A stretch of DNA of 64,000 nucleotides from Ornithobacterium rhinotracheale DSM 15997 (GTDB taxonomy: Bacteria; Bacteroidota; Bacteroidia; Flavobacteriales; Weeksellaceae), in the NCBI RefSeq assembly GCF_000265465.1, contig NC_018016.1:2222001-2286000 (forward strand), in the 5' to 3' direction. Below the pieces are notes generated by a model. The model worked only from the letters and a program-made list of their open reading frames with translations, did not search any database and was not told the origin of the DNA. Position numbers and translations under genes: made by a program. Positions 1 through 64,000 of this stretch are shown piece after piece. Each line of letters begins with the position of its first letter. Within the stretch, counting starts at the first letter, position 1.

Positions 1-892
1 AGTTGTGATTTGCTTTCAAGTTCTTATTTTTGTGTGAGTAATCACAAGCAATTTCTTAATTGGTGATAACCAACACCGTTGTGATTTGCTTTCAAGTTCT
101 TATTTTTGTGTGAGTAATCACAAGAAATGGTCAGAATGTGACGGATGTTTATGTGTTGTGATTTGCTTTCAAGTTCTTATTTTTGTGTGAGTAATCACAA
201 GTGGCATTCCCTGCGAGTGGACTTACAACAGTTGTGATTTGCTTTCAAGTTCTTATTTTTGTGTGAGTAATCACAAGAACACGCAAAAGATTTAGCCACA
301 GCGCAGGGTTGTGATTTGCTTTCAAGTTCTTATTTTTGTGTGAGTAATCACAAGAAACAGATGAAGTGTTTAAATCTGGTCCTAGTTGTGATTTGCTTTC
401 AAGTTCTTATTTTTGTGTGAGTAATCACAAGAAACTTGAAAAGATTCGTTTAGACTATTTAGTTGTGATTTGCTTTCAAGTTCTTATTTTTGTGTGAGTA
501 ATCACAAGAATCTAAAAGAGCAAAGTGATGGAAGACTGGTTGTGATTTGCTTTCAAGTTCTTATTTTTGTGTGAGTAATCACAAGTATAGGGGGATATTA
601 CTGCAAGAGAGAGTTGTTGTGATTTGCTTTCAAGTTCTTATTTTTGTGTGAGTAATCACAAGATCTTCTCGATTAATTAATAACCTCATACGTTGTGATT
701 TGCTTTCAAGTTCTTATTTTTGTGTGAGTAATCACAAGGAGAAAGCACAAGCTAAATTAAAAGAACAAGTTGTGATTTGCTTTCAAGTTCTTATTTTTGT
801 GTGAGTAATCACAAGACGATATTTAATTATATCGTGGTAGCAAGGGTTGTGATTTGCTTTCAAGTTCTTATTTTTGTGTGAGTAATCACAAG
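1..892 (+). CRISPR. Type II-C CRISPR array, 12 repeats, left end outside the window
   Basis: Twelve apparently identical 47-bp repeats begin at 2, 78, 155, 231, 308, 385, 462, 539, 616, 692, 769 and 846. Eleven complete spacers of 29-30 bp separate them. Base 1 is the end of another spacer, so the array continues to the left. Each repeat starts GTTGTGATTTGCTTTC and ends GTAATCACAAG, so TTGTGATT and AATCACAA form the terminal inverted repeat usual for type II repeats. Direction is set by the tracrRNA at 6961, whose anti-repeat pairs with the first half of the plus-strand repeat. Guides are therefore read left to right, convergent with the cas operon. Every repeat also contains a promoter-like motif (see findings). 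By eye I found no spacer match in the two prophages here, but that was not exhaustive. Confidence 0.98.
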
Positions 893-926
893 ATACTTCT
901 TGTTTTTGCTTGTAAATCAAAAAGTT

Positions 927-967
927 GAAAAGGTTGCTAGGATTATAGAAATCTGCAACCTTTTTTT
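927..967 (+). terminator. Intrinsic terminator after the CRISPR array
   Basis: The arm AAAAGGTTGC (928-937) pairs with GCAACC (955-960), followed by seven T (961-967). It lies 36 bp after the last repeat and can end the rightward pre-crRNA. The A-rich left side means it may also stop leftward cas2 transcription, so it probably insulates the convergent units. Confidence 0.7.
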
Positions 968-1000
968 ATTTGAAGTAAATTTTTGATAATTTTTTTAATT

Positions 1001-2245
<1,245 letters not shown>

Positions 2246-2246
<1 letters not shown>

Positions 2247-5200
2247 TATTTAATAACTTTAATAATTTTTCCTAAACGATTTACTTCTATTTTCCAACAA
2301 ATAGTTTTGATTAAAACTGGCTCGTTTTTTTCATTTTTTATAGATGTCTTTTCGTTAAATTCTATAATTCTTTGGGATTTATTATTTGTTCCATTTTCGT
2401 TTTCAATAATTGGTTTTGCAGTTCTTGAAGGAACAAAATAAGCTTCACTACCAGTACAGCTTACAAATTTGTATATTCGATCAATCTGATCCTTACTCAG
2501 ATTTTCAAAATCAACTAAATTCGGATTTTTTCTTTCTTCATTATTTGGAACAAAAACAAGTTCGTTTGGAGATAATGAAAATAAAAGTTGATTTCCCTTT
2601 TCATCTGTATCTGGACATGGATTTAATCCTTCTTTTTCTCTTTGTATAGCTAGAATTAAAGGTATTGTTTTAAAATCTCTTTTGTTGTTGTCAGAATAAA
2701 TTCCTAAAAAAAGATTTGTTCCTGTTGCGGTCTCTGCAAATTTTTTGTTTTTTTGTTGAGTGTAGCCAACCTTAATTTTATTTCCCAATGTTTCAAATAA
2801 TTTTACTCTTTTGATTGGTTGGTGTTCTTTGTTATTATTTAAGTGTTTAATGTTTTTGTTTAAATCTTTTAAGCCTTCAGGTGAAAAAGCAAGTTTTTCT
2901 GGTTTGATTGGGTTGCCATCTGAATCAAATTTATTATTGTATTTGGTGCTATTTAAATGTTTTAATAAAATATTCCTGATAGTTGGATCTAAAACTTTTC
3001 CTATTTTTTTAGGTGTAAAGCTTTCGTCGATCAATTGTCTAGATGATGATAAAATAGTTTTGTCTCTATTATCTTTAAAATCGTAAACTTCAACTTTTTG
3101 AATGTTATTGTCCTCAAAAATAAAATTACACTCTTTGAAAAAATTTATAATTTGGTTATTGTCGAATTTATTTACTTCTTTAAGTTCTTTAATTTTATGT
3201 TTTAAATTTTCGTCAATAATATTTTTGTAATTTTCTAAAGCAGATTTTAAAGGCAATTTTTTGCATACAATGCCATAGATTGTATCGATATGTAATGGCT
3301 TTCTAATAGCCCATGCATCTCCCTTTGTTTGCTTTTTTTGAATCTTTTTGTAAGTACCATCTTTTTGTTTTTCCCATTTTTTGTACCAATTAATTGTTTT
3401 ATTTATAATTCGTTTATTTACTTTAAAGTTTACAATTGTCGTTTCAAGCTTTTTAAGTGCATCTTGGGTAAATGATTCCCATGGTTTTATAAAATCTTTA
3501 AAAACCTGTTTTTTACTTCCCTCAGTTGTAATAGTTTCTCTTCTTTTTAATTTAGCGCGTAAATCATGTCGTTGATTTCTACTTTTTGCATATTGATTAT
3601 TTAAAAAGTTTATATGATTTCTCGTGGTACATGCTACAATAAGTGCATCCAAGGCATGATGTCTATGATCAATTCTTTTGGTGTTTAGAGTTGATAAATT
3701 GTCGTTTAAGTAATTTATTTGAAATACATTTTTTCCTTTTTTGTTTTCCCAATTACCATAAATTTTATTTTTATTAATATTGTTTAACCTTTCAAATCTT
3801 GGAGTTATCAATTTGTTCCAGATATTGTTTAGCCCCCAATCGTTTCTAAGTATAGATGTTATTTGGCCATTTGTACTTACTATTCTTTTAGCGGTACTTT
3901 CAAGCTCTCCTTTTTCTCTAACAATGTTAGATAACAATGATAATACAAGTTTTGATATATATTTAGTGTCATTAAGTTGTCTTTTAGTGAATGTGTCTGG
4001 AATTTCTTCCAAAAGTAAGTTTCTCAATTTTATAGAATTCTTTTTGAAAGATGTCCTCACGAGTTGTTTATATTCCTCTTGATTGAGGATCGTAACCGTT
4101 TCTCCATCAGATAGTTTAACGGCTTTTCCTCCCTTAGCTTTTATGAAATTCATAGCTAGTGAGTTGTCTTTTAGTTTGTTTACTTCAGCTTCACATATTA
4201 CTTTATTATTAAAACTATCATCAAAGAATTTAGTTTGAGGTATTATGTGTTCTTTTTGGTACTTTGCAGTGAAAAGTTTAGTTAAGGGAATAATTTTACC
4301 CGTGTAAGGTGATATATAGCCTTGTTCTAGCCAGAGTTTGTATTTTGTAATATCAGACTTAGATATTTTATTGTTGTTTCTAATTTTATTTATTTCCTTA
4401 ATTTTTTCAGAGTTTTCCTCTTTTGAGTAAATACCTTCGTCATAGATTTTTAAAATTTCTTGTTGAGATGGAGAATAAGGAGTTACATTCTCATACTTAG
4501 TATCGCTGGCCATCTCTATAAGTAGTGATTTAATTAAATTGTTTAATTTTTGATTCTTTGTATTGTTGTTAGTTATTTGAGCTCTTTTTTTTGAACTAGA
4601 TTTTATTTCCCTACTAAGTTCAATATGTATTTCAGAGAAGAAATTTTTACAACTTTTTCCGTGTATGACCCATATATCTTTAATTAACTTCAATGTTTCG
4701 TTGATTATTTTTTCTACGATTGGATTTCCAATAGAGTGCTGTTTTAAAAATTCTATTTTATCGGGAGAGTCCCAATATTTAATTTCCGAAACCTCAGAAA
4801 ATCTATTATAAGCAACATATGAAGCTAGCCATAATGGTAAATCTTGGAAATCATTTTTATCTTGTAATAAGATTGTTTTTTCTCGTACTCTGTCAGAGAT
4901 GCTATCGTCCACTTCTCCGTTAAGTATGTTCATAATCTTATTTTGAATATTATTGTCAATTTTGTTAAAAGACCAATATTTCCCAAATCGAACTAAACTA
5001 AGTAATTTTTTCAATGCCTTTTCAGAATACGCACCATATTCCTTTTTGAAAGGAGGAAATGAGATAAAGATATCTGAGAATTTTTTAGGTAATTTATTTT
5101 TTTCTGAGAATTTTTGAAGACCATTTTTTAATTCTCTTTCATCTTTTGCAGAATAGAGCAAAAGCCATAGACTTTCAATTTGTTCATTCGTTAATGTGAG

Positions 5201-6853
5201 TTTTTTGTCAACTTTTTTTAGATATTTTAAAATTTTAAAACGAGTCTCATTTAATAAGAAATTTCTATCGTTGTCTTTTGAATAATTCCATCTGTATTTT
5301 TCAAGAAGTTCAGTTCTAATTGCTTTTTCTGTAGGCCTTTTGATACCTTTTGCTATTAGATCATTTTTAACATTGTCATGCAAGTCAAAACATTTGTAGG
5401 ATAATAATTGAAGTTGATCTATTTTCTCTTTATCGTTTAACCATTCAAAAAAATGTTCTTTTGTTTCAAAATCAGGTAATAACTTACTTGTGATATCTTT
5501 CTCAAGCCCATCAATAATTTCATAAACTTTTAAATTCTTGATAAATTGTAATGTTCTGAATTCTTGATATAGAGGTTTGCTCTTTGCAATGCAATTTATT
5601 TTTTGAATTTGTTTTTCTCCGTTCAAATAATATTCTCGACTTTCAAAGCTACATTTGTTTATTGTGGAGTTTTTCTTTTTAAGATCTCTTTGATAGTAAA
5701 TTACATCATCAATGAGTAAATAACATAAATCTTTATTTTTAAGTTCTTTTTGTCTTGTACTATTTTTTGGATATAATTCAATGATGGATTTTTGGAATAA
5801 ATCTTCATTTAGTAGCTCAGGGTGGAATTCCTTTTGTTTCTCTAAAATTTGTTTTAGTTCATTTTTGTAAAACTTTCTATCTATAATGTTTATAAGTTCT
5901 CCATTTAATTTTTGGTTAGGATCCTTTAATAAATGTTCATAAAGATATGTTCCAACTGTCTTTCCGTAATTTTCAATTCTATCTTCCGTACTTTTTTTAA
6001 TAGCAATCCAATCTTTTTCTGAATCAACTAATTTTAAAGTTCTATCATCTTCACCATTTTTCTTCTTAATTATATTTCCTTTATTATCAAATTTTTCTGT
6101 TGAAATAAATTCTTTTGTGCTGCCAACCCAATCTAATAAAGATATTTTGCTTTTATTTTTATAAATCCATCCATTTTCTAGAGTAATAGTATAATTTTGA
6201 GCATCTTCTTTTTTTACATTAGTGACCTTTAGAGCATAGTATTTCTCAATTTTATTTTCCTTGTTTTCATCAGCATTATCATCTCTAAATTGATAATAAC
6301 CTCTTTTTTTATTGAAATTTAAAATAACCCAAGCAAGTTCTTCTTTTGAGATTTTTTGAGATAAGGCTTTCTTTCGTAAGTAGTAAATCGTCCAATCATA
6401 TGGTACATTTTTAATATTGTGTTTTGAAAATTCTTTTAACATTTCTCTGTAACTATCCATGAAAATAAATTCATGTTTTCCGTGGTCATTTTCTACATAT
6501 GAAATTTTTGGTTGAGAATTACCAAAAAATTGTCCTAAATGTTTTTTGAAATCAATTTTTTTAGAATAATGTTCAGGCAAAAAACCTAAAATATTTAATA
6601 CCCTATGCAATCTTTCTCTTCTTAGCTTTTTTCTTTCATATAACTTTCTTACACCTTTTTGTTTTGTTCTTTCAGCTGTTTTAGAGATAGATTCGCCTTT
6701 TGAAAATTTGTCTAAAGTTCTTTGATCTGTAGGTATCACAACAACACCGAGATCTATAATTTCTAAAGGTAATCTAGTTTTGTCATTTAGAACTTTGATT
6801 AAAGCCCATCCAATACTGTTGGTTCCAAGGTCTAATCCTAGAATAGTGTTCAT
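2246..6853 (-). CDS. cas9: Type II-C CRISPR-associated endonuclease Cas9
   Basis: Encodes 1535 aa, the RNA-guided nuclease that cuts target DNA with crRNA and tracrRNA. RuvC-I is at the N-terminus (LGLDLGTNSIGW, D8), followed by an Arg-rich bridge helix near residues 58-90. RuvC-II has E745 (HIELSRE). The HNH domain has H869 (EHIIPQ) and N892, which aligns with SpCas9 N863. RuvC-III has H1066 and D1069 (HHALDAL). All catalytic residues are therefore present. No csn2 or cas4 follows cas1-cas2, which defines subtype II-C. The protein is long for II-C, with extra length in the helical lobe and the C-terminal PAM-reading part. The C-terminus ends in a basic IEVNRLGKIIKVIK. PAM cannot be read from sequence. 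Confidence 0.98.
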
Positions 6854-6883
6854 GATATTTATAATCTATAATGGTTGAGGTGA

Positions 6884-6916
6884 TAAATTTATGAAAATAA
6901 TTTTAATTTTATCAAA
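6884..6916 (-). promoter_or_regulatory. Candidate cas9 promoter
   Basis: On the minus strand TTTG (6916-6913), 21 bp and then TAAATTTA (6891-6884) resembles the Bacteroidota -33/-7 promoter, the last base departing from TAnnTTTG. Start of transcription would fall near 6878, about 25 nt before the cas9 ATG. Its -33 end lies about 10 bp from the -33 end of the divergent tracrRNA promoter, so the two may compete for polymerase. Confidence 0.5.
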
Positions 6917-6925
6917 AAAAATATT

Positions 6926-6956
6926 TTTGTGGTTTTAAAAAAAGTTTTTACCTTTG
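6926..6956 (+). promoter_or_regulatory. tracrRNA promoter
   Basis: TTTG (6926-6929), exactly 19 bp, then TACCTTTG (6949-6956) is a perfect Bacteroidota -33/-7 promoter (TTTG-N19-TAnnTTTG). Transcription should begin within a few bases after 6956, right at the anti-repeat that starts at 6961. This fixes the tracrRNA strand. Confidence 0.8.
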
Positions 6957-6960
6957 CACC

Positions 6961-7044
6961 AAGAACTTAAAAGCAAATCACAATAAGGATTATTCCGTTG
7001 TGAAAACATTTAGTGCCTCGACTATCTTCGGGGCAATTTTTTTT
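6961..7044 (+). ncRNA. tracrRNA
   Basis: The 23 nt at 6961-6983 are the reverse complement of the first half of the CRISPR repeat with one mismatch (A at 6970 where G is expected). This is the anti-repeat. A small GGA/TCC hairpin, a GTTGTGAAAACATTTAG linker and a GCCTCG/CGGGGC hairpin (7015-7034) follow, ending in eight T (7037-7044). That is the normal order of a tracrRNA: anti-repeat, nexus, terminator hairpin. It lies upstream of and divergent to cas9. Its 5' end is inferred from the promoter. Confidence 0.9.
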
Positions 7045-7047
7045 ATC

Positions 7048-8517
7048 CTAAAGTTTCTTATTGCGAAATTTGTTGAGATATTCAACCAAAGGAAAAATAC
7101 CGAAAATTTGATTTCCGATAATTGTCAAGATGATTAAAACCAGAGGTTTATAAATTAAATTGATCCAGAAATAATGGCTCTCGGGTAGGAGGTAGGCAAT
7201 AGAAAAAGCCGAACCTATTAAAAGAAGTGAACTCAGCATTTTTCGACTCAAAGGGAATACGCCAAACTTCACCCAATTGAAAGTGATTTTGATTAAATTA
7301 AACACCGTGAGCGATACCGCTGTTGCCATCGCAACGCCTAGAAGCCCTAAATTAAAAACTTTAATAAAAATTAAATTCAAACTAATCGTGAGCATTGCCA
7401 AAAGCAACATAATCACAATATTGATTCGGTAGTATTTGGAAAGCGAAATAATGTGCCCATTAAAGCCCGTCGCTAGATCAAAGAGCATGGCACCGCCCAA
7501 AACCCACAGAATAGGAGAGGCTGCGAGCAGTTTGTCGCCATTTTTGATCAGTTCTGTGAGGTAGGGAAATCCAACTAGAATACAGGAAAAAATCACTAAA
7601 CCTTGAAAGAATAATTGAAACGAACTGTCTCTATAAAATTGGTTAAGTTCAGAATAATTTTTTTCTTCTAAATGTTGATTGATGATTGGTGCAGAAATGC
7701 TGTTGATCCCCATTTGTGGAATCATCATAAACGATAAAATCGCTAAAATAATGCTATACACCCCGTTGGATTCAAACCCGATGAGTTCACCAATCATAAA
7801 ATTATCTACGCGCAACGCTACATAATGCCCAATGTTGCCCAGAAATCCGTATAAACTATAATTTATAACTTTTTTCCAGAGTTGATTGATTTTTAAATAA
7901 TTAAGACTAAAGTCAGGCTGGAGTTTTTCTAATCGGTGCGCATACCAAACATAGCATAAAAGCGAAAAAGCAAACATTCCAATAAAAAACGAATACGCTA
8001 TTTTTTCTTTTAAACCAAAATAGAAAAACAACGAAAAAGCACCGATATTCGCAATTTTAGGAAATAAATTTTCAAAAATATTAGGAATTGCAATTCGCTT
8101 AAAATTAGATATATATTTATTGAAAATAGCATTTAATGCTAAAATCAAAATCAAAGGCAAAATCAGAGATTTCATTTCCCACACCGCCGATTCTTTGATG
8201 CTAGGAAAAAGCCAATTCGCTACAAAAAATAAAATCGTAAATAGCGAAAAACTAAAAATCATGCTCAGAAGGCTCACCCATAAAAAATTCTGGTGTTTGC
8301 CCACTTTTTGTGCGTCATAAAAGAATTTCACATTAGAAAACGACACGCCAAGCACCACGCAGGGCAAAAACATTTCTGCCGTAGAGAGCACATAGCGTAA
8401 TTTCCCGTAAAAGTCTAAATCATTGGGAAATATAAAGATTACGGCAAGTGTTCCCAGAGCAAAACCTAGGTAGCCTACAAGGGAATATTTAATACTTTGC
8501 CGTGCAATAATGCCCAT
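7048..8517 (-). CDS. Lipopolysaccharide/oligosaccharide flippase-like membrane protein
   Basis: Encodes 489 aa with about 12-14 hydrophobic segments spread over the whole length, as in the MATE/Wzx (polysaccharide biosynthesis, MVF-like) superfamily. Such proteins flip lipid-linked sugars across the inner membrane. The N-terminus RQSIKYSLVGYLGFALG and the central VDNFMIGELIGFESNGVYSI resemble Wzx-type transporters. No sugar-biosynthesis genes lie beside it, so the substrate is unknown. Its 3' end comes within a few bases of the convergent tracrRNA terminator. Confidence 0.75.
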   Translation of the reverse strand: MGIIARQSIKYSLVGYLGFALGTLAVIFIFPNDLDFYGKLRYVLSTAEMFLPCVVLGVSFSNVKFFYDAQKVGKHQNFLWVSLLSMIFSFSLFTILFFVANWLFPSIKESAVWEMKSLILPLILILALNAIFNKYISNFKRIAIPNIFENLFPKIANIGAFSLFFYFGLKEKIAYSFFIGMFAFSLLCYVWYAHRLEKLQPDFSLNYLKINQLWKKVINYSLYGFLGNIGHYVALRVDNFMIGELIGFESNGVYSIILAILSFMMIPQMGINSISAPIINQHLEEKNYSELNQFYRDSSFQLFFQGLVIFSCILVGFPYLTELIKNGDKLLAASPILWVLGGAMLFDLATGFNGHIISLSKYYRINIVIMLLLAMLTISLNLIFIKVFNLGLLGVAMATAVSLTVFNLIKITFNWVKFGVFPLSRKMLSSLLLIGSAFSIAYLLPESHYFWINLIYKPLVLIILTIIGNQIFGIFPLVEYLNKFRNKKL

Positions 8518-8689
8518 TTTTAAAGTTAGATTTTTTAAGAAAGAACAAAGGTAGATATTTTTGCTGAATGAAATTGTTTTTTTGTATTTTTGGTATTAAG
8601 CGATGCGGAAAATTATACCGAAAAATGATTTTCAAGCGTTTAAATGTAAAATTTTTTGTTTAAAATAAGGCAAAACCAAAAATAATTTC

Positions 8690-8697
8690 TATATTTG
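8690..8697 (+). promoter_or_regulatory. Candidate -7 box of the rpsF operon
   Basis: TATATTTG matches TAnnTTTG and lies 27 bp upstream of the rpsF ATG. A well-spaced TTTG element is not obvious, so only the -7 box is claimed. Confidence 0.45.
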
Positions 8698-8723
8698 CCA
8701 CCCAATTTAAAAATCATATTAAA

Positions 8724-9065
8724 ATGAATCATTACGAAACTGTTTTCATTTTAACTCCCGTTCTGTCTGATTCTCAGGTGGAGGAAGCAGTTAAAAAAGT
8801 TGAAAACTTCCTAAAGGAAAGAGGTACAGAGATTGTACACCAAGAAAACTGGGGACTACGCAAATTAGCTTACCCAATTCAATTGAAAAGAAACGGATTC
8901 TACCACCTAATCGAATGGAAAGGAGAAGGAAATGTGGTAGCAGACCTAGAGTTGATGTTTAAACGCGACGAGCGTGTATTGCGTTACTTAACCGTGAAAT
9001 TAGACAAACACGGAATTGAGTGGGCAGAAGACAGAAGAAAACAAAAAGCATCGTCTAACAAATAA
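8724..9065 (+). CDS. rpsF: 30S ribosomal protein S6
   Basis: Encodes 113 aa, first gene of an rpsF-rpsR-rplI operon. S6 binds 16S rRNA together with S18 in the platform of the small subunit. The family signatures are clear: [14 protein letters not shown] at the start, [20 protein letters not shown] in the middle and [17 protein letters not shown] near the end. Confidence 0.97.
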
Positions 9066-9076
9066 AAAATACAACT

Positions 9077-9379
9077 ATGGCAATTGATGAATTAGCAAAA
9101 CAAGTAGAGCAAGGCGGTGAATCAGAAATCCGTTATTTAACTCCAATCGATATTGAAACTCAATCTACTGAAATGTTCTGTAGATTTAAAAAATTCGGAA
9201 TCAAATATGTAGATTATAAAGATCCAGATTTCTTACTACAATTTGTGAACGAGCAAGGTAAAATTTTACCAAGAAGATATACTGGTACTTCTTTGAAATA
9301 CCAAAGAAAAGTGGCTCAAGCTATTAAAAGAGCTCGCCATTTAGCTTTATTACCATTTGAAACAGATTTATTAAAATAA
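9077..9379 (+). CDS. rpsR: 30S ribosomal protein S18
   Basis: Encodes 100 aa, 11 bp after rpsF. S18 pairs with S6 on the small subunit. The C-terminal half has the family core IDYKD-like region, then [20 protein letters not shown] and [11 protein letters not shown]. The N-terminal extension of about 30 residues is longer than in Escherichia coli S18, as is common in Bacteroidota. Confidence 0.96.
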
Positions 9380-9398
9380 CCCAAAATAAGAAACTAAA

Positions 9399-9845
9399 AT
9401 GCAAGTAATTTTAACAAAAGACGTAGAAAACTTAGGTTTTGAGTTTGAAGTAGTTTCAGTAAAACCGGGTTACGGAAGAAACTTTTTAATCCCTCAAGGT
9501 TTGGCTAAATTAGCTACTCCTAAAAATATTGAGGAATTAAACAAAGTTTTAGAAGATAGAAAAGCACACGAAGAAGCACTTATCGCAGAGGCTAATAAAA
9601 TTATTGAGGCTGTTAAAGGTCTTGAATTAGTAATTGCTGCTAAAGTGGGAGAGGGTGATAAACTTTTCGGTTCTGTAAACAACGCAGATTTAACTGATTT
9701 GTTGAACCAAAAAGGTGTGAATGTTGAACGTAAACATGTATCTATCTTAGGTAGAAACATCAAGAGATTAGGTTCTTACACAGCTATCGTGAAACCTCAC
9801 AGAAGTGTACAAACTGAAATTTCTTTCGACATTGTACCAGAATAA
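9399..9845 (+). CDS. rplI: 50S ribosomal protein L9
   Basis: Encodes 148 aa, last gene of the rpsF operon. The N-terminal domain has the L9 signature (MQVILTKDVENLG, then VKPGYGRNFLIPQGLA), followed by a long charged helix and the C-terminal 23S-rRNA-binding domain (GEGDKLFGSV). An intrinsic terminator follows the stop. Confidence 0.97.
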   Translation: MQVILTKDVENLGFEFEVVSVKPGYGRNFLIPQGLAKLATPKNIEELNKVLEDRKAHEEALIAEANKIIEAVKGLELVIAAKVGEGDKLFGSVNNADLTDLLNQKGVNVERKHVSILGRNIKRLGSYTAIVKPHRSVQTEISFDIVPE

Positions 9846-9867
9846 TTTTATTTAATACATAACTTAA

Positions 9868-9905
9868 AAACGGATGGTTTTTTATGGGAACCATCCGTTT
9901 TTTTT
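9868..9905 (+). terminator. Terminator of the rpsF-rpsR-rplI operon
   Basis: AAACGGATGGTT pairs with AACCATCCGTTT across a short loop and runs into eight T. The A-rich left side allows it to serve the convergent Smr gene as well. Confidence 0.85.
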
Positions 9906-9929
9906 ATGCTTTGATTTTTTTTATGAAAA

Positions 9930-10535
9930 TTAGAATTTAGGCAATTCCACTTCTGTTGCCCCTAATTTGTATCGTTGGAAATCGGCATCGTAAAAATGAT
10001 ATCCCATTTCGTTTAGCCATTTTTTTACTTCAGTTTCTAGGATTCCTTCTCCTTTTCCGTGGATGATCACGACACGATCGTAGCCATGCTCTCTTGCTCT
10101 TTCCACTCTTTTCTTTAAAGAGTTCATTTGGCGGGCTAAAATCAAGTTTTTTGCCAATAATCGGTCGTAGTTTTCTAATTGGGCATAATGCAAATCAATT
10201 TCCAAAGGTGGCTTTCTGATTTTTTTTGGCTTTTTAGCAACCTTTTCCTTTTCAGTTTTGATTTCTGGCATTTTTGCACGAGGATCAAAAACTTTTTCTA
10301 CCTTTTTCTTTTTAGAGGCTAATTTTTTAGTTTCTTTTTGGGGAGTAGTTTTTGGTGAAGAAAATTCAATTTCTTCTTCCATTCCTACATCGGGCAGAAG
10401 CTCTTTAGGTTCGTAGAGCATCTCAAAACCAAAATCGGTCTCAATGGTGATTTCGTTTTCGTTCACTTTGGTTACAGTGCCGCTGAGATTATCATCGATT
10501 ACTTTTACTTTATCACCTATTTTAAAATGTATCAT
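9930..10535 (-). CDS. Smr-domain protein (DUF2027-like)
   Basis: Encodes 201 aa. The N-terminus is a small beta-barrel-like segment (FKIGDKVKVIDDNLSGTV). A Lys-rich low-complexity linker follows (about residues 60-115). A C-terminal Smr domain carries the family motifs EIDLHYAQL and VVIIHGKGEGILETEVKKWL. Smr domains are nucleic-acid nicking or binding modules best known from MutS2. This is the short stand-alone Bacteroidota form without the MutS ATPase. The 8.5-kb mobile element begins about 85 bp upstream of its start. Confidence 0.8.
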   Translation of the reverse strand: MIHFKIGDKVKVIDDNLSGTVTKVNENEITIETDFGFEMLYEPKELLPDVGMEEEIEFSSPKTTPQKETKKLASKKKKVEKVFDPRAKMPEIKTEKEKVAKKPKKIRKPPLEIDLHYAQLENYDRLLAKNLILARQMNSLKKRVERAREHGYDRVVIIHGKGEGILETEVKKWLNEMGYHFYDADFQRYKLGATEVELPKF

Positions 10536-10620
10536 AGTTTGGATTTAATGGTTGAATCCATAAAGGTAATAAAAAATAGGGATTTTATGCTTTTTTTAGC
10601 TTAAAACTTTTAAATCCTAC

Positions 10621-10640
10621 ATTCAAAACACAAATGCAAC
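10621..10640 (+). repeat. Left terminal inverted repeat of the phage-like element
   Basis: ATTCAAAACACAAATGCAAC matches the reverse complement of the right end (19149-19168) at 15 of 20 positions. The first six and last nine bases are identical. It is preceded by CCTAC. No copy of this repeat was seen just upstream of the transposase gene near 18.1 kb. Confidence 0.7.
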
Positions 10641-10667
10641 GCTTAAATAATTTAAAACTAAAAGCGT

Positions 10668-10913
10668 ATGCAAAGAGAAGAAATCAGACCTTTTTTGGTA
10701 GTACAGAAGTTTGTACCCATTCCCGTAAATCATTTAGAACCTAAGCAGTACATATATGAATATGGTATTGTAGTACAGGTGTTGAAACAAGAAAATAATA
10801 TTGAGGTATTATTTTCTGGTCGTTCGTGGATAACTTTTAAACCTAAGGATATTTTATATCATCGTGTGGCTGTGAAAAAAGAAGAAACCGATTTTTTTAT
10901 AGAAAGCCGATAG
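10668..10913 (+). CDS. Hypothetical protein, first gene of the phage-like element
   Basis: Encodes 81 aa, starting 28 bp inside the left terminal repeat. The composition is beta-rich and soluble (PFLVVQKFVPIPVNHL, then WITFKPKDILYHRV). I recognise no family. Being the first gene and preceding Rep it may be an early or regulatory function, but the sequence gives no direct evidence. Confidence 0.6.
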   Translation: MQREEIRPFLVVQKFVPIPVNHLEPKQYIYEYGIVVQVLKQENNIEVLFSGRSWITFKPKDILYHRVAVKKEETDFFIESR

Positions 10914-10971
10914 GCTTTTGAGTGGGCTCGTCTCAAGTATCGGTAAAATCTAACGGCAAAAATCCCTGTAA

Positions 10972-12135
10972 ATGCGACAATATCAAGAGGTTAATAATTA
11001 TTATTTGTGTGAAAAGGTTCAGCTTAGACCTACTAGCCTATTGCATTATAGTTATGTGATGGATTTACGAAATTACGAAGTAGGCTATGCTCCTACTTTA
11101 CGCCAAAATCTAAACAAGGAAAAAACAGAATTAGATGAGTTAAACGCACTAGATGATATTTCAGAGTTTGGTTCAATTGTTAAATATGCTGAAAAGTGTG
11201 TTGAGTTGTATAAGGAGAAACAACAAGAAGTGTATAATGAGAAAGGGCATGTTTTAAAGGATTTAGGAACGCTCTCGGATACTCAAGTAAGGAATATAAA
11301 AAAGTATGCTATTTTATTTGCTGACGCAACTAAATCAAACAAGGACAAATATTTATCTTTTGTAACCTTGACCTTGCCCAGTGCCCAAAAGCACCATGAT
11401 AGAGTGTTGCGTAAAATACTTGCTAAGTATCTTGACCATTTAAAAAAGGTCTATGGTTTAAAAAATTATCTCTGGAAAGCGGAGACGCAGAAGAATGGAA
11501 ATATTCATTTTCATGTTTTGATTGATACGCAAATCCCTCGTGAGGATATTCAGCGCATATGGAACCAGTATATAAATAAATATGGTTATGTTGATAGATA
11601 TTCTGAAAAGATGAACCGCTTAACGGCTAAAGAATATATGGCTAAGTATTCAAAAAATTATAAATCAGAAAAAGACTGCATACTAGCTTACCAGCGTAAT
11701 AAAAAAATGGGTTGGAGCAATCCCCCAAGTACTAAAATTGAAACGCCAAAGAGTAAACGAAATATAGTTGCGTATGTGGTGAAATATCTATTAAAGCAAG
11801 AAGAAAATAAACGCCCAGTAATTGGTGCGGTGTGGGGCGCATCAAATAAGGTAAAAAAACTCAATTATTTAAATTTTGAAGTTAGCAGTTATTTAGAGGA
11901 GTTAAACCACTTGCGGGGAAAATTGGAGTATGTGCCTACTGCTATTCAATTTGTAGAGTTGTATAAAGGTAAAGTATATCAGATGATCCGCAAGGGATAT
12001 AAAAAATTAAACGAGCATTTAAAAATTTATAATAAAGCCATAAGACAGTTATTAGATACCGATTTGAGTATAAATTTAGACCAGTTAATCCAATTAATTT
12101 ATGAAAAACAATACACAGAACTTGCAAATAATTAG
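10972..12135 (+). CDS. Rolling-circle replication initiator (HUH endonuclease, two-tyrosine type)
   Basis: Encodes 387 aa. The HUH superfamily motifs occur in order: motif 1 FVTLTL (VTLTL, residues 131-135), motif 2 HFHV (H179, H181) and motif 3 AYVVKYLLK with Y268 and Y272. Two tyrosines three residues apart resemble phiX174 gpA (YVAKYVNK) and typify superfamily 1 Reps of ssDNA phages. The protein would nick the double-stranded form at its origin, bind the 5' end covalently and drive rolling-circle synthesis. The C-terminal 100 residues are helical and Lys/Tyr-rich. An HTH gene overlaps its 3' end. Confidence 0.85.
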   Translation: MRQYQEVNNYYLCEKVQLRPTSLLHYSYVMDLRNYEVGYAPTLRQNLNKEKTELDELNALDDISEFGSIVKYAEKCVELYKEKQQEVYNEKGHVLKDLGTLSDTQVRNIKKYAILFADATKSNKDKYLSFVTLTLPSAQKHHDRVLRKILAKYLDHLKKVYGLKNYLWKAETQKNGNIHFHVLIDTQIPREDIQRIWNQYINKYGYVDRYSEKMNRLTAKEYMAKYSKNYKSEKDCILAYQRNKKMGWSNPPSTKIETPKSKRNIVAYVVKYLLKQEENKRPVIGAVWGASNKVKKLNYLNFEVSSYLEELNHLRGKLEYVPTAIQFVELYKGKVYQMIRKGYKKLNEHLKIYNKAIRQLLDTDLSINLDQLIQLIYEKQYTELANN

Positions 12136-12265
12136 TGCTAAGGAGCTAGCTAATTATTTAGGCGTAAGCTATTCCACTGCACGCATGATAAAAAAAGATA
12201 TTTTAAGCCACTATAAAAAGAAATATCTAACGCTAAAGCTCGTAAAAAAATATTTTGATGATTAG
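12101..12265 (+). CDS. Small helix-turn-helix DNA-binding protein
   Basis: Encodes 54 aa and overlaps the rep stop by 35 bases in another frame. The segment ISAKELANYLGVSYSTARMI is a winged-helix/excisionase-type HTH (helix, LGVS turn, recognition helix), followed by a basic tail (LSHYKKKYLTLKLVKKYF). It is the only regulator candidate in the element. It lies directly upstream of the tandem repeat at 12271, a plausible operator. It may regulate the structural genes or act with the transposase, by position only. Confidence 0.7.
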   Translation: MKNNTQNLQIISAKELANYLGVSYSTARMIKKDILSHYKKKYLTLKLVKKYFDD

Positions 12266-12270
12266 TGTCA

Positions 12271-12309
12271 AAAATTGGTATAAATCGCTTAAAAGTGGTA
12301 AAAATCGCT
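12271..12309 (+). repeat. Two tandem 20-bp repeats, candidate operator or origin iterons
   Basis: AAAATTGGTATAAATCGCT (12271-12289) and AAAAGTGGTAAAAATCGCT (12291-12309) match at 17 of 19 positions with an exact 20-bp spacing. They lie between the early genes (rep, HTH) and the structural genes, about 30 bp upstream of the -7 box at 12340. Confidence 0.7.
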
Positions 12310-12339
12310 AGATTTTAAAAAGTGCTTTTGCATGCTTAA

Positions 12340-12347
12340 TATCTTTG
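12340..12347 (+). promoter_or_regulatory. Candidate -7 box for the structural genes
   Basis: TATCTTTG matches TAnnTTTG and lies 28 bp before the ATG of the candidate capsid gene. No correctly spaced TTTG is present (TTTG at 12327 is only 9 bp away), so an activator may be needed. The upstream 20-bp repeats are a natural candidate site. Confidence 0.5.
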
Positions 12348-12375
12348 TTTCAGAAATTTAAAATAAGATATAAAA

Positions 12376-13026
12376 ATGAGAGTAACATTAGCAAAAGCAA
12401 CCGAGGTGCTGGAAGTTAAGGAAAGTGCAGCGGGTTTGATTTTAAAAGGTAATTCAAGTACCGATTTCGGACAGGTGCAAATTGAGTCTTACCTAGTAGA
12501 TGAAACCTTTACTAAAAAGGTTTTGGTGCCAAAGATGAGCGTTAAGCTATTTACAGAATTGTTGGGCGTTCATTTTGTTAAATTGCAAACAACAATTGGT
12601 AGCGACAAAGTAGCGGTAATTCCTTTTTCTAAATCTGGAAGTTTGCCATTAGGTGACAAAACTTACATTGAGTTCCATGTATCGGGTGGACAAGCACAGA
12701 ATGTAACTGCAGAAACATTTGAGGCTATTGGAAGTGCAGAGCCTATTTATGTGCAACAAGTGAAGCTTGACCAAAATATATCTGTAAAGGATGTTGATGT
12801 ATTAGCATTTGATTATTTGGTAGCTGAAAAGACACCAAATGAATTGCAAGTTATCAATGCACAGGGCAAAACAAGGATTTCGCAACTACAACTTGATTAT
12901 GCAAAAAATGCAAGGATTGATGAGTTATCGAAATTACCTGCATTGGATTTAACAGGCTTATACACCTTAGCAGTGTATAAAAATGTAGGAGAAGAATTTA
13001 CATTCTATTTGTTAGACGCAAAATAA
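12376..13026 (+). CDS. Candidate capsid protein (beta-rich) of the phage-like element
   Basis: Encodes 216 aa, with no signal peptide or membrane segment. It is almost wholly predicted beta strand with regular alternation (VQIESYLVDETF, KVAVIPFSKSG, KTYIEFHVSGG, LYTLAVYKNVG). It is the first gene after the internal promoter and is followed by membrane proteins, the usual place of a major capsid protein in tailless membrane phages. Known double-jelly-roll capsid proteins are usually longer (PM2 P2 is about 269 aa), so a single jelly roll or another virion protein is possible. No sequence family was recognised. Confidence 0.45.
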   Translation: MRVTLAKATEVLEVKESAAGLILKGNSSTDFGQVQIESYLVDETFTKKVLVPKMSVKLFTELLGVHFVKLQTTIGSDKVAVIPFSKSGSLPLGDKTYIEFHVSGGQAQNVTAETFEAIGSAEPIYVQQVKLDQNISVKDVDVLAFDYLVAEKTPNELQVINAQGKTRISQLQLDYAKNARIDELSKLPALDLTGLYTLAVYKNVGEEFTFYLLDAK

Positions 13027-13033
13027 TATTGAA

Positions 13034-13801
13034 ATGATTGGAGCAGTAACAGCGGTAAGTAGTTTAATTGGAAGTGTGGGGGGCGGTAACGCCTCCGGCT
13101 CCTCTCTTGGTCAATTTGGAGGAAAGATAGTAGGCGGTGTATTAAGTAAGATAACTGGGGGGTTAGATAGCGTTTTGGCAAACGGCTTTGATTTGCATTG
13201 TTGGGGCTCGAGCTGGTCGCCTAGTAGAGCGATGAAAGAAGGAACCACAATCGTTGAATGGATTATTGAACAATCTGGGTTTACTAAGGTAGCCAGTGCT
13301 GACAATTTTAATAAGGCGTTACTTTATTTAAAAGTCTGCGCTTCTGGTTTTCCATGGGGAAAGGATTGTACGAGAAAAGGAACTGAAGCATTGGCGGCTA
13401 TGATAACTGAGGCTTACGGGAGATTGCTTAAGGAGTATCAGACTAAGTTTGCCTATGTTGGTGATAAAGAATATCCAAAAGGAACTGATGTAAACTTAAA
13501 TTTCCCATTCCGTGACACTTCAAGAGGGGATGCCGTGAGTAAGGAAGTTTTGCGCGTGCCATTCTTTAGAGAAAAAACAGATGCTGAAAGACAAGCAGAT
13601 AGCCAAGCAGGTTCATCGGATTACAGACCTAGTAAGGATCAAACACTTAAAACAGGAATGCCTACAGAAGGTGCGTATCCTGCGGTAACAGACGGGGAGG
13701 TATATGGAAAAGCTACTGGACATGTTGGGCGAAATGACAATAACATTTTGTATTTATTACTAGGAGGGGCATTGATTTATTTATTAACAAAGAAAAAATA
13801 A
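13034..13801 (+). CDS. Putative virion protein with C-terminal membrane anchor
   Basis: Encodes 255 aa, 7 bp after the candidate capsid gene. The N-terminal 45 residues are Gly/Ser/Val-rich (VSSLIGSVGGGNASGSSLG), like membrane-active segments of phage pilot or penetration proteins. A Trp/Cys-containing helical middle (HCWGSSWSPSRAMKEG, then CASGFPWGKDC) follows. The C-terminus is one transmembrane helix and a basic tail (NNILYLLLGGALIYLLTKKK). It probably sits in the virion membrane or spans it during DNA delivery. Family unknown. Confidence 0.55.
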   Translation: MIGAVTAVSSLIGSVGGGNASGSSLGQFGGKIVGGVLSKITGGLDSVLANGFDLHCWGSSWSPSRAMKEGTTIVEWIIEQSGFTKVASADNFNKALLYLKVCASGFPWGKDCTRKGTEALAAMITEAYGRLLKEYQTKFAYVGDKEYPKGTDVNLNFPFRDTSRGDAVSKEVLRVPFFREKTDAERQADSQAGSSDYRPSKDQTLKTGMPTEGAYPAVTDGEVYGKATGHVGRNDNNILYLLLGGALIYLLTKKK

Positions 13802-13821
13802 CATTTAAAAACAAAATAAAG

Positions 13822-13985
13822 ATGAAAGAATTAATAACAAAAGTTGATAGTTTTTACTAAAGCCATTAAGTGGTAATGGTGCAGGGACAAGTATTGCGAC
13901 CTTTTTGGTTTTAGGATTGGGAGCAGTGATTTTATCCGTGTACATGGGCTGGATTAAAATCAAAGGAAAAAGAAGAGGCTGGTAA
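13822..13985 (+). pseudogene. Small membrane protein gene interrupted at a T5 run (frameshift)
   Basis: The ATG at 13822 gives 12 codons (MKELITKVDSFY) and stops at 13858. The -1 frame is open from the T run at 13851-13855 to a TAA at 13983. It reads LLKPLSGNGAGTSIATF, then a transmembrane helix LVLGLGAVILSVYMGWI and a basic KIKGKRRGW tail. Joining the frames at the T run gives a coherent 54-aa membrane protein. The second frame has no good start of its own. One missing T (mutation or sequencing error) or -1 slippage on TTTTTAC would explain it. Confidence 0.6.
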
Positions 13986-14008
13986 TTATTAACTAAAAAA
14001 GTATAGAA

Positions 14009-14428
14009 ATGGCGTATAATAATGGATATAGTAATGGTTGGGGTGGAAATCCCAACCCTAATTTTAACCGAGGTTATGACCGAGGTTATAATAATCAGAG
14101 ACAACCTAAAAAACATTCTGGGGCTAAAGCTGGACAATCCAAGAATGGAAGGTTTTATGTTACGGCTTGGAATTATTCAAAGCAAAGAGGTATGATAACT
14201 GTTAAAGCATTTGAAAACTCTAAGAGTGTGCGTTCAGAGTCTCCAAACACTGGAAATAGATTTATAACTATGATGTTTGAGGCTTTCTATAAAAAGACTG
14301 GCGCAAAGGTTTTAGAAATAGCAAGTTTCAATGTGAATACTGGAAAAGTGTATTTGCAAAAGCTGGGAATGGTAATTTCAACTAAAGCACCTAATGGTGG
14401 ATATTTCGGACAAATTAAAACTAGATAA
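14009..14428 (+). CDS. Basic Gly/Asn-rich protein, candidate ssDNA-binding or virion protein
   Basis: Encodes 139 aa. The first 45 residues are rich in Asn, Gly, Tyr and Arg (NPNFNRGYDRGYNNQRQPKK) and the rest is beta-rich and basic (GRFYVTAWNYSKQRGMITV). High positive charge and lack of hydrophobic segments fit nucleic-acid binding, for example coating of single-stranded genomes. This is inferred from composition; no family recognised. Confidence 0.5.
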   Translation: MAYNNGYSNGWGGNPNPNFNRGYDRGYNNQRQPKKHSGAKAGQSKNGRFYVTAWNYSKQRGMITVKAFENSKSVRSESPNTGNRFITMMFEAFYKKTGAKVLEIASFNVNTGKVYLQKLGMVISTKAPNGGYFGQIKTR

Positions 14429-14431
14429 GTT

Positions 14432-14635
14432 ATGTTTAAACAATTGAAAGGATTATTTAAATCATTGCCGTTGTTATTGAAGTATGTACAATGTGCAAAA
14501 ATATGTTTGCATCATGCGCACGAGGCAAAAAAAGAGATAGATACACTCTTTGATGATGTGGAGGGTAACGAGCCAGAGTACTTGAATGAAGAAGAACTTG
14601 CGGGTGTTCCTACGGATAAGGAACATATGTGGTAA
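14432..14635 (+). CDS. Small hypothetical protein of the phage-like element
   Basis: Encodes 67 aa, 3 bp after its neighbour. An amphipathic basic N-terminus (MFKQLKGLFKSLPLLLKYV) is followed by an acidic tail (DTLFDDVEGNEPEYLNEEE). No family recognised. The N-terminus could lie on a membrane surface. Confidence 0.5.
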   Translation: MFKQLKGLFKSLPLLLKYVQCAKICLHHAHEAKKEIDTLFDDVEGNEPEYLNEEELAGVPTDKEHMW

Positions 14636-14646
14636 AATATTGAGAG

Positions 14647-14754
14647 ATGACAAGTAAATTAATTACAAGTGTTTTAATTGCAGTGGTTTACATTGGAATG
14701 ATTATGTTATCAGATGTGTTGAAGGACCACATTAAAGATAGTTTTAAAGGATGA
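14647..14754 (+). CDS. 35-aa single-span membrane protein
   Basis: Reads MTSKLITSVLIAVVYIGMIM then a charged LSDVLKDHIKDSFKG. One transmembrane helix occupies about residues 5-22. The stop overlaps the next start in ATGA (14751-14754), which supports real translation. Similar tiny membrane proteins abound in phages with an internal lipid membrane. Exact role unknown. Confidence 0.55.
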   Translation: MTSKLITSVLIAVVYIGMIMLSDVLKDHIKDSFKG

Positions 14755-15224
14755 AGTTTTTAAGTGATTTGATGAAGAATAGTAAGCTATTGGCGTTATC
14801 GCTGATAGCTTTTATAATATTTTTGTTAGTTCGTAGATTTAATAGAGTTGTAACTGTTGTTAAACAAAAAATGGAGGATGCAAAGCCTTTGGTTTTAAAG
14901 GAAAAAACTACAGAACAGTTTGTGAAGACAAATTTTAGATTTTGGTCTGAAATGTTTAAAATGTTTTTTTCGGTTGGATCCTTTGACCCTTATTATGTTA
15001 CACATGGTGTAAGAACGTTTAAAACTCCATTGGAATATGGGATAGAGTTGGGGAAAAGTATTGTTCCAATTAAGACAAAACCAAAGTTAAACAATCAACC
15101 TAAGAGCTCCGCACCAAGTCCAAAGTTAAATAATCAACCTAAGATACCCGCACCAAAACCAAAGCTTCACCCAGAGTGGCAAAAGGTTTTGGATAAATTT
15201 AATAAATCGTTATATGGGCAATAA
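14751..15224 (+). CDS. Membrane protein with Pro/Lys repeats
   Basis: Encodes 157 aa. A transmembrane helix lies at about residues 12-28 (LLALSLIAFIIFLLV). A helical middle follows, then a C-terminal stretch in which PKLNNQPK occurs twice (PKLNNQPKSSAPSPKLNNQ). Type II topology with an extended Pro-rich stalk fits a virion membrane-to-capsid linker or spike base. Unrecognised family. Confidence 0.55.
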   Translation: MKFLSDLMKNSKLLALSLIAFIIFLLVRRFNRVVTVVKQKMEDAKPLVLKEKTTEQFVKTNFRFWSEMFKMFFSVGSFDPYYVTHGVRTFKTPLEYGIELGKSIVPIKTKPKLNNQPKSSAPSPKLNNQPKIPAPKPKLHPEWQKVLDKFNKSLYGQ

Positions 15225-15251
15225 GAGAAGAAATAAAAGAAGAGATAAAAA

Positions 15252-16115
15252 ATGACATATTTAAAAGCAATTGCCCTGCTAGCTGGAAGTTGGTGGGCTT
15301 ATAAAATATCAAAACCAAAGTCTAAAGTTGAGTTTGGAGAATTGGAACTAGTGGGCGTTGATATTCCAAATACAGAGAGTGAGACTAAAAGTGTTTTATC
15401 TATGCTTTTAGTACCTAATGGATTGAGATTTGCCAAAGGATATAATTCATATGCTGATTGGGGTTATACTTTGTTTGATATATTAATAAATCAAATTAAA
15501 AGTGGTGATTTGTTGATAAATCAAGCATCTTATATAATGGCTACAGCATATCATGAAATGGGTCAATTTAGTTTATTGCGTGAGCGTTATAATGATAAAA
15601 TTTCTGTTTTGAAGAAAACGCTTAAAGGGGATAAATTAAGGGAGTTTAACGAGTTTTTGAAGATTGCAGATACATTTGGTGTTAGTGCTGAAAAGGCTGT
15701 GTACATGGAGTGGAAGTATGGCGTACAATCTTGGTGTTATAATCCAGCTAGTAGAAGAAAGAATTTAAGTAATAAATATAAAGGTGATGGAGCTCGTTTT
15801 TTTGGTCGTGGATATTGCCAGTGGACTGGTAGGCATTTATATACTAAGTTTAAAGAGTTTTCTGGTGTAGATGTTTTGTCAAATCCAGATTTAATAGTAA
15901 ATGATAAGCGTTTAAATGCTTTAATGACCATAAAAATGATGATGGCTGATAAACCTAATAATTTAACGGGTGTTTCTTTAAAGCTTTATTGTAATGAAAA
16001 TAAAACAGATTATTACAATGCAAGAAGGGTTGTTAATTCTACAGATAGAGCAAAAGATATAGCCTCTTATGCTCAAAAGTTTGAAAATGTTTTTAATTCT
16101 TATTTAAAAAAATAG
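15252..16115 (+). CDS. GH19-like (chitinase/lysozyme fold) cell-wall hydrolase, membrane-anchored
   Basis: Encodes 287 aa. An N-terminal hydrophobic segment (LKAIALLAGSWWAYKI) is followed by a glycoside-hydrolase-19-like domain. The first acid is E102 in MATAYHEMGQFS, and the fold signature KGDGARFFGRGYCQWTGR is near residue 175. Enzymes of this type cleave peptidoglycan glycan strands. With a membrane anchor and no secretion cleavage site it is more likely virion-associated (local wall penetration during entry) than a free endolysin. Confidence 0.75.
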   Translation: MTYLKAIALLAGSWWAYKISKPKSKVEFGELELVGVDIPNTESETKSVLSMLLVPNGLRFAKGYNSYADWGYTLFDILINQIKSGDLLINQASYIMATAYHEMGQFSLLRERYNDKISVLKKTLKGDKLREFNEFLKIADTFGVSAEKAVYMEWKYGVQSWCYNPASRRKNLSNKYKGDGARFFGRGYCQWTGRHLYTKFKEFSGVDVLSNPDLIVNDKRLNALMTIKMMMADKPNNLTGVSLKLYCNENKTDYYNARRVVNSTDRAKDIASYAQKFENVFNSYLKK

Positions 16116-16118
16116 GTT

Positions 16119-16856
16119 ATGACACAGCGAGAAAAAAGAAAAATTAAGTTTTGGTTATTCATCTTTTTAATAATCTATCTATTATTTAGATTGACCAAAA
16201 AGACGAGTATAAAGGAGAAAGTAAGCACAGGAGATAATTCCTTGTTGCCACTGGATACAAATAAATTCAAGGAACCTGTGAGTTTGCCCAAAGTAGAAAA
16301 ACCAAAGTTTGATAAGGTTTTTGCAAAAGGCGGTTCTGCAGTGAGAAATGAAAAAGCATTTAGTCAAAAAGTTGATGATATGATGCAATCAGAAAAACAG
16401 AAGGGAAAAATACCAGTAAAAAGTGATGTGGTTAAAAAACTGCAGGAGGAGCAGGCAAATGATTTTTGTTCTGAATGTGAGGAAGAAAAGAGAAGGGAGC
16501 AGGAAGAAAGAAAGCGTAAAGAACAAGAAGAAATTAGAAAGAAGTTGCTTGAGAAGAAAAATAATTGCAACCAAATAAGTGAAGTTCCTGTAAAATTTCA
16601 TTATGATTGTGAGGAGCCCGAGAAAGTTAAAATAACTGGCATGGGTGGACTTGCTCTATTTAGAATGCCATCAACTGGGCATTGCAGGGTATTAAATTTA
16701 TATGGTGAAACTACACGTGTAATTCAGAGTTATAATGATGGGGAAAAAGAATATCTTGTTGAGCATGGGCATTATATAGATTTGTTGGGATATGTAAAGG
16801 CGCAGGTTTCAAATATTCAGCTTGATAGTAATGGGGGTTTTGAACAATTGAGTTAA
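16119..16856 (+). CDS. Membrane-anchored protein with charged coiled coil
   Basis: Encodes 245 aa, 3 bp after the hydrolase gene. A transmembrane helix at about residues 11-25 (FWLFIFLIIYLLFRL) is followed by a linker. A strongly charged helix at about 115-148 (EEEKRREQEERKRKEQEEIR) leads to a beta-rich C-terminal domain of about 90 residues (VKITGMGGLALFRMPSTGH). The layout suggests a virion spike or penton-like protein on a coiled-coil stalk. No family recognised. Confidence 0.5.
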   Translation: MTQREKRKIKFWLFIFLIIYLLFRLTKKTSIKEKVSTGDNSLLPLDTNKFKEPVSLPKVEKPKFDKVFAKGGSAVRNEKAFSQKVDDMMQSEKQKGKIPVKSDVVKKLQEEQANDFCSECEEEKRREQEERKRKEQEEIRKKLLEKKNNCNQISEVPVKFHYDCEEPEKVKITGMGGLALFRMPSTGHCRVLNLYGETTRVIQSYNDGEKEYLVEHGHYIDLLGYVKAQVSNIQLDSNGGFEQLS

Positions 16857-16873
16857 ACAAAAAATAAAGAGAT

Positions 16874-17047
16874 ATGACAAATTTTGTAGATAGGACAAAG
16901 ATTTATAGTATATTAGGATTTACGGGGGCGGTTTCGTTTGATGAGCTAAAACCGCTTCTAGCAAGTTTATTGGCTATTGTGCTTGATTTTGCGTATAGCT
17001 TTGCAAAAAAGAAAATTAAAGATTTAAAAGATAAAAAAGATGAGTGA
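16874..17047 (+). CDS. 57-aa single-span membrane protein, holin candidate
   Basis: Reads MTNFVDRTKIYSILGF at the start, a hydrophobic LLASLLAIVLDFAYSFA and a highly charged KKKIKDLKDKKDE end. Small size, one helix and a charged C-terminus are holin-like. The gene follows the muralytic gene cluster and overlaps the next start. This is inference from architecture only. Confidence 0.5.
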   Translation: MTNFVDRTKIYSILGFTGAVSFDELKPLLASLLAIVLDFAYSFAKKKIKDLKDKKDE

Positions 17048-17525
17048 TTGTGTGATAGTTATTGATAATAGAAAGTTTAGGAGTGAGCTTTTGTGTCGAG
17101 AGGTTTCTACAATTGATTTATCGGATAATTGTTATTATCAAGTAGGTCCATATTTTTATACCGCTAATGCATTTAAGCGTTATTTGATTGACAAGTCTGA
17201 TTATGTTATTTATAAAAGGTTGATACCATTGGACGGAGAACCTGTGAAAGATTTACCAAATTTTATAGATGGATATGATTCAAATTCAGCGATTTTGTTA
17301 AGTTATAATGTTGGAACTTTTTATGATGGTTTTGTTGTAACGAAGAATAAAAACGGATATCACTTTAGAAATAGTACTAGTAAATTTGTTGGGGTCTATC
17401 TTGATGTATCGGACGCGTATAGTCATGCAGTTTGCGAATTAGAGCCAGGACAAGAGTATCATTATGCAGGTACTGGACCTTTCCTGTTGTATGACGCAGA
17501 AGAGGAGATTAAAGGTGTTGAGTAA
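17040..17525 (+). CDS. Hypothetical protein of the phage-like element
   Basis: Encodes 161 aa, overlapping both neighbours by a few bases. It is soluble and beta-rich with many aromatic residues (NCYYQVGPYFYTANAFKRYL, then FLLYDAEEE near the end). It could be a receptor-binding or spike domain, but no family was recognised. Confidence 0.5.
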   Translation: MSDCVIVIDNRKFRSELLCREVSTIDLSDNCYYQVGPYFYTANAFKRYLIDKSDYVIYKRLIPLDGEPVKDLPNFIDGYDSNSAILLSYNVGTFYDGFVVTKNKNGYHFRNSTSKFVGVYLDVSDAYSHAVCELEPGQEYHYAGTGPFLLYDAEEEIKGVE

Positions 17526-17734
17526 TGAGCCATAAAAATGATTATTCGTGTATAGTTTTCGGAGCCTTTGGAGTGTTCAAAATGCAATATGTGCACGATT
17601 TATACAGGTTCAGCAAGTGGCTTGATAGTTCCAAGTTTAGAGATTGGAAATATTTTAATGTGTATGACCGTAGGACTGGGGAGTATTTAAGACGCTTCTA
17701 CAATGGAAACTATATACCAAGATTTTTAAATTAA
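17525..17734 (+). CDS. Small hypothetical protein, last gene of the structural operon
   Basis: Encodes 69 aa and starts on the last base of the previous stop codon. It is rich in aromatic and basic residues (YRFSKWLDSSKFRDWKYFNV). A strong terminator follows at 17761. Function unknown. Confidence 0.5.
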   Translation: MSHKNDYSCIVFGAFGVFKMQYVHDLYRFSKWLDSSKFRDWKYFNVYDRRTGEYLRRFYNGNYIPRFLN

Positions 17735-17760
17735 TTTGTTTGTTTTGAATAATGAGAGAG

Positions 17761-17796
17761 ACTGCACCTTTGTTGGTGTGGTTTCTTTTTTTTTTA
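17761..17796 (+). terminator. Terminator of the structural operon
   Basis: ACTGCACC pairs with GGTGTGGT (two G-T pairs) across TTTGTT, followed by a long T run. It separates the phage structural genes from the secreted protein and transposase. Confidence 0.75.
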
Positions 17797-17867
17797 TCTT
17801 TTTGCTTTGCACTATTTGGCATTTGTTTTGATAATGGTATTAACATATTTAAAAATCACTTAAAATC

Positions 17868-18191
17868 ATGAAAAAAATATTACTATCATTTGGATTATGT
17901 TTAGCCGTAACCGCTGGATATGCACAAAGCAAGGAGGCAAAAAAAGAAATAAGAAAGTACTACACTGAAAAACAGATTAAGTACATTGAAAAAGAGTTAA
18001 AAGAATATATAAGTAATTGTGATGATATTTTGAATTTATCTAATTCTTTAGATGAGAAACTTTTTAAGAATAAAGGGCATTTGATTGCTTATTTTGATTT
18101 TTTTATTAATCCACTTTATGATGATTTTTGTACGAAGGGTGAGGTTTATGGATATGGTTTGAAGATAAGTAGATTAATAAATGGTGAGTGA
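17868..18191 (+). CDS. Small secreted protein, possible cargo of the element
   Basis: Encodes 107 aa. The N-terminus is a clear signal peptide (MKKILLSFGLCLAVTAGYAQ, cleavage after AYAQ-like GYAQ). The mature part of about 87 residues is Lys/Glu-rich and helical (EIRKYYTEKQIKYIEKELKE). It lies outside the structural operon after the terminator and its stop overlaps the transposase start (TGATG). That suggests an accessory gene co-transcribed with the transposase. Family unknown. Confidence 0.6.
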   Translation: MKKILLSFGLCLAVTAGYAQSKEAKKEIRKYYTEKQIKYIEKELKEYISNCDDILNLSNSLDEKLFKNKGHLIAYFDFFINPLYDDFCTKGEVYGYGLKISRLINGE

Positions 18192-19166
18192 TGGCACGGA
18201 GATTTAAACATTTAGATTTGTGTGAAAGGGCTAAAATAGAGGCGTATTTAACGGCTGGTTGGTCTATCTCTAAAATAGCCCGTGAACTGAAAAGGGATAA
18301 ATCTACGATAAGCCGTGAAGTGAGGAGGAACCGAACGAAGAAAGGAAAGTATAAAGCAAAGACTGCACAGACGCTCTATTCTGAAAAGAAAGAGCGTTTT
18401 TTGCGTTATAGACGCTTTACAAAAGACATTGAGAAAAGAGTAAGACAATTTTTTGTATAAAAGATATTCGCCCCTGCAGATTGTGGGGTATTGCAAAAAA
18501 ATGGGGTTTGCTATGGTTTCAGTGGAAAGAATTTACCAATATATAAGGGCTGATAAATTGAAAGGTGGTAAATTATATAAATATTGCAGGCACGCTTTGA
18601 AAAAGAGAAAGGCACAGGTTTCTAAAATTGTTGGAAAGATAAAGAACCGCACTAGTATAGAAGAACGCCCGCAGGTTGTGAATGAGCGTAAGGAGTTCGG
18701 ACACTGGGAGGGTGATTTAGTAGAGGGCAAAAATCATAAGGGTTATTTGCTGACACTTACGGAAAGAGTATCAAGGTTTTTGTTTGTAAAGTATATACCA
18801 AATAAAACAGCTGATGTGGTCGCTCGTGCTATTATTGATGTGTTACTTCCTTATAAAAAAGTGGTCAAATCAATAACCGTGGATAATGGTTTAGAGTTTT
18901 CAAATCATGATATAGTGTCCAATAAACTGCAAGCACAGATTTATTTTACAAATCCATACTCTAGTTGGCAAAAGGGGCAAATTGAGCACATGAACAAACT
19001 TATTAGACAGTATGTAAAAAAAGGTTCGGCAATTACAAAAAGTACCGCTAACAAGCTGAAAGCGGTACAAAAAGAGATAAACGATAGACCGTTTAAAGTG
19101 TTAAAGTTTTGCAAGCCTCGTGATGTTTTTTATACATTTGTGGAAAATGTTGCATTTAGTGCTTGA
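18191..19166 (+). pseudogene. IS30-family transposase, frameshifted at a T6 run
   Basis: The first part (18191-18460) has the IS30 N-terminal HTH (HLDLCERAKIEAYLTAGWS, then KRDKSTISREVRRN). The rest continues in another frame from about 18453 to 19166 with the DDE core: D in WEGDLVEGK, D in TVDNGLEFS, E in KGQIEHMNKLIRQY. The frames join at CAATTTTTTGTA (18446-18457). Removing one T restores a continuous protein of about 325 aa. Either it is inactivated, or made by +1 slippage, or the T run is misread. IS30 enzymes use short terminal inverted repeats, which here bound the whole phage-like element. Confidence 0.85.
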
Positions 19167-19168
19167 AT
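19149..19168 (-). repeat. Right terminal inverted repeat of the phage-like element
   Basis: Plus strand GTTGCATTTAGTGCTTGAAT. Its reverse complement pairs with 10621-10640 at 15 of 20 positions. It overlaps the last codons of the transposase gene, as is usual for IS30-family ends. Confidence 0.7.
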
Positions 19169-19175
19169 CTAGCAA

Positions 19176-19209
19176 TAAAAAAACAATCCCCAATAAATTG
19201 AGGATTGTT
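19176..19209 (-). terminator. Terminator of trxB
   Basis: AACAATCC (19182-19189) pairs with GGATTGTT (19202-19209). Read leftward it is followed by a T run (A run on the plus strand at 19177-19183). It lies 29 bp after the trxB stop. Confidence 0.75.
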
Positions 19210-19237
19210 GTAAACAATAAAAATAATTAAAGATGAA

Positions 19238-20176
19238 TTATAATTCTGCAATATATCTTTCAGCGTCAAGAGCGGCTTTACACCCAGAGCCCGCTGCCGA
19301 AATCGCTTGGCGATAAGTGTGATCTTGCACATCTCCTGCCGCAAAAACACCAGGAATATTAGTGTGAGTTCCTTTGCCTTGTGTAATGATATAACCAGTT
19401 TCATCGGTATCCACCACACCTTGGAAAAGCTCTGTATTTGGTTTGTGCCCAATGGCTATGAAAACTCCATCTACAACCAAATCGCGTTTTTCTTGTGTTT
19501 GATTGTTAAAAATATGAGCTTTTTCTACTACCATTTCTCCACTAAGACCTTCCAATTCATGATTAAATAAAACCTCAATGTTTGGTGTGCTTAATACTCG
19601 GTCTTGCATTACTTTAGAAGCACGCATTTCGTCTTTTCTCACTAAAAGATACACTTTGTTGCAAAGCTTTGCCAAGTAAGTAGCCTCTTCCGCAGCGGTA
19701 TCACCGCCACCAATTACAGCTACATCTTTGCCTCTATAGAAGAATCCATCACAAGTGGCACAAGCTGAAACTCCGCTTCCTGCATATTTTTTCTCATCGT
19801 CTAAGCCTAAATATTTCGCCGACGCACCCGTTGAGATAATAACGGTTTTGGTATTATAAACTTCTCCGTTATTGGTAATTACTTGATGAATACCACCTTT
19901 TTCTTGGCTTAATTTTACTTCTTTTACAAAATCAAAAATTACCTTAGTACCGAATCTTTCTGCTTGTTTTTGCAAATCAGTCATTAATTCTGGTCCCATG
20001 ATTCCATCGGGATAGCCAGGGAAATTCTCAACATCTGTAGTTGTAGTGAGTTGTCCACCTGGCTGCATGCCTGTAATCACGATAGGGTGCATTTCAGCTC
20101 TGGCGGCATAGATAGCTGCAGTGTATCCTGCTGGTCCCGAACCTATTATAATAACATTGTGTGTAGTATCTGACAT
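19238..20176 (-). CDS. trxB: Thioredoxin-disulfide reductase
   Basis: Encodes 312 aa. FAD-binding GSGPAGYTAAIYAARA is at the N-terminus, the redox-active CATCDG near residue 136, and NADPH-binding GGGDTAAEEATYLAKL near 155. The C-terminal FAD motif GVFAAGDVQDHTYRQAISAA completes it. It reduces thioredoxin with NADPH in the cytoplasm. Length and order of motifs are canonical. Confidence 0.96.
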   Translation of the reverse strand: MSDTTHNVIIIGSGPAGYTAAIYAARAEMHPIVITGMQPGGQLTTTTDVENFPGYPDGIMGPELMTDLQKQAERFGTKVIFDFVKEVKLSQEKGGIHQVITNNGEVYNTKTVIISTGASAKYLGLDDEKKYAGSGVSACATCDGFFYRGKDVAVIGGGDTAAEEATYLAKLCNKVYLLVRKDEMRASKVMQDRVLSTPNIEVLFNHELEGLSGEMVVEKAHIFNNQTQEKRDLVVDGVFIAIGHKPNTELFQGVVDTDETGYIITQGKGTHTNIPGVFAAGDVQDHTYRQAISAAGSGCKAALDAERYIAEL

Positions 20177-20237
20177 AATTGTTTAGTTTTTTTACAAATT
20201 TATTGAATTAAAATGAATATTTTATCATATTTCAAAT

Positions 20238-20270
20238 TTTGTATTGTTTAAAAAATCTCTTGTATCTTTA
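20238..20270 (+). promoter_or_regulatory. Candidate promoter of the SGNH hydrolase gene
   Basis: TTTG (20238-20241), 21 bp, TATCTTTA (20263-20270), one base from the -7 consensus. It lies 30 bp before the chosen ATG at 20301, which supports that start over an upstream in-frame ATG at 20244. Confidence 0.5.
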
Positions 20271-20300
20271 TTGCTACGAAATTTTTTAAAATATATTGAA

Positions 20301-20957
20301 ATGAAGAAAATCGCTATTATTTTAAGTTTTTCAAGCCTTTGTGTTTTTGGACAAAATCAATATTCGCCTTACTATTATCAGCGTGTAAGTTTGTTTGAAG
20401 AATTACCCATTACGCCCAATGATGTCGTGTTTTTGGGCAACAGCATTACCGATGGTGCTGAGTGGCAAGAGCTTTTTCCAGATGTTTCTATTAAAAATAG
20501 AGGAATCAGTGGAGATGTGTGTCAAGGTGTTTTAGACCGATTGGAGCCGATTGTTTCTGGGAAGCCAAGCAAAGTTTTTCTACTCATTGGAACCAATGAT
20601 TTGGCACATAAAGTGAGCAACGATTCTGTGGTGAGTGGGATTAAAACTATCGTAAAAACGATTCAACAAGAATCACCGAAAACTAAAATTTATTTACAAA
20701 GTATTTTGCCTGTAAATGATTCTTTTACCAAATTTAAAGGTCATTACGCACGTATTAATGATATTCCGCTCATCAATGCAGAATTAAAGGCGTGGGCTTC
20801 CAAAGTTGGGATCACCTACATCGATTTGTACAAAGATTTTGTAATACCAAACACCCATCAATTAAATCCAGACTTCACCAACGATGGTTTGCATCTTTTG
20901 GGCAAAGCCTATGTGCATTGGGCAAAATTGATTAAGCCATATCTTAATGAGCGATGA
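20301..20957 (+). CDS. Secreted SGNH/GDSL-family hydrolase
   Basis: Encodes 218 aa from the ATG at 20301, which opens a signal peptide (MKKIAIILSFSSLCVFGQ). Block I is FLGNSITDG (Ser nucleophile), block II Gly in RGISGD, block III GTND and block V NDGLHLLGKAY (Asp and His). The family removes acyl or acetyl groups from sugars or lipids. Block I has Asn where many members have Asp, as in sugar O-acetylesterase-like relatives. Substrate unknown. Confidence 0.85.
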   Translation: MKKIAIILSFSSLCVFGQNQYSPYYYQRVSLFEELPITPNDVVFLGNSITDGAEWQELFPDVSIKNRGISGDVCQGVLDRLEPIVSGKPSKVFLLIGTNDLAHKVSNDSVVSGIKTIVKTIQQESPKTKIYLQSILPVNDSFTKFKGHYARINDIPLINAELKAWASKVGITYIDLYKDFVIPNTHQLNPDFTNDGLHLLGKAYVHWAKLIKPYLNER

Positions 20958-21051
20958 TTTTGTAATAATTATTCGACTGCGCAAAACACAAAAATTCAAT
21001 CAAAAAATAGATGAAAAACACATTTTTCTTCCAATTCATTGTCAAGAAAAT

Positions 21052-22467
21052 TTAGCAATCTACCAATTTCACGCTCACGGCCAATCCACCTTCTGATGTT
21101 TCTTTGTATTTGGAATTCATGTCTTTAGCGGTTTGCCACATGGTGTGAATCACATGGTCTAGCGACACTTTCGGGTGCTCTGCATCGAGTGCCAATTCCG
21201 ATGCGTTGATGGCTTTGATGGCTCCCATGGAATTTCGCTCAATACAAGGAATTTGTACCAAACCTTCAATCGGGTCGCAAGTAAGTCCTAAATGATGTTC
21301 CATGGCGATTTCTGCCGCGTTCAGACATTGTGCAGGCGTTCCACCACGTAATTCGCAGAGAGCCCCTGCAGCCATGGCCGATGATACGCCGATTTCTGCT
21401 TGGCATCCACCCATAGCGGCCGAAATCGTTGCGTTGCGTTTAAAAATACTACCAATTACACCAGCGGTGAGCAAAAATCGTTTAATTTCTTCAAAGCCAG
21501 CTTTGTGATTTTCTACGCTTAAATAAAACATCAATACGGCAGGGATTACTCCTGCAGAGCCATTGGTAGGAGCCGTAACTACGCGTCCTAGCGAAGCGTT
21601 TACTTCGTTTACAGCAATGGCAAAAGTTGAAACCCATTTAAAGATTTCTCGGTAAAACATGCGAGTTTTTCGAATACTCTGGAGCCAATTTTTTGGGTGA
21701 GTGTAAGGAAATCTCGGGTCTTTCAATTTTTGGTACATATCATAAGCTCTGCGGCGTACCATAAGCCCTCCAGGCAGGAAACCTTCGGTGTGGCAACCGA
21801 CATAAATCGACTCGAGCATTACTTTCCAAATGGCTTTTAATTGGTGATTGATTTCCTCTTCGGTGCGCACGCTCAATTCGTTTTGCATCACGATATCAGA
21901 AATGTTCATATTGAGCTCATTACAATAGTTTAATAAATCTTTAGCCTTATAAGTAGGGTATGGAAAAGATTGGTTGTCAGATAAATCCACCATCTCTTCG
22001 GTTTCTTCTTTAGTTATGAATCCACCGCCGATAGAGTAGAAGGTAGAGTCGTAGCTTTCGCCATTTTCAAGAAAAGCGGTAATCTTCATCCCATTGGCAT
22101 GATAGGGCAAAAATTCCTTGTTGAATTTAATCTGTTCAAAATCGAAATATATTGTTTTTTGATTGTCTAAGAGCAAGTTACGATGCGTTCGGATATGTCC
22201 GATGATGCTGTCGATGCTTTCCACGGGAATCGTTACGGGATCGGTACCACTCAATCCCAAAAGAATAGCCAAATCCGTAGCATGCCCTTTGCCTGTAAGA
22301 GAAAGCGAGCCATACAAATCGATTTGAATCCCATTGACTAAATCAAAAATGTTGCGAATTTTTAATTCTTCCAAGAATTGTTGAGCCGCTCGCCATGGTC
22401 CCAAAGTGTGCGAACTTGAAGGTCCCACACCGATTTTGAGCATATCAAAAACACTAATATTTTCCAT
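21052..22467 (-). CDS. sdaA: L-serine ammonia-lyase (serine dehydratase), single chain
   Basis: Encodes 471 aa. The iron-sulfur L-serine dehydratase converts serine to pyruvate and ammonia. The N-terminal domain begins [20 protein letters not shown]. The C-terminal alpha domain has [19 protein letters not shown] and the cluster-binding cysteines ([20 protein letters not shown], then [18 protein letters not shown]). Both domains in one chain is the usual Bacteroidota form. Confidence 0.95.
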
Positions 22468-22493
22468 TTTTAAAAAGTATAAATTACAAATAA

Positions 22494-22522
22494 GGCGGAT
22501 TTAATCCTGAATTAAATCCGCC
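22494..22522 (-). terminator. Hairpin between the OmpA/barrel gene and sdaA
   Basis: GGCGGATTTA (22494-22503) pairs perfectly with TAAATCCGCC (22513-22522). Leftward it is followed only by a weak T-rich stretch, so it may be a terminator or a processing stem between the two same-strand genes. Confidence 0.5.
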
Positions 22523-22551
22523 CTAAAGATAAGAAATATTATTAAGTTTTT

Positions 22552-23133
22552 TTAAAATTTATAGCCTACGCCTGCTTGAATAGTAAAGGCAAATAAGGAT
22601 TTGCCACTTAATAAACCATGAAGTTTAGCCGAAGGGTTTACCGAAAAAATAAAATCAGAATAGGAATATTGTGCTCCCGCAGTGGCGCCGAGCCCAAGTC
22701 CTGACTGATTTGGAGCTGTGGTTCTGTTTAACTGAGCCTCTAACAACGCTCCACCACTCGCAAAGAAGTATTTACCAAAATGATAGCGAGCATATACGGG
22801 AATGCTTAACAAATGAAAATCTTCCTTTATATCATCTATTTTAGGTATTTGTCTAGGAATGTTCGTATGGCTTGTAATAATTCTCTTACCTAAATAATCT
22901 ATACCCGTTTCAATAAAAAAGTTTTTTTCAAGCTCACGAAGATAATGCAAATCAAAAGCAATGGGAGACCCAATATGATAGCCATCGCCACCATCTTCTG
23001 TATTTAAAAAAATGGGCTGGTCTTCAACGAAAAAATTATATGAAAATCGAATTTGATTTTTTTGCTGAGCTTGTGACAATCCACTGATTATTAAAAAAAG
23101 CAATGCAAAACTGCGAAATAATTTTGTTCTCAT
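22552..23133 (-). CDS. Outer membrane beta-barrel protein (porin-like, short)
   Basis: Encodes 193 aa with a signal peptide (FALLFLIISGLSQAQ). The mature part has alternating strands ending in aromatic residues (FFIETGIDYLGKRI, YARYHFGKYFFASGG, FAFTIQAGVGYKF), with a terminal Phe. This fits a small 8-stranded outer membrane barrel of the OMP_b-brl type. Function unknown. Confidence 0.65.
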   Translation of the reverse strand: MRTKLFRSFALLFLIISGLSQAQQKNQIRFSYNFFVEDQPIFLNTEDGGDGYHIGSPIAFDLHYLRELEKNFFIETGIDYLGKRIITSHTNIPRQIPKIDDIKEDFHLLSIPVYARYHFGKYFFASGGALLEAQLNRTTAPNQSGLGLGATAGAQYSYSDFIFSVNPSAKLHGLLSGKSLFAFTIQAGVGYKF

Positions 23134-23199
23134 ATTTAATTAAATTCTGTATATCAAATATAGGAATTATTTAATATGTTTTGTGAAAAAGATTAAGTT

Positions 23200-24123
23200 T
23201 TAAGTTTTTTCATAAATTTCATCTCGTAGTGCAATGTTGCGTTGTGCGAGTTCAGTTCTAATTTTTTCGAAACTTTTTCGGTTGTAGTAAGTATAAAAAT
23301 GCGTGTAGCTAAAATCTTTTAAAACTATTCCGATTTGGTTGTTTACATTGTTGGGCGCGCCCCGTTCAAAAATAATTTCATGAATATCTTGTATTCTGTA
23401 TGCCTTAAAATACCAAGGAAAATAGAGATTTTTGATGATTAAATATTGCTGAGAAAAAACTAAATAATAACTCTGCTGTCCATTGATTCCATAAAAAAAC
23501 ACGATGAAAAAAATGGGCAAAATAAGAATAATTGAAAGCGGGAAGAGTGTTTTTGGGAAAAGCAAAGTTGAAAGCCCTAAGATGAAGAGCATCAATTCAT
23601 TATTGAAATTGAAAAGATGATTTCCTTTGTATTCTGTTCTTTTTTCGTTGAAGGTTTCACGCTTTAGCATAGGTTTGATTTCAATCGGAGTGCAATGTTC
23701 ATCTCGCTGAACAACTTGGTAGAGCAATAGATTTAAATCTTTTAAATTTTGATAAAAATAATAGGGCAAAATCAATTTTTTTCCATCATCAAAAACGATT
23801 TCGGTAACTTCGGCTTGTCTTGTGAGCCTTAGTTTTTTGGTATTAAGTTCGAAACTTTTAATTTGATTTAAAGTATATTCTTGATTTTTAAAAGAAATGC
23901 TGTTTTCGTCTGCAATAATTTTGAATGGCAAAGATAAATCTAAATAAAGAGTAATTGCAATTAGCACAAAAAGCATAATGGCAATCATCAACAAAAGGTT
24001 ACTTCCTTTGTCAATTGCAGTGTAAAAGCTTGCGCCAGCGATTGTAAGTAAAAAAAGAAAGCACACGCCCAATAAAATGGCTAAATATATTTTGTTTGTT
24101 TTTACGACAACTTGTTCAAACAT
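23200..24123 (-). CDS. Membrane protein of unknown function
   Basis: Encodes 307 aa. Two adjacent transmembrane helices lie near the N-terminus (residues about 12-35 and 38-60). A beta-rich cytoplasmic-like segment follows (IADENSISFKNQEYTLNQIK), then a second helix pair (about 172-215) and a beta-rich C-terminal segment. The repeated layout of two helices plus beta domain resembles PH-like-domain membrane proteins. No specific family is claimed. Confidence 0.55.
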   Translation of the reverse strand: MFEQVVVKTNKIYLAILLGVCFLFLLTIAGASFYTAIDKGSNLLLMIAIMLFVLIAITLYLDLSLPFKIIADENSISFKNQEYTLNQIKSFELNTKKLRLTRQAEVTEIVFDDGKKLILPYYFYQNLKDLNLLLYQVVQRDEHCTPIEIKPMLKRETFNEKRTEYKGNHLFNFNNELMLFILGLSTLLFPKTLFPLSIILILPIFFIVFFYGINGQQSYYLVFSQQYLIIKNLYFPWYFKAYRIQDIHEIIFERGAPNNVNNQIGIVLKDFSYTHFYTYYNRKSFEKIRTELAQRNIALRDEIYEKT

Positions 24124-24192
24124 CTCAGTAGTTTATCTTAATGTAAAGATACGGAATTTGATGTACTTTTCATTTTAAACATATTAAAAAAC

Positions 24193-24229
24193 AAAAAAAG
24201 TGAGGAAATCAAATTTCCTCACTTTTTTC
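24193..24229. terminator. Bidirectional-looking terminator
   Basis: AAAAAAAGTGAGGAAA pairs with TTTCCTCACTTTTTT around a 5-base loop. A run on one side and T run on the other allow termination in both directions. It ends the leftward lipoprotein gene at 24248. Confidence 0.8.
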
Positions 24230-24247
24230 AATTATAAATTAACTAAT

Positions 24248-24655
24248 CTATTTTCTTTTAGCTTGAGCCACCCAAGTTTTTCCATCTTGTTGAACAAAAA
24301 GCGTAAGATTTTTTTCATCAATATTAATATATTGTCCTTCTCCAAGTCCTTCAACTTTTATAGATGAGTTTTTACCTTTTTCAATTTTTATCCCTGTAAG
24401 GGTTGGGATATCTTCATCTGTTCCAGAGAATTCAAAGTTGTATCTGTCTCCAGCTTTTACTACAGTAACTTTTCCATCTTGAAGACCTACATTATTTTTG
24501 GCTAAAAAACCTTCAGAGTAGCCCACTTTTCCTTCGTATGAACCTACGAAAAATAGGTTGTCTGCTGGATCGTCGTCGTTACTACATGAAACTAAAGTAA
24601 ACGATGCTACTACCATAAGCAATAGTAATCCAAAAATTTTCATTGTTTTTTTCAT
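24248..24655 (-). CDS. Small surface-type lipoprotein
   Basis: Encodes 135 aa. A type II signal peptide ends in the lipobox VSC, directly followed by SNDDDPAD. Acidic residues just after the acylated Cys match the lipoprotein export signal that sends Bacteroidota lipoproteins to the cell surface. The mature domain is beta-rich (VGSYEGKVGYSEGFLAKNN). Function unknown. Confidence 0.7.
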   Translation of the reverse strand: MKKTMKIFGLLLLMVVASFTLVSCSNDDDPADNLFFVGSYEGKVGYSEGFLAKNNVGLQDGKVTVVKAGDRYNFEFSGTDEDIPTLTGIKIEKGKNSSIKVEGLGEGQYINIDEKNLTLFVQQDGKTWVAQAKRK

Positions 24656-24832
24656 AATCTAAAAAATTTAAAATATTAATACGCTAAATAAGAGGGCAAA
24701 CATCTTGCCAAGTGTTTGAAAATGAATGTGTGAATATTACAGTTAGTTTATTTTTTTAAGTTTAATTTGCGATTTTTTTAATTTTTATAAGAAAAAAAAT
24801 ACTTTTAAATATGGTTTTTCTCTCCAATAAAA

Positions 24833-24862
24833 AACTCCCTTTCCATTTTTGGAAAGGGAGTT
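24833..24862 (-). terminator. Terminator of the metallopeptidase gene
   Basis: AACTCCCTTTCC pairs perfectly with GGAAAGGGAGTT, and leftward a T run follows (A run on the plus strand before 24833). Confidence 0.85.
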
Positions 24863-24884
24863 CTAAATGAAAAACATATTAAAT

Positions 24885-25565
24885 TTAATTTCTTCGGTCA
24901 AGCATACTTAGGAAGTATAACAATTGTGCTAGTGAGCCAATTGCAGCGACTAAGTAAGTTCTAGCTGCCCATTTCAAAGAATCTTTGGCAGCGGCATATT
25001 CGCGTGGTTGCACTATATTTCTTTGCTCCATCCAGGCGAGTGCTCGGTTGCTGGCATCATATTCCACGGGCAGGGTCACAAAAGTGAAAATGGTAGTTAC
25101 TGCAAAAAATACAATTCCTAAAATCAATATATATGGAATGTTCATGGTTGCATAAAGAGCGATACCTCCCATAATCAAAAACATTGATAAATTAGAACTT
25201 ACATTCACAGCAGGCACCATTTTAGATCTAAAGTTAAGCCATTTGTAGCCCACTTTATGTTGCACAGCGTGTCCGCATTCGTGTGCCGCAACAGCAGCGG
25301 CAGCGGCAGATCTTTCTAAATACACGCCTTCTGATAGGTTTACGGTTTTGTTTCGCGGGTCGTAGTGATCGGTCAGCTGTCCTGGAACCGAAACTACTCT
25401 CACATCATTTATTCCATTATCGGCAAGCATTTGTTCTGCGATTTCTTTTCCGCTCATGCCATTGGAAAGTCGCATTCTTGAGTATAGCTGAAATTTGGAT
25501 TTCAGTTTATGGCTCACATACATGCTTGCGAGAGTGAAAATACCAATTATTAAATAATATCCCAT
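24885..25565 (-). CDS. Membrane zinc metallopeptidase (YugP/Zn_peptidase_2 type)
   Basis: Encodes 226 aa. The zinc motif HECGH is at residues 95-99, within AAAAAVAAHECGHAVQH. Further hydrophobic helices follow (about 122-140 and 142-165, and near the C-terminus), plus one at the N-terminus. The later LPVEYDASNRAL segment is typical of the family and may hold the third ligand. Neutral zinc peptidase of the inner membrane; substrates not known. Confidence 0.85.
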   Translation of the reverse strand: MGYYLIIGIFTLASMYVSHKLKSKFQLYSRMRLSNGMSGKEIAEQMLADNGINDVRVVSVPGQLTDHYDPRNKTVNLSEGVYLERSAAAAAVAAHECGHAVQHKVGYKWLNFRSKMVPAVNVSSNLSMFLIMGGIALYATMNIPYILILGIVFFAVTTIFTFVTLPVEYDASNRALAWMEQRNIVQPREYAAAKDSLKWAARTYLVAAIGSLAQLLYFLSMLDRRN

Positions 25566-25702
25566 GATTGATTTAAATTATCTTGCCCTACAAGAATCAA
25601 AAATGATACCTATTTTTATTAAAAATGAGTGAATGAATTTAATTGTTGTCTTAATTATCTAAAAACTAAATATTTGTGCTATTCTTTAAAATTAGTTAAA
25701 TA

Positions 25703-25742
25703 AAAAAGAGAGATTTCATTTCAAATGAAACCTCTCTTTTGC
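25703..25742. terminator. Terminator hairpin downstream of the META-domain gene
   Basis: AAAAAGAGAGATTTCATT pairs with AATGAAACCTCTCTTTT with one bulge. It ends the leftward pheT-side genes and could work both ways. Confidence 0.75.
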
Positions 25743-25762
25743 GAATATTATAAAAATTGAAT

Positions 25763-26182
25763 TTATCGTTTAAAATGTAATAACAATAAATTATTTTGAT
25801 AAAAATACAAGTCCTTTCCTTTGATTTCGTAACGATTTGATTTACTTAAAAGCGATAAATATCGTTTTTCTATATCAAGTTGCGGACAAGCCATGCGAGT
25901 GCTTGCTAAGTTGGCTAGGTTGATTACGCCAGCTTGTGCTGTGCATGCTCCAAAAAATCGGTTGCACCCTGCAAATCCATTTACTTTCAGTTCTTCTCCA
26001 TCTTTTTGAAAATTAATAGATAAAGGATCTGCGTTGAAACCAATTTCTGCATCTTTATTGTTTTGTAAAATCCAATTTCCGTACAATTTTGAAACATCGG
26101 TAGAGCCTTTTGCAATAGGGCTTAGGGCATCGCACGAGAAAAGCAAAATTGCCATAACAAACAATATGGATAATTTTTTCAT
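25763..26182 (-). CDS. META-domain (HslJ-like) lipoprotein
   Basis: Encodes 139 aa with a type II signal peptide ending LFSC. The META domain follows: YGNWILQNN at the start, GFAGCNRFFGACTAQAG and STRMACPQLDIEKRYL, all characteristic. HslJ-like proteins are periplasmic or outer-membrane lipoproteins linked to stress tolerance, mechanism unclear. It lies 6 bp after pheT and may be co-transcribed. Confidence 0.8.
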   Translation of the reverse strand: MKKLSILFVMAILLFSCDALSPIAKGSTDVSKLYGNWILQNNKDAEIGFNADPLSINFQKDGEELKVNGFAGCNRFFGACTAQAGVINLANLASTRMACPQLDIEKRYLSLLSKSNRYEIKGKDLYFYQNNLLLLHFKR

Positions 26183-26188
26183 GCTAAA

Positions 26189-28618
26189 TTAGTTTCTAAG
26201 TTCTGCGTTTAATTTATCTTGAAGCACTTTGATTACTTTTTTCATAATCGCATCAATTTGCTTATCGTTCATTGTCTTTTCCTCATCTTGTAATTGAAGG
26301 CTGATTGCATACGACTTTTTACCCTCAGGAAGTTTATCACCTTGATACACATCAAATAAATTTACATCTTTGATGTGGGTAGTGTCGCAAGCTTCAACAC
26401 ATTCTTTTACAGCTTCATAGCTTGTATCTGTGTTTAGCAATAGTGCCAAATCTCTTCTTACGCTCGGGAATTTAGGCAAGCTTTTGAATTTCATGCCTTT
26501 GTTTTCCTCATAATTTTTGTAGAAAGCTTCCATGCCAAATTCTGCATAAAACACAGGCTGATCGATGTCGAATTTCTTTAATAAATCTTTGTTTACTTCT
26601 GCTACATATACCAAAGATTCTTCGTTTAGAAGATAGTTTAGTGCATAGGTAAAGTAATCTTTTTTCAATTCTGCACCTTTTGTGTTTTGAGCTTTGAATT
26701 TTTCTAAAATTTGCTCCACAACACCTTTAAGGTAGAAGAAAGAAACACTTCTCGATTTTTCATGCCAATTTTCGCCCGCTACATCACCAGTTACAGCGAG
26801 AGCCAAATGTGGAGTTTCGATATATTTTCCGTTTTCTACTCGGTAAGATTTTCCAAATTCAAATAACTTGATATTGCTATTTCGGCGTTTAATGTTGTAG
26901 TCTAAGTTTGAGAGCAAACTTGGCAACAAACTTCTACGCATTGTCGAAACATCTTGGCTTAATGAGTTAATCAAAGTCACAGAATTTTTTTCGCTAAATC
27001 CAAGCCAATCGTTGTACTCTTTTTTGTACATCGAGAGGTTCATCGCTTCGTTAAATCCGTGTGTGATCAACAAATCAGAAATGCCCTCGCTCACTTTATG
27101 GTCTAGGAATCCCTCGCCAGCAACGATGGAAGAGCTCACCTTTTCGTTGATTTGGATATTGTTGTAGCCATAGATTCTCAAAATATCTTCAATCACATCA
27201 ATCTCACGCTGAACATCTACACGATATGCAGGTACTTTTAATTCCAAAGTTCCGTCTGTTTCAGAGATGATTTCTATGTCAAGAAGTTCTAAAATTTCTT
27301 TGATTTTTTCGCGATGCAGTCTTTCGCCCAAAATTCTTTCTACATTTCTATATTGTAGCAAAACGTCAAAACCTTCGATTGGTGTAGGGTACACATCTAT
27401 TATTTGTCCTACTACTTCGCCACCTGCGATTTCTTGGATTAATTTTACGGCAAAATGCAAGGCTTTTACACAGTAATTAGGATCAATTCCTCTTTCAAAT
27501 CGGAATGATGAATCACTGTTAATTGTTTGGCTTTTAGCCGTTTTTCTCACGCTCACGGGATTGAAGTAAGCACTTTCTAAGAAAATGTTTTGTGTGGTTT
27601 CGCTCACAGCAGAATCCTTACCACCCATTACACCAGCGATACACATAGGTTCGTTTGCATTGCAAATCATCAAATCATCGCCACTCAAAGTGCGTTCTAC
27701 CTCGTCTAGCGTAGTAAATTTTTCGCCTTCTGTGGCTTTTTTTACAATAATGGTATTTCCTGCAATTTTATCGGCATCAAAAGCGTGCATTGGTTGCCCC
27801 AATCCGTGCAAAACATAGTTGGTAGCATCTACCAAGTTGTTTTTAGGCGAAAGTCCGATGGCTTTTAATCTCTGTTGAAGCCATTGTGGCGATGGAGCTA
27901 CTTTTACTCCTTTGATATAAATTCCTGCATATCTCGGACAAAGCTCAGCATCTTCTACTTTTACCTCAATTGGAGATTTTTCTTTTGAGCTGATTTCAAG
28001 CTCTGTATTAGGCTGTTCAAAAGAAGCATTGAGCTTTTTAGATTTCATAGCGGCATAGGCGTCTCGTGCTACACCGAAATGCGACATAGCATCGGCACGA
28101 TTGGCAGTAAGCCCGATTTCGTACACATAATCTACACTCTCTTCAATAATTTCTGATAGGGGAGTTCCCGCCACTAGGCTTTCATCCATTACCCAAATCC
28201 CAGAATTATCCTCAGAAATGCGTAATTCTTTTTGAGAGCAAATCATTCCGTTTGATTCTTCGCCTCTTAATTTTGCTTTTTTGATGGTAAACGAGTTTCC
28301 TTTATCATCTTTGATTACGGTACCCACAGTTGCCACAGGAACATTTTGCCCTGCTGCAATGTTTGGTGCACCGCACACGATTTGCTGAATGTTACCGTTT
28401 CCTAAATCTACGGTTGTAACTTTAAGTTTGTCGGCGTTGGGATGTTGTTCGCAGGTCAATACTTTTCCTACAACAAAACCTTCTAAATCTTCTTTGGCAA
28501 CGCCAGTTTTTTCTACTCCTTCTACTTCAAGTCCTGTATCGGTTAAAATGGCTGAAACTTTTTCTACATTTAAATCTGTTTTTAAAAAATCAGATAGCAA
28601 TTGGTGAGAAATTTTCAT
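26189..28618 (-). CDS. pheT: Phenylalanine-tRNA ligase beta subunit
   Basis: Encodes 809 aa, the large subunit that joins PheS to charge tRNA-Phe and edits mischarged Tyr. Domains in order: tRNA-binding OB fold (VGKVLTCEQHPNADKLKVT, residues about 45-150), B3/B4 editing (about 210-390), B5 (about 410-480) and the C-terminal FDX-ACB anticodon-binding domain (FPSVRRDLALLL). Length is normal. pheS is not in the window. Confidence 0.97.
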   Translation of the reverse strand: MKISHQLLSDFLKTDLNVEKVSAILTDTGLEVEGVEKTGVAKEDLEGFVVGKVLTCEQHPNADKLKVTTVDLGNGNIQQIVCGAPNIAAGQNVPVATVGTVIKDDKGNSFTIKKAKLRGEESNGMICSQKELRISEDNSGIWVMDESLVAGTPLSEIIEESVDYVYEIGLTANRADAMSHFGVARDAYAAMKSKKLNASFEQPNTELEISSKEKSPIEVKVEDAELCPRYAGIYIKGVKVAPSPQWLQQRLKAIGLSPKNNLVDATNYVLHGLGQPMHAFDADKIAGNTIIVKKATEGEKFTTLDEVERTLSGDDLMICNANEPMCIAGVMGGKDSAVSETTQNIFLESAYFNPVSVRKTAKSQTINSDSSFRFERGIDPNYCVKALHFAVKLIQEIAGGEVVGQIIDVYPTPIEGFDVLLQYRNVERILGERLHREKIKEILELLDIEIISETDGTLELKVPAYRVDVQREIDVIEDILRIYGYNNIQINEKVSSSIVAGEGFLDHKVSEGISDLLITHGFNEAMNLSMYKKEYNDWLGFSEKNSVTLINSLSQDVSTMRRSLLPSLLSNLDYNIKRRNSNIKLFEFGKSYRVENGKYIETPHLALAVTGDVAGENWHEKSRSVSFFYLKGVVEQILEKFKAQNTKGAELKKDYFTYALNYLLNEESLVYVAEVNKDLLKKFDIDQPVFYAEFGMEAFYKNYEENKGMKFKSLPKFPSVRRDLALLLNTDTSYEAVKECVEACDTTHIKDVNLFDVYQGDKLPEGKKSYAISLQLQDEEKTMNDKQIDAIMKKVIKVLQDKLNAELRN

Positions 28619-28659
28619 GTATTATAGATTAAATACTTATTTATGTTGGTTTAAATTTT

Positions 28660-29778
28660 TTATTTAGCTGAAAGCATTAGTGGCATCACAAGCATTAAGA
28701 TTTCTTCGCCTTCTTCCAAGTCTCCCACAGGTTTTATGATACCCGCACGGCTTGGTTCAGACATAGAAAGTGTAATGTCTTCGCTTTGTAAATTTTGTAA
28801 GATTTCAGACAAGAATTTAGCATTAAATCCAATTTGGAATTCTTCTCCATGGTAGTCGCATGGCAATTTTTCCTCAGCCTTGTTTGCGAAATCTGTATCT
28901 TCTGAGTTGATGGTTAATTGATTACCATTTAGTTTTAATCTTACAAGGTAAGTTGATTTATTGGCAAAGATAGACACACGGCGTAGCGAGTTCAAGAACA
29001 TCGTACGGTTGATAGTCATCACTTTTGGATTTTCTTTTGGGATCACAGCACCATAAGCAGGATACTTCCCATCTACCAATCGGCAAGTAATGGTCAAATT
29101 CCCTACGCTAAATCTTGCATTGTTTTCGTTATAGTCCACAATCACATCTTCTCCAGAAGGCAAAATATTTTTTAAGATATTCATAGGCTTTTTAGGCATA
29201 ATGAATTCCGAACCATCTGTTGAATGTAAGTCATTTCTTGTATATTTCACCAAGCGGTGTGCATCTGTTCCCACAAATTGTAGGAAATTGCTATTCCATT
29301 CGAAATAAACACCCGTCATCACAGGGCGATGAGTATCGTTGCTCGTTGCAAAAATAGTTTTGTTAATCGCCTCTACCAAGACATCGCTCGGGATTGTTGT
29401 AGAGCTCACATCTGGCAAAGCTGGTGTTTCTGGAAAATCCTCAGACGAAAGATAAGATAGCTGGTATTTACCTTGATCAGAAACGATTTCTAATTGATTA
29501 TCTTCTCTTTTTAAGAAAGTTAAAGGCTGGTCTGGGAAAGTTTTAAGCGTATCAAGCAAAATCTTTGAAGGCACGCAAATAGATTCCACATCTTCTGACT
29601 GAACTTCGATCACGGTCGAAATGGTGGTTTCTAAATCTGTTGCAGTGATTTTCAATTGATTGTGATCTAAATCAAACAAAAAATTGTCTAAAATAGCTAA
29701 AGTATTGCTTGAATTTATGACGCTACCTAGCATTTGTAGGTGCTTTTGCAATGTCGAACTCGCAACGATAAATTTCAT
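28660..29778 (-). CDS. dnaN: DNA polymerase III beta subunit (sliding clamp)
   Basis: Encodes 372 aa. The three similar clamp domains are visible. MKFIVASSTLQKHLQMLG opens domain 1, domain 2 contains TGVYFEWNSNFLQFVGTDAH and the C-terminus is EILMLVMPLML. It forms the ring that holds replicative polymerase on DNA. It lies 41 bp upstream of pheT on the same strand and is not next to dnaA here. Confidence 0.96.
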   Translation of the reverse strand: MKFIVASSTLQKHLQMLGSVINSSNTLAILDNFLFDLDHNQLKITATDLETTISTVIEVQSEDVESICVPSKILLDTLKTFPDQPLTFLKREDNQLEIVSDQGKYQLSYLSSEDFPETPALPDVSSTTIPSDVLVEAINKTIFATSNDTHRPVMTGVYFEWNSNFLQFVGTDAHRLVKYTRNDLHSTDGSEFIMPKKPMNILKNILPSGEDVIVDYNENNARFSVGNLTITCRLVDGKYPAYGAVIPKENPKVMTINRTMFLNSLRRVSIFANKSTYLVRLKLNGNQLTINSEDTDFANKAEEKLPCDYHGEEFQIGFNAKFLSEILQNLQSEDITLSMSEPSRAGIIKPVGDLEEGEEILMLVMPLMLSAK

Positions 29779-29863
29779 ATTATATTAATTTTTAATCTAT
29801 AACTTAATCCAACAAATGTACACAATTAACTTTGAAAATGAAAACTTTTCAAGATACTTAGAT

Positions 29864-30910
29864 TCATTTTAGCCCGATAATCCATTCCATAGTATCAATC
29901 CCATCGGCATAATCCCAAAGATTTGGTCGTTGTGCTTGCCCGAATGGAGTAGTGGTTAAAGTTGTATTAAAGTTTTCTGTAACAAGGAATTGGGTTTTGT
30001 CTTGAAGCGATGCCAAAGTTTGGTTTAAAATAGCATCGGAGTCATATTTTTCGTAATAAACCACCGCAATGGGACTGAAAAGTGAAGCATTTTCTTCCAG
30101 CAATACAAAACCATTGTCCATGATGGGGATTTGCTTCATCATCAAAATCGCACGATTGTAGTCGTAATTATTAGCATACTTGTGGTGATTAATGATGTCT
30201 TTCCAATCATAAAGTGCCTTGAAAATTCGATTTAAATCATAATTTTTAGGAATATAGAGTTTGGTCACATTTCTGCAACCTAGCCCAAAATATCGGAGCA
30301 TATCATGACAAAGCAACCTCAATTGTTCGTCCGTTTCATCGCCCGTGAGCACTGCCACCGATGTTCTATTTCGGCGAATGATGTGTGGCTTATCTTTAAA
30401 ATAAGCTTCAAAATAGCGTGCCGTGTTATCGCTACCTGTGGCAATCACAGCATCGTAATCGTGGAGATTTTCAGCCACTTCTATAGCTTGGTTTAAATCT
30501 TCTGAATGCGTTTTTAGAAAATCAATCATGTATTGCATTAGCGATTGATCTTTGGACGACAATTTGATTTGAGCCTTTTCGCCCGCAAGCAACACACAAA
30601 GCAAATCGTGAAACCCTACCATCGGAATATTGCCCGCGGCTACAATCCCAATGGTTAAACCTTTGGGCGAAAAATCATAATTTTTAAGCCATTTTTCTAT
30701 ATTTTCAGGGCTTAAAGCCTGAGCCCATTCACTCAGTGTGAAAAGCATATTTTCTTCTGTAAACCAAGGATTTTGCACACTTGCTTTTCGTATGGCAAGG
30801 GCAAGCTTCTCTTGCTCGGGAGAAAATTCGTTTTTTGAATGATTTTTTATGAATGATTCTAAATTACGCCCCAAATCGCAAAAAGTTGCGACACGATTTT
30901 TTAATTGCAT
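29864..30910 (-). CDS. LuxC-like acyl-CoA reductase
   Basis: Encodes 348 aa of the acyl-CoA reductase (LuxC) family of aldehyde-dehydrogenase-fold enzymes. Recognisable parts are GLTIGIVAAGNIPMVGFHDL (nucleotide-binding region), VIATGSDNTARYFEAYF and LLCHDMLRYFGLGCRNVTKL, with the nucleophilic Cys expected in GLGCRNV. The family reduces acyl-CoA or acyl-enzyme to aldehyde. In Flavobacteriia it is commonly found beside a ferredoxin, as here, but the physiological substrate is unclear. Confidence 0.75.
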   Translation of the reverse strand: MQLKNRVATFCDLGRNLESFIKNHSKNEFSPEQEKLALAIRKASVQNPWFTEENMLFTLSEWAQALSPENIEKWLKNYDFSPKGLTIGIVAAGNIPMVGFHDLLCVLLAGEKAQIKLSSKDQSLMQYMIDFLKTHSEDLNQAIEVAENLHDYDAVIATGSDNTARYFEAYFKDKPHIIRRNRTSVAVLTGDETDEQLRLLCHDMLRYFGLGCRNVTKLYIPKNYDLNRIFKALYDWKDIINHHKYANNYDYNRAILMMKQIPIMDNGFVLLEENASLFSPIAVVYYEKYDSDAILNQTLASLQDKTQFLVTENFNTTLTTTPFGQAQRPNLWDYADGIDTMEWIIGLK

Positions 30911-30951
30911 AGAATTTGTTGTTAATTTGCAACAAAAATAAGATTTTAATT

Positions 30952-31299
30952 ATGGCAATCAAAATAACAGACGAATGTATTAATTGTGGTGCTTGCGAAC
31001 CAGAGTGCCCAAACAACGCAATTTACGAAGGAGCTATGGATTGGCGTTTCGAAGACGGAACTACACTTACGGGGTTTGTGTCAGGTAGAAATGGGCGTTC
31101 TGCCGATGCTGCCGAAGCTCAAGAACCGCTAAGCGATGATGTGTACTACATCGTGCCAGATAAATGTACAGAGTGTAAAGGATTCCACGATGAGCCACAA
31201 TGTGCGGCAGTGTGCCCAGTAGATTGTTGTATCCCAGACGAAAACTATCAAGAGTCTGAAGAAGAGCTATTGGAGAAAAAAGACATGTTGCATTCTTAA
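30952..31299 (+). CDS. 4Fe-4S dicluster ferredoxin
   Basis: Encodes 115 aa from the ATG at 30952. The start is chosen because MAIKITDECINCGACEPECP is the family N-terminus; an upstream in-frame ATG at 30916 would only add a weak 12-residue leader. Cluster motif 1 is CINCGACEPECP. Motif 2 is CTEC...CAAVCPVDCC with a stretched spacing (CKGFHDEPQ). The protein is a low-potential electron carrier in the cytoplasm. The gene is divergent from the LuxC-like reductase, 41 bp apart. Confidence 0.9.
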   Translation: MAIKITDECINCGACEPECPNNAIYEGAMDWRFEDGTTLTGFVSGRNGRSADAAEAQEPLSDDVYYIVPDKCTECKGFHDEPQCAAVCPVDCCIPDENYQESEEELLEKKDMLHS

Positions 31300-31330
31300 T
31301 TGGAATGAAGATTTTTTTAAGTTATTGAAA

Positions 31331-31366
31331 AAAACGCGATTTTCATAGAAAATCGCGTTTTTTTGT
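31331..31366. terminator. Terminator between ferredoxin and hisE-like genes
   Basis: AAAACGCGATTTTC pairs with GAAAATCGCGTTTTTTT around a short loop between convergent genes. It is symmetric enough for both directions. Confidence 0.8.
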
Positions 31367-31371
31367 TTTTT

Positions 31372-31683
31372 TTAGTAAACCTTGTCCTTCTTTCCGTTTT
31401 TGTCTCGATCTTTTAAGATAAGCAAAACATCTTTAAGCGAGTAGCCTCGATCGTGCAAAGCCAGCATGTAGTAGTAAAAAACATCTGCCGACTCTTCCAG
31501 AAAATCCTTGTCGCATTCTTTTCCAGAAGCAATGACCATCTCCACCGATTCTTCGCCCATTTTTTTAGCCAATTGGTATGGACCAAGACTTAATTTTCTA
31601 GCCAATCGGTTATTTTTGTCAAGCGACTTGGCTTCTTCTATTTTTTTTTCAAATTTCTTTAAAAAAGGAAAATCTTTGGGCAT
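31372..31683 (-). CDS. Phosphoribosyl-ATP pyrophosphatase-like protein (HisE/MazG-type)
   Basis: Encodes 103 aa, all helical. The family core is AKKMGEESVEMVIAS and FLEESADVFYYYMLALHDRG, with the paired acidic residues that bind Mg-nucleotide pyrophosphate. Sequence fits HisE (histidine biosynthesis step 2), but no his genes lie nearby. A general NTP-pyrophosphohydrolase role is possible. Compact stand-alone form, not fused to HisI. Confidence 0.75.
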   Translation of the reverse strand: MPKDFPFLKKFEKKIEEAKSLDKNNRLARKLSLGPYQLAKKMGEESVEMVIASGKECDKDFLEESADVFYYYMLALHDRGYSLKDVLLILKDRDKNGKKDKVY

Positions 31684-31785
31684 ACAATCTGTTTAGAATT
31701 CAATTTGAGCGCGCAAGTTATAAATTAATTGATGACTATAAAATTTTTTAGTCTTAAAATAACTCAAACGAATTTTAAATTTAGA

Positions 31786-32208
31786 TTAATTTACGCGTTC
31801 CCACACCTGTGTGCGCCCCAAAAGCGAAAAGCCAAGAAATCCTCTCACTTTCAATTTATTCTTGCCATCTAATTCTATTTTGCAAGAATATTCTTTGCCA
31901 GAATCTGGATCGGTAATTTTGCCATCTTCCCAAATGTTTCCATTTTTCTTTAGCCCAGTAATTACCTCAAAGCCTAGAAGAGGCTTATTCTTTTTGTCGC
32001 CTTTGCATTTTTCGCATCTTTTATCTTGCAGAGCGGGATTTGTGATTTTTACAATCTTGCCAAAGAGTTCACCGTTTTTTTCGTAGATTTTTACAAACGA
32101 GCGAGCTTTTCCCGTGTTGTCATCAATAGTTTTCCAAGTGCCTACAGGCGATTGAGCCATGATAAATCCTGAAAGACTGATAAATAGTAGCAATAAAATT
32201 CTTTTCAT
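31786..32208 (-). CDS. DUF2147-family secreted protein
   Basis: Encodes 140 aa with a signal peptide (LLLLFISLSGFIMAQ). The mature domain shows the DUF2147 pattern: SPVGTWKTIDDNTGKARSFV, then CEKCKGDKKNKPLLGFEVIT and DGKITDPDSGKEYSCKIEL. The two-Cys CEKC is usual. Lipocalin-like periplasmic fold; function unknown. Confidence 0.85.
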   Translation of the reverse strand: MKRILLLLFISLSGFIMAQSPVGTWKTIDDNTGKARSFVKIYEKNGELFGKIVKITNPALQDKRCEKCKGDKKNKPLLGFEVITGLKKNGNIWEDGKITDPDSGKEYSCKIELDGKNKLKVRGFLGFSLLGRTQVWERVN

Positions 32209-32445
32209 TTTGCAAAGATATAAAAAATAATTAATTGTGTTAATTATATTAGTTTTTTGTGCGAAAACTGACTAATTGTCAGCTGTTTTTTATCAGGCTT
32301 TTAATGTTGAGAATTTTTGTCTTATTTTCATAAATGGCTAAATATTTGAGGTAAACTTATAAAATAAATTAAAAACTTAATACATGAAAATTTAACGAAC
32401 TATATTAATAAGCAAATAAAATGAGAGCAAAAATTCCACCATAGG

Positions 32446-33417
32446 TTATTTTGTTTGATGGGTAGAAACGAATCCATCCACATAAGGTGCATCTGATTTA
32501 ATTACGGCAAATGCTTGTCTGACGAGTTTGTTAGCAACAGCGATAAGAGCCACTTTGGAAGGCTTCCCGTTGGCTTTCAACCGTGCGTAGCATTCTTTAC
32601 AGGTTGTGTTTCCACGTAAAGCAGACCACGAGGCGACATAAAGCAAAGAACGCAGGCTCGCATCCCCGTTTCGGTTAATCCCACCTTTGATGTGTACGGA
32701 TGTTCCTGACTGCTGGTAAGTCGGGCATATCCCGATAAAACGGGAAACCTGCTTTGCATTGTTGAAATAGGAGAATCCTCCGGTAGCGACAATCAAGGCT
32801 GTAGCCAAAGTGATGCCAATCCCTTTGATGGATGTGAGTAGTTTAACCTGCCTGTCAAACTCAGACGAAGCCAAGTCTGCAAGTTCGGATTCCAAAGACT
32901 CAATTTGGCTTGCCAAAAAAGAAATGGTCTTATCCAACGCTTTCATCCCGTTCTTGTCTTGGAACGGAAGCATAACGAGGGAGCTTTTCAGGTTCTTGCT
33001 CGCCGTAAGCTGTTTCTTCAACTGCCTGATAATCGTTTTCTTCTGCTTCAGCAGCATGACGGCTTCAGAGGGCATCTTGTAAACGGGAGGATTCATTTTC
33101 TCCCCGTACATGGCAATCATACAGGCATCTTTGGGGTCGGTCTTGGTGACGGTCATCATCATGCGTGAGAAGTGCTTGATTTGTTTGGGATTTACCATAC
33201 TGGAAGCTATTCCTTGCCTGTCAAGCAGATAAAGAAGCAGAAAGCCGTAATTGCCGGTGGCTTCCATCACACAATGATGTTCTGTTACGGAAAGCGAGCC
33301 GATGAACTTCCTGATACCTTTTACGGTATTAGGGTAAGTTTGGGTCTGATAACCCGATACTTTCGGAAAAGCAGCTACAAAGCTGTCCTTGCTGATGTCA
33401 ATTCCAATGTAAGTCAT
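32446..33417 (-). CDS. IS110-family transposase (DEDD recombinase)
   Basis: Encodes 323 aa. The N-terminal RuvC-like DEDD domain shows IGIDISKDSF (Asp), VMEATGNYG (Glu) and TKTDPKDACMIA (two Asp). The C-terminal Tnp20 domain shows LTSIKGIGITLATALI and FIGICPTYQQSGTSV with the expected Ser. The reading frame is intact, so the element may be active. IS110 enzymes recombine donor and target DNA guided by a bridge RNA from a non-coding end. Confidence 0.92.
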   Translation of the reverse strand: MTYIGIDISKDSFVAAFPKVSGYQTQTYPNTVKGIRKFIGSLSVTEHHCVMEATGNYGFLLLYLLDRQGIASSMVNPKQIKHFSRMMMTVTKTDPKDACMIAMYGEKMNPPVYKMPSEAVMLLKQKKTIIRQLKKQLTASKNLKSSLVMLPFQDKNGMKALDKTISFLASQIESLESELADLASSEFDRQVKLLTSIKGIGITLATALIVATGGFSYFNNAKQVSRFIGICPTYQQSGTSVHIKGGINRNGDASLRSLLYVASWSALRGNTTCKECYARLKANGKPSKVALIAVANKLVRQAFAVIKSDAPYVDGFVSTHQTK

Positions 33418-33600
33418 AACGTCTTTAATTTGGTTGAATACATCCTGTAATCTATCGTCGCCAACACGGGATCATAAGTCCCAACGAACTATCCAGATTT
33501 CAGATGTAAAGGCATGGGGACTGAACGTTAAACCCGGTTTCTTGAACCACCCCTTAATCGGTCTTTGTCCATGCCTATATCAAAGTTATAAATTATCAAA
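33418..33600 (-). ncRNA. Candidate IS110 bridge RNA region
   Basis: About 180 bp without genes lie upstream of the transposase. Read leftward, GGCATGGACAAAG pairs at its ends with CCATGCC (plus strand GGCATGG near 33513 and CCATGCC near 33570), enclosing a large loop region. Bridge RNAs of the IS110 group are encoded in exactly this left end and are about this long. Loop assignments (target- and donor-binding) cannot be made without a model. Confidence 0.5.
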
Positions 33601-33611
33601 TTATTAACCAA

Positions 33612-33625
33612 CGTACAAATGTACG
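33612..33625. promoter_or_regulatory. Palindrome upstream of clpB
   Basis: CGTACAAATGTACG is an inverted repeat (CGTACA / TGTACG) 19 bp before the clpB ATG. It could be an operator for a heat-shock regulator or a transcript-start structure. No known Bacteroidota operator was matched. Confidence 0.35.
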
Positions 33626-33644
33626 ACCCTTAAAATTATTTATT

Positions 33645-36236
33645 ATGGATATCAATAAATTTACAATAAAATCGCAAGAAGTGGTGCAAAAGGCACAGCA
33701 ACTTGCACAAATGCATGGAAACCAAGCGATAGAGAACGGTCATTTAATGGAGGCTCTATTGAACGAAGATAATCAAGTAATTGAGTTTATTCTTAAAAAA
33801 CAGGGCGTAAACATAGATTATTTGAAAAAAGAATTAGAAAAAATTATAAATACCTACGCCAAGGTTACGGGAGGCGATATGCATGTTTCGTCGGCATTGA
33901 GTCGTGTGCTAAACGATGCATCGATCGAGGCGCAAAAGATGAAAGATGATTTTGTGAGTGTGGAGCATTTGCTTTTAGCTTTATTGAATGCCAATGATAG
34001 AGTATCTGATTTGCTTAAATCCTTGGGGGCTTCGCATCAAGGTACTTTAGATGTGAGTGCAGAGCTTAGAAAAGGCGAGCGTGTAACTTCTCAAAGTGCG
34101 GAGGATACCTATAATTCGCTTTCAAAATATGCCAAAAACTTAAACGATTTGGTGATTGAAGGGAAATTAGATCCTGTGATTGGGCGTGACGAGGAAATTC
34201 GCCGAGTATTGCAAATTTTGTCGAGAAGAACTAAAAACAACCCGATTCTAATCGGTGAGCCAGGGGTGGGTAAAACTGCCATTGCCGAAGGCTTAGCGCA
34301 CAGAATCGTAAACGGCGATGTGCCCGAAAACTTGAAAGATAAAATAATCTATTCACTGGATATGGGGGCACTCGTTGCAGGGGCTAAGTACAAAGGTGAA
34401 TTTGAGGAAAGATTAAAATCAGTGGTAAAAGAAGTGACTGGCTCCGAGGGGCAAATCATTTTGTTTATCGATGAAATTCACACACTTGTAGGTGCTGGTG
34501 GTGGAGAAGGTGCAATGGATGCTGCCAATATTTTGAAACCAGCCTTGGCTCGTGGTGAGTTGCGTTCAATTGGGGCTACGACCTTAAACGAATACCAAAA
34601 ATATTTTGAAAAAGATAAAGCACTTGAGCGTCGATTCCAAAAAGTAATGGTGGAAGAACCAAACGAAGAAGATGCAATTTCTATCTTGCGTGGTATCAAA
34701 GAAAAATATGAAGTTCACCATAAAATCAGAATCAAAGACGAGGCGATTATCGCTGCCGTTGAGCTTTCGGAAAGATATATTTCAGATAGATTTTTGCCAG
34801 ATAAAGCAATTGATTTAATCGATGAAGCCTCTTCTAAATTGCGTATGGAAATGAATTCCAAACCAGAGGAACTAGATGTTTTGGATAGAAAAATCATGCA
34901 ATTAGAAATTGAAATCGAAGCGATTAAGCGTGAAAACGATGAGCGAAAATTAGCTTTATTAAAACAAGAACTTTCTGAATTAAATGATAAAAGAAGCGAA
35001 TTGAATGCAACTTGGCAGTCTGAAAAAAGTTTGGCAGACAACATTCAAGTGGCTCGCAAAAATATCGAAGATTTAAAATTGGAAGCCGAGCGTGCCGAGC
35101 GTTTGGGCGATTACGGAAAAGTAGCAGAAATCCGTTACGGTAAAATTAAAGAAGAAGAAGCTAAGTTGGCTGAATTGGAAAAACAATTTACCGACCAAGA
35201 TGCCAAAATGATTAAGGAAGAAGTGGACAGGGAAGACATTGCCGAAGTGGTAGCTCGCTGGACAGGAATCCCTGTAACCAAAATGATGCAATCTGAGCGA
35301 GATAAATTGCTTAATCTTGAATCTGAATTGCACCGACGTGTCATTGGGCAAGAAGAAGCAATCTCTGCCGTGTCTGATGCGATTCGTAGAAACCGTGCAG
35401 GCTTGAGCGATGAGCGTAGACCGATTGGTTCGTTCCTATTCTTAGGTTCGACTGGGGTAGGGAAAACCGAGCTGGCAAAAGCCTTGGCGGAATATCTATT
35501 CGACGACGAAGATAGTATGACGCGTATCGACATGAGTGAATACCAAGAGCGTCACGCCGTGAGCCGTTTGGTAGGAGCGCCTCCGGGCTATGTGGGTTAC
35601 GATGAAGGTGGACAATTGACTGAGGCAGTTCGCCGTCGCCCATATTCAGTGGTGCTTTTAGATGAGATAGAAAAAGCGCATCCAGATGCATTCAATATCT
35701 TGTTGCAGGTGCTTGACGATGGACGATTGACGGACAATAAAGGGCGCACCGTGAATTTCAAAAACACGATTGTGATCATGACATCAAACATCGGTTCGCA
35801 CATTATTCAAGATAATTTTGCCGATTTGGAAAACAAAGACGAAGAAGCTGTTTTAAGCCAAACAAAAGAAGAAGTATTTACATTATTAAAACAAAGCTTT
35901 AAGCCAGAATTCCTAAACCGTATCGATGAAACAATCCTTTTCAAACCATTGAAGAGAGAAGAAATCAAAGAAATCGTGGAATTACAATTGAAATCTTTGT
36001 CGAAATTATTGGCAAAACGAGAAATCGTACTGGACACTACACCAGAGGCTATTAATTATTTGTCAAGAATTGGTTATGATCCGCAATTTGGGGCAAGACC
36101 AATCAAAAGAGCCATTCAGCAAGAAGTGCTCAACAAATTGTCCAAAGAAATTTTGGCGGGTAATGTACACGACAACTCTGTAGTGCTCATCGATTATTTC
36201 GAAGAAAGCGGATTGGTTTTCAGAACCAAAGAATAA
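33645..36236 (+). CDS. clpB: ATP-dependent disaggregase ClpB
   Basis: Encodes 863 aa. The N-terminal Clp repeat domain (residues about 1-145) is followed by AAA-1 with Walker A GEPGVGKT and Walker [10 protein letters not shown]. The middle coiled-coil domain (about 400-525) follows, then AAA-2 with GSTGVGKT and [13 protein letters not shown], and the C-terminal D2-small domain. It threads aggregated proteins through its hexameric ring together with DnaK. A full-length enzyme with all motifs. Confidence 0.97.
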
Positions 36237-36253
36237 AAAACAAAATAATGATT

Positions 36254-36291
36254 AAAAAAATCCCTTCAGTTTTTGGCTGAAGGGATTTTTT
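36254..36291 (+). terminator. Terminator of clpB
   Basis: AAATCCCTTCAG pairs perfectly with CTGAAGGGATTT, followed by T6. The A run on the left would also permit leftward termination. Confidence 0.85.
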
Positions 36292-36368
36292 GTGTAAAAT
36301 CAATCGTATCGTTCATTTCAATTTTAATCACTCTCACTGATTTTTCTCATTTTTTCATTTAGAAATAA

Positions 36369-36809
36369 ATAAATTTCAGTCATTATCTATTTTTCAGTGG
36401 TAAAATATCATTTCTAAGTGATTATTATTTATTTTTCAGTGGTAATAATTGACTTTTCAGTGGTAAAATATCATTTCTAAGTGGTTATTGTCTATTTTTC
36501 AGTGGTAAAATATCATTTCTAAGTGGTTATTGTCTATTTTTCAGTGGTAAAATATCATTTCTAAGTGATTATTATTTATTTTTCAGTGGTAATAATTGAC
36601 TTTTCAGTGGTAAAATATCATTTCTAAGTGATTATTATCTATTTTTCAGTGGTAATAATTGACTTTTCAGTGATAAAATATCATTTTCAAGTGGTCATTA
36701 TCTATTTTTCAGTGGTAAAATATTATTTCTAAGTGGTTATTATTTATTTTTCAGTGGTAATAATTGACTTTTCAGTGGTAAAATATCATTTCTAAATGAT
36801 TGCCAACGA
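36369..36809. repeat. 21-bp phased intergenic repeat array (21 units)
   Basis: Nineteen consecutive 21-bp monomers run from 36390 to 36788 with no insertion or deletion, flanked by one degenerate unit on each side. Three monomer types recur: TTTTTCAGTGGTAAAATATCA-like, TTTCTAAGTGRTTATT-like and one ending GGTAATAATTGA. They share a core YNAGTGRT. Types alternate mostly A-B or A-B-C, so higher-order units exist. No gene, CRISPR spacer or coding frame explains it. The remaining sequence between clpB and aroB holds only the clpB terminator. Confidence 0.95.
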
Positions 36810-36887
36810 AAGGGATAATTTAGGGGGGTATATTTTCAATGTAAAACTATATTTTCATTTTTTTATTCCAAAAATTTGAAAAAATCC

Positions 36888-38057
36888 TTATTTCGGGAAA
36901 TTTTCAGTGTAAAAATCAATTGCATTTTGAATTTCATCGAGCGTGCATTCTACTTTGTCTGGTGTGCATTCGCCGATGCGTCTTAGCATCACAAAATTGA
37001 TTTTGCCCCCTTCGTTTTTCTTGTCGTGCAGCATAATTTGCTCCAAAATTTTAGCCGAAGGCAATTCAAAATAAGGATAAAGCTCGGTCAGTCGATAAAA
37101 AATTTCGTTTAATACCTCTTTAGTAATAAAGCCTTTTTGCCAAGCCAAATGCGCTTCCAGCATTAAGCCCGTAGCCACCGCTTCGCCATGAGTGATGCTC
37201 GGCTCGCCTTCATTTTCAGCAACGATAGGTTGCGACAAATCATCATCGCTTTCCAAGCTCGCCGTGATGAAATTATTAATTTTATCTCCCACCGATTCGC
37301 CTTTGGCAATAACATTTTTGTCGAGCCATAAAAAATAAGTTTCTATGGCGTGTCCAAGCGTGTGTCCTGCATTTAGGATTTTTCTAAGTCCCTTTTCGGT
37401 AGGGTCTTGCGTTACTACATTTAGTTTTACATTCACAGAATCCTCAATCAATCCTGCAATGTTTTTTGCACTTAATTCTTTGATTTCAGAAAGCGTTTTC
37501 CACTGTTTTTCATCTTGAATTAAACCGTGTTTAAGCATTTCTGCAAAACCAGAAAGCAATTCTCGCGCTGGCAAAGTTTCCAAAAATTCCGTTTCGATAA
37601 TCACCATTTGTGGCTGAGAAAATGTGCCCACAATGTTTTTAATTCCGCATAAATCCACACCTGTTTTTCCGCCCGCAGAAGCGTCTACCATGGCAAGCAA
37701 ACTGGTTGGGATATTTACAAAATCGATTCCGCGATTGTAGATGGACGCTACAAAACCACCGAAATCAGTAACGACACCACCCCCTAAATTGATGAGCAAA
37801 GATTTACGATCAAGTCCGCTCAACTTCAATGTTTTAAGTACTTGATTTACGAAAAATAATTGCTTAGTATCTTCGCCCGCAGGAATTTCTATAAATTCAC
37901 AATTTGTAATGTTTTCAGTTTTTTGAAGAAACAAAGGAAGGCATTTTTCATGCGTATTTTCATCGACCAAAATCATAATACTGCTGTAGTTTTTTTCAGC
38001 AATCAATTGGTCTAAAGCTTCAAAACCTTGGTTGAAATAAATAGGCGCTTGTGTCAT
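36888..38057 (-). CDS. aroB: 3-dehydroquinate synthase
   Basis: Encodes 389 aa, second step of the shikimate pathway (DAHP to 3-dehydroquinate, NAD-dependent, metal enzyme). Key parts are INLGGGVVTDFGGFVASIYN (NAD), PTSLLAMVDASAGGKTGVD and LNAGHTLGHAIET with metal-binding His. A second HGEAVATGLMLEA follows. Between these last two lies an acidic insert of about 40 residues (LESDDDLSQPIVAENEGEPS) that makes it longer than usual. Confidence 0.93.
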   Translation of the reverse strand: MTQAPIYFNQGFEALDQLIAEKNYSSIMILVDENTHEKCLPLFLQKTENITNCEFIEIPAGEDTKQLFFVNQVLKTLKLSGLDRKSLLINLGGGVVTDFGGFVASIYNRGIDFVNIPTSLLAMVDASAGGKTGVDLCGIKNIVGTFSQPQMVIIETEFLETLPARELLSGFAEMLKHGLIQDEKQWKTLSEIKELSAKNIAGLIEDSVNVKLNVVTQDPTEKGLRKILNAGHTLGHAIETYFLWLDKNVIAKGESVGDKINNFITASLESDDDLSQPIVAENEGEPSITHGEAVATGLMLEAHLAWQKGFITKEVLNEIFYRLTELYPYFELPSAKILEQIMLHDKKNEGGKINFVMLRRIGECTPDKVECTLDEIQNAIDFYTENFPK

Positions 38058-38141
38058 ATTTTATTTTTTGAAATCTTAAAGTACAAAGATAGCTAAAAAA
38101 TGGGTTTTAGCTATATTTCAAAAACCTATTTGGCTATATTT

Positions 38142-38471
38142 TTAATTATAAAATCTATATTTTTTTAATCTTTTTTTTCGCAATGTAGCATCGCAATTTT
38201 TCTTTTTTGAAAGAAAAGTGTTTTTTTGATAAAAATCTTCGGAATTAAACTTTTTTTCTGTTGGTTTAATATTTTCTCTTGTTGAGCAAGTCTCGTTTTT
38301 ACTCCAATTTTTAACAAGTAAAATAGGGATTAAAAATACACATAATATGGTTAAAATAAGTAATATATCTTTAAAAATGATAAAACCAAAAAGTGTGATT
38401 CCTAAAAAAGTTTCAGGAAATAATAAGATGATGATAAAAATGAAAATCCCTATTTTAAGTATTTCTTTCAT
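38142..38471 (-). CDS. Small membrane protein, unknown
   Basis: Encodes 109 aa. Two hydrophobic helices (about residues 7-33 and 35-52) are followed by a basic, low-complexity C-terminus (RKKRLKKYRFYN). No family recognised. Composition is very AT-rich. A real gene is plausible but not certain. Confidence 0.45.
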   Translation of the reverse strand: MKEILKIGIFIFIIILLFPETFLGITLFGFIIFKDILLILTILCVFLIPILLVKNWSKNETCSTRENIKPTEKKFNSEDFYQKNTFLSKKKNCDATLRKKRLKKYRFYN

Positions 38472-38600
38472 TCAAATTCAATTATAACTTTATTGAAATA
38501 AAGCTTTTAAAAGAGTGGGAAACAAAAATAAAAATAATAAAAAACTATTGCGAAAAAATGAATAAAATTTTAAATTTGTTTTAATGCTAAAATTAATCGA

Positions 38601-39764
38601 ATGAAATTTTTTGAAAATACAGAAATCGCCTTTCGCTCCAAGTCTGATTATGAACTCAAGAGAGCGTATTTGCTTTTTAAATCCGTGAATTATAATTTTT
38701 TGGTAAATTTTGGAGCGGTGAGTTTGCCGATATTCAAAAACATACCTGGTGTAAAAACACTTGTCAAAAATACGATTTTTGATCATTTTTGTGGGGGCGA
38801 AAATTTACAAGAATCTCTCCAGACGGTAGACAGATTGTATGAGCAAAATGTGGGCAGCATTTTGGATTATTCGATTGAGGGAAAGGAAGATGAGAAATCT
38901 TATGATGCCTGTTTTTATGAAATTTTGTCGATTATAGATTTAGCTGAAAATAATCCAAAAATCCCTTTTGTAGTGTTTAAACCTACGGGCTACGGAAATA
39001 TTGATTTGTATGAAAAAGTGGGCAAAAAGCAACAGCTTTCTCCAGCTGAACACACGGCGTGGGAGCATATCAAAACCCGCTACTATAAAACCTGCAAAAA
39101 AGCATACGAAAAAGGTGTCAAAATCATGATCGATGCCGAGGAAACTTGGTTGCAAGATGCGGCAGATGACTTGGCGCAAGAAATGATGAAAACTTTTAAT
39201 AAAGAGAGAGTTGTAGTGCTCAATACTTTGCAAATGTATCGCACCGATCGCTTAGAATATTTAAAAAATGAATTTAAAAAAGCGGAAGAAGAAGGCTACT
39301 ATTTAGGCTTTAAAATCGTGCGCGGCGCCTATATGGAAAAGGAGCGTGAGCGTGCACAGAAGATGGGGTATCCGTCTCCGATTCAGCCTAATAAAGCAGC
39401 AACAGATGTCTCGTACAATGCGGCAATTGATTTCATTACCGAGCATCACGATAGGATTTTCCTTTTTGCGGGCACGCACAACGAGGAAAGCTGTATGAAT
39501 CTTAAAAATAAAATCGACCAAAATTCAGAGTTAAAAGATTGCTGGTTTGGGCAATTGCTGGGCATGAGCGATAACATTAGCTTTGTGCTGGGCGAAAATG
39601 GCTATCATGTGGCAAAATATGTTCCGTTTGGTCCTGTAAAAGAGGTGATTCCGTATTTAATCCGAAGAGCACAAGAAAACACCTCGGTGGCGGGACAATC
39701 CAACCGAGAATTGACTTTGATCGAAAAAGAGCTTCAACGAAGAAAAGAATTAAAACAATCATAA
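38601..39764 (+). CDS. Proline dehydrogenase
   Basis: Encodes 387 aa of the stand-alone PRODH domain, which oxidises proline to pyrroline-5-carboxylate with FAD. Family signatures are VKIMIDAEETWLQDAADDL, LNTLQMYRTDRLEYL, GFKIVRGAYMEKERERA and, near the end, VPFGPVKEVIPYLIRRAQEN. Active-site Arg pairs and the FAD-binding barrel segments are present. Not fused to a P5C dehydrogenase, as is normal in this group. Confidence 0.93.
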   Translation: MKFFENTEIAFRSKSDYELKRAYLLFKSVNYNFLVNFGAVSLPIFKNIPGVKTLVKNTIFDHFCGGENLQESLQTVDRLYEQNVGSILDYSIEGKEDEKSYDACFYEILSIIDLAENNPKIPFVVFKPTGYGNIDLYEKVGKKQQLSPAEHTAWEHIKTRYYKTCKKAYEKGVKIMIDAEETWLQDAADDLAQEMMKTFNKERVVVLNTLQMYRTDRLEYLKNEFKKAEEEGYYLGFKIVRGAYMEKERERAQKMGYPSPIQPNKAATDVSYNAAIDFITEHHDRIFLFAGTHNEESCMNLKNKIDQNSELKDCWFGQLLGMSDNISFVLGENGYHVAKYVPFGPVKEVIPYLIRRAQENTSVAGQSNRELTLIEKELQRRKELKQS

Positions 39765-39792
39765 AATCAGCGAAAAAAAAGTTTTAGCTAAA

Positions 39793-42258
39793 TTGAAAAA
39801 TCCGATTGAAATCCATTTTGCCGAAGTGATTTTGCCACTTCCGCTCGACGGCACTTTTTGTTATCATATCCCGAGAGAGATGCGTGGCAAAGTGCAAGTG
39901 GGGCAGCGTGTAGCGGTGCCGTTTGGCAACCGAAAATTGTACACAGGCATAGTGCATTCAATCCATAAAAATCAACCGGAATTATATAAAACCAAGCCCA
40001 TTTATGCTTTGCTCGACGCCAAGCCACTCGTGACCGAAAAGCAAATCAAATTCTGGGAGTGGATTGCGGAATATTATATGTGTTCGCTCGGCGATGTGTA
40101 TGGCAATGTTTTTCCCACGGCGTTAAAGCTTGATAGCGACACTTTTGTGAAAATTGTTCCTGAGCAAAAACTTACGCCCGAAATGGAACTTTCCGATGAA
40201 GCCTACACGATTTGGGAAGCTTTGAGCGTGAAAGGGATTCTCTCCGTAGATGAATGTGCAGATTTGGTTGAGCGAAAGTCGGCGTTGCCATTATTGAAGG
40301 AATTAATGTCTTATGGTTTAGTGATTTTAGACGAAAAATTAATCCAAAAATATACGCCTAAAATCGAAAATTATATTCGGCTAAATGAAAACATTTCTGC
40401 CGAAACCAAGGCTCAAAGCATTCAAGAATTAAGCCGAGCTCCTAAGCAGAGAGAATTGTATTTAAAACTGATTGTTAAGCAAAAACAAAGCAATTCGCCC
40501 GTGAAAGTTTCTGAATTTATAAAGGAAAACAACACGACACACGCCACGCTGAATGCACTTGCCGAAAAACATTTGGTTGAAATTTATGAAGACCAAACCC
40601 AGCGTGTGCAAACGTATGATGAGGAACTTAGCAAAATTAAAACATTAAGCCCTGCACAGCAAACGGCGTTTGATTCGGTGCAGGAGGCACTTAATCATCA
40701 AAAAAATGTGCTTTTGCATGGCGTAACTTCTTCGGGAAAAACCGAGATTTATATCAAATGTATTGAGCGTGTTTTGGCACAAAAGAAAAAAGTATTGTAT
40801 TTATTACCAGAGATTTCGCTCACTACACAGCTCACACAGCGCATTCAGAAATATTTTGGCGATCAAGTGGGTGTGTACCATTCCAAGTTTAACCAAAACG
40901 AAAGGGTAGAGCTCTGGGAAAAAGTTTTAAATAATGAATATAATATAATAGTGGGAGCCCGTTCTTCGTTGTTTCTACCTCTGCAAGATTTAGGGCTTGT
41001 AATCGTAGACGAGGAGCACGAATCTTCTTTAAAACAAACAGATACTCGACCATTTTACAACGCACGAGATGCGGCAATGGTTTGGGCAAAAATGAACGGA
41101 GCGCAAGTTTTGCTAGGTTCGGCAACGCCTTCGCTTGAGATGTATTATTTGGCGCAAGAAAATAAAATTGCTTATGTGCCACTCACCGAGCGATATGGCA
41201 ATGTGAAAATGCCTGTGATGGAAATCGTAGATTTGAGGGAAGCCGTGCAACAAAATAGAATGATCGGGCATGTTTCATTTGAGCTGAAAAATGCAATTTT
41301 AAACGCTTTTGAACATAAAAAGCAAGTCATCATATTCCAAAATCGTAGAGGATTTTCGCCCGTGCTGGAGTGTAACGATTGTGGGCACACGCCGTATTGT
41401 CCCAATTGTGATGTTTCGCTCACCTACCATAAATTAACTCAAGAATTAAAATGTCACTACTGTGGGCATACGCAAGCCAAGCCCGTAAAGTGCTATGAAT
41501 GTGGCTCTACGGATTTAAAAACAGTGGGATTGGGAACCCAGCAAATAGAAGACGAATTTGTGCAACTATTTCCCGAGCATAAAATAGCCCGTATGGATGT
41601 AGATAGCATGCGCAAGAAATTTGCCTTTGAAAAACTGATTGAAGCACTTGAAAATCATGAAATAGATTTGCTAGTAGGTACACAGATGGTTACCAAAGGT
41701 TTAGATTTTGACAATGTGAATCTGGTAGGTATCATCAAGGCAGATAATCTGCTCAATTTTCCAGATTTCAGAGCACACGAGCGAGCATTTCAGCGAATTG
41801 TGCAAGTGGCAGGGCGTGCAGGACGCCGAAAGGAACAAGGAAAAGTGATAGTGCAAGCTTACAAAGCAGATCATTTTGTTTTAAAAAATGCACAGAAATT
41901 CGATTACGAAAATACAGCCAAAGAGATTTTGTCCGAACGCGAACACACGCTCTATCCGCCATATTGCAAATTAATAGAAATTACATTCAGGCACAAAGAC
42001 CAAGAATTGGCAGAAAAAACAGCGAATTACTACACGCAGATGTTGCGTCATTTCTTTGATGATCAAACTTTGCTTGGCCCTGCCGCGCCCTCGATTGCAA
42101 GGCTAAACAATCAATACAGATTTAAAACTTTAATTAAAATTAAAGAGGGGCAAAGCCCTAAAAAAATAAAGCAGTTGCTTAAAGAAGCACTAACTAAGTT
42201 GCACGGAGTGAATGCATTTCGCCGTGTGCGTATTGATTTTGATGTGGATCCGAGCTAA
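39793..42258 (+). CDS. priA: Primosomal replication restart helicase PriA
   Basis: Encodes 821 aa from a TTG start, since no ATG fits the conserved N-terminus (HFAEVILPLPLDGTFCYHIP). Domains: 3'-DNA-binding domain (about 1-105), winged helix, and helicase with Walker A GVTSSGKTEIYI and DEEH box (IVDEEHESS). Two zinc sites follow (CNDCGHTPYCPNCDVSL, then CHYCGHTQAKPVKCYECG), and helicase motifs V-VI (GRAGRRKEQG). Reloads the replisome at stalled forks. Confidence 0.95.
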   Translation: MKNPIEIHFAEVILPLPLDGTFCYHIPREMRGKVQVGQRVAVPFGNRKLYTGIVHSIHKNQPELYKTKPIYALLDAKPLVTEKQIKFWEWIAEYYMCSLGDVYGNVFPTALKLDSDTFVKIVPEQKLTPEMELSDEAYTIWEALSVKGILSVDECADLVERKSALPLLKELMSYGLVILDEKLIQKYTPKIENYIRLNENISAETKAQSIQELSRAPKQRELYLKLIVKQKQSNSPVKVSEFIKENNTTHATLNALAEKHLVEIYEDQTQRVQTYDEELSKIKTLSPAQQTAFDSVQEALNHQKNVLLHGVTSSGKTEIYIKCIERVLAQKKKVLYLLPEISLTTQLTQRIQKYFGDQVGVYHSKFNQNERVELWEKVLNNEYNIIVGARSSLFLPLQDLGLVIVDEEHESSLKQTDTRPFYNARDAAMVWAKMNGAQVLLGSATPSLEMYYLAQENKIAYVPLTERYGNVKMPVMEIVDLREAVQQNRMIGHVSFELKNAILNAFEHKKQVIIFQNRRGFSPVLECNDCGHTPYCPNCDVSLTYHKLTQELKCHYCGHTQAKPVKCYECGSTDLKTVGLGTQQIEDEFVQLFPEHKIARMDVDSMRKKFAFEKLIEALENHEIDLLVGTQMVTKGLDFDNVNLVGIIKADNLLNFPDFRAHERAFQRIVQVAGRAGRRKEQGKVIVQAYKADHFVLKNAQKFDYENTAKEILSEREHTLYPPYCKLIEITFRHKDQELAEKTANYYTQMLRHFFDDQTLLGPAAPSIARLNNQYRFKTLIKIKEGQSPKKIKQLLKEALTKLHGVNAFRRVRIDFDVDPS

Positions 42259-42387
42259 ACTTTCAAAAAACATTTTTATCCGCCTTTTTTAATTCTTAAT
42301 ATCTTGTTAATCCGTTAAGAGTTGGTGGGTGTGTTTTTTACATTGAATAAAGCTTAATGTTAAATATACATATTTCTTGTTCTAAAA

Positions 42388-42419
42388 TTTGTATATGATA
42401 TTTATCATATTTAAATTTG
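42388..42419 (+). promoter_or_regulatory. Promoter of the small secreted protein gene
   Basis: TTTG (42388-42391), 20 bp, TAAATTTG (42412-42419) is a full match to the Bacteroidota promoter, 20 bp before the ATG at 42440. Confidence 0.7.
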
Positions 42420-42439
42420 CAGCACAAACCTATTAAAAA

Positions 42440-42706
42440 ATGAAAAAATTAGTATTAACACTAGCATTTATTGCTACAGGATTGAGCGCGACAAATGTGT
42501 ACGCTGCCGACAATGGAGGTGTGAGAGACAGCAAAGAAGTTATTGCAAGCACTGGAAAAGATGGATACATCAACATCAAAGTTGAGAAACCAACTTTAGT
42601 GAAAATCTATGCTGAAGATGGTATGTTTGTGAAAAAAATGATTGTTCGTCCAGGTTTGAACGAAGTTCAAATCGATGATATTTTTTGTAGATTAAAATAT
42701 GGCTAA
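42440..42706 (+). CDS. Small secreted protein, unknown
   Basis: Encodes 88 aa with a signal peptide (LTLAFIATGLSATNVYA). The mature domain of about 65 residues is beta-rich (DGYINIKVEKPTLVKIYAED, then KKMIVRPGLNEVQID). The last residues after DDIF look unlike the rest. Skipping one T in the T6 run near 42681 would end the protein at IDDIFVD, so a small frameshift is possible. Family not identified. Confidence 0.6.
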   Translation: MKKLVLTLAFIATGLSATNVYAADNGGVRDSKEVIASTGKDGYINIKVEKPTLVKIYAEDGMFVKKMIVRPGLNEVQIDDIFCRLKYG

Positions 42707-42798
42707 AAACACATTTTCAGCTATAAAAACTTATCAACATTCTATAGTGAATTTCGCTACTTTCTCGAAAAATCATTATTTTTACCAAAAAATATAAC

Positions 42799-43644
42799 AT
42801 GGCAGATATTCAACAATTAGAAAATCTTACTACACAAGTACGCAGAGATATTTTACGCATGGTGCACGCAGTGAATAGCGGACACCCAGGTGGTTCCTTA
42901 GGTTGTGCAGAATTCTTGGTTTGCCTATATGGCGAGGTGATGGATTATAGCACAGATTTTAAAATGGACGGAAAAAACGAAGATGTTTTCTTCTTGTCTA
43001 ATGGGCATATTTCACCTGTGTTTTATAGCGTTTTAGCCAGAAATGGATTTTTCCCTGTTTCTGAATTAGCAACTTTTAGAAAATTAGGCACTCGCTTGCA
43101 AGGGCACCCTACTACGCATGAGGGTTTGCCGGGCGTGCGTGTAGCATCTGGTTCGCTAGGTCAGGGGCTTTCTGTGGGGATTGGAATGGCTTTGGGTAAA
43201 AAATTGGACGGAGACAGCCATTTAGTATATACTTTGCACGGCGATGGCGAATTGCAGGAAGGGCAAATCTGGGAGGCGTTGATGTATGCAGGAGCCAAGG
43301 GGGTAGATAATATAATCTCTACCATAGATTACAACGGAAGACAAATCGATGGGGATACCAAAGATGTATTGAGCTTAGGCGACTTAAAAGCTAAGTTACA
43401 AGCCTTCGGGTGGGATGTAGTAGAGGTAGAAAAAGGAAATGATATTCCTGCCATTTTAGAAGGATTGAAAGATGCTAAATCAAAAACTGGCAAAGGAAAA
43501 CCAGTAGCGATTTTGCTCCATACCGAGATGGGACATGGCGTAGATTATATGATGGGCACACACGCTTGGCACGGAAAAGCTCCAAACGATGAGCAACTGG
43601 AAAAAGCTTTGGCTCAAAACCCTGAAACGCTGGGGGATTACTAA
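42799..43644 (+). CDS. Transketolase, N-terminal (thiamine-diphosphate) subunit
   Basis: Encodes 281 aa, the first half of a split transketolase of the pentose phosphate pathway. It shows HAVNSGHPGGSLGCAEFLV, GHISPVFYSVLARNG and the diphosphate-binding motif GDGELQEGQIWEALMYAG. The partner half is at 46166, five genes away instead of adjacent. Both halves appear intact. Confidence 0.92.
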   Translation: MADIQQLENLTTQVRRDILRMVHAVNSGHPGGSLGCAEFLVCLYGEVMDYSTDFKMDGKNEDVFFLSNGHISPVFYSVLARNGFFPVSELATFRKLGTRLQGHPTTHEGLPGVRVASGSLGQGLSVGIGMALGKKLDGDSHLVYTLHGDGELQEGQIWEALMYAGAKGVDNIISTIDYNGRQIDGDTKDVLSLGDLKAKLQAFGWDVVEVEKGNDIPAILEGLKDAKSKTGKGKPVAILLHTEMGHGVDYMMGTHAWHGKAPNDEQLEKALAQNPETLGDY

Positions 43645-43663
43645 AATTTAAAAAAAGAAAGCG

Positions 43664-44158
43664 ATGAAAAAATTAATCATACCTGCGATGTTATGTTCTC
43701 TTTTGGCAGTTTCCTGCTCAAAAGATGACGATAATGGCAATAAGCCAGTAGTAGAACCCCCGATCGAGAAATTTGAAAGCCTTATTGTAGGGAAATGGAA
43801 GCCTACCGCTATCCAGATTGTGAAAAGTAGTGATGGCGAGGTGGTGGATTTAGGATTGTCCAGCAGCAATGAATGTAACTCTAAGGATTTTAATCAGTAC
43901 ACAAAAGACGGTAAGTACATAGAAAATAAGTATTTTGAACAAGAAGATTCAGCCGATTGCAAAGAGCAAGTTAGTGAAACAACTTATACTATTGATCAAC
44001 TAAAATCAACATTGGAGATAAAAGGGCTGCTCAATCCCGTAGAACAAATCATCAAGCTGAATAGAGAAGAGCTAGTATTGAAAGTATTAGGAGCAGATTA
44101 CGACAAAGATGATAAAGCAGATTACAGAATTTATACTTACAAGAGAATTGATAAATAA
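43664..44158 (+). CDS. Lipocalin-like lipoprotein
   Basis: Encodes 164 aa, type II signal peptide ending AVSC, followed by SKDDDNGNK, an acidic surface-export signal. The mature domain has GKWKPTAIQIVKSSDGEVVD and ends YRIYTYKRIDK, typical of lipocalin-like or DUF5004-type Bacteroidota lipoproteins. Function unknown. First of five genes between the transketolase halves. Confidence 0.65.
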   Translation: MKKLIIPAMLCSLLAVSCSKDDDNGNKPVVEPPIEKFESLIVGKWKPTAIQIVKSSDGEVVDLGLSSSNECNSKDFNQYTKDGKYIENKYFEQEDSADCKEQVSETTYTIDQLKSTLEIKGLLNPVEQIIKLNREELVLKVLGADYDKDDKADYRIYTYKRIDK

Positions 44159-44178
44159 ATCTATTAAGGAAAAGCCTT

Positions 44179-44339
44179 ATTCCATATAGGACAAAGGATT
44201 TCCTAGGTGGGACGGGCTTTGTCCTAACTTGGACAAAAGGCGTCCCAGATGGGACAAAGAGTTTCCCAGCTGGGACAAAGAATTTCCTACTTAGGACAAA
44301 ACATTTCCTTATTGGGACAGCAATCGTCCCAGTTTAACT
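44179..44339. repeat. 21-bp phased repeat of TCC..GGA palindromes
   Basis: Imperfect palindromes TCCnnnnnnGGA start at 44201, 44222, 44243, 44264, 44285 and 44306, exactly 21 bp apart. An earlier unit lies at 44181 (20 bp off) and a partial one at 44327. Most are followed by CAAA. The unit at 44264 (TCCCAGCTGGGA) is a perfect 12-bp palindrome. Nothing else fills the gap between the lipoprotein and the coiled-coil gene. Confidence 0.9.
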
Positions 44340-44378
44340 TTTATAAATTCACAATAAAAACGATTAAAAATTATTATT

Positions 44379-44690
44379 ATGGCAAAAAAATCATACTCGG
44401 AAAACATCACCTTGGCTAAGGTAATGGCTGATGGGCTCTCTCGATACAAAAGTAATTTGCCAGCAGGAGTAAAGGAAAGCCAAATCTCCGAATTAGAGAG
44501 CTTGAGGCAAACCATAGAAACCTTAAACAGTGAACAAGAAAAATTAAAAGCAGACCTTAAAACCAAAACTCAGGCATTAGATGCTAAACTTAATGAGCTG
44601 CAAAAACTCTATGCAGAACTTAAAAAACGCATCAAGATAGATATAGAGCAAAGCCAGTGGAGAGAGTTTGGCATCGAAGATAAACGATAG
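44379..44690 (+). CDS. Small coiled-coil protein, unknown
   Basis: Encodes 103 aa, cytoplasmic. A heptad-rich helix spans about residues 35-90 ([20 protein letters not shown], then [16 protein letters not shown]). No family recognised. It directly follows the 21-bp palindromic repeat and overlaps nothing. Confidence 0.6.
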
Positions 44691-44706
44691 AAAAATTGAA
44701 GATAAA

Positions 44707-45186
44707 TTGAAAAATATAATCAGAAAACTAACTATTTTATTCATTTTAATGCAGGCAAATCTCAACGCTCAATCGCAGACCAAAGCCTACTTATCGGGCG
44801 ATATGGCAATGAAAATTGCACAAAAAGCCTATGAGGAAGCCCAAAAAAGCAATCATCATGTAACAGTTACAGTGGTAGATGCTTCGGGGCAAACGCTTGC
44901 AGTTTTAAGAGACGATAGAGCAGGAGTGCATACGCTTAGAGCCAGTTACAAGAAAGCCTATACCGCCAATTCTCAAAAAAGAGAAACCGCCGAAATCGCC
45001 AAAGGAGTAAAAGAAGGGAAAATACCAGAAGACATCAGAAATCTAGACGAAAATATTTTGATCATGGATGGTGGAGTACCCATCTTTATAGGCAAAGAAG
45101 TAGTGGGCGGAATCGGAGTAGGAGGCGCACATGGCAGCGAAGATGTGAGAATTGCCAAAGCTGGATTATCAGTTTTAAATCAATAA
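44707..45186 (+). CDS. Secreted GlcG/HbpS-family protein (copy 1)
   Basis: Encodes about 159 aa. I choose the TTG at 44707, which opens a signal peptide ([20 protein letters not shown]). The ATG at 44668 would add 13 charged residues and overlap the previous gene. The mature domain has [34 protein letters not shown] and [20 protein letters not shown], the GlcG/HbpS fold. Some members bind haem or cobalamin. A paralogue follows directly. Confidence 0.75.
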
Positions 45187-45190
45187 TATT

Positions 45191-45688
45191 ATGAAGAAAT
45201 TAATTATGTTGTCGTTACTTATACTTTCGGGTGTAGGTTACGCACAAAAAAATAGCTTATCATTAGATAAATCATTTAGTTTAAACCAGAAAGGAGCGTT
45301 GGAATTAGCTGAGCAAGCTAATATAGAGGCGGAAAAGCTTGATAAAAAAGTATCAATTGCAGTGTTAAATAATTCAGGTGTGGTGGTTCTACTTCTGAAG
45401 GGTGATGGTGTTGGTCCTCATAATACAGAGGCTTCAAGAAGAAAAGCGTATACAGCTCTTTCTACAAAAACACCTAGTTTTATTTTGATGAAAAAAGCAG
45501 AGAGTAGTGAAACTGCAAAAAATTTAAATACTCTACCAGAATTATTATTGTTAGGAGGAGGTGCACCCATTTGGAGTAATGGTGAACTAGTTGGCAGTAT
45601 AGGAATATCTGGAGGAGGAAGTGGTGAAAATGATCATGCCATCGCTCAAAGAGCAATTCAAAAAATGGGGTATTCTTTAAAAAAATAA
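45191..45688 (+). CDS. Secreted GlcG/HbpS-family protein (copy 2)
   Basis: Encodes 165 aa with signal peptide (KLIMLSLLILSGVGYA). It shares the pattern of the upstream gene: VSIAVLNNSGVVVLLLKGDG, ASRRKAYTALSTK and GGGAPIWSNGELVGSIGISG. It starts 4 bp after copy 1, so the two probably arose by tandem duplication and have diverged strongly. Possible haem or small-ligand binding in the periplasm. Confidence 0.75.
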   Translation: MKKLIMLSLLILSGVGYAQKNSLSLDKSFSLNQKGALELAEQANIEAEKLDKKVSIAVLNNSGVVVLLLKGDGVGPHNTEASRRKAYTALSTKTPSFILMKKAESSETAKNLNTLPELLLLGGGAPIWSNGELVGSIGISGGGSGENDHAIAQRAIQKMGYSLKK

Positions 45689-45720
45689 GTTTAATAAAAT
45701 AATAAAAAAAACAACAGTTT

Positions 45721-46128
45721 ATGAAAAAAGTTATCATTCTATTTGCTTTAATGTTTGCGAGTCTAAGTTTCGCTCAACAGGCAAAATATCAGCTATCTAG
45801 TCACATATTAGACATTACTCAAGGAAAACCAGCCCCAGGAGTAAAGATTCAACTCTCAAAGAGAGCCTCAGACGGCACTTGGAAAGTTGTAGATGAGAAA
45901 ACCACCGACCAAAACGGAAGAATCAAAGACTTTTTAAAAGAAGGCGCGAATGTAGACAATAGAGGAATTTATAAATTAACCTATTTCACATTACCTTATT
46001 TTCAGTCATTAGGTCAAGACACCTTTTATCCCTTTGTAGAAGTAGTTTTCGAGATAAAAGATAAAAATCATTACCATGTACCGATTACCCTCTCGCCTTA
46101 TGGCTACTCTACTTATAGAGGGAATTAA
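45721..46128 (+). CDS. Secreted transthyretin-like / 5-hydroxyisourate hydrolase
   Basis: Encodes 135 aa with signal peptide (VIILFALMFASLSFAQ). The HIUase family pattern is clear: LSSHILDITQGKPAPGVKI at the start, TDQNGRIKDFL in the middle and the C-terminal PITLSPYGYSTYRGN. The end is normally YRGS, here YRGN. HIUase hydrolyses 5-hydroxyisourate in purine breakdown. Periplasmic export is known for some bacterial members. Confidence 0.85.
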   Translation: MKKVIILFALMFASLSFAQQAKYQLSSHILDITQGKPAPGVKIQLSKRASDGTWKVVDEKTTDQNGRIKDFLKEGANVDNRGIYKLTYFTLPYFQSLGQDTFYPFVEVVFEIKDKNHYHVPITLSPYGYSTYRGN

Positions 46129-46165
46129 AAACAATAAAAAAATCCTTATTTAAAAAAACAAAAAA

Positions 46166-47116
46166 ATGAAATACACATACACTGAGAAAAAAGATACTCG
46201 TTCAGGATTTGGAGCGGGCTTAGCCGAACTAGGAAGAACAAATCCCAATGTTGTAGCACTTTGTGCCGATTTGATAGGTTCCTTAAAAATGGACGAATTT
46301 ATCAAAGAAAATCCCGATAGATTCTTCCAAGTAGGTATTGCCGAGGCTAATATGATAGGTATCGCAACAGGATTGGCAATCAGTGGTAAAATCCCATTTA
46401 CAGGAACCTTTGCCGCATTCTCTACAGGGCGTGTTTATGACCAAATTCGTCAATCAGTAGCCTATTCAAACAAAAATGTAAAAATCGCCGCCTCTCATGC
46501 AGGGCTCACACTTGGGGAAGACGGAGCTACGCATCAAATCCTCGAAGACATAGGCATGATGAAAATGTTGCCAGGCATGACGGTGATTTGCCCATGTGAT
46601 TATAACCAAACCAAGGCTGCCACCATTGCCGTAGCAGAATACGACGGACCTGTGTATTTAAGATTCGGGCGTCCTAGTTGGCCAGTATTCACCCCAGCAG
46701 ATCAAAAATTTGAGATAGGCAAAGGGCAATTAATGATTGAAGGTAGCGATGTTACCATCGTTGCGACTGGGCATTTAGTGTGGGAGGCAATCGTAGCACA
46801 AGATTTATTGGAAAAAGAAGGCATTTCTGCCGAAGTTATCAATATCCACACAATCAAGCCACTTGACGAGGAAATTATCTTAAAATCAGTAGCAAAAACA
46901 GGTTGTGTAGTAACGGCAGAAGAGCACAATGTGCTTGGCGGTTTGGGCGAAAGCGTTTCTAGAGTATTGTCGTTAAACAATCCAGTGCCACAAGAATATG
47001 TAGCCGTGATGGACAGCTTTGGAGAAAGTGCAACCCCAATGGAATTGATGAAAAAATACAAAATCGATAGCACTGCCATTGTAGAAAAAGTGAAAAAAGT
47101 CTTAGAAAGAAAATAG
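46166..47116 (+). CDS. Transketolase, C-terminal subunit
   Basis: Encodes 316 aa, the pyrimidine-binding and C-terminal domains of the split transketolase. It shows DTRSGFGAGLAELGRTNPNV, QVGIAEANMIGIATGLAISG (catalytic Glu) and VYLRFGRPSWPVF. The C-terminal domain has VVTAEEHNVLGGLGESVSRV. It needs the product of 42799 to act. The two are separated by 2.5 kb. Confidence 0.92.
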   Translation: MKYTYTEKKDTRSGFGAGLAELGRTNPNVVALCADLIGSLKMDEFIKENPDRFFQVGIAEANMIGIATGLAISGKIPFTGTFAAFSTGRVYDQIRQSVAYSNKNVKIAASHAGLTLGEDGATHQILEDIGMMKMLPGMTVICPCDYNQTKAATIAVAEYDGPVYLRFGRPSWPVFTPADQKFEIGKGQLMIEGSDVTIVATGHLVWEAIVAQDLLEKEGISAEVINIHTIKPLDEEIILKSVAKTGCVVTAEEHNVLGGLGESVSRVLSLNNPVPQEYVAVMDSFGESATPMELMKKYKIDSTAIVEKVKKVLERK

Positions 47117-47137
47117 AATTTAAAAGATTTAAGGTAA

Positions 47138-47176
47138 AAACTTGTCAATTATAGATAGATTGGCAAGTTTTTTATT
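47138..47176 (+). terminator. Terminator after the transketolase C gene
   Basis: AAAACTTGTC pairs with GGCAAGTTTT around a loop, followed by a T run. It overlaps an upstream in-frame ATG at 47142 and so argues for the later start (47196) of the next gene. Confidence 0.7.
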
Positions 47177-47195
47177 TAGAATTAAAAAGATAAAT

Positions 47196-47630
47196 ATGTT
47201 TAAACTAGCATTGATGCTACATGTCTTGGGAGCCGCTATTTGGGTAGGGGGACATTTAGTTTTACTATTTGGCTATGTGCCCAAGGCCGTGAAAAACAAA
47301 GATTGTAGCATTATCGAAGGATTTGAAAGCAAATACGAGCCCATAGGCGTTCCTGCATTAATCATTCAGATCATCACGGGGATTTACATGGCATTTTTCT
47401 ATTTTGATTACAAATTTATGTCGTTTAGCAATGGGCTGGAGCGAGCAGTAAATGTCAAAGTCATATTATTGCTGTGTATTTTTGCATTAGCCATTCATGC
47501 AAGGTTTTTTATCATTCCCAAACTCAATAAAAACAATTTAATGCCCATGATTTATCACATAGTTGGGGTAAATATCATCAGTGTTTTAATGCTAATTATC
47601 GGGGTTTTGTTTAGATTTGGAGGAATTTAG
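47196..47630 (+). CDS. CopD-like integral membrane protein
   Basis: Encodes 144 aa with four transmembrane helices. It begins MFKLALMLHVLGAAIWVGGH, and this His-containing first helix (LHVLGAAIWVGGHLVL) is typical of CopD/DUF420-like membrane proteins that may bind haem or copper. Start chosen at 47196 because the longer frame begins inside a terminator. Confidence 0.65.
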   Translation: MFKLALMLHVLGAAIWVGGHLVLLFGYVPKAVKNKDCSIIEGFESKYEPIGVPALIIQIITGIYMAFFYFDYKFMSFSNGLERAVNVKVILLLCIFALAIHARFFIIPKLNKNNLMPMIYHIVGVNIISVLMLIIGVLFRFGGI

Positions 47631-47651
47631 AAATTATAGAATAAAAGTTAT

Positions 47652-48263
47652 ATGAAAATTATATGTGTAGGGCGCAATTACGCAGCGCACGCCAAGGAAT
47701 TAAACAGCGAAGTGCCACAAGAGCCCGTATTGTTTATGAAGCCAGAATCGGCAATCACGCAAGCAAAATCGTATAAAATCCCAAGATTTACCAAAAACTT
47801 GCATTACGAAACAGAAATCGTTTTAAAAATCAATCGTTTTGGGCATTACATTCCACAGAGCGAGGCAAATTCATATTTTGATAACATTGCACTAGGCATT
47901 GATTTCACAGCAAGAGACATCCAGAACGAATGCATTAAAAAAGGATTGCCTTGGGAAAAATCCAAAGCCTTTGACGATTCTGCCATGGTTTCAAAGTTTA
48001 TACCTAAAGATAAATTAGGCGACATCAATGCACTCAATTTTAGCCTAGAGCGAGATGGAGAAGTAGTGCAACAAGGCAATACAAAAGACATGATCTTTGG
48101 TTTTGATGAATTGATTGCGCACATTTCACAATACTTTAGTTTAGATGCAGGCGATTTGATTTTCACAGGAACACCTGTGGGTGTAAACCATGTTTCTCCC
48201 GAAGAAAAATATCAAGGCTTTATCGAAAAAGAATTGATGCTAGATTTTGAAATTGAAAAATAA
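47652..48263 (+). CDS. Fumarylacetoacetate hydrolase-family protein
   Basis: Encodes 203 aa. FAH-fold signatures are KIICVGRNYAAHAKELN, the metal-ligand HYETEIVLKI, GIDFTARDIQNECIKKGLPW and DLIFTGTPVGVN. Members hydrolyse or decarboxylate oxo-acids, for example acylpyruvase or oxaloacetate tautomerase activity. The specific substrate cannot be told. Confidence 0.88.
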   Translation: MKIICVGRNYAAHAKELNSEVPQEPVLFMKPESAITQAKSYKIPRFTKNLHYETEIVLKINRFGHYIPQSEANSYFDNIALGIDFTARDIQNECIKKGLPWEKSKAFDDSAMVSKFIPKDKLGDINALNFSLERDGEVVQQGNTKDMIFGFDELIAHISQYFSLDAGDLIFTGTPVGVNHVSPEEKYQGFIEKELMLDFEIEK

Positions 48264-48296
48264 ATGCTTAAATTTAGACAATCAAAAAATAGTATT

Positions 48297-48740
48297 ATGA
48301 AAAAATTACTTGTTCCCATTGATTTGTCTGAGTTTAGCAAAGAAATTATAGATGAAGCCGTGAAGCTAGCCAAGCTGAGCGATGCAGAGGTTATATTACT
48401 AAATGTAGCAAGTTTAGATGTAGGCTTTATCGTTGGCGATGTAGGTTTTCAATATTTGCCAGAATTGGAAGAAACAGCCCTTGAGGAAGATGCCAAAACG
48501 CTCAATGATTTTACAAATTATGTAAATGCCCAAGGCGTGAATTGCCATTCTCTAGTAAAGCAAGGAATCCCAGTAGATGTAATCCTAGAGCAGGCAAAAG
48601 AGCAAAACATAGATTGTATCGTAATAGGATCAAAAGGTCACGGTTCGCTATACGAAGCTTTGGTGGGAAGTGTATGCCACGATGTGATTAAATACTCAAA
48701 AATCCCAGTGCATGTGAAACCAAACAACAAAAAAGATTAA
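48297..48740 (+). CDS. Universal stress protein (UspA family)
   Basis: Encodes 147 aa from the ATG at 48297 (MKKLLVPIDLSEFSKEIIDE), preferred over the ATG at 48264 because it matches the family start. The ATP-binding tail GSKGHGSLYEALVGSV is present, indicating the nucleotide-binding Usp class. Stress adaptation, mechanism diverse. Confidence 0.88.
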   Translation: MKKLLVPIDLSEFSKEIIDEAVKLAKLSDAEVILLNVASLDVGFIVGDVGFQYLPELEETALEEDAKTLNDFTNYVNAQGVNCHSLVKQGIPVDVILEQAKEQNIDCIVIGSKGHGSLYEALVGSVCHDVIKYSKIPVHVKPNNKKD

Positions 48741-48755
48741 AAATACAATTTTTGT

Positions 48756-48798
48756 AGAAGCTTCATCTTAATTAATTAATGTGAAGCTTTTTTTGTAT
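48756..48798 (+). terminator. Terminator after the Usp gene
   Basis: AAGCTTCAT pairs with GTGAAGCTT around an AT-rich loop, followed by T6-7. Right-hand T run makes it a rightward terminator. Confidence 0.75.
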
Positions 48799-48908
48799 TT
48801 ACAATTTATTGGTAAAAAAAAAGGTTAAATCTGGCGTTCTATTTCAATATTTCTCATTTATGAATGCCTTTATTTAAAGATAAATTAAAAAATTAACACT
48901 TTAAAAAA

Positions 48909-48939
48909 TTGTGAAATTCAAAAATTAAATATATCTTTA
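48909..48939 (+). promoter_or_regulatory. Candidate gdhA promoter
   Basis: TTG (48909-48911), 20 bp, TATCTTTA (48932-48939). It lies 22 bp before the gdhA ATG and departs from the -7 consensus in one base. Confidence 0.5.
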
Positions 48940-48961
48940 CCTAAAGAAACACATCTAAAAA

Positions 48962-50245
48962 ATGAGTAACGATAATTCAACTAAGAAAAGAACTGGCATG
49001 TACGAAAATGTAATGCACGAGTTCAACAAGGCTGCAGACAAGATGCAGCTGGATCCAGGAATAAGAAAAATTCTTGGAACTACACAAAACGAAATTGTAG
49101 TGCATTTCCCAGTAAGAATGGATAATGGAGAAATTGAAGTTTTGACAGGTTATCGCGTTCAGCACAACAATGCTTTAGGACCTTACAAAGGAGGTTTGCG
49201 TTATCACCCAACAGTAGATATTGATGCAGCTCGCGCTCTAGCTACTTGGATGACATGGAAAACTGCACTTGCAGGATTGCCTTATGGTGGAGGTAAAGGA
49301 GGTATCCAGATCGATCCTAAAAAATATTCACAAGCAGAGCTTGAGAGAATCACTCGTCGTTTTACCTATGCATTAGGAGACAACATTGGGCCTAATTATG
49401 ATATTCCTGCACCAGATGTAAATACAAATGCCCAAATCATGGCTTGGATTGCAGATACCTATTCATCTGGTAGAGCACCAAACCAGCGTTCGGCAAACAT
49501 CCATGTAGTAACTGGAAAACCAGTAGGATTTGGCGGATTGGCAGGTAGAGACCGTGCAACTGGTTATGGAGTTGTTACCAATATTAAAAAATGGGCAGAA
49601 AAAGAAAATGTAGATCTAAAAGGTAAAAAATTCGTAGTTCAAGGATTCGGTAATGTAGGATATTGGACAGCTCATTTCATGAAGAAAGAAGGTGCAATTC
49701 TTATCGCTGTACAAGACCACACAGGAAGTATCTATAACGAAAATGGAATTGACCCTGAAGCTCTTTTAGCTCATGCAAAAGAAAATCAAGGGGGAATCAA
49801 AGGATTTGGCGGTGCAGAGGAATTGGAGAACGAAAAATTCTTCTCTACTCCGTGTGATATCCTAATTCCAGCAGCTCTTGGAAACCAAATTACAGTAGAT
49901 AATGCAGACGGAATTCAAACTACTTTGATTGCAGAAGGTGCTAATGGACCAACTGATTCTGCCGCAGAAGAAATCTTACTTAAAAAAGGAATCACCATTA
50001 TCCCAGACATTTTGTGTAACGGTGGAGGTGTAATTGGTTCTTACTTTGAGTGGTTGCAAAACAAGCGTGCTGAGATTTGGAAAATCGAAAAAGTGCTAGA
50101 GCAATTGAAAGATAAAGTGGAAACTGCTTTTGATAAAGTAGTGGATGCTAAGGAAAAATATGACACCGATTATAGAACAGCTGCTTACATTGTAGCGCTA
50201 GAAAGAATTGCAGAGGTGTACAGAGAGAGAGGTGTATTCCCTTAA
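48962..50245 (+). CDS. gdhA: Glutamate dehydrogenase
   Basis: Encodes 427 aa. The enzyme interconverts glutamate and 2-oxoglutarate plus ammonia. It shows GGLRYHPTVDIDAARALATW, the substrate Lys motif PYGGGKGGIQIDP, PAPDVNTNAQIMAWIADTYS and the nucleotide fold FVVQGFGNVGYWTAHFM. Length and motifs suit the hexameric class. NAD versus NADP preference is not assigned. Confidence 0.96.
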   Translation: MSNDNSTKKRTGMYENVMHEFNKAADKMQLDPGIRKILGTTQNEIVVHFPVRMDNGEIEVLTGYRVQHNNALGPYKGGLRYHPTVDIDAARALATWMTWKTALAGLPYGGGKGGIQIDPKKYSQAELERITRRFTYALGDNIGPNYDIPAPDVNTNAQIMAWIADTYSSGRAPNQRSANIHVVTGKPVGFGGLAGRDRATGYGVVTNIKKWAEKENVDLKGKKFVVQGFGNVGYWTAHFMKKEGAILIAVQDHTGSIYNENGIDPEALLAHAKENQGGIKGFGGAEELENEKFFSTPCDILIPAALGNQITVDNADGIQTTLIAEGANGPTDSAAEEILLKKGITIIPDILCNGGGVIGSYFEWLQNKRAEIWKIEKVLEQLKDKVETAFDKVVDAKEKYDTDYRTAAYIVALERIAEVYRERGVFP

Positions 50246-50282
50246 TTAAAATAAAGGAGTAAAACTTTTTTAACATGAGGAC

Positions 50283-50316
50283 AAAAGCCGTTTCATTTAT
50301 TTGAAACGGCTTTTAA
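50283..50316 (+). terminator. Terminator of gdhA
   Basis: AAAAGCCGTTTCA pairs perfectly with TGAAACGGCTTTT. Symmetric enough for both directions. Confidence 0.8.
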
Positions 50317-50378
50317 GTTTTATCTCAAATTCCGTATTGAAAATAAAATAATAAGTGTAAAAAATCAATTAAATTATA

Positions 50379-50464
50379 ATCCGCAAAACCAAATGTGAAA
50401 TGGATTAGCAGGCAAAATGTAATTTAAAACTTACAAACCCATTCGCATTGGTTGCAATGTGAAA
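50379..50464 (-). repeat. Three end-repeat motifs at the prophage left terminus
   Basis: ATCCGCAAAACCAAATGTGAAA (50379-50400 when spaced as AT CCGCA..AATGTGAAA), ATTAGCAGGCAAAATGTAA (50404-50422) and ATTCGCA..GCAATGTGAAA (50441-50464) share the pattern ATnnGCA, 4-8 bp, AATGTGAA. All face the same way. Mu-type phages bind MuA to three such sites at each end. Confidence 0.5.
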
Positions 50465-50480
50465 CTAAATAAATTTATCT

Positions 50481-50506
50481 AAAAAGCCCTCACTTTGAGG
50501 GCTTTT
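50481..50506 (-). terminator. Terminator of the Mom-like gene
   Basis: AAAAGCCCTCA pairs with TGAGGGCTTTT, and leftward a T run follows (A run 50481-50485). The hairpin overlaps the last bases before the stop of the Mom-like gene. Confidence 0.8.
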
Positions 50507-50507
50507 A

Positions 50508-51254
50508 TTATATCTCATCTAAAAACTTCTTGATGCGCTCTTTTATTTGCTTTTTATCCCTATTAATATGTATGGGCGTAGCGCCTTTTTGATATTTGGG
50601 ATAAGCTTTTTCTTGCTTGTTATATTTAAATTTCTTGCACAATGGAAATATATAGCGATAGGTATCAACTTCGAAGGCTTCCAAATCACCCAAAAGATAG
50701 GCTATATTATTGCGTAAATACATTGATTTGCTATCCATGCGAGTGAGGTTCATGTGGTGATTGATTTCACCTGTGCGTTTATTCTTATAAAAGGCAGTTT
50801 TGTGGCTACCAAAGAATCTAAAGTTAGCTGCCTTGTATATGGTTCCACAGCCTAAACGACCATCTGCAAAGCTTTGAACCGCCACGCAATTGGGGCAATC
50901 CAACTTTAATAACTTGAGTGATCTACTTATAAGTATAGTCTCTGCATTCTTTCCAAGCTCATCACTTATCCACATTCTATTTAACTCTAGCATCATTGCT
51001 TTTGGATTTGGATGCGTAAAATGTTTAGCTTTTGGGTGCATCATATAGCCGTAAACAGCTACACCTAAGCATTCATTTTCACTTTCAGCCCCCTCTCTAA
51101 AAATGCCATAATTAAACAGACCATGATTTGCGCCCATTTTGTGGCTGTAATGATTTTCAATAATTAATTCTCTTGCCTTTTGCTTGGATATTAGCTTTAT
51201 AACTAAATTACCCATTTTGCTACTTTGTACAACAATCCTTTTCATTTCATTCAT
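50508..51254 (-). CDS. Mom-like phage DNA-modification protein
   Basis: Encodes 248 aa. The sequence matches the Mom (GNAT-fold) family: ENHYSHKMGANHGLFNYGIF, MLELNRMWISDELGKNAET and SFADGRLGCGTIYKAANF. Mu Mom converts adenine in DNA to N6-carbamoylmethyladenine, which protects phage DNA from restriction. It is the last gene of the prophage, as in Mu. No separate Com-like translational activator was seen. Two large hairpins lie in its leader (51279-51408). Confidence 0.75.
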   Translation of the reverse strand: MNEMKRIVVQSSKMGNLVIKLISKQKARELIIENHYSHKMGANHGLFNYGIFREGAESENECLGVAVYGYMMHPKAKHFTHPNPKAMMLELNRMWISDELGKNAETILISRSLKLLKLDCPNCVAVQSFADGRLGCGTIYKAANFRFFGSHKTAFYKNKRTGEINHHMNLTRMDSKSMYLRNNIAYLLGDLEAFEVDTYRYIFPLCKKFKYNKQEKAYPKYQKGATPIHINRDKKQIKERIKKFLDEI

Positions 51255-51278
51255 ACTTTATTTTTATTATATTTGCAA

Positions 51279-51364
51279 TACCACGCAATTAGACATAAAA
51301 AAGCACGAAGTAACAGAAGACATTTTGTCCTCCGTAGCTTCGTGCTCGTGTTTAATTGTGTGGT
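51279..51364 (-). promoter_or_regulatory. Nested long inverted repeat with terminator-like core upstream of mom
   Basis: Read leftward, AGCACGAAG pairs perfectly with CTTCGTGCT, continues through about 10 more pairs to a 3-base loop and is followed by T6, an intrinsic terminator. The outer arms (51279-51296 and 51347-51364) pair at about 14 of 17 positions, enclosing it. The whole lies 25 bp before the Mom-like ATG. Confidence 0.75.
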
Positions 51365-51372
51365 AACTTTTA

Positions 51373-51410
51373 AAGCGGAGGGCATTTTTTTATACTTCCG
51401 CCCTCTGCAA
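51373..51410 (-). terminator. Second hairpin in the mom leader
   Basis: GCAGAGGGC pairs with GCCCTCCGC (8 of 9) around a 16-base loop. Leftward it is followed by TTTAAAAG, a weak T stretch. It directly follows the spanin-like gene and may end the lysis operon. Confidence 0.55.
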
Positions 51411-51429
51411 AAGAAGTTTTAAACGATAT

Positions 51430-51999
51430 TTAAGTTCTATTTAAAAGCCGTTTAAATGCTTTAAAAATACCAGTACTTGAACCTATGTAAACAATACCAA
51501 ATAATATAACTGCCCAAAGCAAATACTTAAAGTTATTAGCCAGTTTGATATTGTCTTGCTTTTGCCTTATTGTTATTTTTTCAAGTGCTGAAATAGAAAC
51601 TTGCTGGTGCTCCAGCCGTGTTTGCAGTTCGCTTATTCTGCCATATAGCTCGTTACTATGCTTATGATTTGAGCTATCTTTTTGGCTCTTTTTCTCTGTA
51701 TAAGTTGCATTTTCAGCCACAATTTCACGAAATGGCTTGCCGTTCCGATATTCAGTGATGCGTGCTGGCTTAGTACTATCTTTCGAGCTTAGCGTGAAAT
51801 CATAACCAAAATTTAAAAGGCTATTCTGAGAGTTATCCGTTTTTTCCAGATAACTGAAATCACTTTTATTTAACCTAAGGAATTGTTCGTTTTGTTGCAC
51901 CTCGGTGAATACACGGCTCTCCATTTTTGCCGTTTGTGTTTTGCAATTTAAAAGCAAAATCAACAATAGAACAAATATTACATTTCTCATCCTTTCCAT
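51430..51999 (-). CDS. Candidate unimolecular spanin (lipoprotein with C-terminal TM)
   Basis: Encodes 189 aa. The N-terminus is a lipoprotein signal (VIFVLLLILLLNC, lipobox Cys about residue 19). A helical middle contains a coiled coil at about 115-150 (RISELQTRLEHQQVSISALE). One transmembrane helix lies near the C-terminus (YLLWAVILFGIVYIGSS), followed by basic residues. Lipid at one end and TM at the other is the u-spanin layout, linking both membranes for the final lysis step. It overlaps the endolysin gene by 13 bp. Confidence 0.6.
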   Translation of the reverse strand: MERMRNVIFVLLLILLLNCKTQTAKMESRVFTEVQQNEQFLRLNKSDFSYLEKTDNSQNSLLNFGYDFTLSSKDSTKPARITEYRNGKPFREIVAENATYTEKKSQKDSSNHKHSNELYGRISELQTRLEHQQVSISALEKITIRQKQDNIKLANNFKYLLWAVILFGIVYIGSSTGIFKAFKRLLNRT

Positions 52000-52364
52000 C
52001 TTGCCTTGATTCCTCTTATATCATAATGCACAAAAGTAAGGTAAATGCCTAGTCCTCCCTGTTTCATTTTTCCGTTGAAAATTAACCTTTCAATGGTTGA
52101 GGCTAGTTTTTCAGGCGTTACGCCCTCCACGCGAATATCCGCTGCCTTTCCTTGCAAATGCTGACTATTTACTTTGCCGCCTATCTTGCGGTTATGTGCT
52201 ACACTTCGGTAACCAGAATTTACGATAATAGGCTTGCCTAAATAATTGCGTAGTTCTTGTAAATTACTCGCTAGCTCACGCAAGTTTTTGAGCGCAAACG
52301 CTGGTGTCGTGCTTCCGTCGTGGCACTCAAATTCTTTTAAATCAAAATCTTTACTTAGTTTCAT
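51987..52364 (-). CDS. Peptidase M15-type endolysin
   Basis: Encodes 125 aa without signal peptide. The zinc motif SQHLQGKAADIR (HxxGxAxD) and the later VHYDIRG supply the metal ligands of the M15 L-Ala-D-Glu or D-Ala-D-Ala peptidase fold. GYRSVAHNRKIGGKVNSQHL is typical. As a leaderless peptidase in a lysis cassette it needs a holin to reach the wall. Confidence 0.88.
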   Translation of the reverse strand: MKLSKDFDLKEFECHDGSTTPAFALKNLRELASNLQELRNYLGKPIIVNSGYRSVAHNRKIGGKVNSQHLQGKAADIRVEGVTPEKLASTIERLIFNGKMKQGGLGIYLTFVHYDIRGIKARWKG

Positions 52365-52612
52365 AACTTCAATTGAATTAAATATTTTACAAACACAATG
52401 GGGTTAAGCGTTGCTGTAATATCCCGCCAATCAAACAAGCCATAAGCTAAATAGTCTCTTAACTCATTCAAAAAGGCGAAAGCAACAGTTACAAAATAAC
52501 CAATGAGCAAGGCTTTCCACCAATTGAAATCAAAAGCGAGTAAGGCGTAGGCGACAACAAATGTTATCGCCAAGCCTACCGCGCTGTGCAATGCTTTGTC
52601 TACTGGTATCAT
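52361..52612 (-). CDS. Small membrane protein of the lysis region
   Basis: Encodes 83 aa from the ATG at 52612, which overlaps the previous stop as ATGA (preferred over an upstream ATG at 52663). Two hydrophobic helices (about residues 8-28 and 32-52), starting MIPVDKALHSAVGLAITFVV. It resembles VanZ-like small phage membrane proteins. A holin or antiholin role is possible. Confidence 0.55.
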   Translation of the reverse strand: MIPVDKALHSAVGLAITFVVAYALLAFDFNWWKALLIGYFVTVAFAFLNELRDYLAYGLFDWRDITATLNPIVFVKYLIQLKL

Positions 52613-52983
52613 GTGCTTAAATCTCCTGAATATGCTAGTACTGATATTAAAAAGACTGCCCACACTATTTCGCCGTAGATGCTAAAAAACATCGTGGTGC
52701 CGTCTGTAAACTTTAAATGACGAATCCAAGCTCTGTTTAGCCAATAAAACAATGGCATCGAGATTAAATAAGCCACAATGAAATAAGTGAATGCCCAAAC
52801 AGCGCTCAGTGGCGCAGGGTCTATCCATATTAGACCAATGCCGTAGATGCATCCTAAGATGATACCCTGCGCTACGAATCTTGTAAATAATTTTTTAAGG
52901 CCGAAACCGCCTAAAAAAGCATCGATTTTACGCCAAATGCTTTCTGCTTTTTTTAAAAGTCTAAATAATAATTCTTTCATCAC
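52609..52983 (-). CDS. Multi-span membrane protein, holin candidate
   Basis: Encodes 124 aa with three predicted transmembrane helices (GIILGCIYGIGLIWI, WAFTYFIVAYLISMPLFYW, YGEIVWAVFLISVLAY) and a basic N-terminus. Directly upstream of the endolysin-spanin genes, so holin is a reasonable guess. No specific family recognised. Confidence 0.5.
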   Translation of the reverse strand: MMKELLFRLLKKAESIWRKIDAFLGGFGLKKLFTRFVAQGIILGCIYGIGLIWIDPAPLSAVWAFTYFIVAYLISMPLFYWLNRAWIRHLKFTDGTTMFFSIYGEIVWAVFLISVLAYSGDLST

Positions 52984-52991
52984 TATAAATT

Positions 52992-53396
52992 TTAGTTATT
53001 AATTTTTTGTTTTAATTCATCGTTTTCATAGGCTTTACGACAATGGTTGCGCTCGATGAGAAAGAGCAAAGCATTTAGCACGGCGCCTGTTCTGCTCATG
53101 GTGCCTGCCTTTTCTTGCATGCCGAGGTCTGAGCTTAGGCTTAATCCGCGCTTGCCAAATTCTTTACCTTGTTTAGTTTTGAGCGTGCAGTTCCAGAGCG
53201 TGCGGAGCTCCGAGCAACCAAAGCAATCCCAGCGGTAGGCACTTTCACGGAAATAATCTGCCATGCCTTGGAATGCCGTTTTAAAGCCTTTTTTTCGGCA
53301 ATCCTTGGCAAATACAATTGCCACATTGAGTGGCGTAAGTGCTAGCACCAGCACAGGCGCCAGCATGAATATTAAAAGATTAATGATCGTTTTCAT
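52992..53396 (-). CDS. Hypothetical phage protein with N-terminal hydrophobic segment
   Basis: Encodes 134 aa. The N-terminus is a long hydrophobic stretch (INLLIFMLAPVLVLALTPLN), then basic helical segments and a pair of Cys in WDCFGCSELRTLWNC. Start overlaps the upstream stop by 17 bp. Function unknown. Confidence 0.5.
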   Translation of the reverse strand: MKTIINLLIFMLAPVLVLALTPLNVAIVFAKDCRKKGFKTAFQGMADYFRESAYRWDCFGCSELRTLWNCTLKTKQGKEFGKRGLSLSSDLGMQEKAGTMSRTGAVLNALLFLIERNHCRKAYENDELKQKINN

Positions 53397-53820
53397 TTTC
53401 CTCTACTTCTGGGATTGGTACTGGCTGTTTTTTGATTAATTCTCCCTCTAATGTCATTGCAGCTCTTGATACTTTCATGTCGCGTACGATGCCATTAAAT
53501 AGTGCCGCGATAATAACTTTTTTCATACTTTCCCAAAAAAGCTTAGTATCTTCGGGCGAAGTTTCAAATACTGGATTTGTGCGAGTATCTACCAAATCTC
53601 CCGTAGGCGTGATGCTGCTCGTTATTTTCTCTGTGTGAACAACCATATTTTCCACATCAATATTGATACTTGTAACTTGCACACGCTTTTTAAGCCCATT
53701 ATTTCTATAAAAAGGGCTCTCTAAGTCAAAATCTGATGAATTGTACTCGATACCTATAAATCCATCGTCACCGCCCTCAAAAAGGCGAATTTCCTTGTCT
53801 TTAATTCTAATTGTCTTCAT
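53380..53820 (-). CDS. Hypothetical phage protein
   Basis: Encodes 146 aa, soluble. It is beta-rich at the start (KTIRIKDKEIRLFEGGDDGF) with an acidic, Pro-containing tail (PVPIPEVEENENDH). It lies between fibre genes and the lysis genes. No family recognised. Confidence 0.5.
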   Translation of the reverse strand: MKTIRIKDKEIRLFEGGDDGFIGIEYNSSDFDLESPFYRNNGLKKRVQVTSINIDVENMVVHTEKITSSITPTGDLVDTRTNPVFETSPEDTKLFWESMKKVIIAALFNGIVRDMKVSRAAMTLEGELIKKQPVPIPEVEENENDH

Positions 53821-53833
53821 ATTTTTTTATTTT

Positions 53834-54544
53834 TTATACGTAAATTTTTTCTCCTACCTCGTGAACAATCTTTCCGAAGTCTTTTCCAATGTTATTTTTT
53901 CTGTAAAAAGATTTCAATTCACTGTAATTAGGTGGCATTTCTCTTTTCGCTGAACCATAATCGTTTACCCCACAACCTCTCTCTCTTAATTTTCCAATCA
54001 ACTTTTCTCCTATCTCGGTATAGTGGGCTCCTTCAATGCCAACTTGATTAATGTTGACATTATTGTAAGCGTAATCAAGAAACTCATCAACATAGCGCAC
54101 ATGAAGTGGTCTGAGAGTCTTCCAATTCGAATAATCTTTTAAACCAATTTGTGTAAATACAGCTCCTTCCTGTACTATGAAATCTGGAAGAATTAATTTA
54201 TCAATGCTTAGCATTTTCAACCTTGATTTTGAAAAATCAATGGAATTTATAATCTCGCTATTAATTACAGATGTTACTACTTCTTTTGGATTTGTGTGTC
54301 CAACGCTAATCTTTCTCGCATCAAATACTTGCAATATTTTTTCATTTTCATTATCTGGAAATTCAATCATGTAATTACTATCTGTGATTTCTCCAGATGA
54401 TTTAATCTCATTACCTTCTAAAATGCGATATTTAAGTGTTCTACCTCGCTCTGTCGCAAATTTCACAGAAGTAGCTCCTCTTGCTTTAACATAATAATCT
54501 ATCCAAGTTTTGCGCTGAGTGACTAAAAACATTCTCCTACTCAT
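53834..54544 (-). CDS. Phage protein of the tail-fibre region, unknown
   Basis: Encodes 236 aa. The first half is beta-rich (TSVKFATERGRTLKYRILEG) and the middle has leucine-rich strand-like spacing (SRLKMLSIDKLILPDFIVQE). It could be a fibre tip or an enzyme. It lies 1 bp after the preceding gene and is 13 bp from the next. No family recognised. Confidence 0.5.
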   Translation of the reverse strand: MSRRMFLVTQRKTWIDYYVKARGATSVKFATERGRTLKYRILEGNEIKSSGEITDSNYMIEFPDNENEKILQVFDARKISVGHTNPKEVVTSVINSEIINSIDFSKSRLKMLSIDKLILPDFIVQEGAVFTQIGLKDYSNWKTLRPLHVRYVDEFLDYAYNNVNINQVGIEGAHYTEIGEKLIGKLRERGCGVNDYGSAKREMPPNYSELKSFYRKNNIGKDFGKIVHEVGEKIYV

Positions 54545-54545
54545 C

Positions 54546-55157
54546 TTACACTAAATTTGCGTGAATTTTATCATTATCTAATAGTGTCATATAAATGACG
54601 TGATTTGTTCCAGCTATGAAAAAATCTATACTTCCCCTCCAATCTATCTTAGAATCTCTTGGTAACGAACTTCCGTTAAAATTAATTAATACAGTTGTGC
54701 CAATCTTAGCTCCTTCCATGTCAATAGTGAAAGTTTCTATTGGTGCTTTTGTGGTTCCATAATTTCTATCACAATCAAAAGTGATGACATTTCCATTCGT
54801 CTGCACCGCAGGGAAATTTTCAAGTTTTTGTTTTTCTTGACGCGTAAATGTTTCCTCAATGTCTAGCGCTGTTTTCCATAGATGTTTATTATCATCTCCT
54901 ATATTGCTAGCATCTGCATTGGCTTTTAATTTGAAAGCATCGACTTGCTCTTTTTTGTAACGCTCAAAATCGGCATTTTCCACCTTGCTGGACAAATCTA
55001 TGCCCGAAAGCATATCGTTTAGCCCTTGGATATTTTCCGCTGGAATTTTATCGTCCTTGTGCCAAAAGCTGTCCAGCCACGCCCAAAATTGCTCCTGCGT
55101 GGGCTTCAAACCGTTTTTAAACCATTGTTTAATGCTATTTAAATCTGTCTTTGCCAT
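54546..55157 (-). CDS. Putative tail fibre / receptor-binding protein
   Basis: Encodes 203 aa. The N-terminal motif IKQWFKNGLKPTQEQFWAWL with IPAENIQGLNDML is a recurrent attachment segment of Bacteroidota prophage fibres. A coiled linker follows, then a beta-rich C-terminal domain (FTIDMEGAKIGTTVLINFNG) likely to contact the host. Follows the collar-type fibre gene. Confidence 0.6.
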   Translation of the reverse strand: MAKTDLNSIKQWFKNGLKPTQEQFWAWLDSFWHKDDKIPAENIQGLNDMLSGIDLSSKVENADFERYKKEQVDAFKLKANADASNIGDDNKHLWKTALDIEETFTRQEKQKLENFPAVQTNGNVITFDCDRNYGTTKAPIETFTIDMEGAKIGTTVLINFNGSSLPRDSKIDWRGSIDFFIAGTNHVIYMTLLDNDKIHANLV

Positions 55158-55172
55158 GATTTTTTTTTAGTT

Positions 55173-56051
55173 TTAATCAAATCCTACAAATCGGATAAAT
55201 TTTACAATTCTGGTGGGCTGTACCACATTAAACGCTTGCCCTTGCCCCACGCTTTTCTCCTCTGTGTCTCTTTGGTTGTATCTTCTTTGATTTCCGATAC
55301 CTAAGGCATACTCCACATCACCGCCTTTGTCATTGGTATCACCGCTGACGGTGTAGCCATTGCCTATCTTGTTACCAAAAGTTATAAAATTGTTGAATGT
55401 GTTATTAGGCGCGTGCTTGTGTGCTGGCAGTTCATCAATGATAAGCCTATGCTCGGCCTCTCCAATTTCAGCCCCAAGTGTAGCAAAATTTCCTGTGCCT
55501 TGTCCTGCTGGAACGCGACCACGCAAGTCGGTGTGTTCCACCCAGCCAGCTGGAATTTCGTTTGCGGGCCTGTCCCAAATTGCTACCAAGCCGATGGGAA
55601 TTGTATTTTTTAGCAATTTTTCCAGCTTCGTTATCTTTTCAGCTAAGGCTGTAACCGTTGTTTTATCTTCCTTTTCTGCCTGCAATACAGGAAGGGGCTT
55701 AAAGCGCTTGAAATCTGCCCAGTTGTGGGCGTTGGAGCCTGCGCCAAAAGTGGCATAGCGCATGATTTCAACTTCTTTGCTCACGCCATCTTCAAAAGGT
55801 AACTTCTTCTTTTCTTCTCTAATCACCACGGTAGCGCTTGCAGAACCTCCTTTAAATGGCAATAATTCGCCTTTTATAAAAACAGTTCCGTCTTTTACCG
55901 TGGAACCTGTAACCTCGCAGCCGCTTATAATGGCTAAATCACCCGCCAAGTAGCCAAGGCTATTGAATAGCTTGTAGCTGCTTTGCATAAAGTCCAGCAC
56001 ATTGGTGTCCAATGGGAAACCACCTGTGTTGTCAAATTTTAATGTATTCAT
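55173..56051 (-). CDS. Tail-collar-domain fibre protein
   Basis: Encodes 292 aa. The C-terminal half is a phage tail collar (Mdp-like) domain: IPIGLVAIWDRPANEIPAGW, DLRGRVPAGQGTG, IDELPAHKHAPNN and the usual end VKFIRFVGFD. The N-terminal half is an unassigned attachment region. Overlaps the gpI-like gene by 4 bp (ATGA type). Confidence 0.8.
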   Translation of the reverse strand: MNTLKFDNTGGFPLDTNVLDFMQSSYKLFNSLGYLAGDLAIISGCEVTGSTVKDGTVFIKGELLPFKGGSASATVVIREEKKKLPFEDGVSKEVEIMRYATFGAGSNAHNWADFKRFKPLPVLQAEKEDKTTVTALAEKITKLEKLLKNTIPIGLVAIWDRPANEIPAGWVEHTDLRGRVPAGQGTGNFATLGAEIGEAEHRLIIDELPAHKHAPNNTFNNFITFGNKIGNGYTVSGDTNDKGGDVEYALGIGNQRRYNQRDTEEKSVGQGQAFNVVQPTRIVKFIRFVGFD

Positions 56052-56512
56052 TTGGTGTATATTTTAAATATTTTACTTGCTAATTTGTAATAATTGACAA
56101 GGGCGTTTATCTCTACCTTTTTGCCCTCTAATTCCTTTGGGATTAATACTAAAAAATCCACTCCAGTGTCGGCGTAATCGGCTCTATCCCGCAAATACAT
56201 TGTGCCTAAAAAGCGCGGTTTTTGCTCGCCACGGGTATAAATGTATTGTCGGCTAAATTTGTTCCCCTCTACAATTTCAATGCGTCTTTGCTGAATATCA
56301 AAAGCATCGTTCAGCGCTTTTCTTAGGTAGCATTTTTGCCCGTTGTACCCAAGGGTTTGAATATCTGTTTTTCGCTTAATGGTAAAAGCATAATACAAGT
56401 TTTTAAGTGGGCTAAGCAATGTAAATAGCCACGCGCGCATTCGTGCTTTTCGCAAAAAAGTGGGCGTTAAAAGCAGGCTTAATTTTTCAATATCTAAATT
56501 ATATACTTTCAT
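56048..56512 (-). CDS. Baseplate/tail protein, gpI-like position
   Basis: Encodes 154 aa. It lies exactly after the gpJ-like gene (stop and start overlap by one base), where P2/Mu-type phages encode gpI. Sequence is beta-rich and basic (RRIEIVEGNKFSRQYIYTRG). The family link is positional and tentative. Confidence 0.45.
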   Translation of the reverse strand: MKVYNLDIEKLSLLLTPTFLRKARMRAWLFTLLSPLKNLYYAFTIKRKTDIQTLGYNGQKCYLRKALNDAFDIQQRRIEIVEGNKFSRQYIYTRGEQKPRFLGTMYLRDRADYADTGVDFLVLIPKELEGKKVEINALVNYYKLASKIFKIYTK

Positions 56513-57366
56513 TACAAATACTGAATAATGCTTTTAGTTTCATCTTCTGCATCAAAATTCACAGCAAAATAGCCACTCACTGGGATGGTAGAAATATCAA
56601 TAGGCGCAAAGCTGGCGTATGTGTCTGAGGAGCCGTCTATCCATTGGCTTTCTGCCAAATCAAGACTTACATCTGCCACGCCGTTGGCCTTTTGAATTTC
56701 GTCTACAAGCTTTTGCAAAGACAATTCGCCATTAAATGGCAGGGCTTTCATATGCCTTTCGATAGCTTCGCGCACGGGTTGTTTGGCGGTTAAAATCTCA
56801 ATACCATTTTCATCAAGCACCAACGGATCGCGCACAATTCTAAGATTTAATTTCAATCTATCTGGTCGGTAATTGATAACAGAGATTGCTACACCAGCGT
56901 CTTTTATTTCGTTGATATAAGCTTTAAACGAGCTCTCAACCTCGGGCGTGAGTTTCCAAAGTTTACCTCCAGTTTCGCCCGCTATTTTGATGATAAGCGT
57001 GCGCTGTTCTGCGCTCTCAACCACGGCGGCGTATTTTATTACTTTGGCTTGCTCTATTTCCTCCTCCGTATGGTTTTCGTTATTGTATTTGTCGCCGTCT
57101 TCTAGCAAATCAAATCCGTATTGAAAAGCCAATGCCTTATTACGATACCAGCGTGCCGTGTGAGGCTTGAGCTGGCGCAAACGCTCGTCAATCTCTGCCC
57201 TGTGCAAATCAAAGATTTTTTCCAGCGACCAAATCGCTACGGAAACAATGTAAATCCACAAACGCCAAAGGGCGGTTTTGCTCGTAGAATTTAATTCGTT
57301 GAGCTCCTCGTGGTTGGCTTTTTCTTGGTAGATTTGTTGTTGTATTTCTTCTATGCTTCTTGCCAT
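56512..57366 (-). CDS. Baseplate protein, gpJ-like
   Basis: Encodes 284 aa. Helical N-terminus (RSIEEIQQQIYQEKANHEEL), then a two-domain beta region with SVINYRPDRLKLNLRIVRDP and VREAIERHMKALPFNGELSL. That last pattern (a turn of helix before a strand for fibre contact) recalls baseplate J of P2 and gp47 of Mu. Good but not certain. Confidence 0.6.
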   Translation of the reverse strand: MARSIEEIQQQIYQEKANHEELNELNSTSKTALWRLWIYIVSVAIWSLEKIFDLHRAEIDERLRQLKPHTARWYRNKALAFQYGFDLLEDGDKYNNENHTEEEIEQAKVIKYAAVVESAEQRTLIIKIAGETGGKLWKLTPEVESSFKAYINEIKDAGVAISVINYRPDRLKLNLRIVRDPLVLDENGIEILTAKQPVREAIERHMKALPFNGELSLQKLVDEIQKANGVADVSLDLAESQWIDGSSDTYASFAPIDISTIPVSGYFAVNFDAEDETKSIIQYL

Positions 57367-57368
57367 AA

Positions 57369-57665
57369 TTAAGATACTTTAAAGTCTTGGTTAATTGCCC
57401 AATAACTGATACCCTCCAGTTTATTTATTTGATTGCTTGTGTGGCTCACTCCTGTGGCGGGCTGAATATTTTTGACTTGGTAATAAGCTAAAATATCCGC
57501 ATCCTGCATGATGACTTGTGGTAGTTCCAACCTTTGCCCAGCTTGCACATCATCGGTAATGCTTAGATTGTTAGCCTCTGCTAGCTCAAAAACGCCCGCA
57601 ATGCTCCCCGTGTGCATTAAGCACACATCAAAAAGGGATTGTTTATGTAATACTACTACCTGTAT
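57369..57665 (-). CDS. LysM-type tail protein (gpX-like), ATA or late GTG start
   Basis: The frame is open from 57665 and encodes 98 aa if it begins at ATA (57665-57663), which overlaps the upstream stop (TAATA where TAATG is usual). The first standard start, GTG at 57626, would cut off QVVVLHKQSLFDV, which belongs to the conserved opening of this family (QSLFDhA..hTGS). The rest (ELAEANNLSITDDVQAGQRL, then LELPQV) is LysM-like, as in P2 gpX. It probably reinforces the baseplate hub. Confidence 0.6.
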   Translation of the reverse strand: MQVVVLHKQSLFDVCLMHTGSIAGVFELAEANNLSITDDVQAGQRLELPQVIMQDADILAYYQVKNIQPATGVSHTSNQINKLEGISYWAINQDFKVS

Positions 57666-57970
57666 TACACTTTGGTTTTTCCGTTGAGTTGTTTGTATTT
57701 TGTAAGCTCATTAGTGAGCGCTTCCACTTTTTGCTCTAATTCTTTGATGGTTTTTTTAGCGGCATCAAGTTCCACAATGGCTGTTTTAAGTTGTTCGCCC
57801 AAATTCTCTATCATTTCACGATAAATGCGTACGGCTTTATCTACATTGTCAAGCTCATTTGCCTGTACTTCCATTTGTTGCTTTTTGCGAGCAAAAAACC
57901 AAGCCACGAAAGCGCCAACAATAGCCGTAATTATTTCACTTATATAGGGTTGTAAAAGTTCTATCATCAT
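57665..57970 (-). CDS. Membrane-anchored coiled-coil phage protein
   Basis: Encodes 101 aa. A transmembrane helix at about residues 12-27 (IITAIVGAFVAWFFARK) is followed by a long coiled coil with heptads (IVELDAAKKTIKELEQKVEA). It resembles Rz-like or holin-associated proteins but sits among baseplate genes. Overlaps the stop of the next upstream gene. Confidence 0.55.
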   Translation of the reverse strand: MMIELLQPYISEIITAIVGAFVAWFFARKKQQMEVQANELDNVDKAVRIYREMIENLGEQLKTAIVELDAAKKTIKELEQKVEALTNELTKYKQLNGKTKV

Positions 57971-58191
57971 TATTCAATTTTTGCGTTTATCGTTCCTGTT
58001 ACGGCACCGCCACTTGATGGTGCAATGAGCCCCGAAGTGTAAACGATTTGTAATTCCTTAATTTCTTCCACAATGGCTTGTGCTAAATCCGTGGCAAATT
58101 GCTCCTTGCTACGATTGGGATCGTCCTCCTCGGTTTGGCACTTGTCCATGGCGATAACTATTTTATTTTTTAGTCTGTTTTCGTTGAGCAT
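57970..58191 (-). CDS. Small hypothetical phage protein
   Basis: Encodes 73 aa, helical N-terminus (NRLKNKIVIAMDKCQTEEDD) and a Gly/Ser-rich end (SGLIAPSSGGAVTGTINAK). Similar small proteins occur before baseplate spikes in Bacteroidota phages. Function unknown. Confidence 0.5.
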   Translation of the reverse strand: MLNENRLKNKIVIAMDKCQTEEDDPNRSKEQFATDLAQAIVEEIKELQIVYTSGLIAPSSGGAVTGTINAKIE

Positions 58192-58242
58192 TTTCTCTGT
58201 ATTAAAATTAATTGCCTGCCGTGCTACGGCTTTAAAGCCATT

Positions 58243-58731
58243 TTAATTATCGTTTAAAAGGTTATTAAATCGTTTTTCCAATGCGGTAAACTCGGGCTCG
58301 TTGATGAGCTTTATCGTGCTACCTGTATTCGTCGTGAACTTCATTCGTTTAATCGTTGCGATTAAATCAGCCATTAAAGTTTTGAGCGTTTCGTTCTCCT
58401 TTCGGAGGAGAAAGCCGTTAGTAATTTTAAGCTCTGTTTCTCCAGCTTTAAATTCAATACTTTCTAAATCTTCAGCCCAAATTAAAAAGGCTTTGGCTGG
58501 GTTATTTTCTATTAGACCTATTAGCGCATTGCTATCTTTTTTAGGTTTAAAATTCGCAGAGCCAAGCCCTAAATGCACATCGTGAATATCTAAATCATCA
58601 TGCAAGCCCTTAGCTTCACAGGTTTTATTTTCCCAATCTACCGCTGTAACTATTACCCACTGCACTTGTGTGGCAATGCGTTTTTTTATGTTTTGGTCTA
58701 ACAACCCCTCAAATTCATCGATTAAATCCAT
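58243..58731 (-). CDS. Baseplate spike-like protein (gpV-like)
   Basis: Encodes 162 aa. N-terminal helix then an OB-fold-like region (VQWVIVTAVDWENKTCEAKG) and a repetitive beta section ending in a helical tail. This fits a short Mu gp45 / P2 gpV-type spike lying next to the gpD-like hub gene. Moderate support. Confidence 0.5.
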   Translation of the reverse strand: MDLIDEFEGLLDQNIKKRIATQVQWVIVTAVDWENKTCEAKGLHDDLDIHDVHLGLGSANFKPKKDSNALIGLIENNPAKAFLIWAEDLESIEFKAGETELKITNGFLLRKENETLKTLMADLIATIKRMKFTTNTGSTIKLINEPEFTALEKRFNNLLNDN

Positions 58732-58735
58732 TCTT

Positions 58736-59707
58736 TTATTTCTTTGCCACTTGTCCTATTTCAATTTCTTGTCTATACCCATCTGCGCTTAATTTCTTAA
58801 CCACTCTATCAATGTAATAAATACCTTTTCTGTCTGGGTAAAGCGTTGAGCTTATCGATACCTTTTCTCCGTGTTGTAAGCTGGGCATGCCCAGCGTGGT
58901 AAATGCGCCATCAAAGCCCTCTTTTTTATGCAAATCATAAAGGCGTTTCACTTCTTTTTCCATTGCCGCTTTATCTCCAAAATCTAGCTTTATATTGAGC
59001 GTTGTTTTGGGATTTTCGTCGCCAAATTCATACTCCATTTTTTTACCTTTTCCCGTTACGGAAGTAGCTTTTATTTTAATGGTTCTATCTTCTTTACTTA
59101 AATATTTTAAATCATTGCTTACGCAGTTTCTTTCAAGGTCAAAGCGGTAAACTGATTTATCGTTTTTCACATCGGAATAAGGCTTGGCTGTGGTTAATTT
59201 ACCATTGCGGATAAATGCGTAAAGGCTGTAATCTTTTTGTAGTGTGTCCAACACTGCGCCCAGCGTGGTATTGGCAAAACGCATAGCTCCTATTTGAATA
59301 TCGGCATCACAATCTACCTCTATACCTTTTACTATTTCAGCTAAAAAGCTTTTTAGAGAACCGCCTTTATAGGCAAAGTGTACAGGGAGTTTTTTCAGCT
59401 GAAACATCTCATCCTCTAACTCAATAGTTATCGGATAATCTGCCGACACTTTGCGGATATAGCCAGTAAACTCTGTAAGTAGTTCGCCGTTATATCCCAT
59501 TTTAATGACACACTTATCTCCTGCTTTGAAAACATTGCCCACTTTGTATTTATCAAAATCTCGAACATTGCGGGGAAGCACTATCTTAGCCGTATCAGTA
59601 AGCATTTTCCAACTGCTCTCTATTTCAATTTCTGAAACCCTAAAAACACTAAAAGCTCGTCCATTCTTAGGCTTAAAAAGTAATTCAGTGTTAATTGCTA
59701 ATGTCAT
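58736..59707 (-). CDS. Baseplate hub protein, gpD/gp44-like
   Basis: Encodes 323 aa. The order AFSVFRVSEIEIESSWKMLT, GDKCVIKMGYNGELLTEFTG and YIDRVVKKLSADGYRQEIEI matches late-control gpD / Mu gp44 hub proteins. It forms the trimeric hub around the spike. 4 bp separate it from the spike gene. Overlaps the next gene by 4 bp. Confidence 0.75.
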   Translation of the reverse strand: MTLAINTELLFKPKNGRAFSVFRVSEIEIESSWKMLTDTAKIVLPRNVRDFDKYKVGNVFKAGDKCVIKMGYNGELLTEFTGYIRKVSADYPITIELEDEMFQLKKLPVHFAYKGGSLKSFLAEIVKGIEVDCDADIQIGAMRFANTTLGAVLDTLQKDYSLYAFIRNGKLTTAKPYSDVKNDKSVYRFDLERNCVSNDLKYLSKEDRTIKIKATSVTGKGKKMEYEFGDENPKTTLNIKLDFGDKAAMEKEVKRLYDLHKKEGFDGAFTTLGMPSLQHGEKVSISSTLYPDRKGIYYIDRVVKKLSADGYRQEIEIGQVAKK

Positions 59708-60324
59708 CTAAATATAATTTCAAAAGGTTCATCACTCACACAATTAAGCTCTATAGGGATCACATTAGGCGAAGCCTCTACACTGGTAATATCTATGCTT
59801 TCTATTACTATATTGTCTATGTTCTTTTTTCCAAACAAATCTCCTTGTACAGGCACTGATTGCACTACGTTTGCCCATTCAATAATGCGACGCTCATATT
59901 CTCTAGAAGTCATGGCATTATCACTTAGACAGATAGTTCTTATACGAATACTCCAATCGTCGAAACCATAAATTTCTTTTACCGTTCCGCTAGCACCAAT
60001 AACATCCGTTTTAGTTATGTTTTTAGCTCTATAAAAATCCACTAGAGTAGCAGGAGGAAACCAAAACTCTGAGAGTTCTCGACTAACTAGCTTGCTATCT
60101 TCATCATAAAATTTATAGTTTCCAGCTTCAAACATTATAGGAAAAACTACGGGAGTTCCCATTTGGCTTAAACGCTCAGCTTCGTTTAATTCCACTTCTT
60201 TTACTTTTGTGGAGTAATTAGGTTCTTCACTTACATCTTTGCTCAAAGGATTGGTTAAATAAACTGGATTATTTACCCCAAAAGCCATTTTAAAAAGCTG
60301 TGAAATGTTATATCTATTGTCCAT
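59704..60324 (-). CDS. DUF6046-like baseplate/tail protein
   Basis: Encodes 206 aa. It matches a family frequent in Bacteroidota phage tails: KMAFGVNNPVYLTNP, FWFPPATLVDFYRAKNITKT and RTICLSDNAMTSREYERRII. Likely a tail adaptor between tube end and hub. The function is not experimentally clear. Confidence 0.6.
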   Translation of the reverse strand: MDNRYNISQLFKMAFGVNNPVYLTNPLSKDVSEEPNYSTKVKEVELNEAERLSQMGTPVVFPIMFEAGNYKFYDEDSKLVSRELSEFWFPPATLVDFYRAKNITKTDVIGASGTVKEIYGFDDWSIRIRTICLSDNAMTSREYERRIIEWANVVQSVPVQGDLFGKKNIDNIVIESIDITSVEASPNVIPIELNCVSDEPFEIIFR

Positions 60325-60598
60325 TGTTATAAATTAGGTTTAAATGTTTTTTTATATCCTCGTAGTTCTTGCCATCTCTCCGCAGTTGAATTTTTAGATT
60401 CTTTTCAAGCTCCAGGCGAGAGCCTTTACCTTTGAGGTATTGGTACATATTCATACCGCATAATGGATCTGATTTCAAGGAACCTTGATTTAATTGAAGT
60501 AGAATTTCAACCTCTTGCAATAAACTTTCTCCTATAAAAAAGTCCCCATTTAGCAAGTCTAAATCTCCATTTTTATCAAGCAATATATCTTTCATCAC
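60314..60598 (-). CDS. gp25/gpW-like baseplate wedge protein
   Basis: Encodes 94 aa. The pattern DLDLLNGDFFIGESLLQEVE, then LQLNQGSLKSDPLCG fits the small gp25 (P2 gpW) wedge family, though the usual EPR core is absent. It overlaps the tape measure stop by 4 bp. Confidence 0.5.
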   Translation of the reverse strand: MMKDILLDKNGDLDLLNGDFFIGESLLQEVEILLQLNQGSLKSDPLCGMNMYQYLKGKGSRLELEKNLKIQLRRDGKNYEDIKKHLNLIYNNGQ

Positions 60599-62595
60599 AC
60601 AACCACTACGGCATCTCTCAGCCTGTCATTTATTTTACTTACTACTCCGTTTGCTGCGACCTCTTTACTGCTAATGCTTCTATCAATCGAAAAGTAGTTT
60701 TTCATCTCTACCTTGAAGTTTATAACTTTATTTCCTCCAGAAGAAGATAAACCACCACCGCCTGTTTTCGTTTTCTTCCCTTTTCCTTTTCTTCCACCTG
60801 TACCTGTTTCGCCACCAGTGCCATTACCATTACCGTCAATTAAATCATTCACACTTACACCTCCAGTAACGACATTACCAGTAGGTTTATCCTGTTTTTT
60901 TTGTTTTCCAGCTTCTTTTTCAGAGGTAGAGATAAGATTCATGTTCTTTCTAAATTCCTCCACACTACCAGCGGCATTTTTCGCCCAATCCCAACCTGTG
61001 AGTTCTGCCACCCATCCTAAAATTCTTTGTAAAGGATGCATCAACACATCTAACAAGACTAAACCTATACGCTTCAAACCGCCAATAATACCATCAGATT
61101 GAAAAGCATCTACAATACTATCCCAATGGCGTTTAATCATCATCACGGCACTTACCACCATTCCAATAGGGCCTAAGAGCAAAAGCATAGTAGAACCCCA
61201 GCTATCAAATTTGTTAATAGCAACTACTATAAGCCCTATCAATACCGCAATCGCTGCAATTACCAGTCCTATGGGATTAGCAGAAAGCGCAGCATTCCAA
61301 GCCCATTGCGCAACGGTTACCGCTTTTGTCCAAAAAGCGGCAATCTTTTTCGCCACAATTGTTTCCCCCAGCCATTTTCTAGTACTCTTCAATACGGGGG
61401 AAAGTCCCGAATAAGCCGCTCCAAAATCTCCTAAAACACTTACTGTTCCCCCTAGAGTATCTCCCATAACACCGAGTACGCTAGTAAACTTGAAACTCCC
61501 AATTTTTAAATCATCAATCCATGCTTTGGCTCGTTTCATTTTTTCACTCCAGCCACTCATCACAATTTCAGCTTGCTCATACGCCACATTGGTTCCTGTT
61601 ATTTGTTCAGTTAGTTCAGCTTGAGCATCTGCAGAGTTTATTAAACCTTGAGCAGATTGAATATTTTCTGCACCAAATACTGCTGCTAACGCATCTGTAT
61701 TCTTTCCTATCTTTTGCAACTCTCTAAGTCTATCGGCAAACGGAACAGAAGCATCGGATACTTTTTTCATGTTTACTCCATAGCTTTTAAGCATTTCAGT
61801 AGCTTCTTTTGATAAAGCTGATGGCGCGTTCATCTTAATTAGAACATTTCGTAATCCAACACCAGCTTCTGCACCATATTTTCCACTTTTTGCTAAAGCT
61901 TGAAGTGCTGCGTTGGTTTCTTCAAAGCTTACATTGGAGAGCTTTGCAGCCCCTCCAGCTTGAACTAGTGCTTGAGCAATTTGCGGTACTTCTGCTGCGC
62001 CCTCTTTAGCGCCTGCTGCCATTACATTCATCATTCTTTCCATTTGTCCTGCCGCAGCAATAGGGTCGTCGAGATTTACTTTGAATTGAAGCATAGAGGT
62101 GGTAAGTGCATCTGTAGCACCTTTGGCATCTCCGCCCATGGTTTTAGATAGCGTATTCACATATCTACCCATTTTTTCCATGGCCTCATCGCTTTCTCCA
62201 AGTTGTGGACCTAACCTTGAAAGAATGGTTTTAAAGGTCTCCAAATTGTCGGTAGCCTCCGTACCAAATGTTTTAGCCAATTCTCTTGCTTTATCACCCA
62301 AGGCATCTAATTTTTCACCAGAAACCCCTGCAATAGCAGAAACATCTAACAATGATGCCTCAAAATCCTCACCCACCTTTGCCGCTTCCGAGATGCGTGA
62401 ACCTAAACGATTTACTCCCTCTGTTGCCGCCATCCAATCTATGGCACGGATACGCTTTAGGCAATCTCCAAAACGATTACCCTTTTTTGTCGCCCCATCA
62501 AACTTTTTTTTGGTATCATCTATTTGTTTCTGCACCTTTTTAATGGGAGCAGTAATTTTATCTACTAAATTTAATATCCAATTGGTTTGGCTCAT
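60595..62595 (-). CDS. Tail tape measure protein
   Basis: Encodes 666 aa. The N-terminal TP901-type core is clear (ASLLDVSAIAGVSGEKLDAL, AALQALAKSGKYGAEAGVGL), as is a hydrophobic central block (NPIGLVIAAIAVLIGLIVVA). A Gly-rich low-complexity stretch lies near 590-625. It sets tail length and passes DNA. 666 aa implies a tail of roughly 100 nm by the usual 1.5 A per residue rule (general knowledge). Confidence 0.92.
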   Translation of the reverse strand: MSQTNWILNLVDKITAPIKKVQKQIDDTKKKFDGATKKGNRFGDCLKRIRAIDWMAATEGVNRLGSRISEAAKVGEDFEASLLDVSAIAGVSGEKLDALGDKARELAKTFGTEATDNLETFKTILSRLGPQLGESDEAMEKMGRYVNTLSKTMGGDAKGATDALTTSMLQFKVNLDDPIAAAGQMERMMNVMAAGAKEGAAEVPQIAQALVQAGGAAKLSNVSFEETNAALQALAKSGKYGAEAGVGLRNVLIKMNAPSALSKEATEMLKSYGVNMKKVSDASVPFADRLRELQKIGKNTDALAAVFGAENIQSAQGLINSADAQAELTEQITGTNVAYEQAEIVMSGWSEKMKRAKAWIDDLKIGSFKFTSVLGVMGDTLGGTVSVLGDFGAAYSGLSPVLKSTRKWLGETIVAKKIAAFWTKAVTVAQWAWNAALSANPIGLVIAAIAVLIGLIVVAINKFDSWGSTMLLLLGPIGMVVSAVMMIKRHWDSIVDAFQSDGIIGGLKRIGLVLLDVLMHPLQRILGWVAELTGWDWAKNAAGSVEEFRKNMNLISTSEKEAGKQKKQDKPTGNVVTGGVSVNDLIDGNGNGTGGETGTGGRKGKGKKTKTGGGGLSSSGGNKVINFKVEMKNYFSIDRSISSKEVAANGVVSKINDRLRDAVVVV

Positions 62596-62602
62596 TTTTT
62601 GT

Positions 62603-62610
62603 TATCTTTG
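62603..62610 (+). promoter_or_regulatory. Antisense -7 box
   Basis: TATCTTTG on the plus strand matches TAnnTTTG, with TTG 18 bp upstream (62582-62584). It faces against the tail operon and ends 4 bp before the GTG of the small membrane gene. Confidence 0.55.
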
Positions 62611-62614
62611 GGGT

Positions 62615-62776
62615 GTGGAAACTTTACTTACACTTTTAGGTTATCTCATTAGCTTTGTATGCACAGCAGGAGCTGTTGTTTTTTTATTTTTTGCACTCGT
62701 GGTTGTAATATCGTTACTTGTAGCTTTTCCAATGGCTATTATGGAAGACTTACGCACTTTCTTCGGAAGAAAATAA
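62615..62776 (+). CDS. 53-aa membrane protein antisense to the tail operon
   Basis: The GTG at 62615 opens 53 codons: METLLTLLGYLISFVCTAG, a hydrophobic AVVFLFFALVVVISLLVAF and a polar end PMAIMEDLRTFFGRK. Two membrane helices are likely. It is the only rightward gene in the prophage part seen. It fills the one sizeable gap of the late operon and overlaps the chaperone extension by 27 bp. Its promoter is so close that the mRNA may be leaderless. Continuous upstream frame through the tape measure gene is a shadow. Confidence 0.55.
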   Translation: METLLTLLGYLISFVCTAGAVVFLFFALVVVISLLVAFPMAIMEDLRTFFGRK

Positions 62777-62986
62777 CTCGTTTACTACCTCCGTCAATGC
62801 TCTGCGAAAACTATTATACATCAATCGGTTTTGAACTTTTAAATGATAGTCTAAGGCTTGAAAATGCTTAATGTATTCATCTTCTTCCAGCGTACTGGGT
62901 TCTTTGTGATAATGCCCTAAAATCAAGGCATCCACGGCCTCTTTAAAGTCGCACTCGTCAATATCTAAACAAGCACGCTCTAGACT
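62750..62986 (-). CDS. Tail assembly chaperone extension (T part, made by -1 frameshift)
   Basis: This frame has no good start and begins directly at the slippery run of the upstream gene. Its 78 residues run from SLERACLDIDECDFKEAVDA to FRRALTEVVNELFSSEESA. It is the equivalent of the T domain of lambda gpGT or Mu-type chaperones. Produced as a fusion with the 62980 gene after slippage on A AAA AAA G. It recruits the tape measure protein during assembly. Confidence 0.8.
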   Translation of the reverse strand, partial: SLERACLDIDECDFKEAVDALILGHYHKEPSTLEEDEYIKHFQALDYHLKVQNRLMYNSFRRALTEVVNELFSSEESA

Positions 62987-63327
62987 TTTTTTAACGCCAC
63001 GCGGGAGCTTTGTACCATTCCTGCCAGTTGCTCCAATAGCCCCGTGTACACGCTGGCATCGTTCTCCATTAGCTCGGTGTCGCCCATTAATACACAGTTT
63101 TTAACAATAGCATCGTTGGCTCTTTCTGGATTATCCTTATAGCCTTTACTTCCCAGCATATCCACTAATGCCTTGTTTGGTTTTTTTACTAAGAAATAGG
63201 CAGGCTCTTGGTCTGCGTTTCCATTTTTATCAAAATTCGTATCTGCTGGATATACTTCAATTTCTCTAATGCAACGCGGATACTTGGCTTTTGCGTCTTG
63301 TATTTGTTGTTCTGTGTATGGTTTCAT
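62980..63327 (-). CDS. Tail assembly chaperone (G part)
   Basis: Encodes 115 aa from the ATG at 63327 (MKPYTEQQIQDAKAKYP); an earlier TTG at 63360 overlaps the tube gene and is unlikely. The last codons are GCG TTA AAA AAA GTC TAG. The A7 run at 62986-62992 is a slippery heptamer, at which -1 slippage would read on to 62750 and make a 192-aa fusion. Immediately upstream of the tape measure, as in nearly all long-tailed phages. Confidence 0.75.
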   Translation of the reverse strand: MKPYTEQQIQDAKAKYPRCIREIEVYPADTNFDKNGNADQEPAYFLVKKPNKALVDMLGSKGYKDNPERANDAIVKNCVLMGDTELMENDASVYTGLLEQLAGMVQSSRVALKKV

Positions 63328-63347
63328 TTGATTTCTTTTTTTTATAG

Positions 63348-63773
63348 TTAAATGTTCCAATCAATGTGGCTTACGATAAGTTCGCATTTTACGGAGATAG
63401 AGCCATCGTTTTGCTTTACTTCTACGGAGTTGCCCGTAAACTCGCAGTAGTTTATGCGGTCTTTTCTAATTTCCCCTTTCTTATCGTACAATACAATAAT
63501 GTCAAAAGGCTCAATGTCTTGTAATCTTTTTCCAGACGGCAGACTTTTGGTGATGGCATCCACTTCTTCTTTGTAAAGTGTGATAGACGCTTTTGCTTCA
63601 TAATTGCCCTCTGTTCTGCCGACAGGCATATTACCTGCTCCATAAGCATTCTCTTTTTTCGTGGTATCGGAGTAGGAAAGCTCTGAAATACCCACTACAT
63701 CACGCCCTAATAGGTTGATGGTAATTTTATTCCAGCCTTGCATTTTTCCGAATGGATTTACTACTGTTGCCAT
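63348..63773 (-). CDS. Tail tube protein
   Basis: Encodes 141 aa, beta-rich. MATVVNPFGKMQGWNKITIN and ELSYSDTTKKENAYGAGNMP, with ASITLYKEEVDAITKSL, fit the Mu gpM / P2 FII-type tube family of Bacteroidota phages. Between sheath and chaperone genes, the standard place. Confidence 0.75.
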   Translation of the reverse strand: MATVVNPFGKMQGWNKITINLLGRDVVGISELSYSDTTKKENAYGAGNMPVGRTEGNYEAKASITLYKEEVDAITKSLPSGKRLQDIEPFDIIVLYDKKGEIRKDRINYCEFTGNSVEVKQNDGSISVKCELIVSHIDWNI

Positions 63774-63776
63774 AAA

Positions 63777-64000
63777 TTATAGATTTTGAGTTAAACCAAT
63801 TTCGCCCTCAATTTTGTGTAGAATTAGATCTACCACAATGCTTATTTTCACCTTCAATGCTTCTGTTTCCGAAACGATTTGTTTTGGATTAATAAACACA
63901 GAATAGCCACTAATCTCATCTGCAATTTGCATTTGCTCAATGGACTTTTGAGCTAAGTTTTCTAAATATGCTGTTGTGGATGCCTTTAAATATCCTGTCT
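63777..64000 (-). CDS. C-terminal part of a tail sheath-type protein, cut by the window edge
   Basis: The frame is open from the window edge to the stop at 63777 (73 residues visible), ending IEGEIGLTQNL. Visible sequence includes LENLAQKSIEQMQIADEISG, YSVFINPKQIVSETEALKVK and ISIVVDLILHKI, a helix-then-beta end typical of DUF2586/sheath proteins. Position upstream of the tube gene supports tail sheath. Confidence 0.6.
   Translation of the reverse strand, partial: TGYLKASTTAYLENLAQKSIEQMQIADEISGYSVFINPKQIVSETEALKVKISIVVDLILHKIEGEIGLTQNL

Follow-up and report, generated by a model that had tools for sequence, protein, structure and literature searches.

A probable tailless single-stranded DNA provirus of Ornithobacterium rhinotracheale bounded by IS30-type transposon ends

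The window, a 64,000-nucleotide stretch of Ornithobacterium rhinotracheale DSM 15997 (NC_018016.1, positions 2,222,001 to 2,286,000), holds at 10616-19173 an element with all its genes on the forward strand. An 81-aa protein kept in every copy of the element (10668..10913) is followed by Rep, a 387-aa HUH rolling-circle replication initiator (10972..12135; PF23343, E 1e-13) with HFH and YVxKY motifs in the alignment, and by a 54-aa helix-turn-helix protein (12101..12265) with weak HTH matches and a position common to relatives. Following Rep and the helix-turn-helix gene is a 216-aa candidate major capsid protein of the double jelly-roll family (12376..13026), which has matches to relatives. 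The adjacent 255-aa product (13034..13801), with a Gly-rich N-terminus and a C-terminal membrane anchor ending in TKKK, is a probable membrane or virion protein, and relatives encode a protein with a C-terminal anchor at the same position. A small membrane protein gene (13824..13985; 54 aa in other copies, frameshifted here) precedes that of a 139-aa virion structural protein (14009..14428) homologous to Obscuriviridae gp6 (phrog_20522, E 2e-9), which in tblastn matches phages phi18:4, Omtje and phi12:2 with E values down to 2e-7.

Downstream lie genes for a 67-aa protein (14432..14635), a 35-aa membrane peptide (14647..14754), a 157-aa protein with a membrane segment at its N-terminus (14751..15224) and a GH19-like lysozyme/endolysin (15252..16115; phrog_181, E 3e-16; PF00182, E 5e-5, below the cut-off of that family), which is allelic among copies, the alleles being 30-42% identical. 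These are followed by a 245-aa membrane-anchored protein (16119..16856), a 57-aa membrane protein (16874..17047), a variable 161-aa protein (17040..17525), a 69-aa protein conserved in all relatives at 42-48% (17525..17734) and a 107-aa protein with a signal peptide (17868..18191) that occupies a hypervariable slot, with 37-100% identity between copies. The GC skew of the element is 0.28, and 8.5-kb stretches to its right do not exceed 0.13.

The last gene encodes an IS30-family transposase (18188..19166) with an N-terminal HTH domain (PF13936, E 9e-16), an rve domain (E 1e-10) and, in the alignment, the conserved catalytic residues D175, D231 and E265 of a DD(33)E enzyme. In most other copies it is a single frame of 324-325 aa, and in the window it is split into 18188-18460 and 18453-19166. 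Its T6 run corresponds to an in-frame T5 or TTTCT in the other 17 copies, so that the window transposase is frameshifted, or the run is a sequencing error; as read, the window copy is probably immobile and defective.

Comparison of copies places the borders at 10616 and 19173, a few bases outside the 10621-19168 of a first-pass annotation made from the sequence by itself. The left border is formed by the terminal inverted repeat CCTACATTCAAAACACAAATGCAA (10616..10639, forward strand), the end common to 11 copies in this genome and 7 in congeners, and the right border by TTGCATTTAGTGCTTGAATCTAGC (19150..19173, reverse strand), likewise assigned by comparing copies. The repeats are 24 bp long with 17 matching positions, CTA included at both ends, and are alike in the 18 copies, with allelic outermost bases. 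The 15/20 inverted repeat reported earlier at 10621-10640 and 19149-19168 does lie there, its right copy overlaps the 3' end of the transposase gene as described, and, again as described, no second copy was found to the left of the transposase. Imperfect short inverted repeats at both ends are thus present, as in IS30-family transposons. By itself the repeat is not significant, since 15/20 is reached in 128 of 200 shuffles of both stretches, and it was rejected as stand-alone evidence; we consider it real because the 11 resident and 7 congener copies start and stop there. The trinucleotide CTA, previously taken for a possible target duplication, proved to be part of the terminal repeat and is missing from the left end in 5 of the 11 resident copies, which have GGCA instead, the right end being CTAGC in 11/11. 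The duplication is AAT, at 10613..10615 and 19174..19176 (no strand assigned), and the empty site in a congener (G002) holds a single AAT.

Complete copies with identical ends occur at 11 different loci of the host genome, and two congeneric genomes hold 6 copies and 1 copy, so that the search for other elements with the same termini proposed in the first-pass annotation returned 10 more in this genome and 7 in congeners. The copies are 8.3-8.6 kb long and carry, besides the transposase, about 15 further genes. Insertion sites are AT-rich and mostly intergenic, and the palindromic target known for IS30 was not seen at them. Exact empty sites were found, each with the trinucleotide once, among them the window site in G002 (97.5% identity); the anticipated empty site therefore exists and is exact, with one AAT in place of the expected CTA and with borders shifted by a few bases. 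After flanks were paired by synteny, a perfect 3-bp duplication was present at 17 of 18 copies (11/11 in this genome, 6/7 in congeners). With flanks as assembled the duplication test failed for 7 copies, which were re-paired by synteny with G001 and G002, the left flank of L018 being matched to the right flank of L012 by exclusion only; the swapped flanks could be assembly errors through the 8.5-kb repeats.

All transposase copies in this genome sit within full elements. No stand-alone copy was found there, including a contrary case named beforehand, an IS30 copy with its left end near 18.1 kb, which makes the phage as a whole the mobile unit. Comparison of the assembled copies shows that the transposed unit is the entire genome between the two 24-bp ends, now at 11 sites in the host. 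Because exact empty sites and 17/18 duplications coincide with the lack of a lone IS30, movement of the Rep-capsid-lysis block as one IS30-type unit is supported, and with it the earlier proposal that transposon ends enclose the Rep, structural and lysis-type genes.

The assignment of the capsid protein is indirect. The 216-aa protein matches a protein of one relative (L154) by blastp with E 3e-5 and gives a short profile match to relatives, and the predicted structure of a relative's capsid protein (pLDDT 75) matches the capsid proteins of STIV and PRD1, suggesting that the 216-aa protein is a candidate double jelly-roll major capsid protein whose fold comes from the relative's model and this short profile match. 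An AF2 model of the window protein with close homologues reached a pLDDT of 33 and was discarded. Its profile had no match to PDB sequences, and comparisons with the FLiP capsid (hhalign probability 0.2%) and with Obscuriviridae gp4 detected no similarity.

Related elements are found in other genera. Three relatives (G420, G603 and G255; loci L153-L155) have the same gene order, no transposase and dif-like repeats as flanks, the arrangement published for PhiCjT23. A distant relative in another genus (G436) has the same kind of ends, an IS30 transposase and a 3-bp duplication, ATT, and on its sequence is a second, independent case. The 80 best IS30 matches in genome contigs include only one further phage-gene locus, a remnant in Elizabethkingia miricola. 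No near-identical sequence was found in phage records, Rep as a single query had no match in genome and viral contigs, and literature searches returned no IS30-type tailless ssDNA phage.

We conclude that, very probably, 10616-19173 is a provirus whose phage is temperate and tailless, has an ssDNA genome and a double jelly-roll capsid, belongs to the PhiCjT23/FLiP/Obscuriviridae kind and integrates by means of an IS30-family DDE transposase of its own. Both halves of the first-pass interpretation are thereby upheld, the tailless Bacteroidota ssDNA phage by gene content and the predicted fold, and its integration as an IS30-type transposon by the empty sites, the duplications and the missing lone IS30.

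It is unlikely that the element is dead or purely transposing, its phage genes passengers that spread within the cell as a transposon and make no virions. Many copies in one chromosome, the want of a known isolate and frameshifts in some copies (the transposase and small membrane protein genes in the window, Rep in L010) would fit such an element. Values of dN/dS of about 0.1 for Rep (0.11), the capsid-like protein (0.09), the structural protein (0.10) and the transposase nevertheless indicate purifying selection, which for the capsid-like and structural genes argues against passengers. The lysozyme and surface-gene cassettes are allelic, as is typical of phages, and a Cas9-locus spacer of the host matches rep (29/30 in congener copies, 27/30 in resident copies); these features, and the related elements in other genera, also speak for a phage.

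A filamentous phage of inovirus or plectrovirus type with its own transposase is very improbable: Rep does resemble uncultured Inoviridae records (24% identity), and own-transposase integration has been described for filamentous phages, but no Zot/pI-type assembly ATPase was detected when the element's larger ORFs were scanned against Pfam, the structural protein is homologous to that of the non-tailed icosahedral Obscuriviridae, and a predicted double jelly-roll capsid fold is combined with a lysozyme. Least credible of all is an IS30 insertion into an ordinary dif-integrated ssDNA prophage with a coincidental left end, since, although relatives without a transposase integrate at dif-like repeats and the 15/20 repeat carries no significance by itself, the 3-bp duplication lies exactly at the outer ends of 17/18 copies at many sites, neither a stand-alone IS30 nor a second inverted repeat beside the transposase was found, G436 shares the arrangement, and the empty sites refute it.

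For the IS30-integrating provirus, we predict that Rep would replicate the genome by rolling circle via a dsDNA circle with abutting ends, the junction of which would read ...GAATCTAGC-(0-3 bp)-CCTACATTC...; this junction was not found in viral contigs. The capsid and lysozyme genes would then produce and release virions. A circle with abutted ends is a known intermediate of IS30 transposition, and the transposase could therefore either integrate the replicative form as it is or generate the circle by copying it from the chromosome. We tentatively suggest, at slightly less than even odds, that the two circles may be one molecule, induction being copy-out with the prophage left in place and lysogeny paste-in at random sites. 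If so, a tailless ssDNA virus would have a life cycle resembling that of Mu.

Double jelly-roll ssDNA phages hold a central place in thinking about the links between ssDNA and dsDNA virus lineages, and the literature examined describes a single integration route for them, through the XerCD system with which the host resolves its chromosome at dif. One branch appears to have swapped XerCD/dif for a transposase, becoming a high-copy dispersed element whose copies act as chromosomal recombination points. With close relatives using either mode, the switch and its consequences for copy number, site choice, immunity and chromosome rearrangement are testable.

The PhiCjT23-like Flavobacterium prophages are temperate, with circular ssDNA genomes of 7.6 kb that integrate at dif via host XerC/XerD (PMC9719478). 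Phages of this group are characterised by icosahedral virions that hold ssDNA and an inner membrane. The element shares their diagnostic gene order, in which an HUH Rep gene precedes that of a minimal double jelly-roll capsid protein, the fold being taken from a relative's protein. It differs in encoding an IS30 transposase, in duplicating 3 bp at its targets and in occupying scattered sites, with as many as 11 copies. With the Obscuriviridae (Cellulophaga phages phi12a:1, phi18:4 and Omtje) it shares gp6 and the order Rep, small protein, three structural genes and lysis gene. Their genomes are 6.5 kb and have another Rep family, another lysis enzyme and no integration gene; of the family core (Rep, lysis enzyme and eight structural proteins) gp6 alone is recognisable. 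FLiP (Finnlakeviridae) is similar in its ssDNA, double jelly-roll capsid, lytic enzyme and Bacteroidota host, but the capsid sequences lack the detectable similarity that defines Finnlakeviridae, and FLiP itself is reported as non-integrating (PMC13269007).

The transposase, DD(33)E with an N-terminal HTH_38, the imperfect terminal repeats, the right repeat overlapping the gene end and the 3-bp duplication are those of the IS30 family. Insertion sequences of that family measure about 1.1 kb, whereas here a whole phage genome lies between the ends, and the 8.5-kb unit is not a compact IS holding a transposase alone. Spiroplasma ssDNA plectroviruses carrying IS30-family transposases were named as a parallel in the first-pass annotation, and another precedent is offered by filamentous phages of Neisseria, which integrate through a transposase that they encode (Kawai et al. 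2005, cited in PMC9778887). Like the element, the Neisseria phages are ssDNA phages using many sites and an enzyme of their own, and differ in being filamentous. The Neisseria enzyme is reportedly of Piv/IS110 type, not IS30. Own-transposase integration is thus already published for filamentous ssDNA phages.

The single 2.40-Mb contig of O. rhinotracheale DSM 15997 contains 11 copies of the element, each 8.3–8.6 kb in length and scattered over different loci in both orientations, together with a right-end remnant at 406722-406877 (L019). The first-pass annotation had proposed a phage integrating as an IS30-type transposon and looked to other elements with the same termini; the 11 copies do share their ends. 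The flanks of each copy were joined and compared with three congeneric genomes, in which several of the insertion sites are uninterrupted. The window site is empty in the congener G002 (CTTTTAAATAAAAAAAC; 97.5% identity over 993 bp), so the expected empty site exists, with AAT rather than CTA as its single trinucleotide. Perfect 3-bp duplications are found in four of the 11 copies with flanks as assembled and in all 11 once flanks are re-paired by synteny, the flanks of the other seven being paired crosswise (for example, the left flank of L010 and the right flank of L009 are contiguous in the congeners G001 and G002). Six of these seven pairs were assigned by synteny and one by exclusion. A chance 3-bp match is expected at ∼0.04 per site, by arithmetic from the base composition of these sites, and the 11 duplications are therefore not due to chance. 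Duplications of 3 bp also flank six of the seven copies in G001 and G002. At the level of sequence, these comparisons show that the whole phage unit transposes, leaving 3-bp duplications. Target sites are mostly intergenic, of 15–25% GC, with a weak consensus (T-rich, C/T-A on the left side) and no palindrome in the insertion sites compared.

All copies in this genome have the left end NNNN-CATTCAAAACACAAATGCAACG and the right end GAATCTAGC, and these common ends place the window copy at 10616-19173, near the borders first proposed but not identical to them. The previously noted 20-bp inverted repeat (10621-10640 and 19149-19168; 15/20) is present, its right copy overlapping the 3' end of the transposase gene (18188..19166) as described, but by itself has no significance, as shuffling these two stretches 200 times gave 15/20 in 128 cases. 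Because the left outer bases differ between copies (CCTA in the window copy, TCTA or GGCA in others), CTA is part of the element end and not, as had been suggested, the target duplication. Among the ends of L009-L018 and the congener copies L071-L077, the outer four bases occur as alleles CCTA, TCTA, GGCA or GCTA; GGCA marks the left end of five copies in this genome and the right end of most congener copies, a pattern that an exchange of ends would give.

The genome has no stand-alone copy of the IS30-type transposase, since all 12 matches fall within the 11 elements. The transposase is a single protein of 324–325 aa in most copies, with catalytic residues D175, D231, and E265 (DD(33)E). Its frame is broken in the window copy by a T6 run, compared with T5 or TTTCT in the other 17 copies. 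The window copy has two single-base frameshifts (13824-13985 and, in the T run, 18440-18460), with frames intact elsewhere, reflecting either real decay or sequencing errors. By analogy with IS30 elements, the transposition intermediate would be a circle with abutted ends, and by analogy with phages encoding HUH Rep proteins, replication would proceed via a dsDNA circle; in an economical model the two would be one molecule. No abutted-end junction was found in viral contigs.

The cargo is that of an ssDNA phage, encoded on the forward strand. Rep (10972..12135) is an HUH initiator (PF23343, E 1e-13; motifs HFH and YVxKY), a 139-aa protein (14009..14428) is a homologue of gp6, a structural protein of the Cellulophaga ssDNA phages phi18:4, phi12:2, phi12a:1, and Omtje, members of the Obscuriviridae (PMC12451628), and the lysozyme (15252..16115) matches phage endolysins. 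The 216-aa protein (12376..13026), next after Rep and an HTH gene, is a candidate capsid protein. By blastp it matches its counterpart in L154, a transposase-free relative (E 3e-5), and by hhalign a profile of the counterparts in L155, L153, and L124 (E 1e-4, probability 58%). The AF2 model of the L155 protein (eight-row family alignment; pLDDT 75.5, pTM 0.65) has two predicted beta-sandwich units with one helix in each. In the PDB it is most similar to the STIV capsid protein (E 2.5e-4, probability 1.00), and its lower-ranking matches include the capsid proteins of PRD1 and PR772. GC skew is 0.28 in the element versus ≤0.13 in 8.5-kb stretches to its right. Between-species dN/dS is 0.09–0.11 for Rep, capsid, gp6-like protein, and transposase, and 0.77 for the strongly divergent lysozyme alleles; the lysozyme, 161-aa, and 107-aa genes are cassettes swapped among copies. 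Between the 69-aa gene and the transposase, different copies encode unrelated secreted proteins (107 aa at window 17868-18191; 471 and 189 aa at L124:10520-12517 in G436, from another genus of the family), which are probably cargo.

Relative to the congeners, the swapped flanks form a 3-cycle (L009, L010, L015) and a 4-cycle (L011, L012, L016, L018), which would have taken five or more recombination events between copies to produce unless they are assembly errors across long repeats; either the prophages served as chromosome rearrangement points or the assembly is at fault. One CAT trinucleotide is occupied by divergent elements in two species (L012-left/L011-right here, L074 in G001), which may be a hot spot or an old shared insertion whose element was replaced. 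A type II CRISPR array that starts just left of the window and includes L021:666-695 runs to window ∼920 and adjoins cas9 (2246-6853). Its second spacer matches rep at 29/30 in congener copies and 27/30 in all resident copies, for which past infection by a related phage is the simplest reading.

The gp6-like gene occurs in seven of 320 genomes of the family. The G436 element (10.7 kb) has the same gene order, a 41% identical transposase, and terminal repeats of the same type with a 3-bp duplication (ATT-CGTAAGTTCAAGTAGCTAGTGCAA and TTGCACTTCAAACTTGAATCTGCC-ATT). A truncated element of this type in Elizabethkingia miricola (NZ_LSGQ01000007.1), downstream of an Rhs-type gene, retains a 69-aa-like gene fragment, cargo, transposase, and the right end of G436. 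Three of the seven (G420, G603, G255) share the core genes, lack the transposase, and are flanked by dif-like direct repeats; relatives of both sorts therefore represent one phage kind with two integration modules. Prophages of the FLiP group and PhiCjT23-like kind are already described (PMC9719478, PMC13269007, PMC5894146, PMC8682789), and we found no transposase reported for them in the mainly open-access literature, where absence is not proof. Inovirus genomes contain transposases (PMC6813254), and PMC9778887, citing Kawai et al. 2005, refers to a proposal that filamentous ssDNA phages of Neisseria use a transposase of their own to integrate. PhiCjT23 integrates between dif-like repeats (PMC9719478), like the three transposase-free relatives and unlike the window element. 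We rate own-transposase integration as known, as a proposal, in filamentous ssDNA phages, and its variant with an IS30-type transposase in the tailless PhiCjT23-like kind as new.
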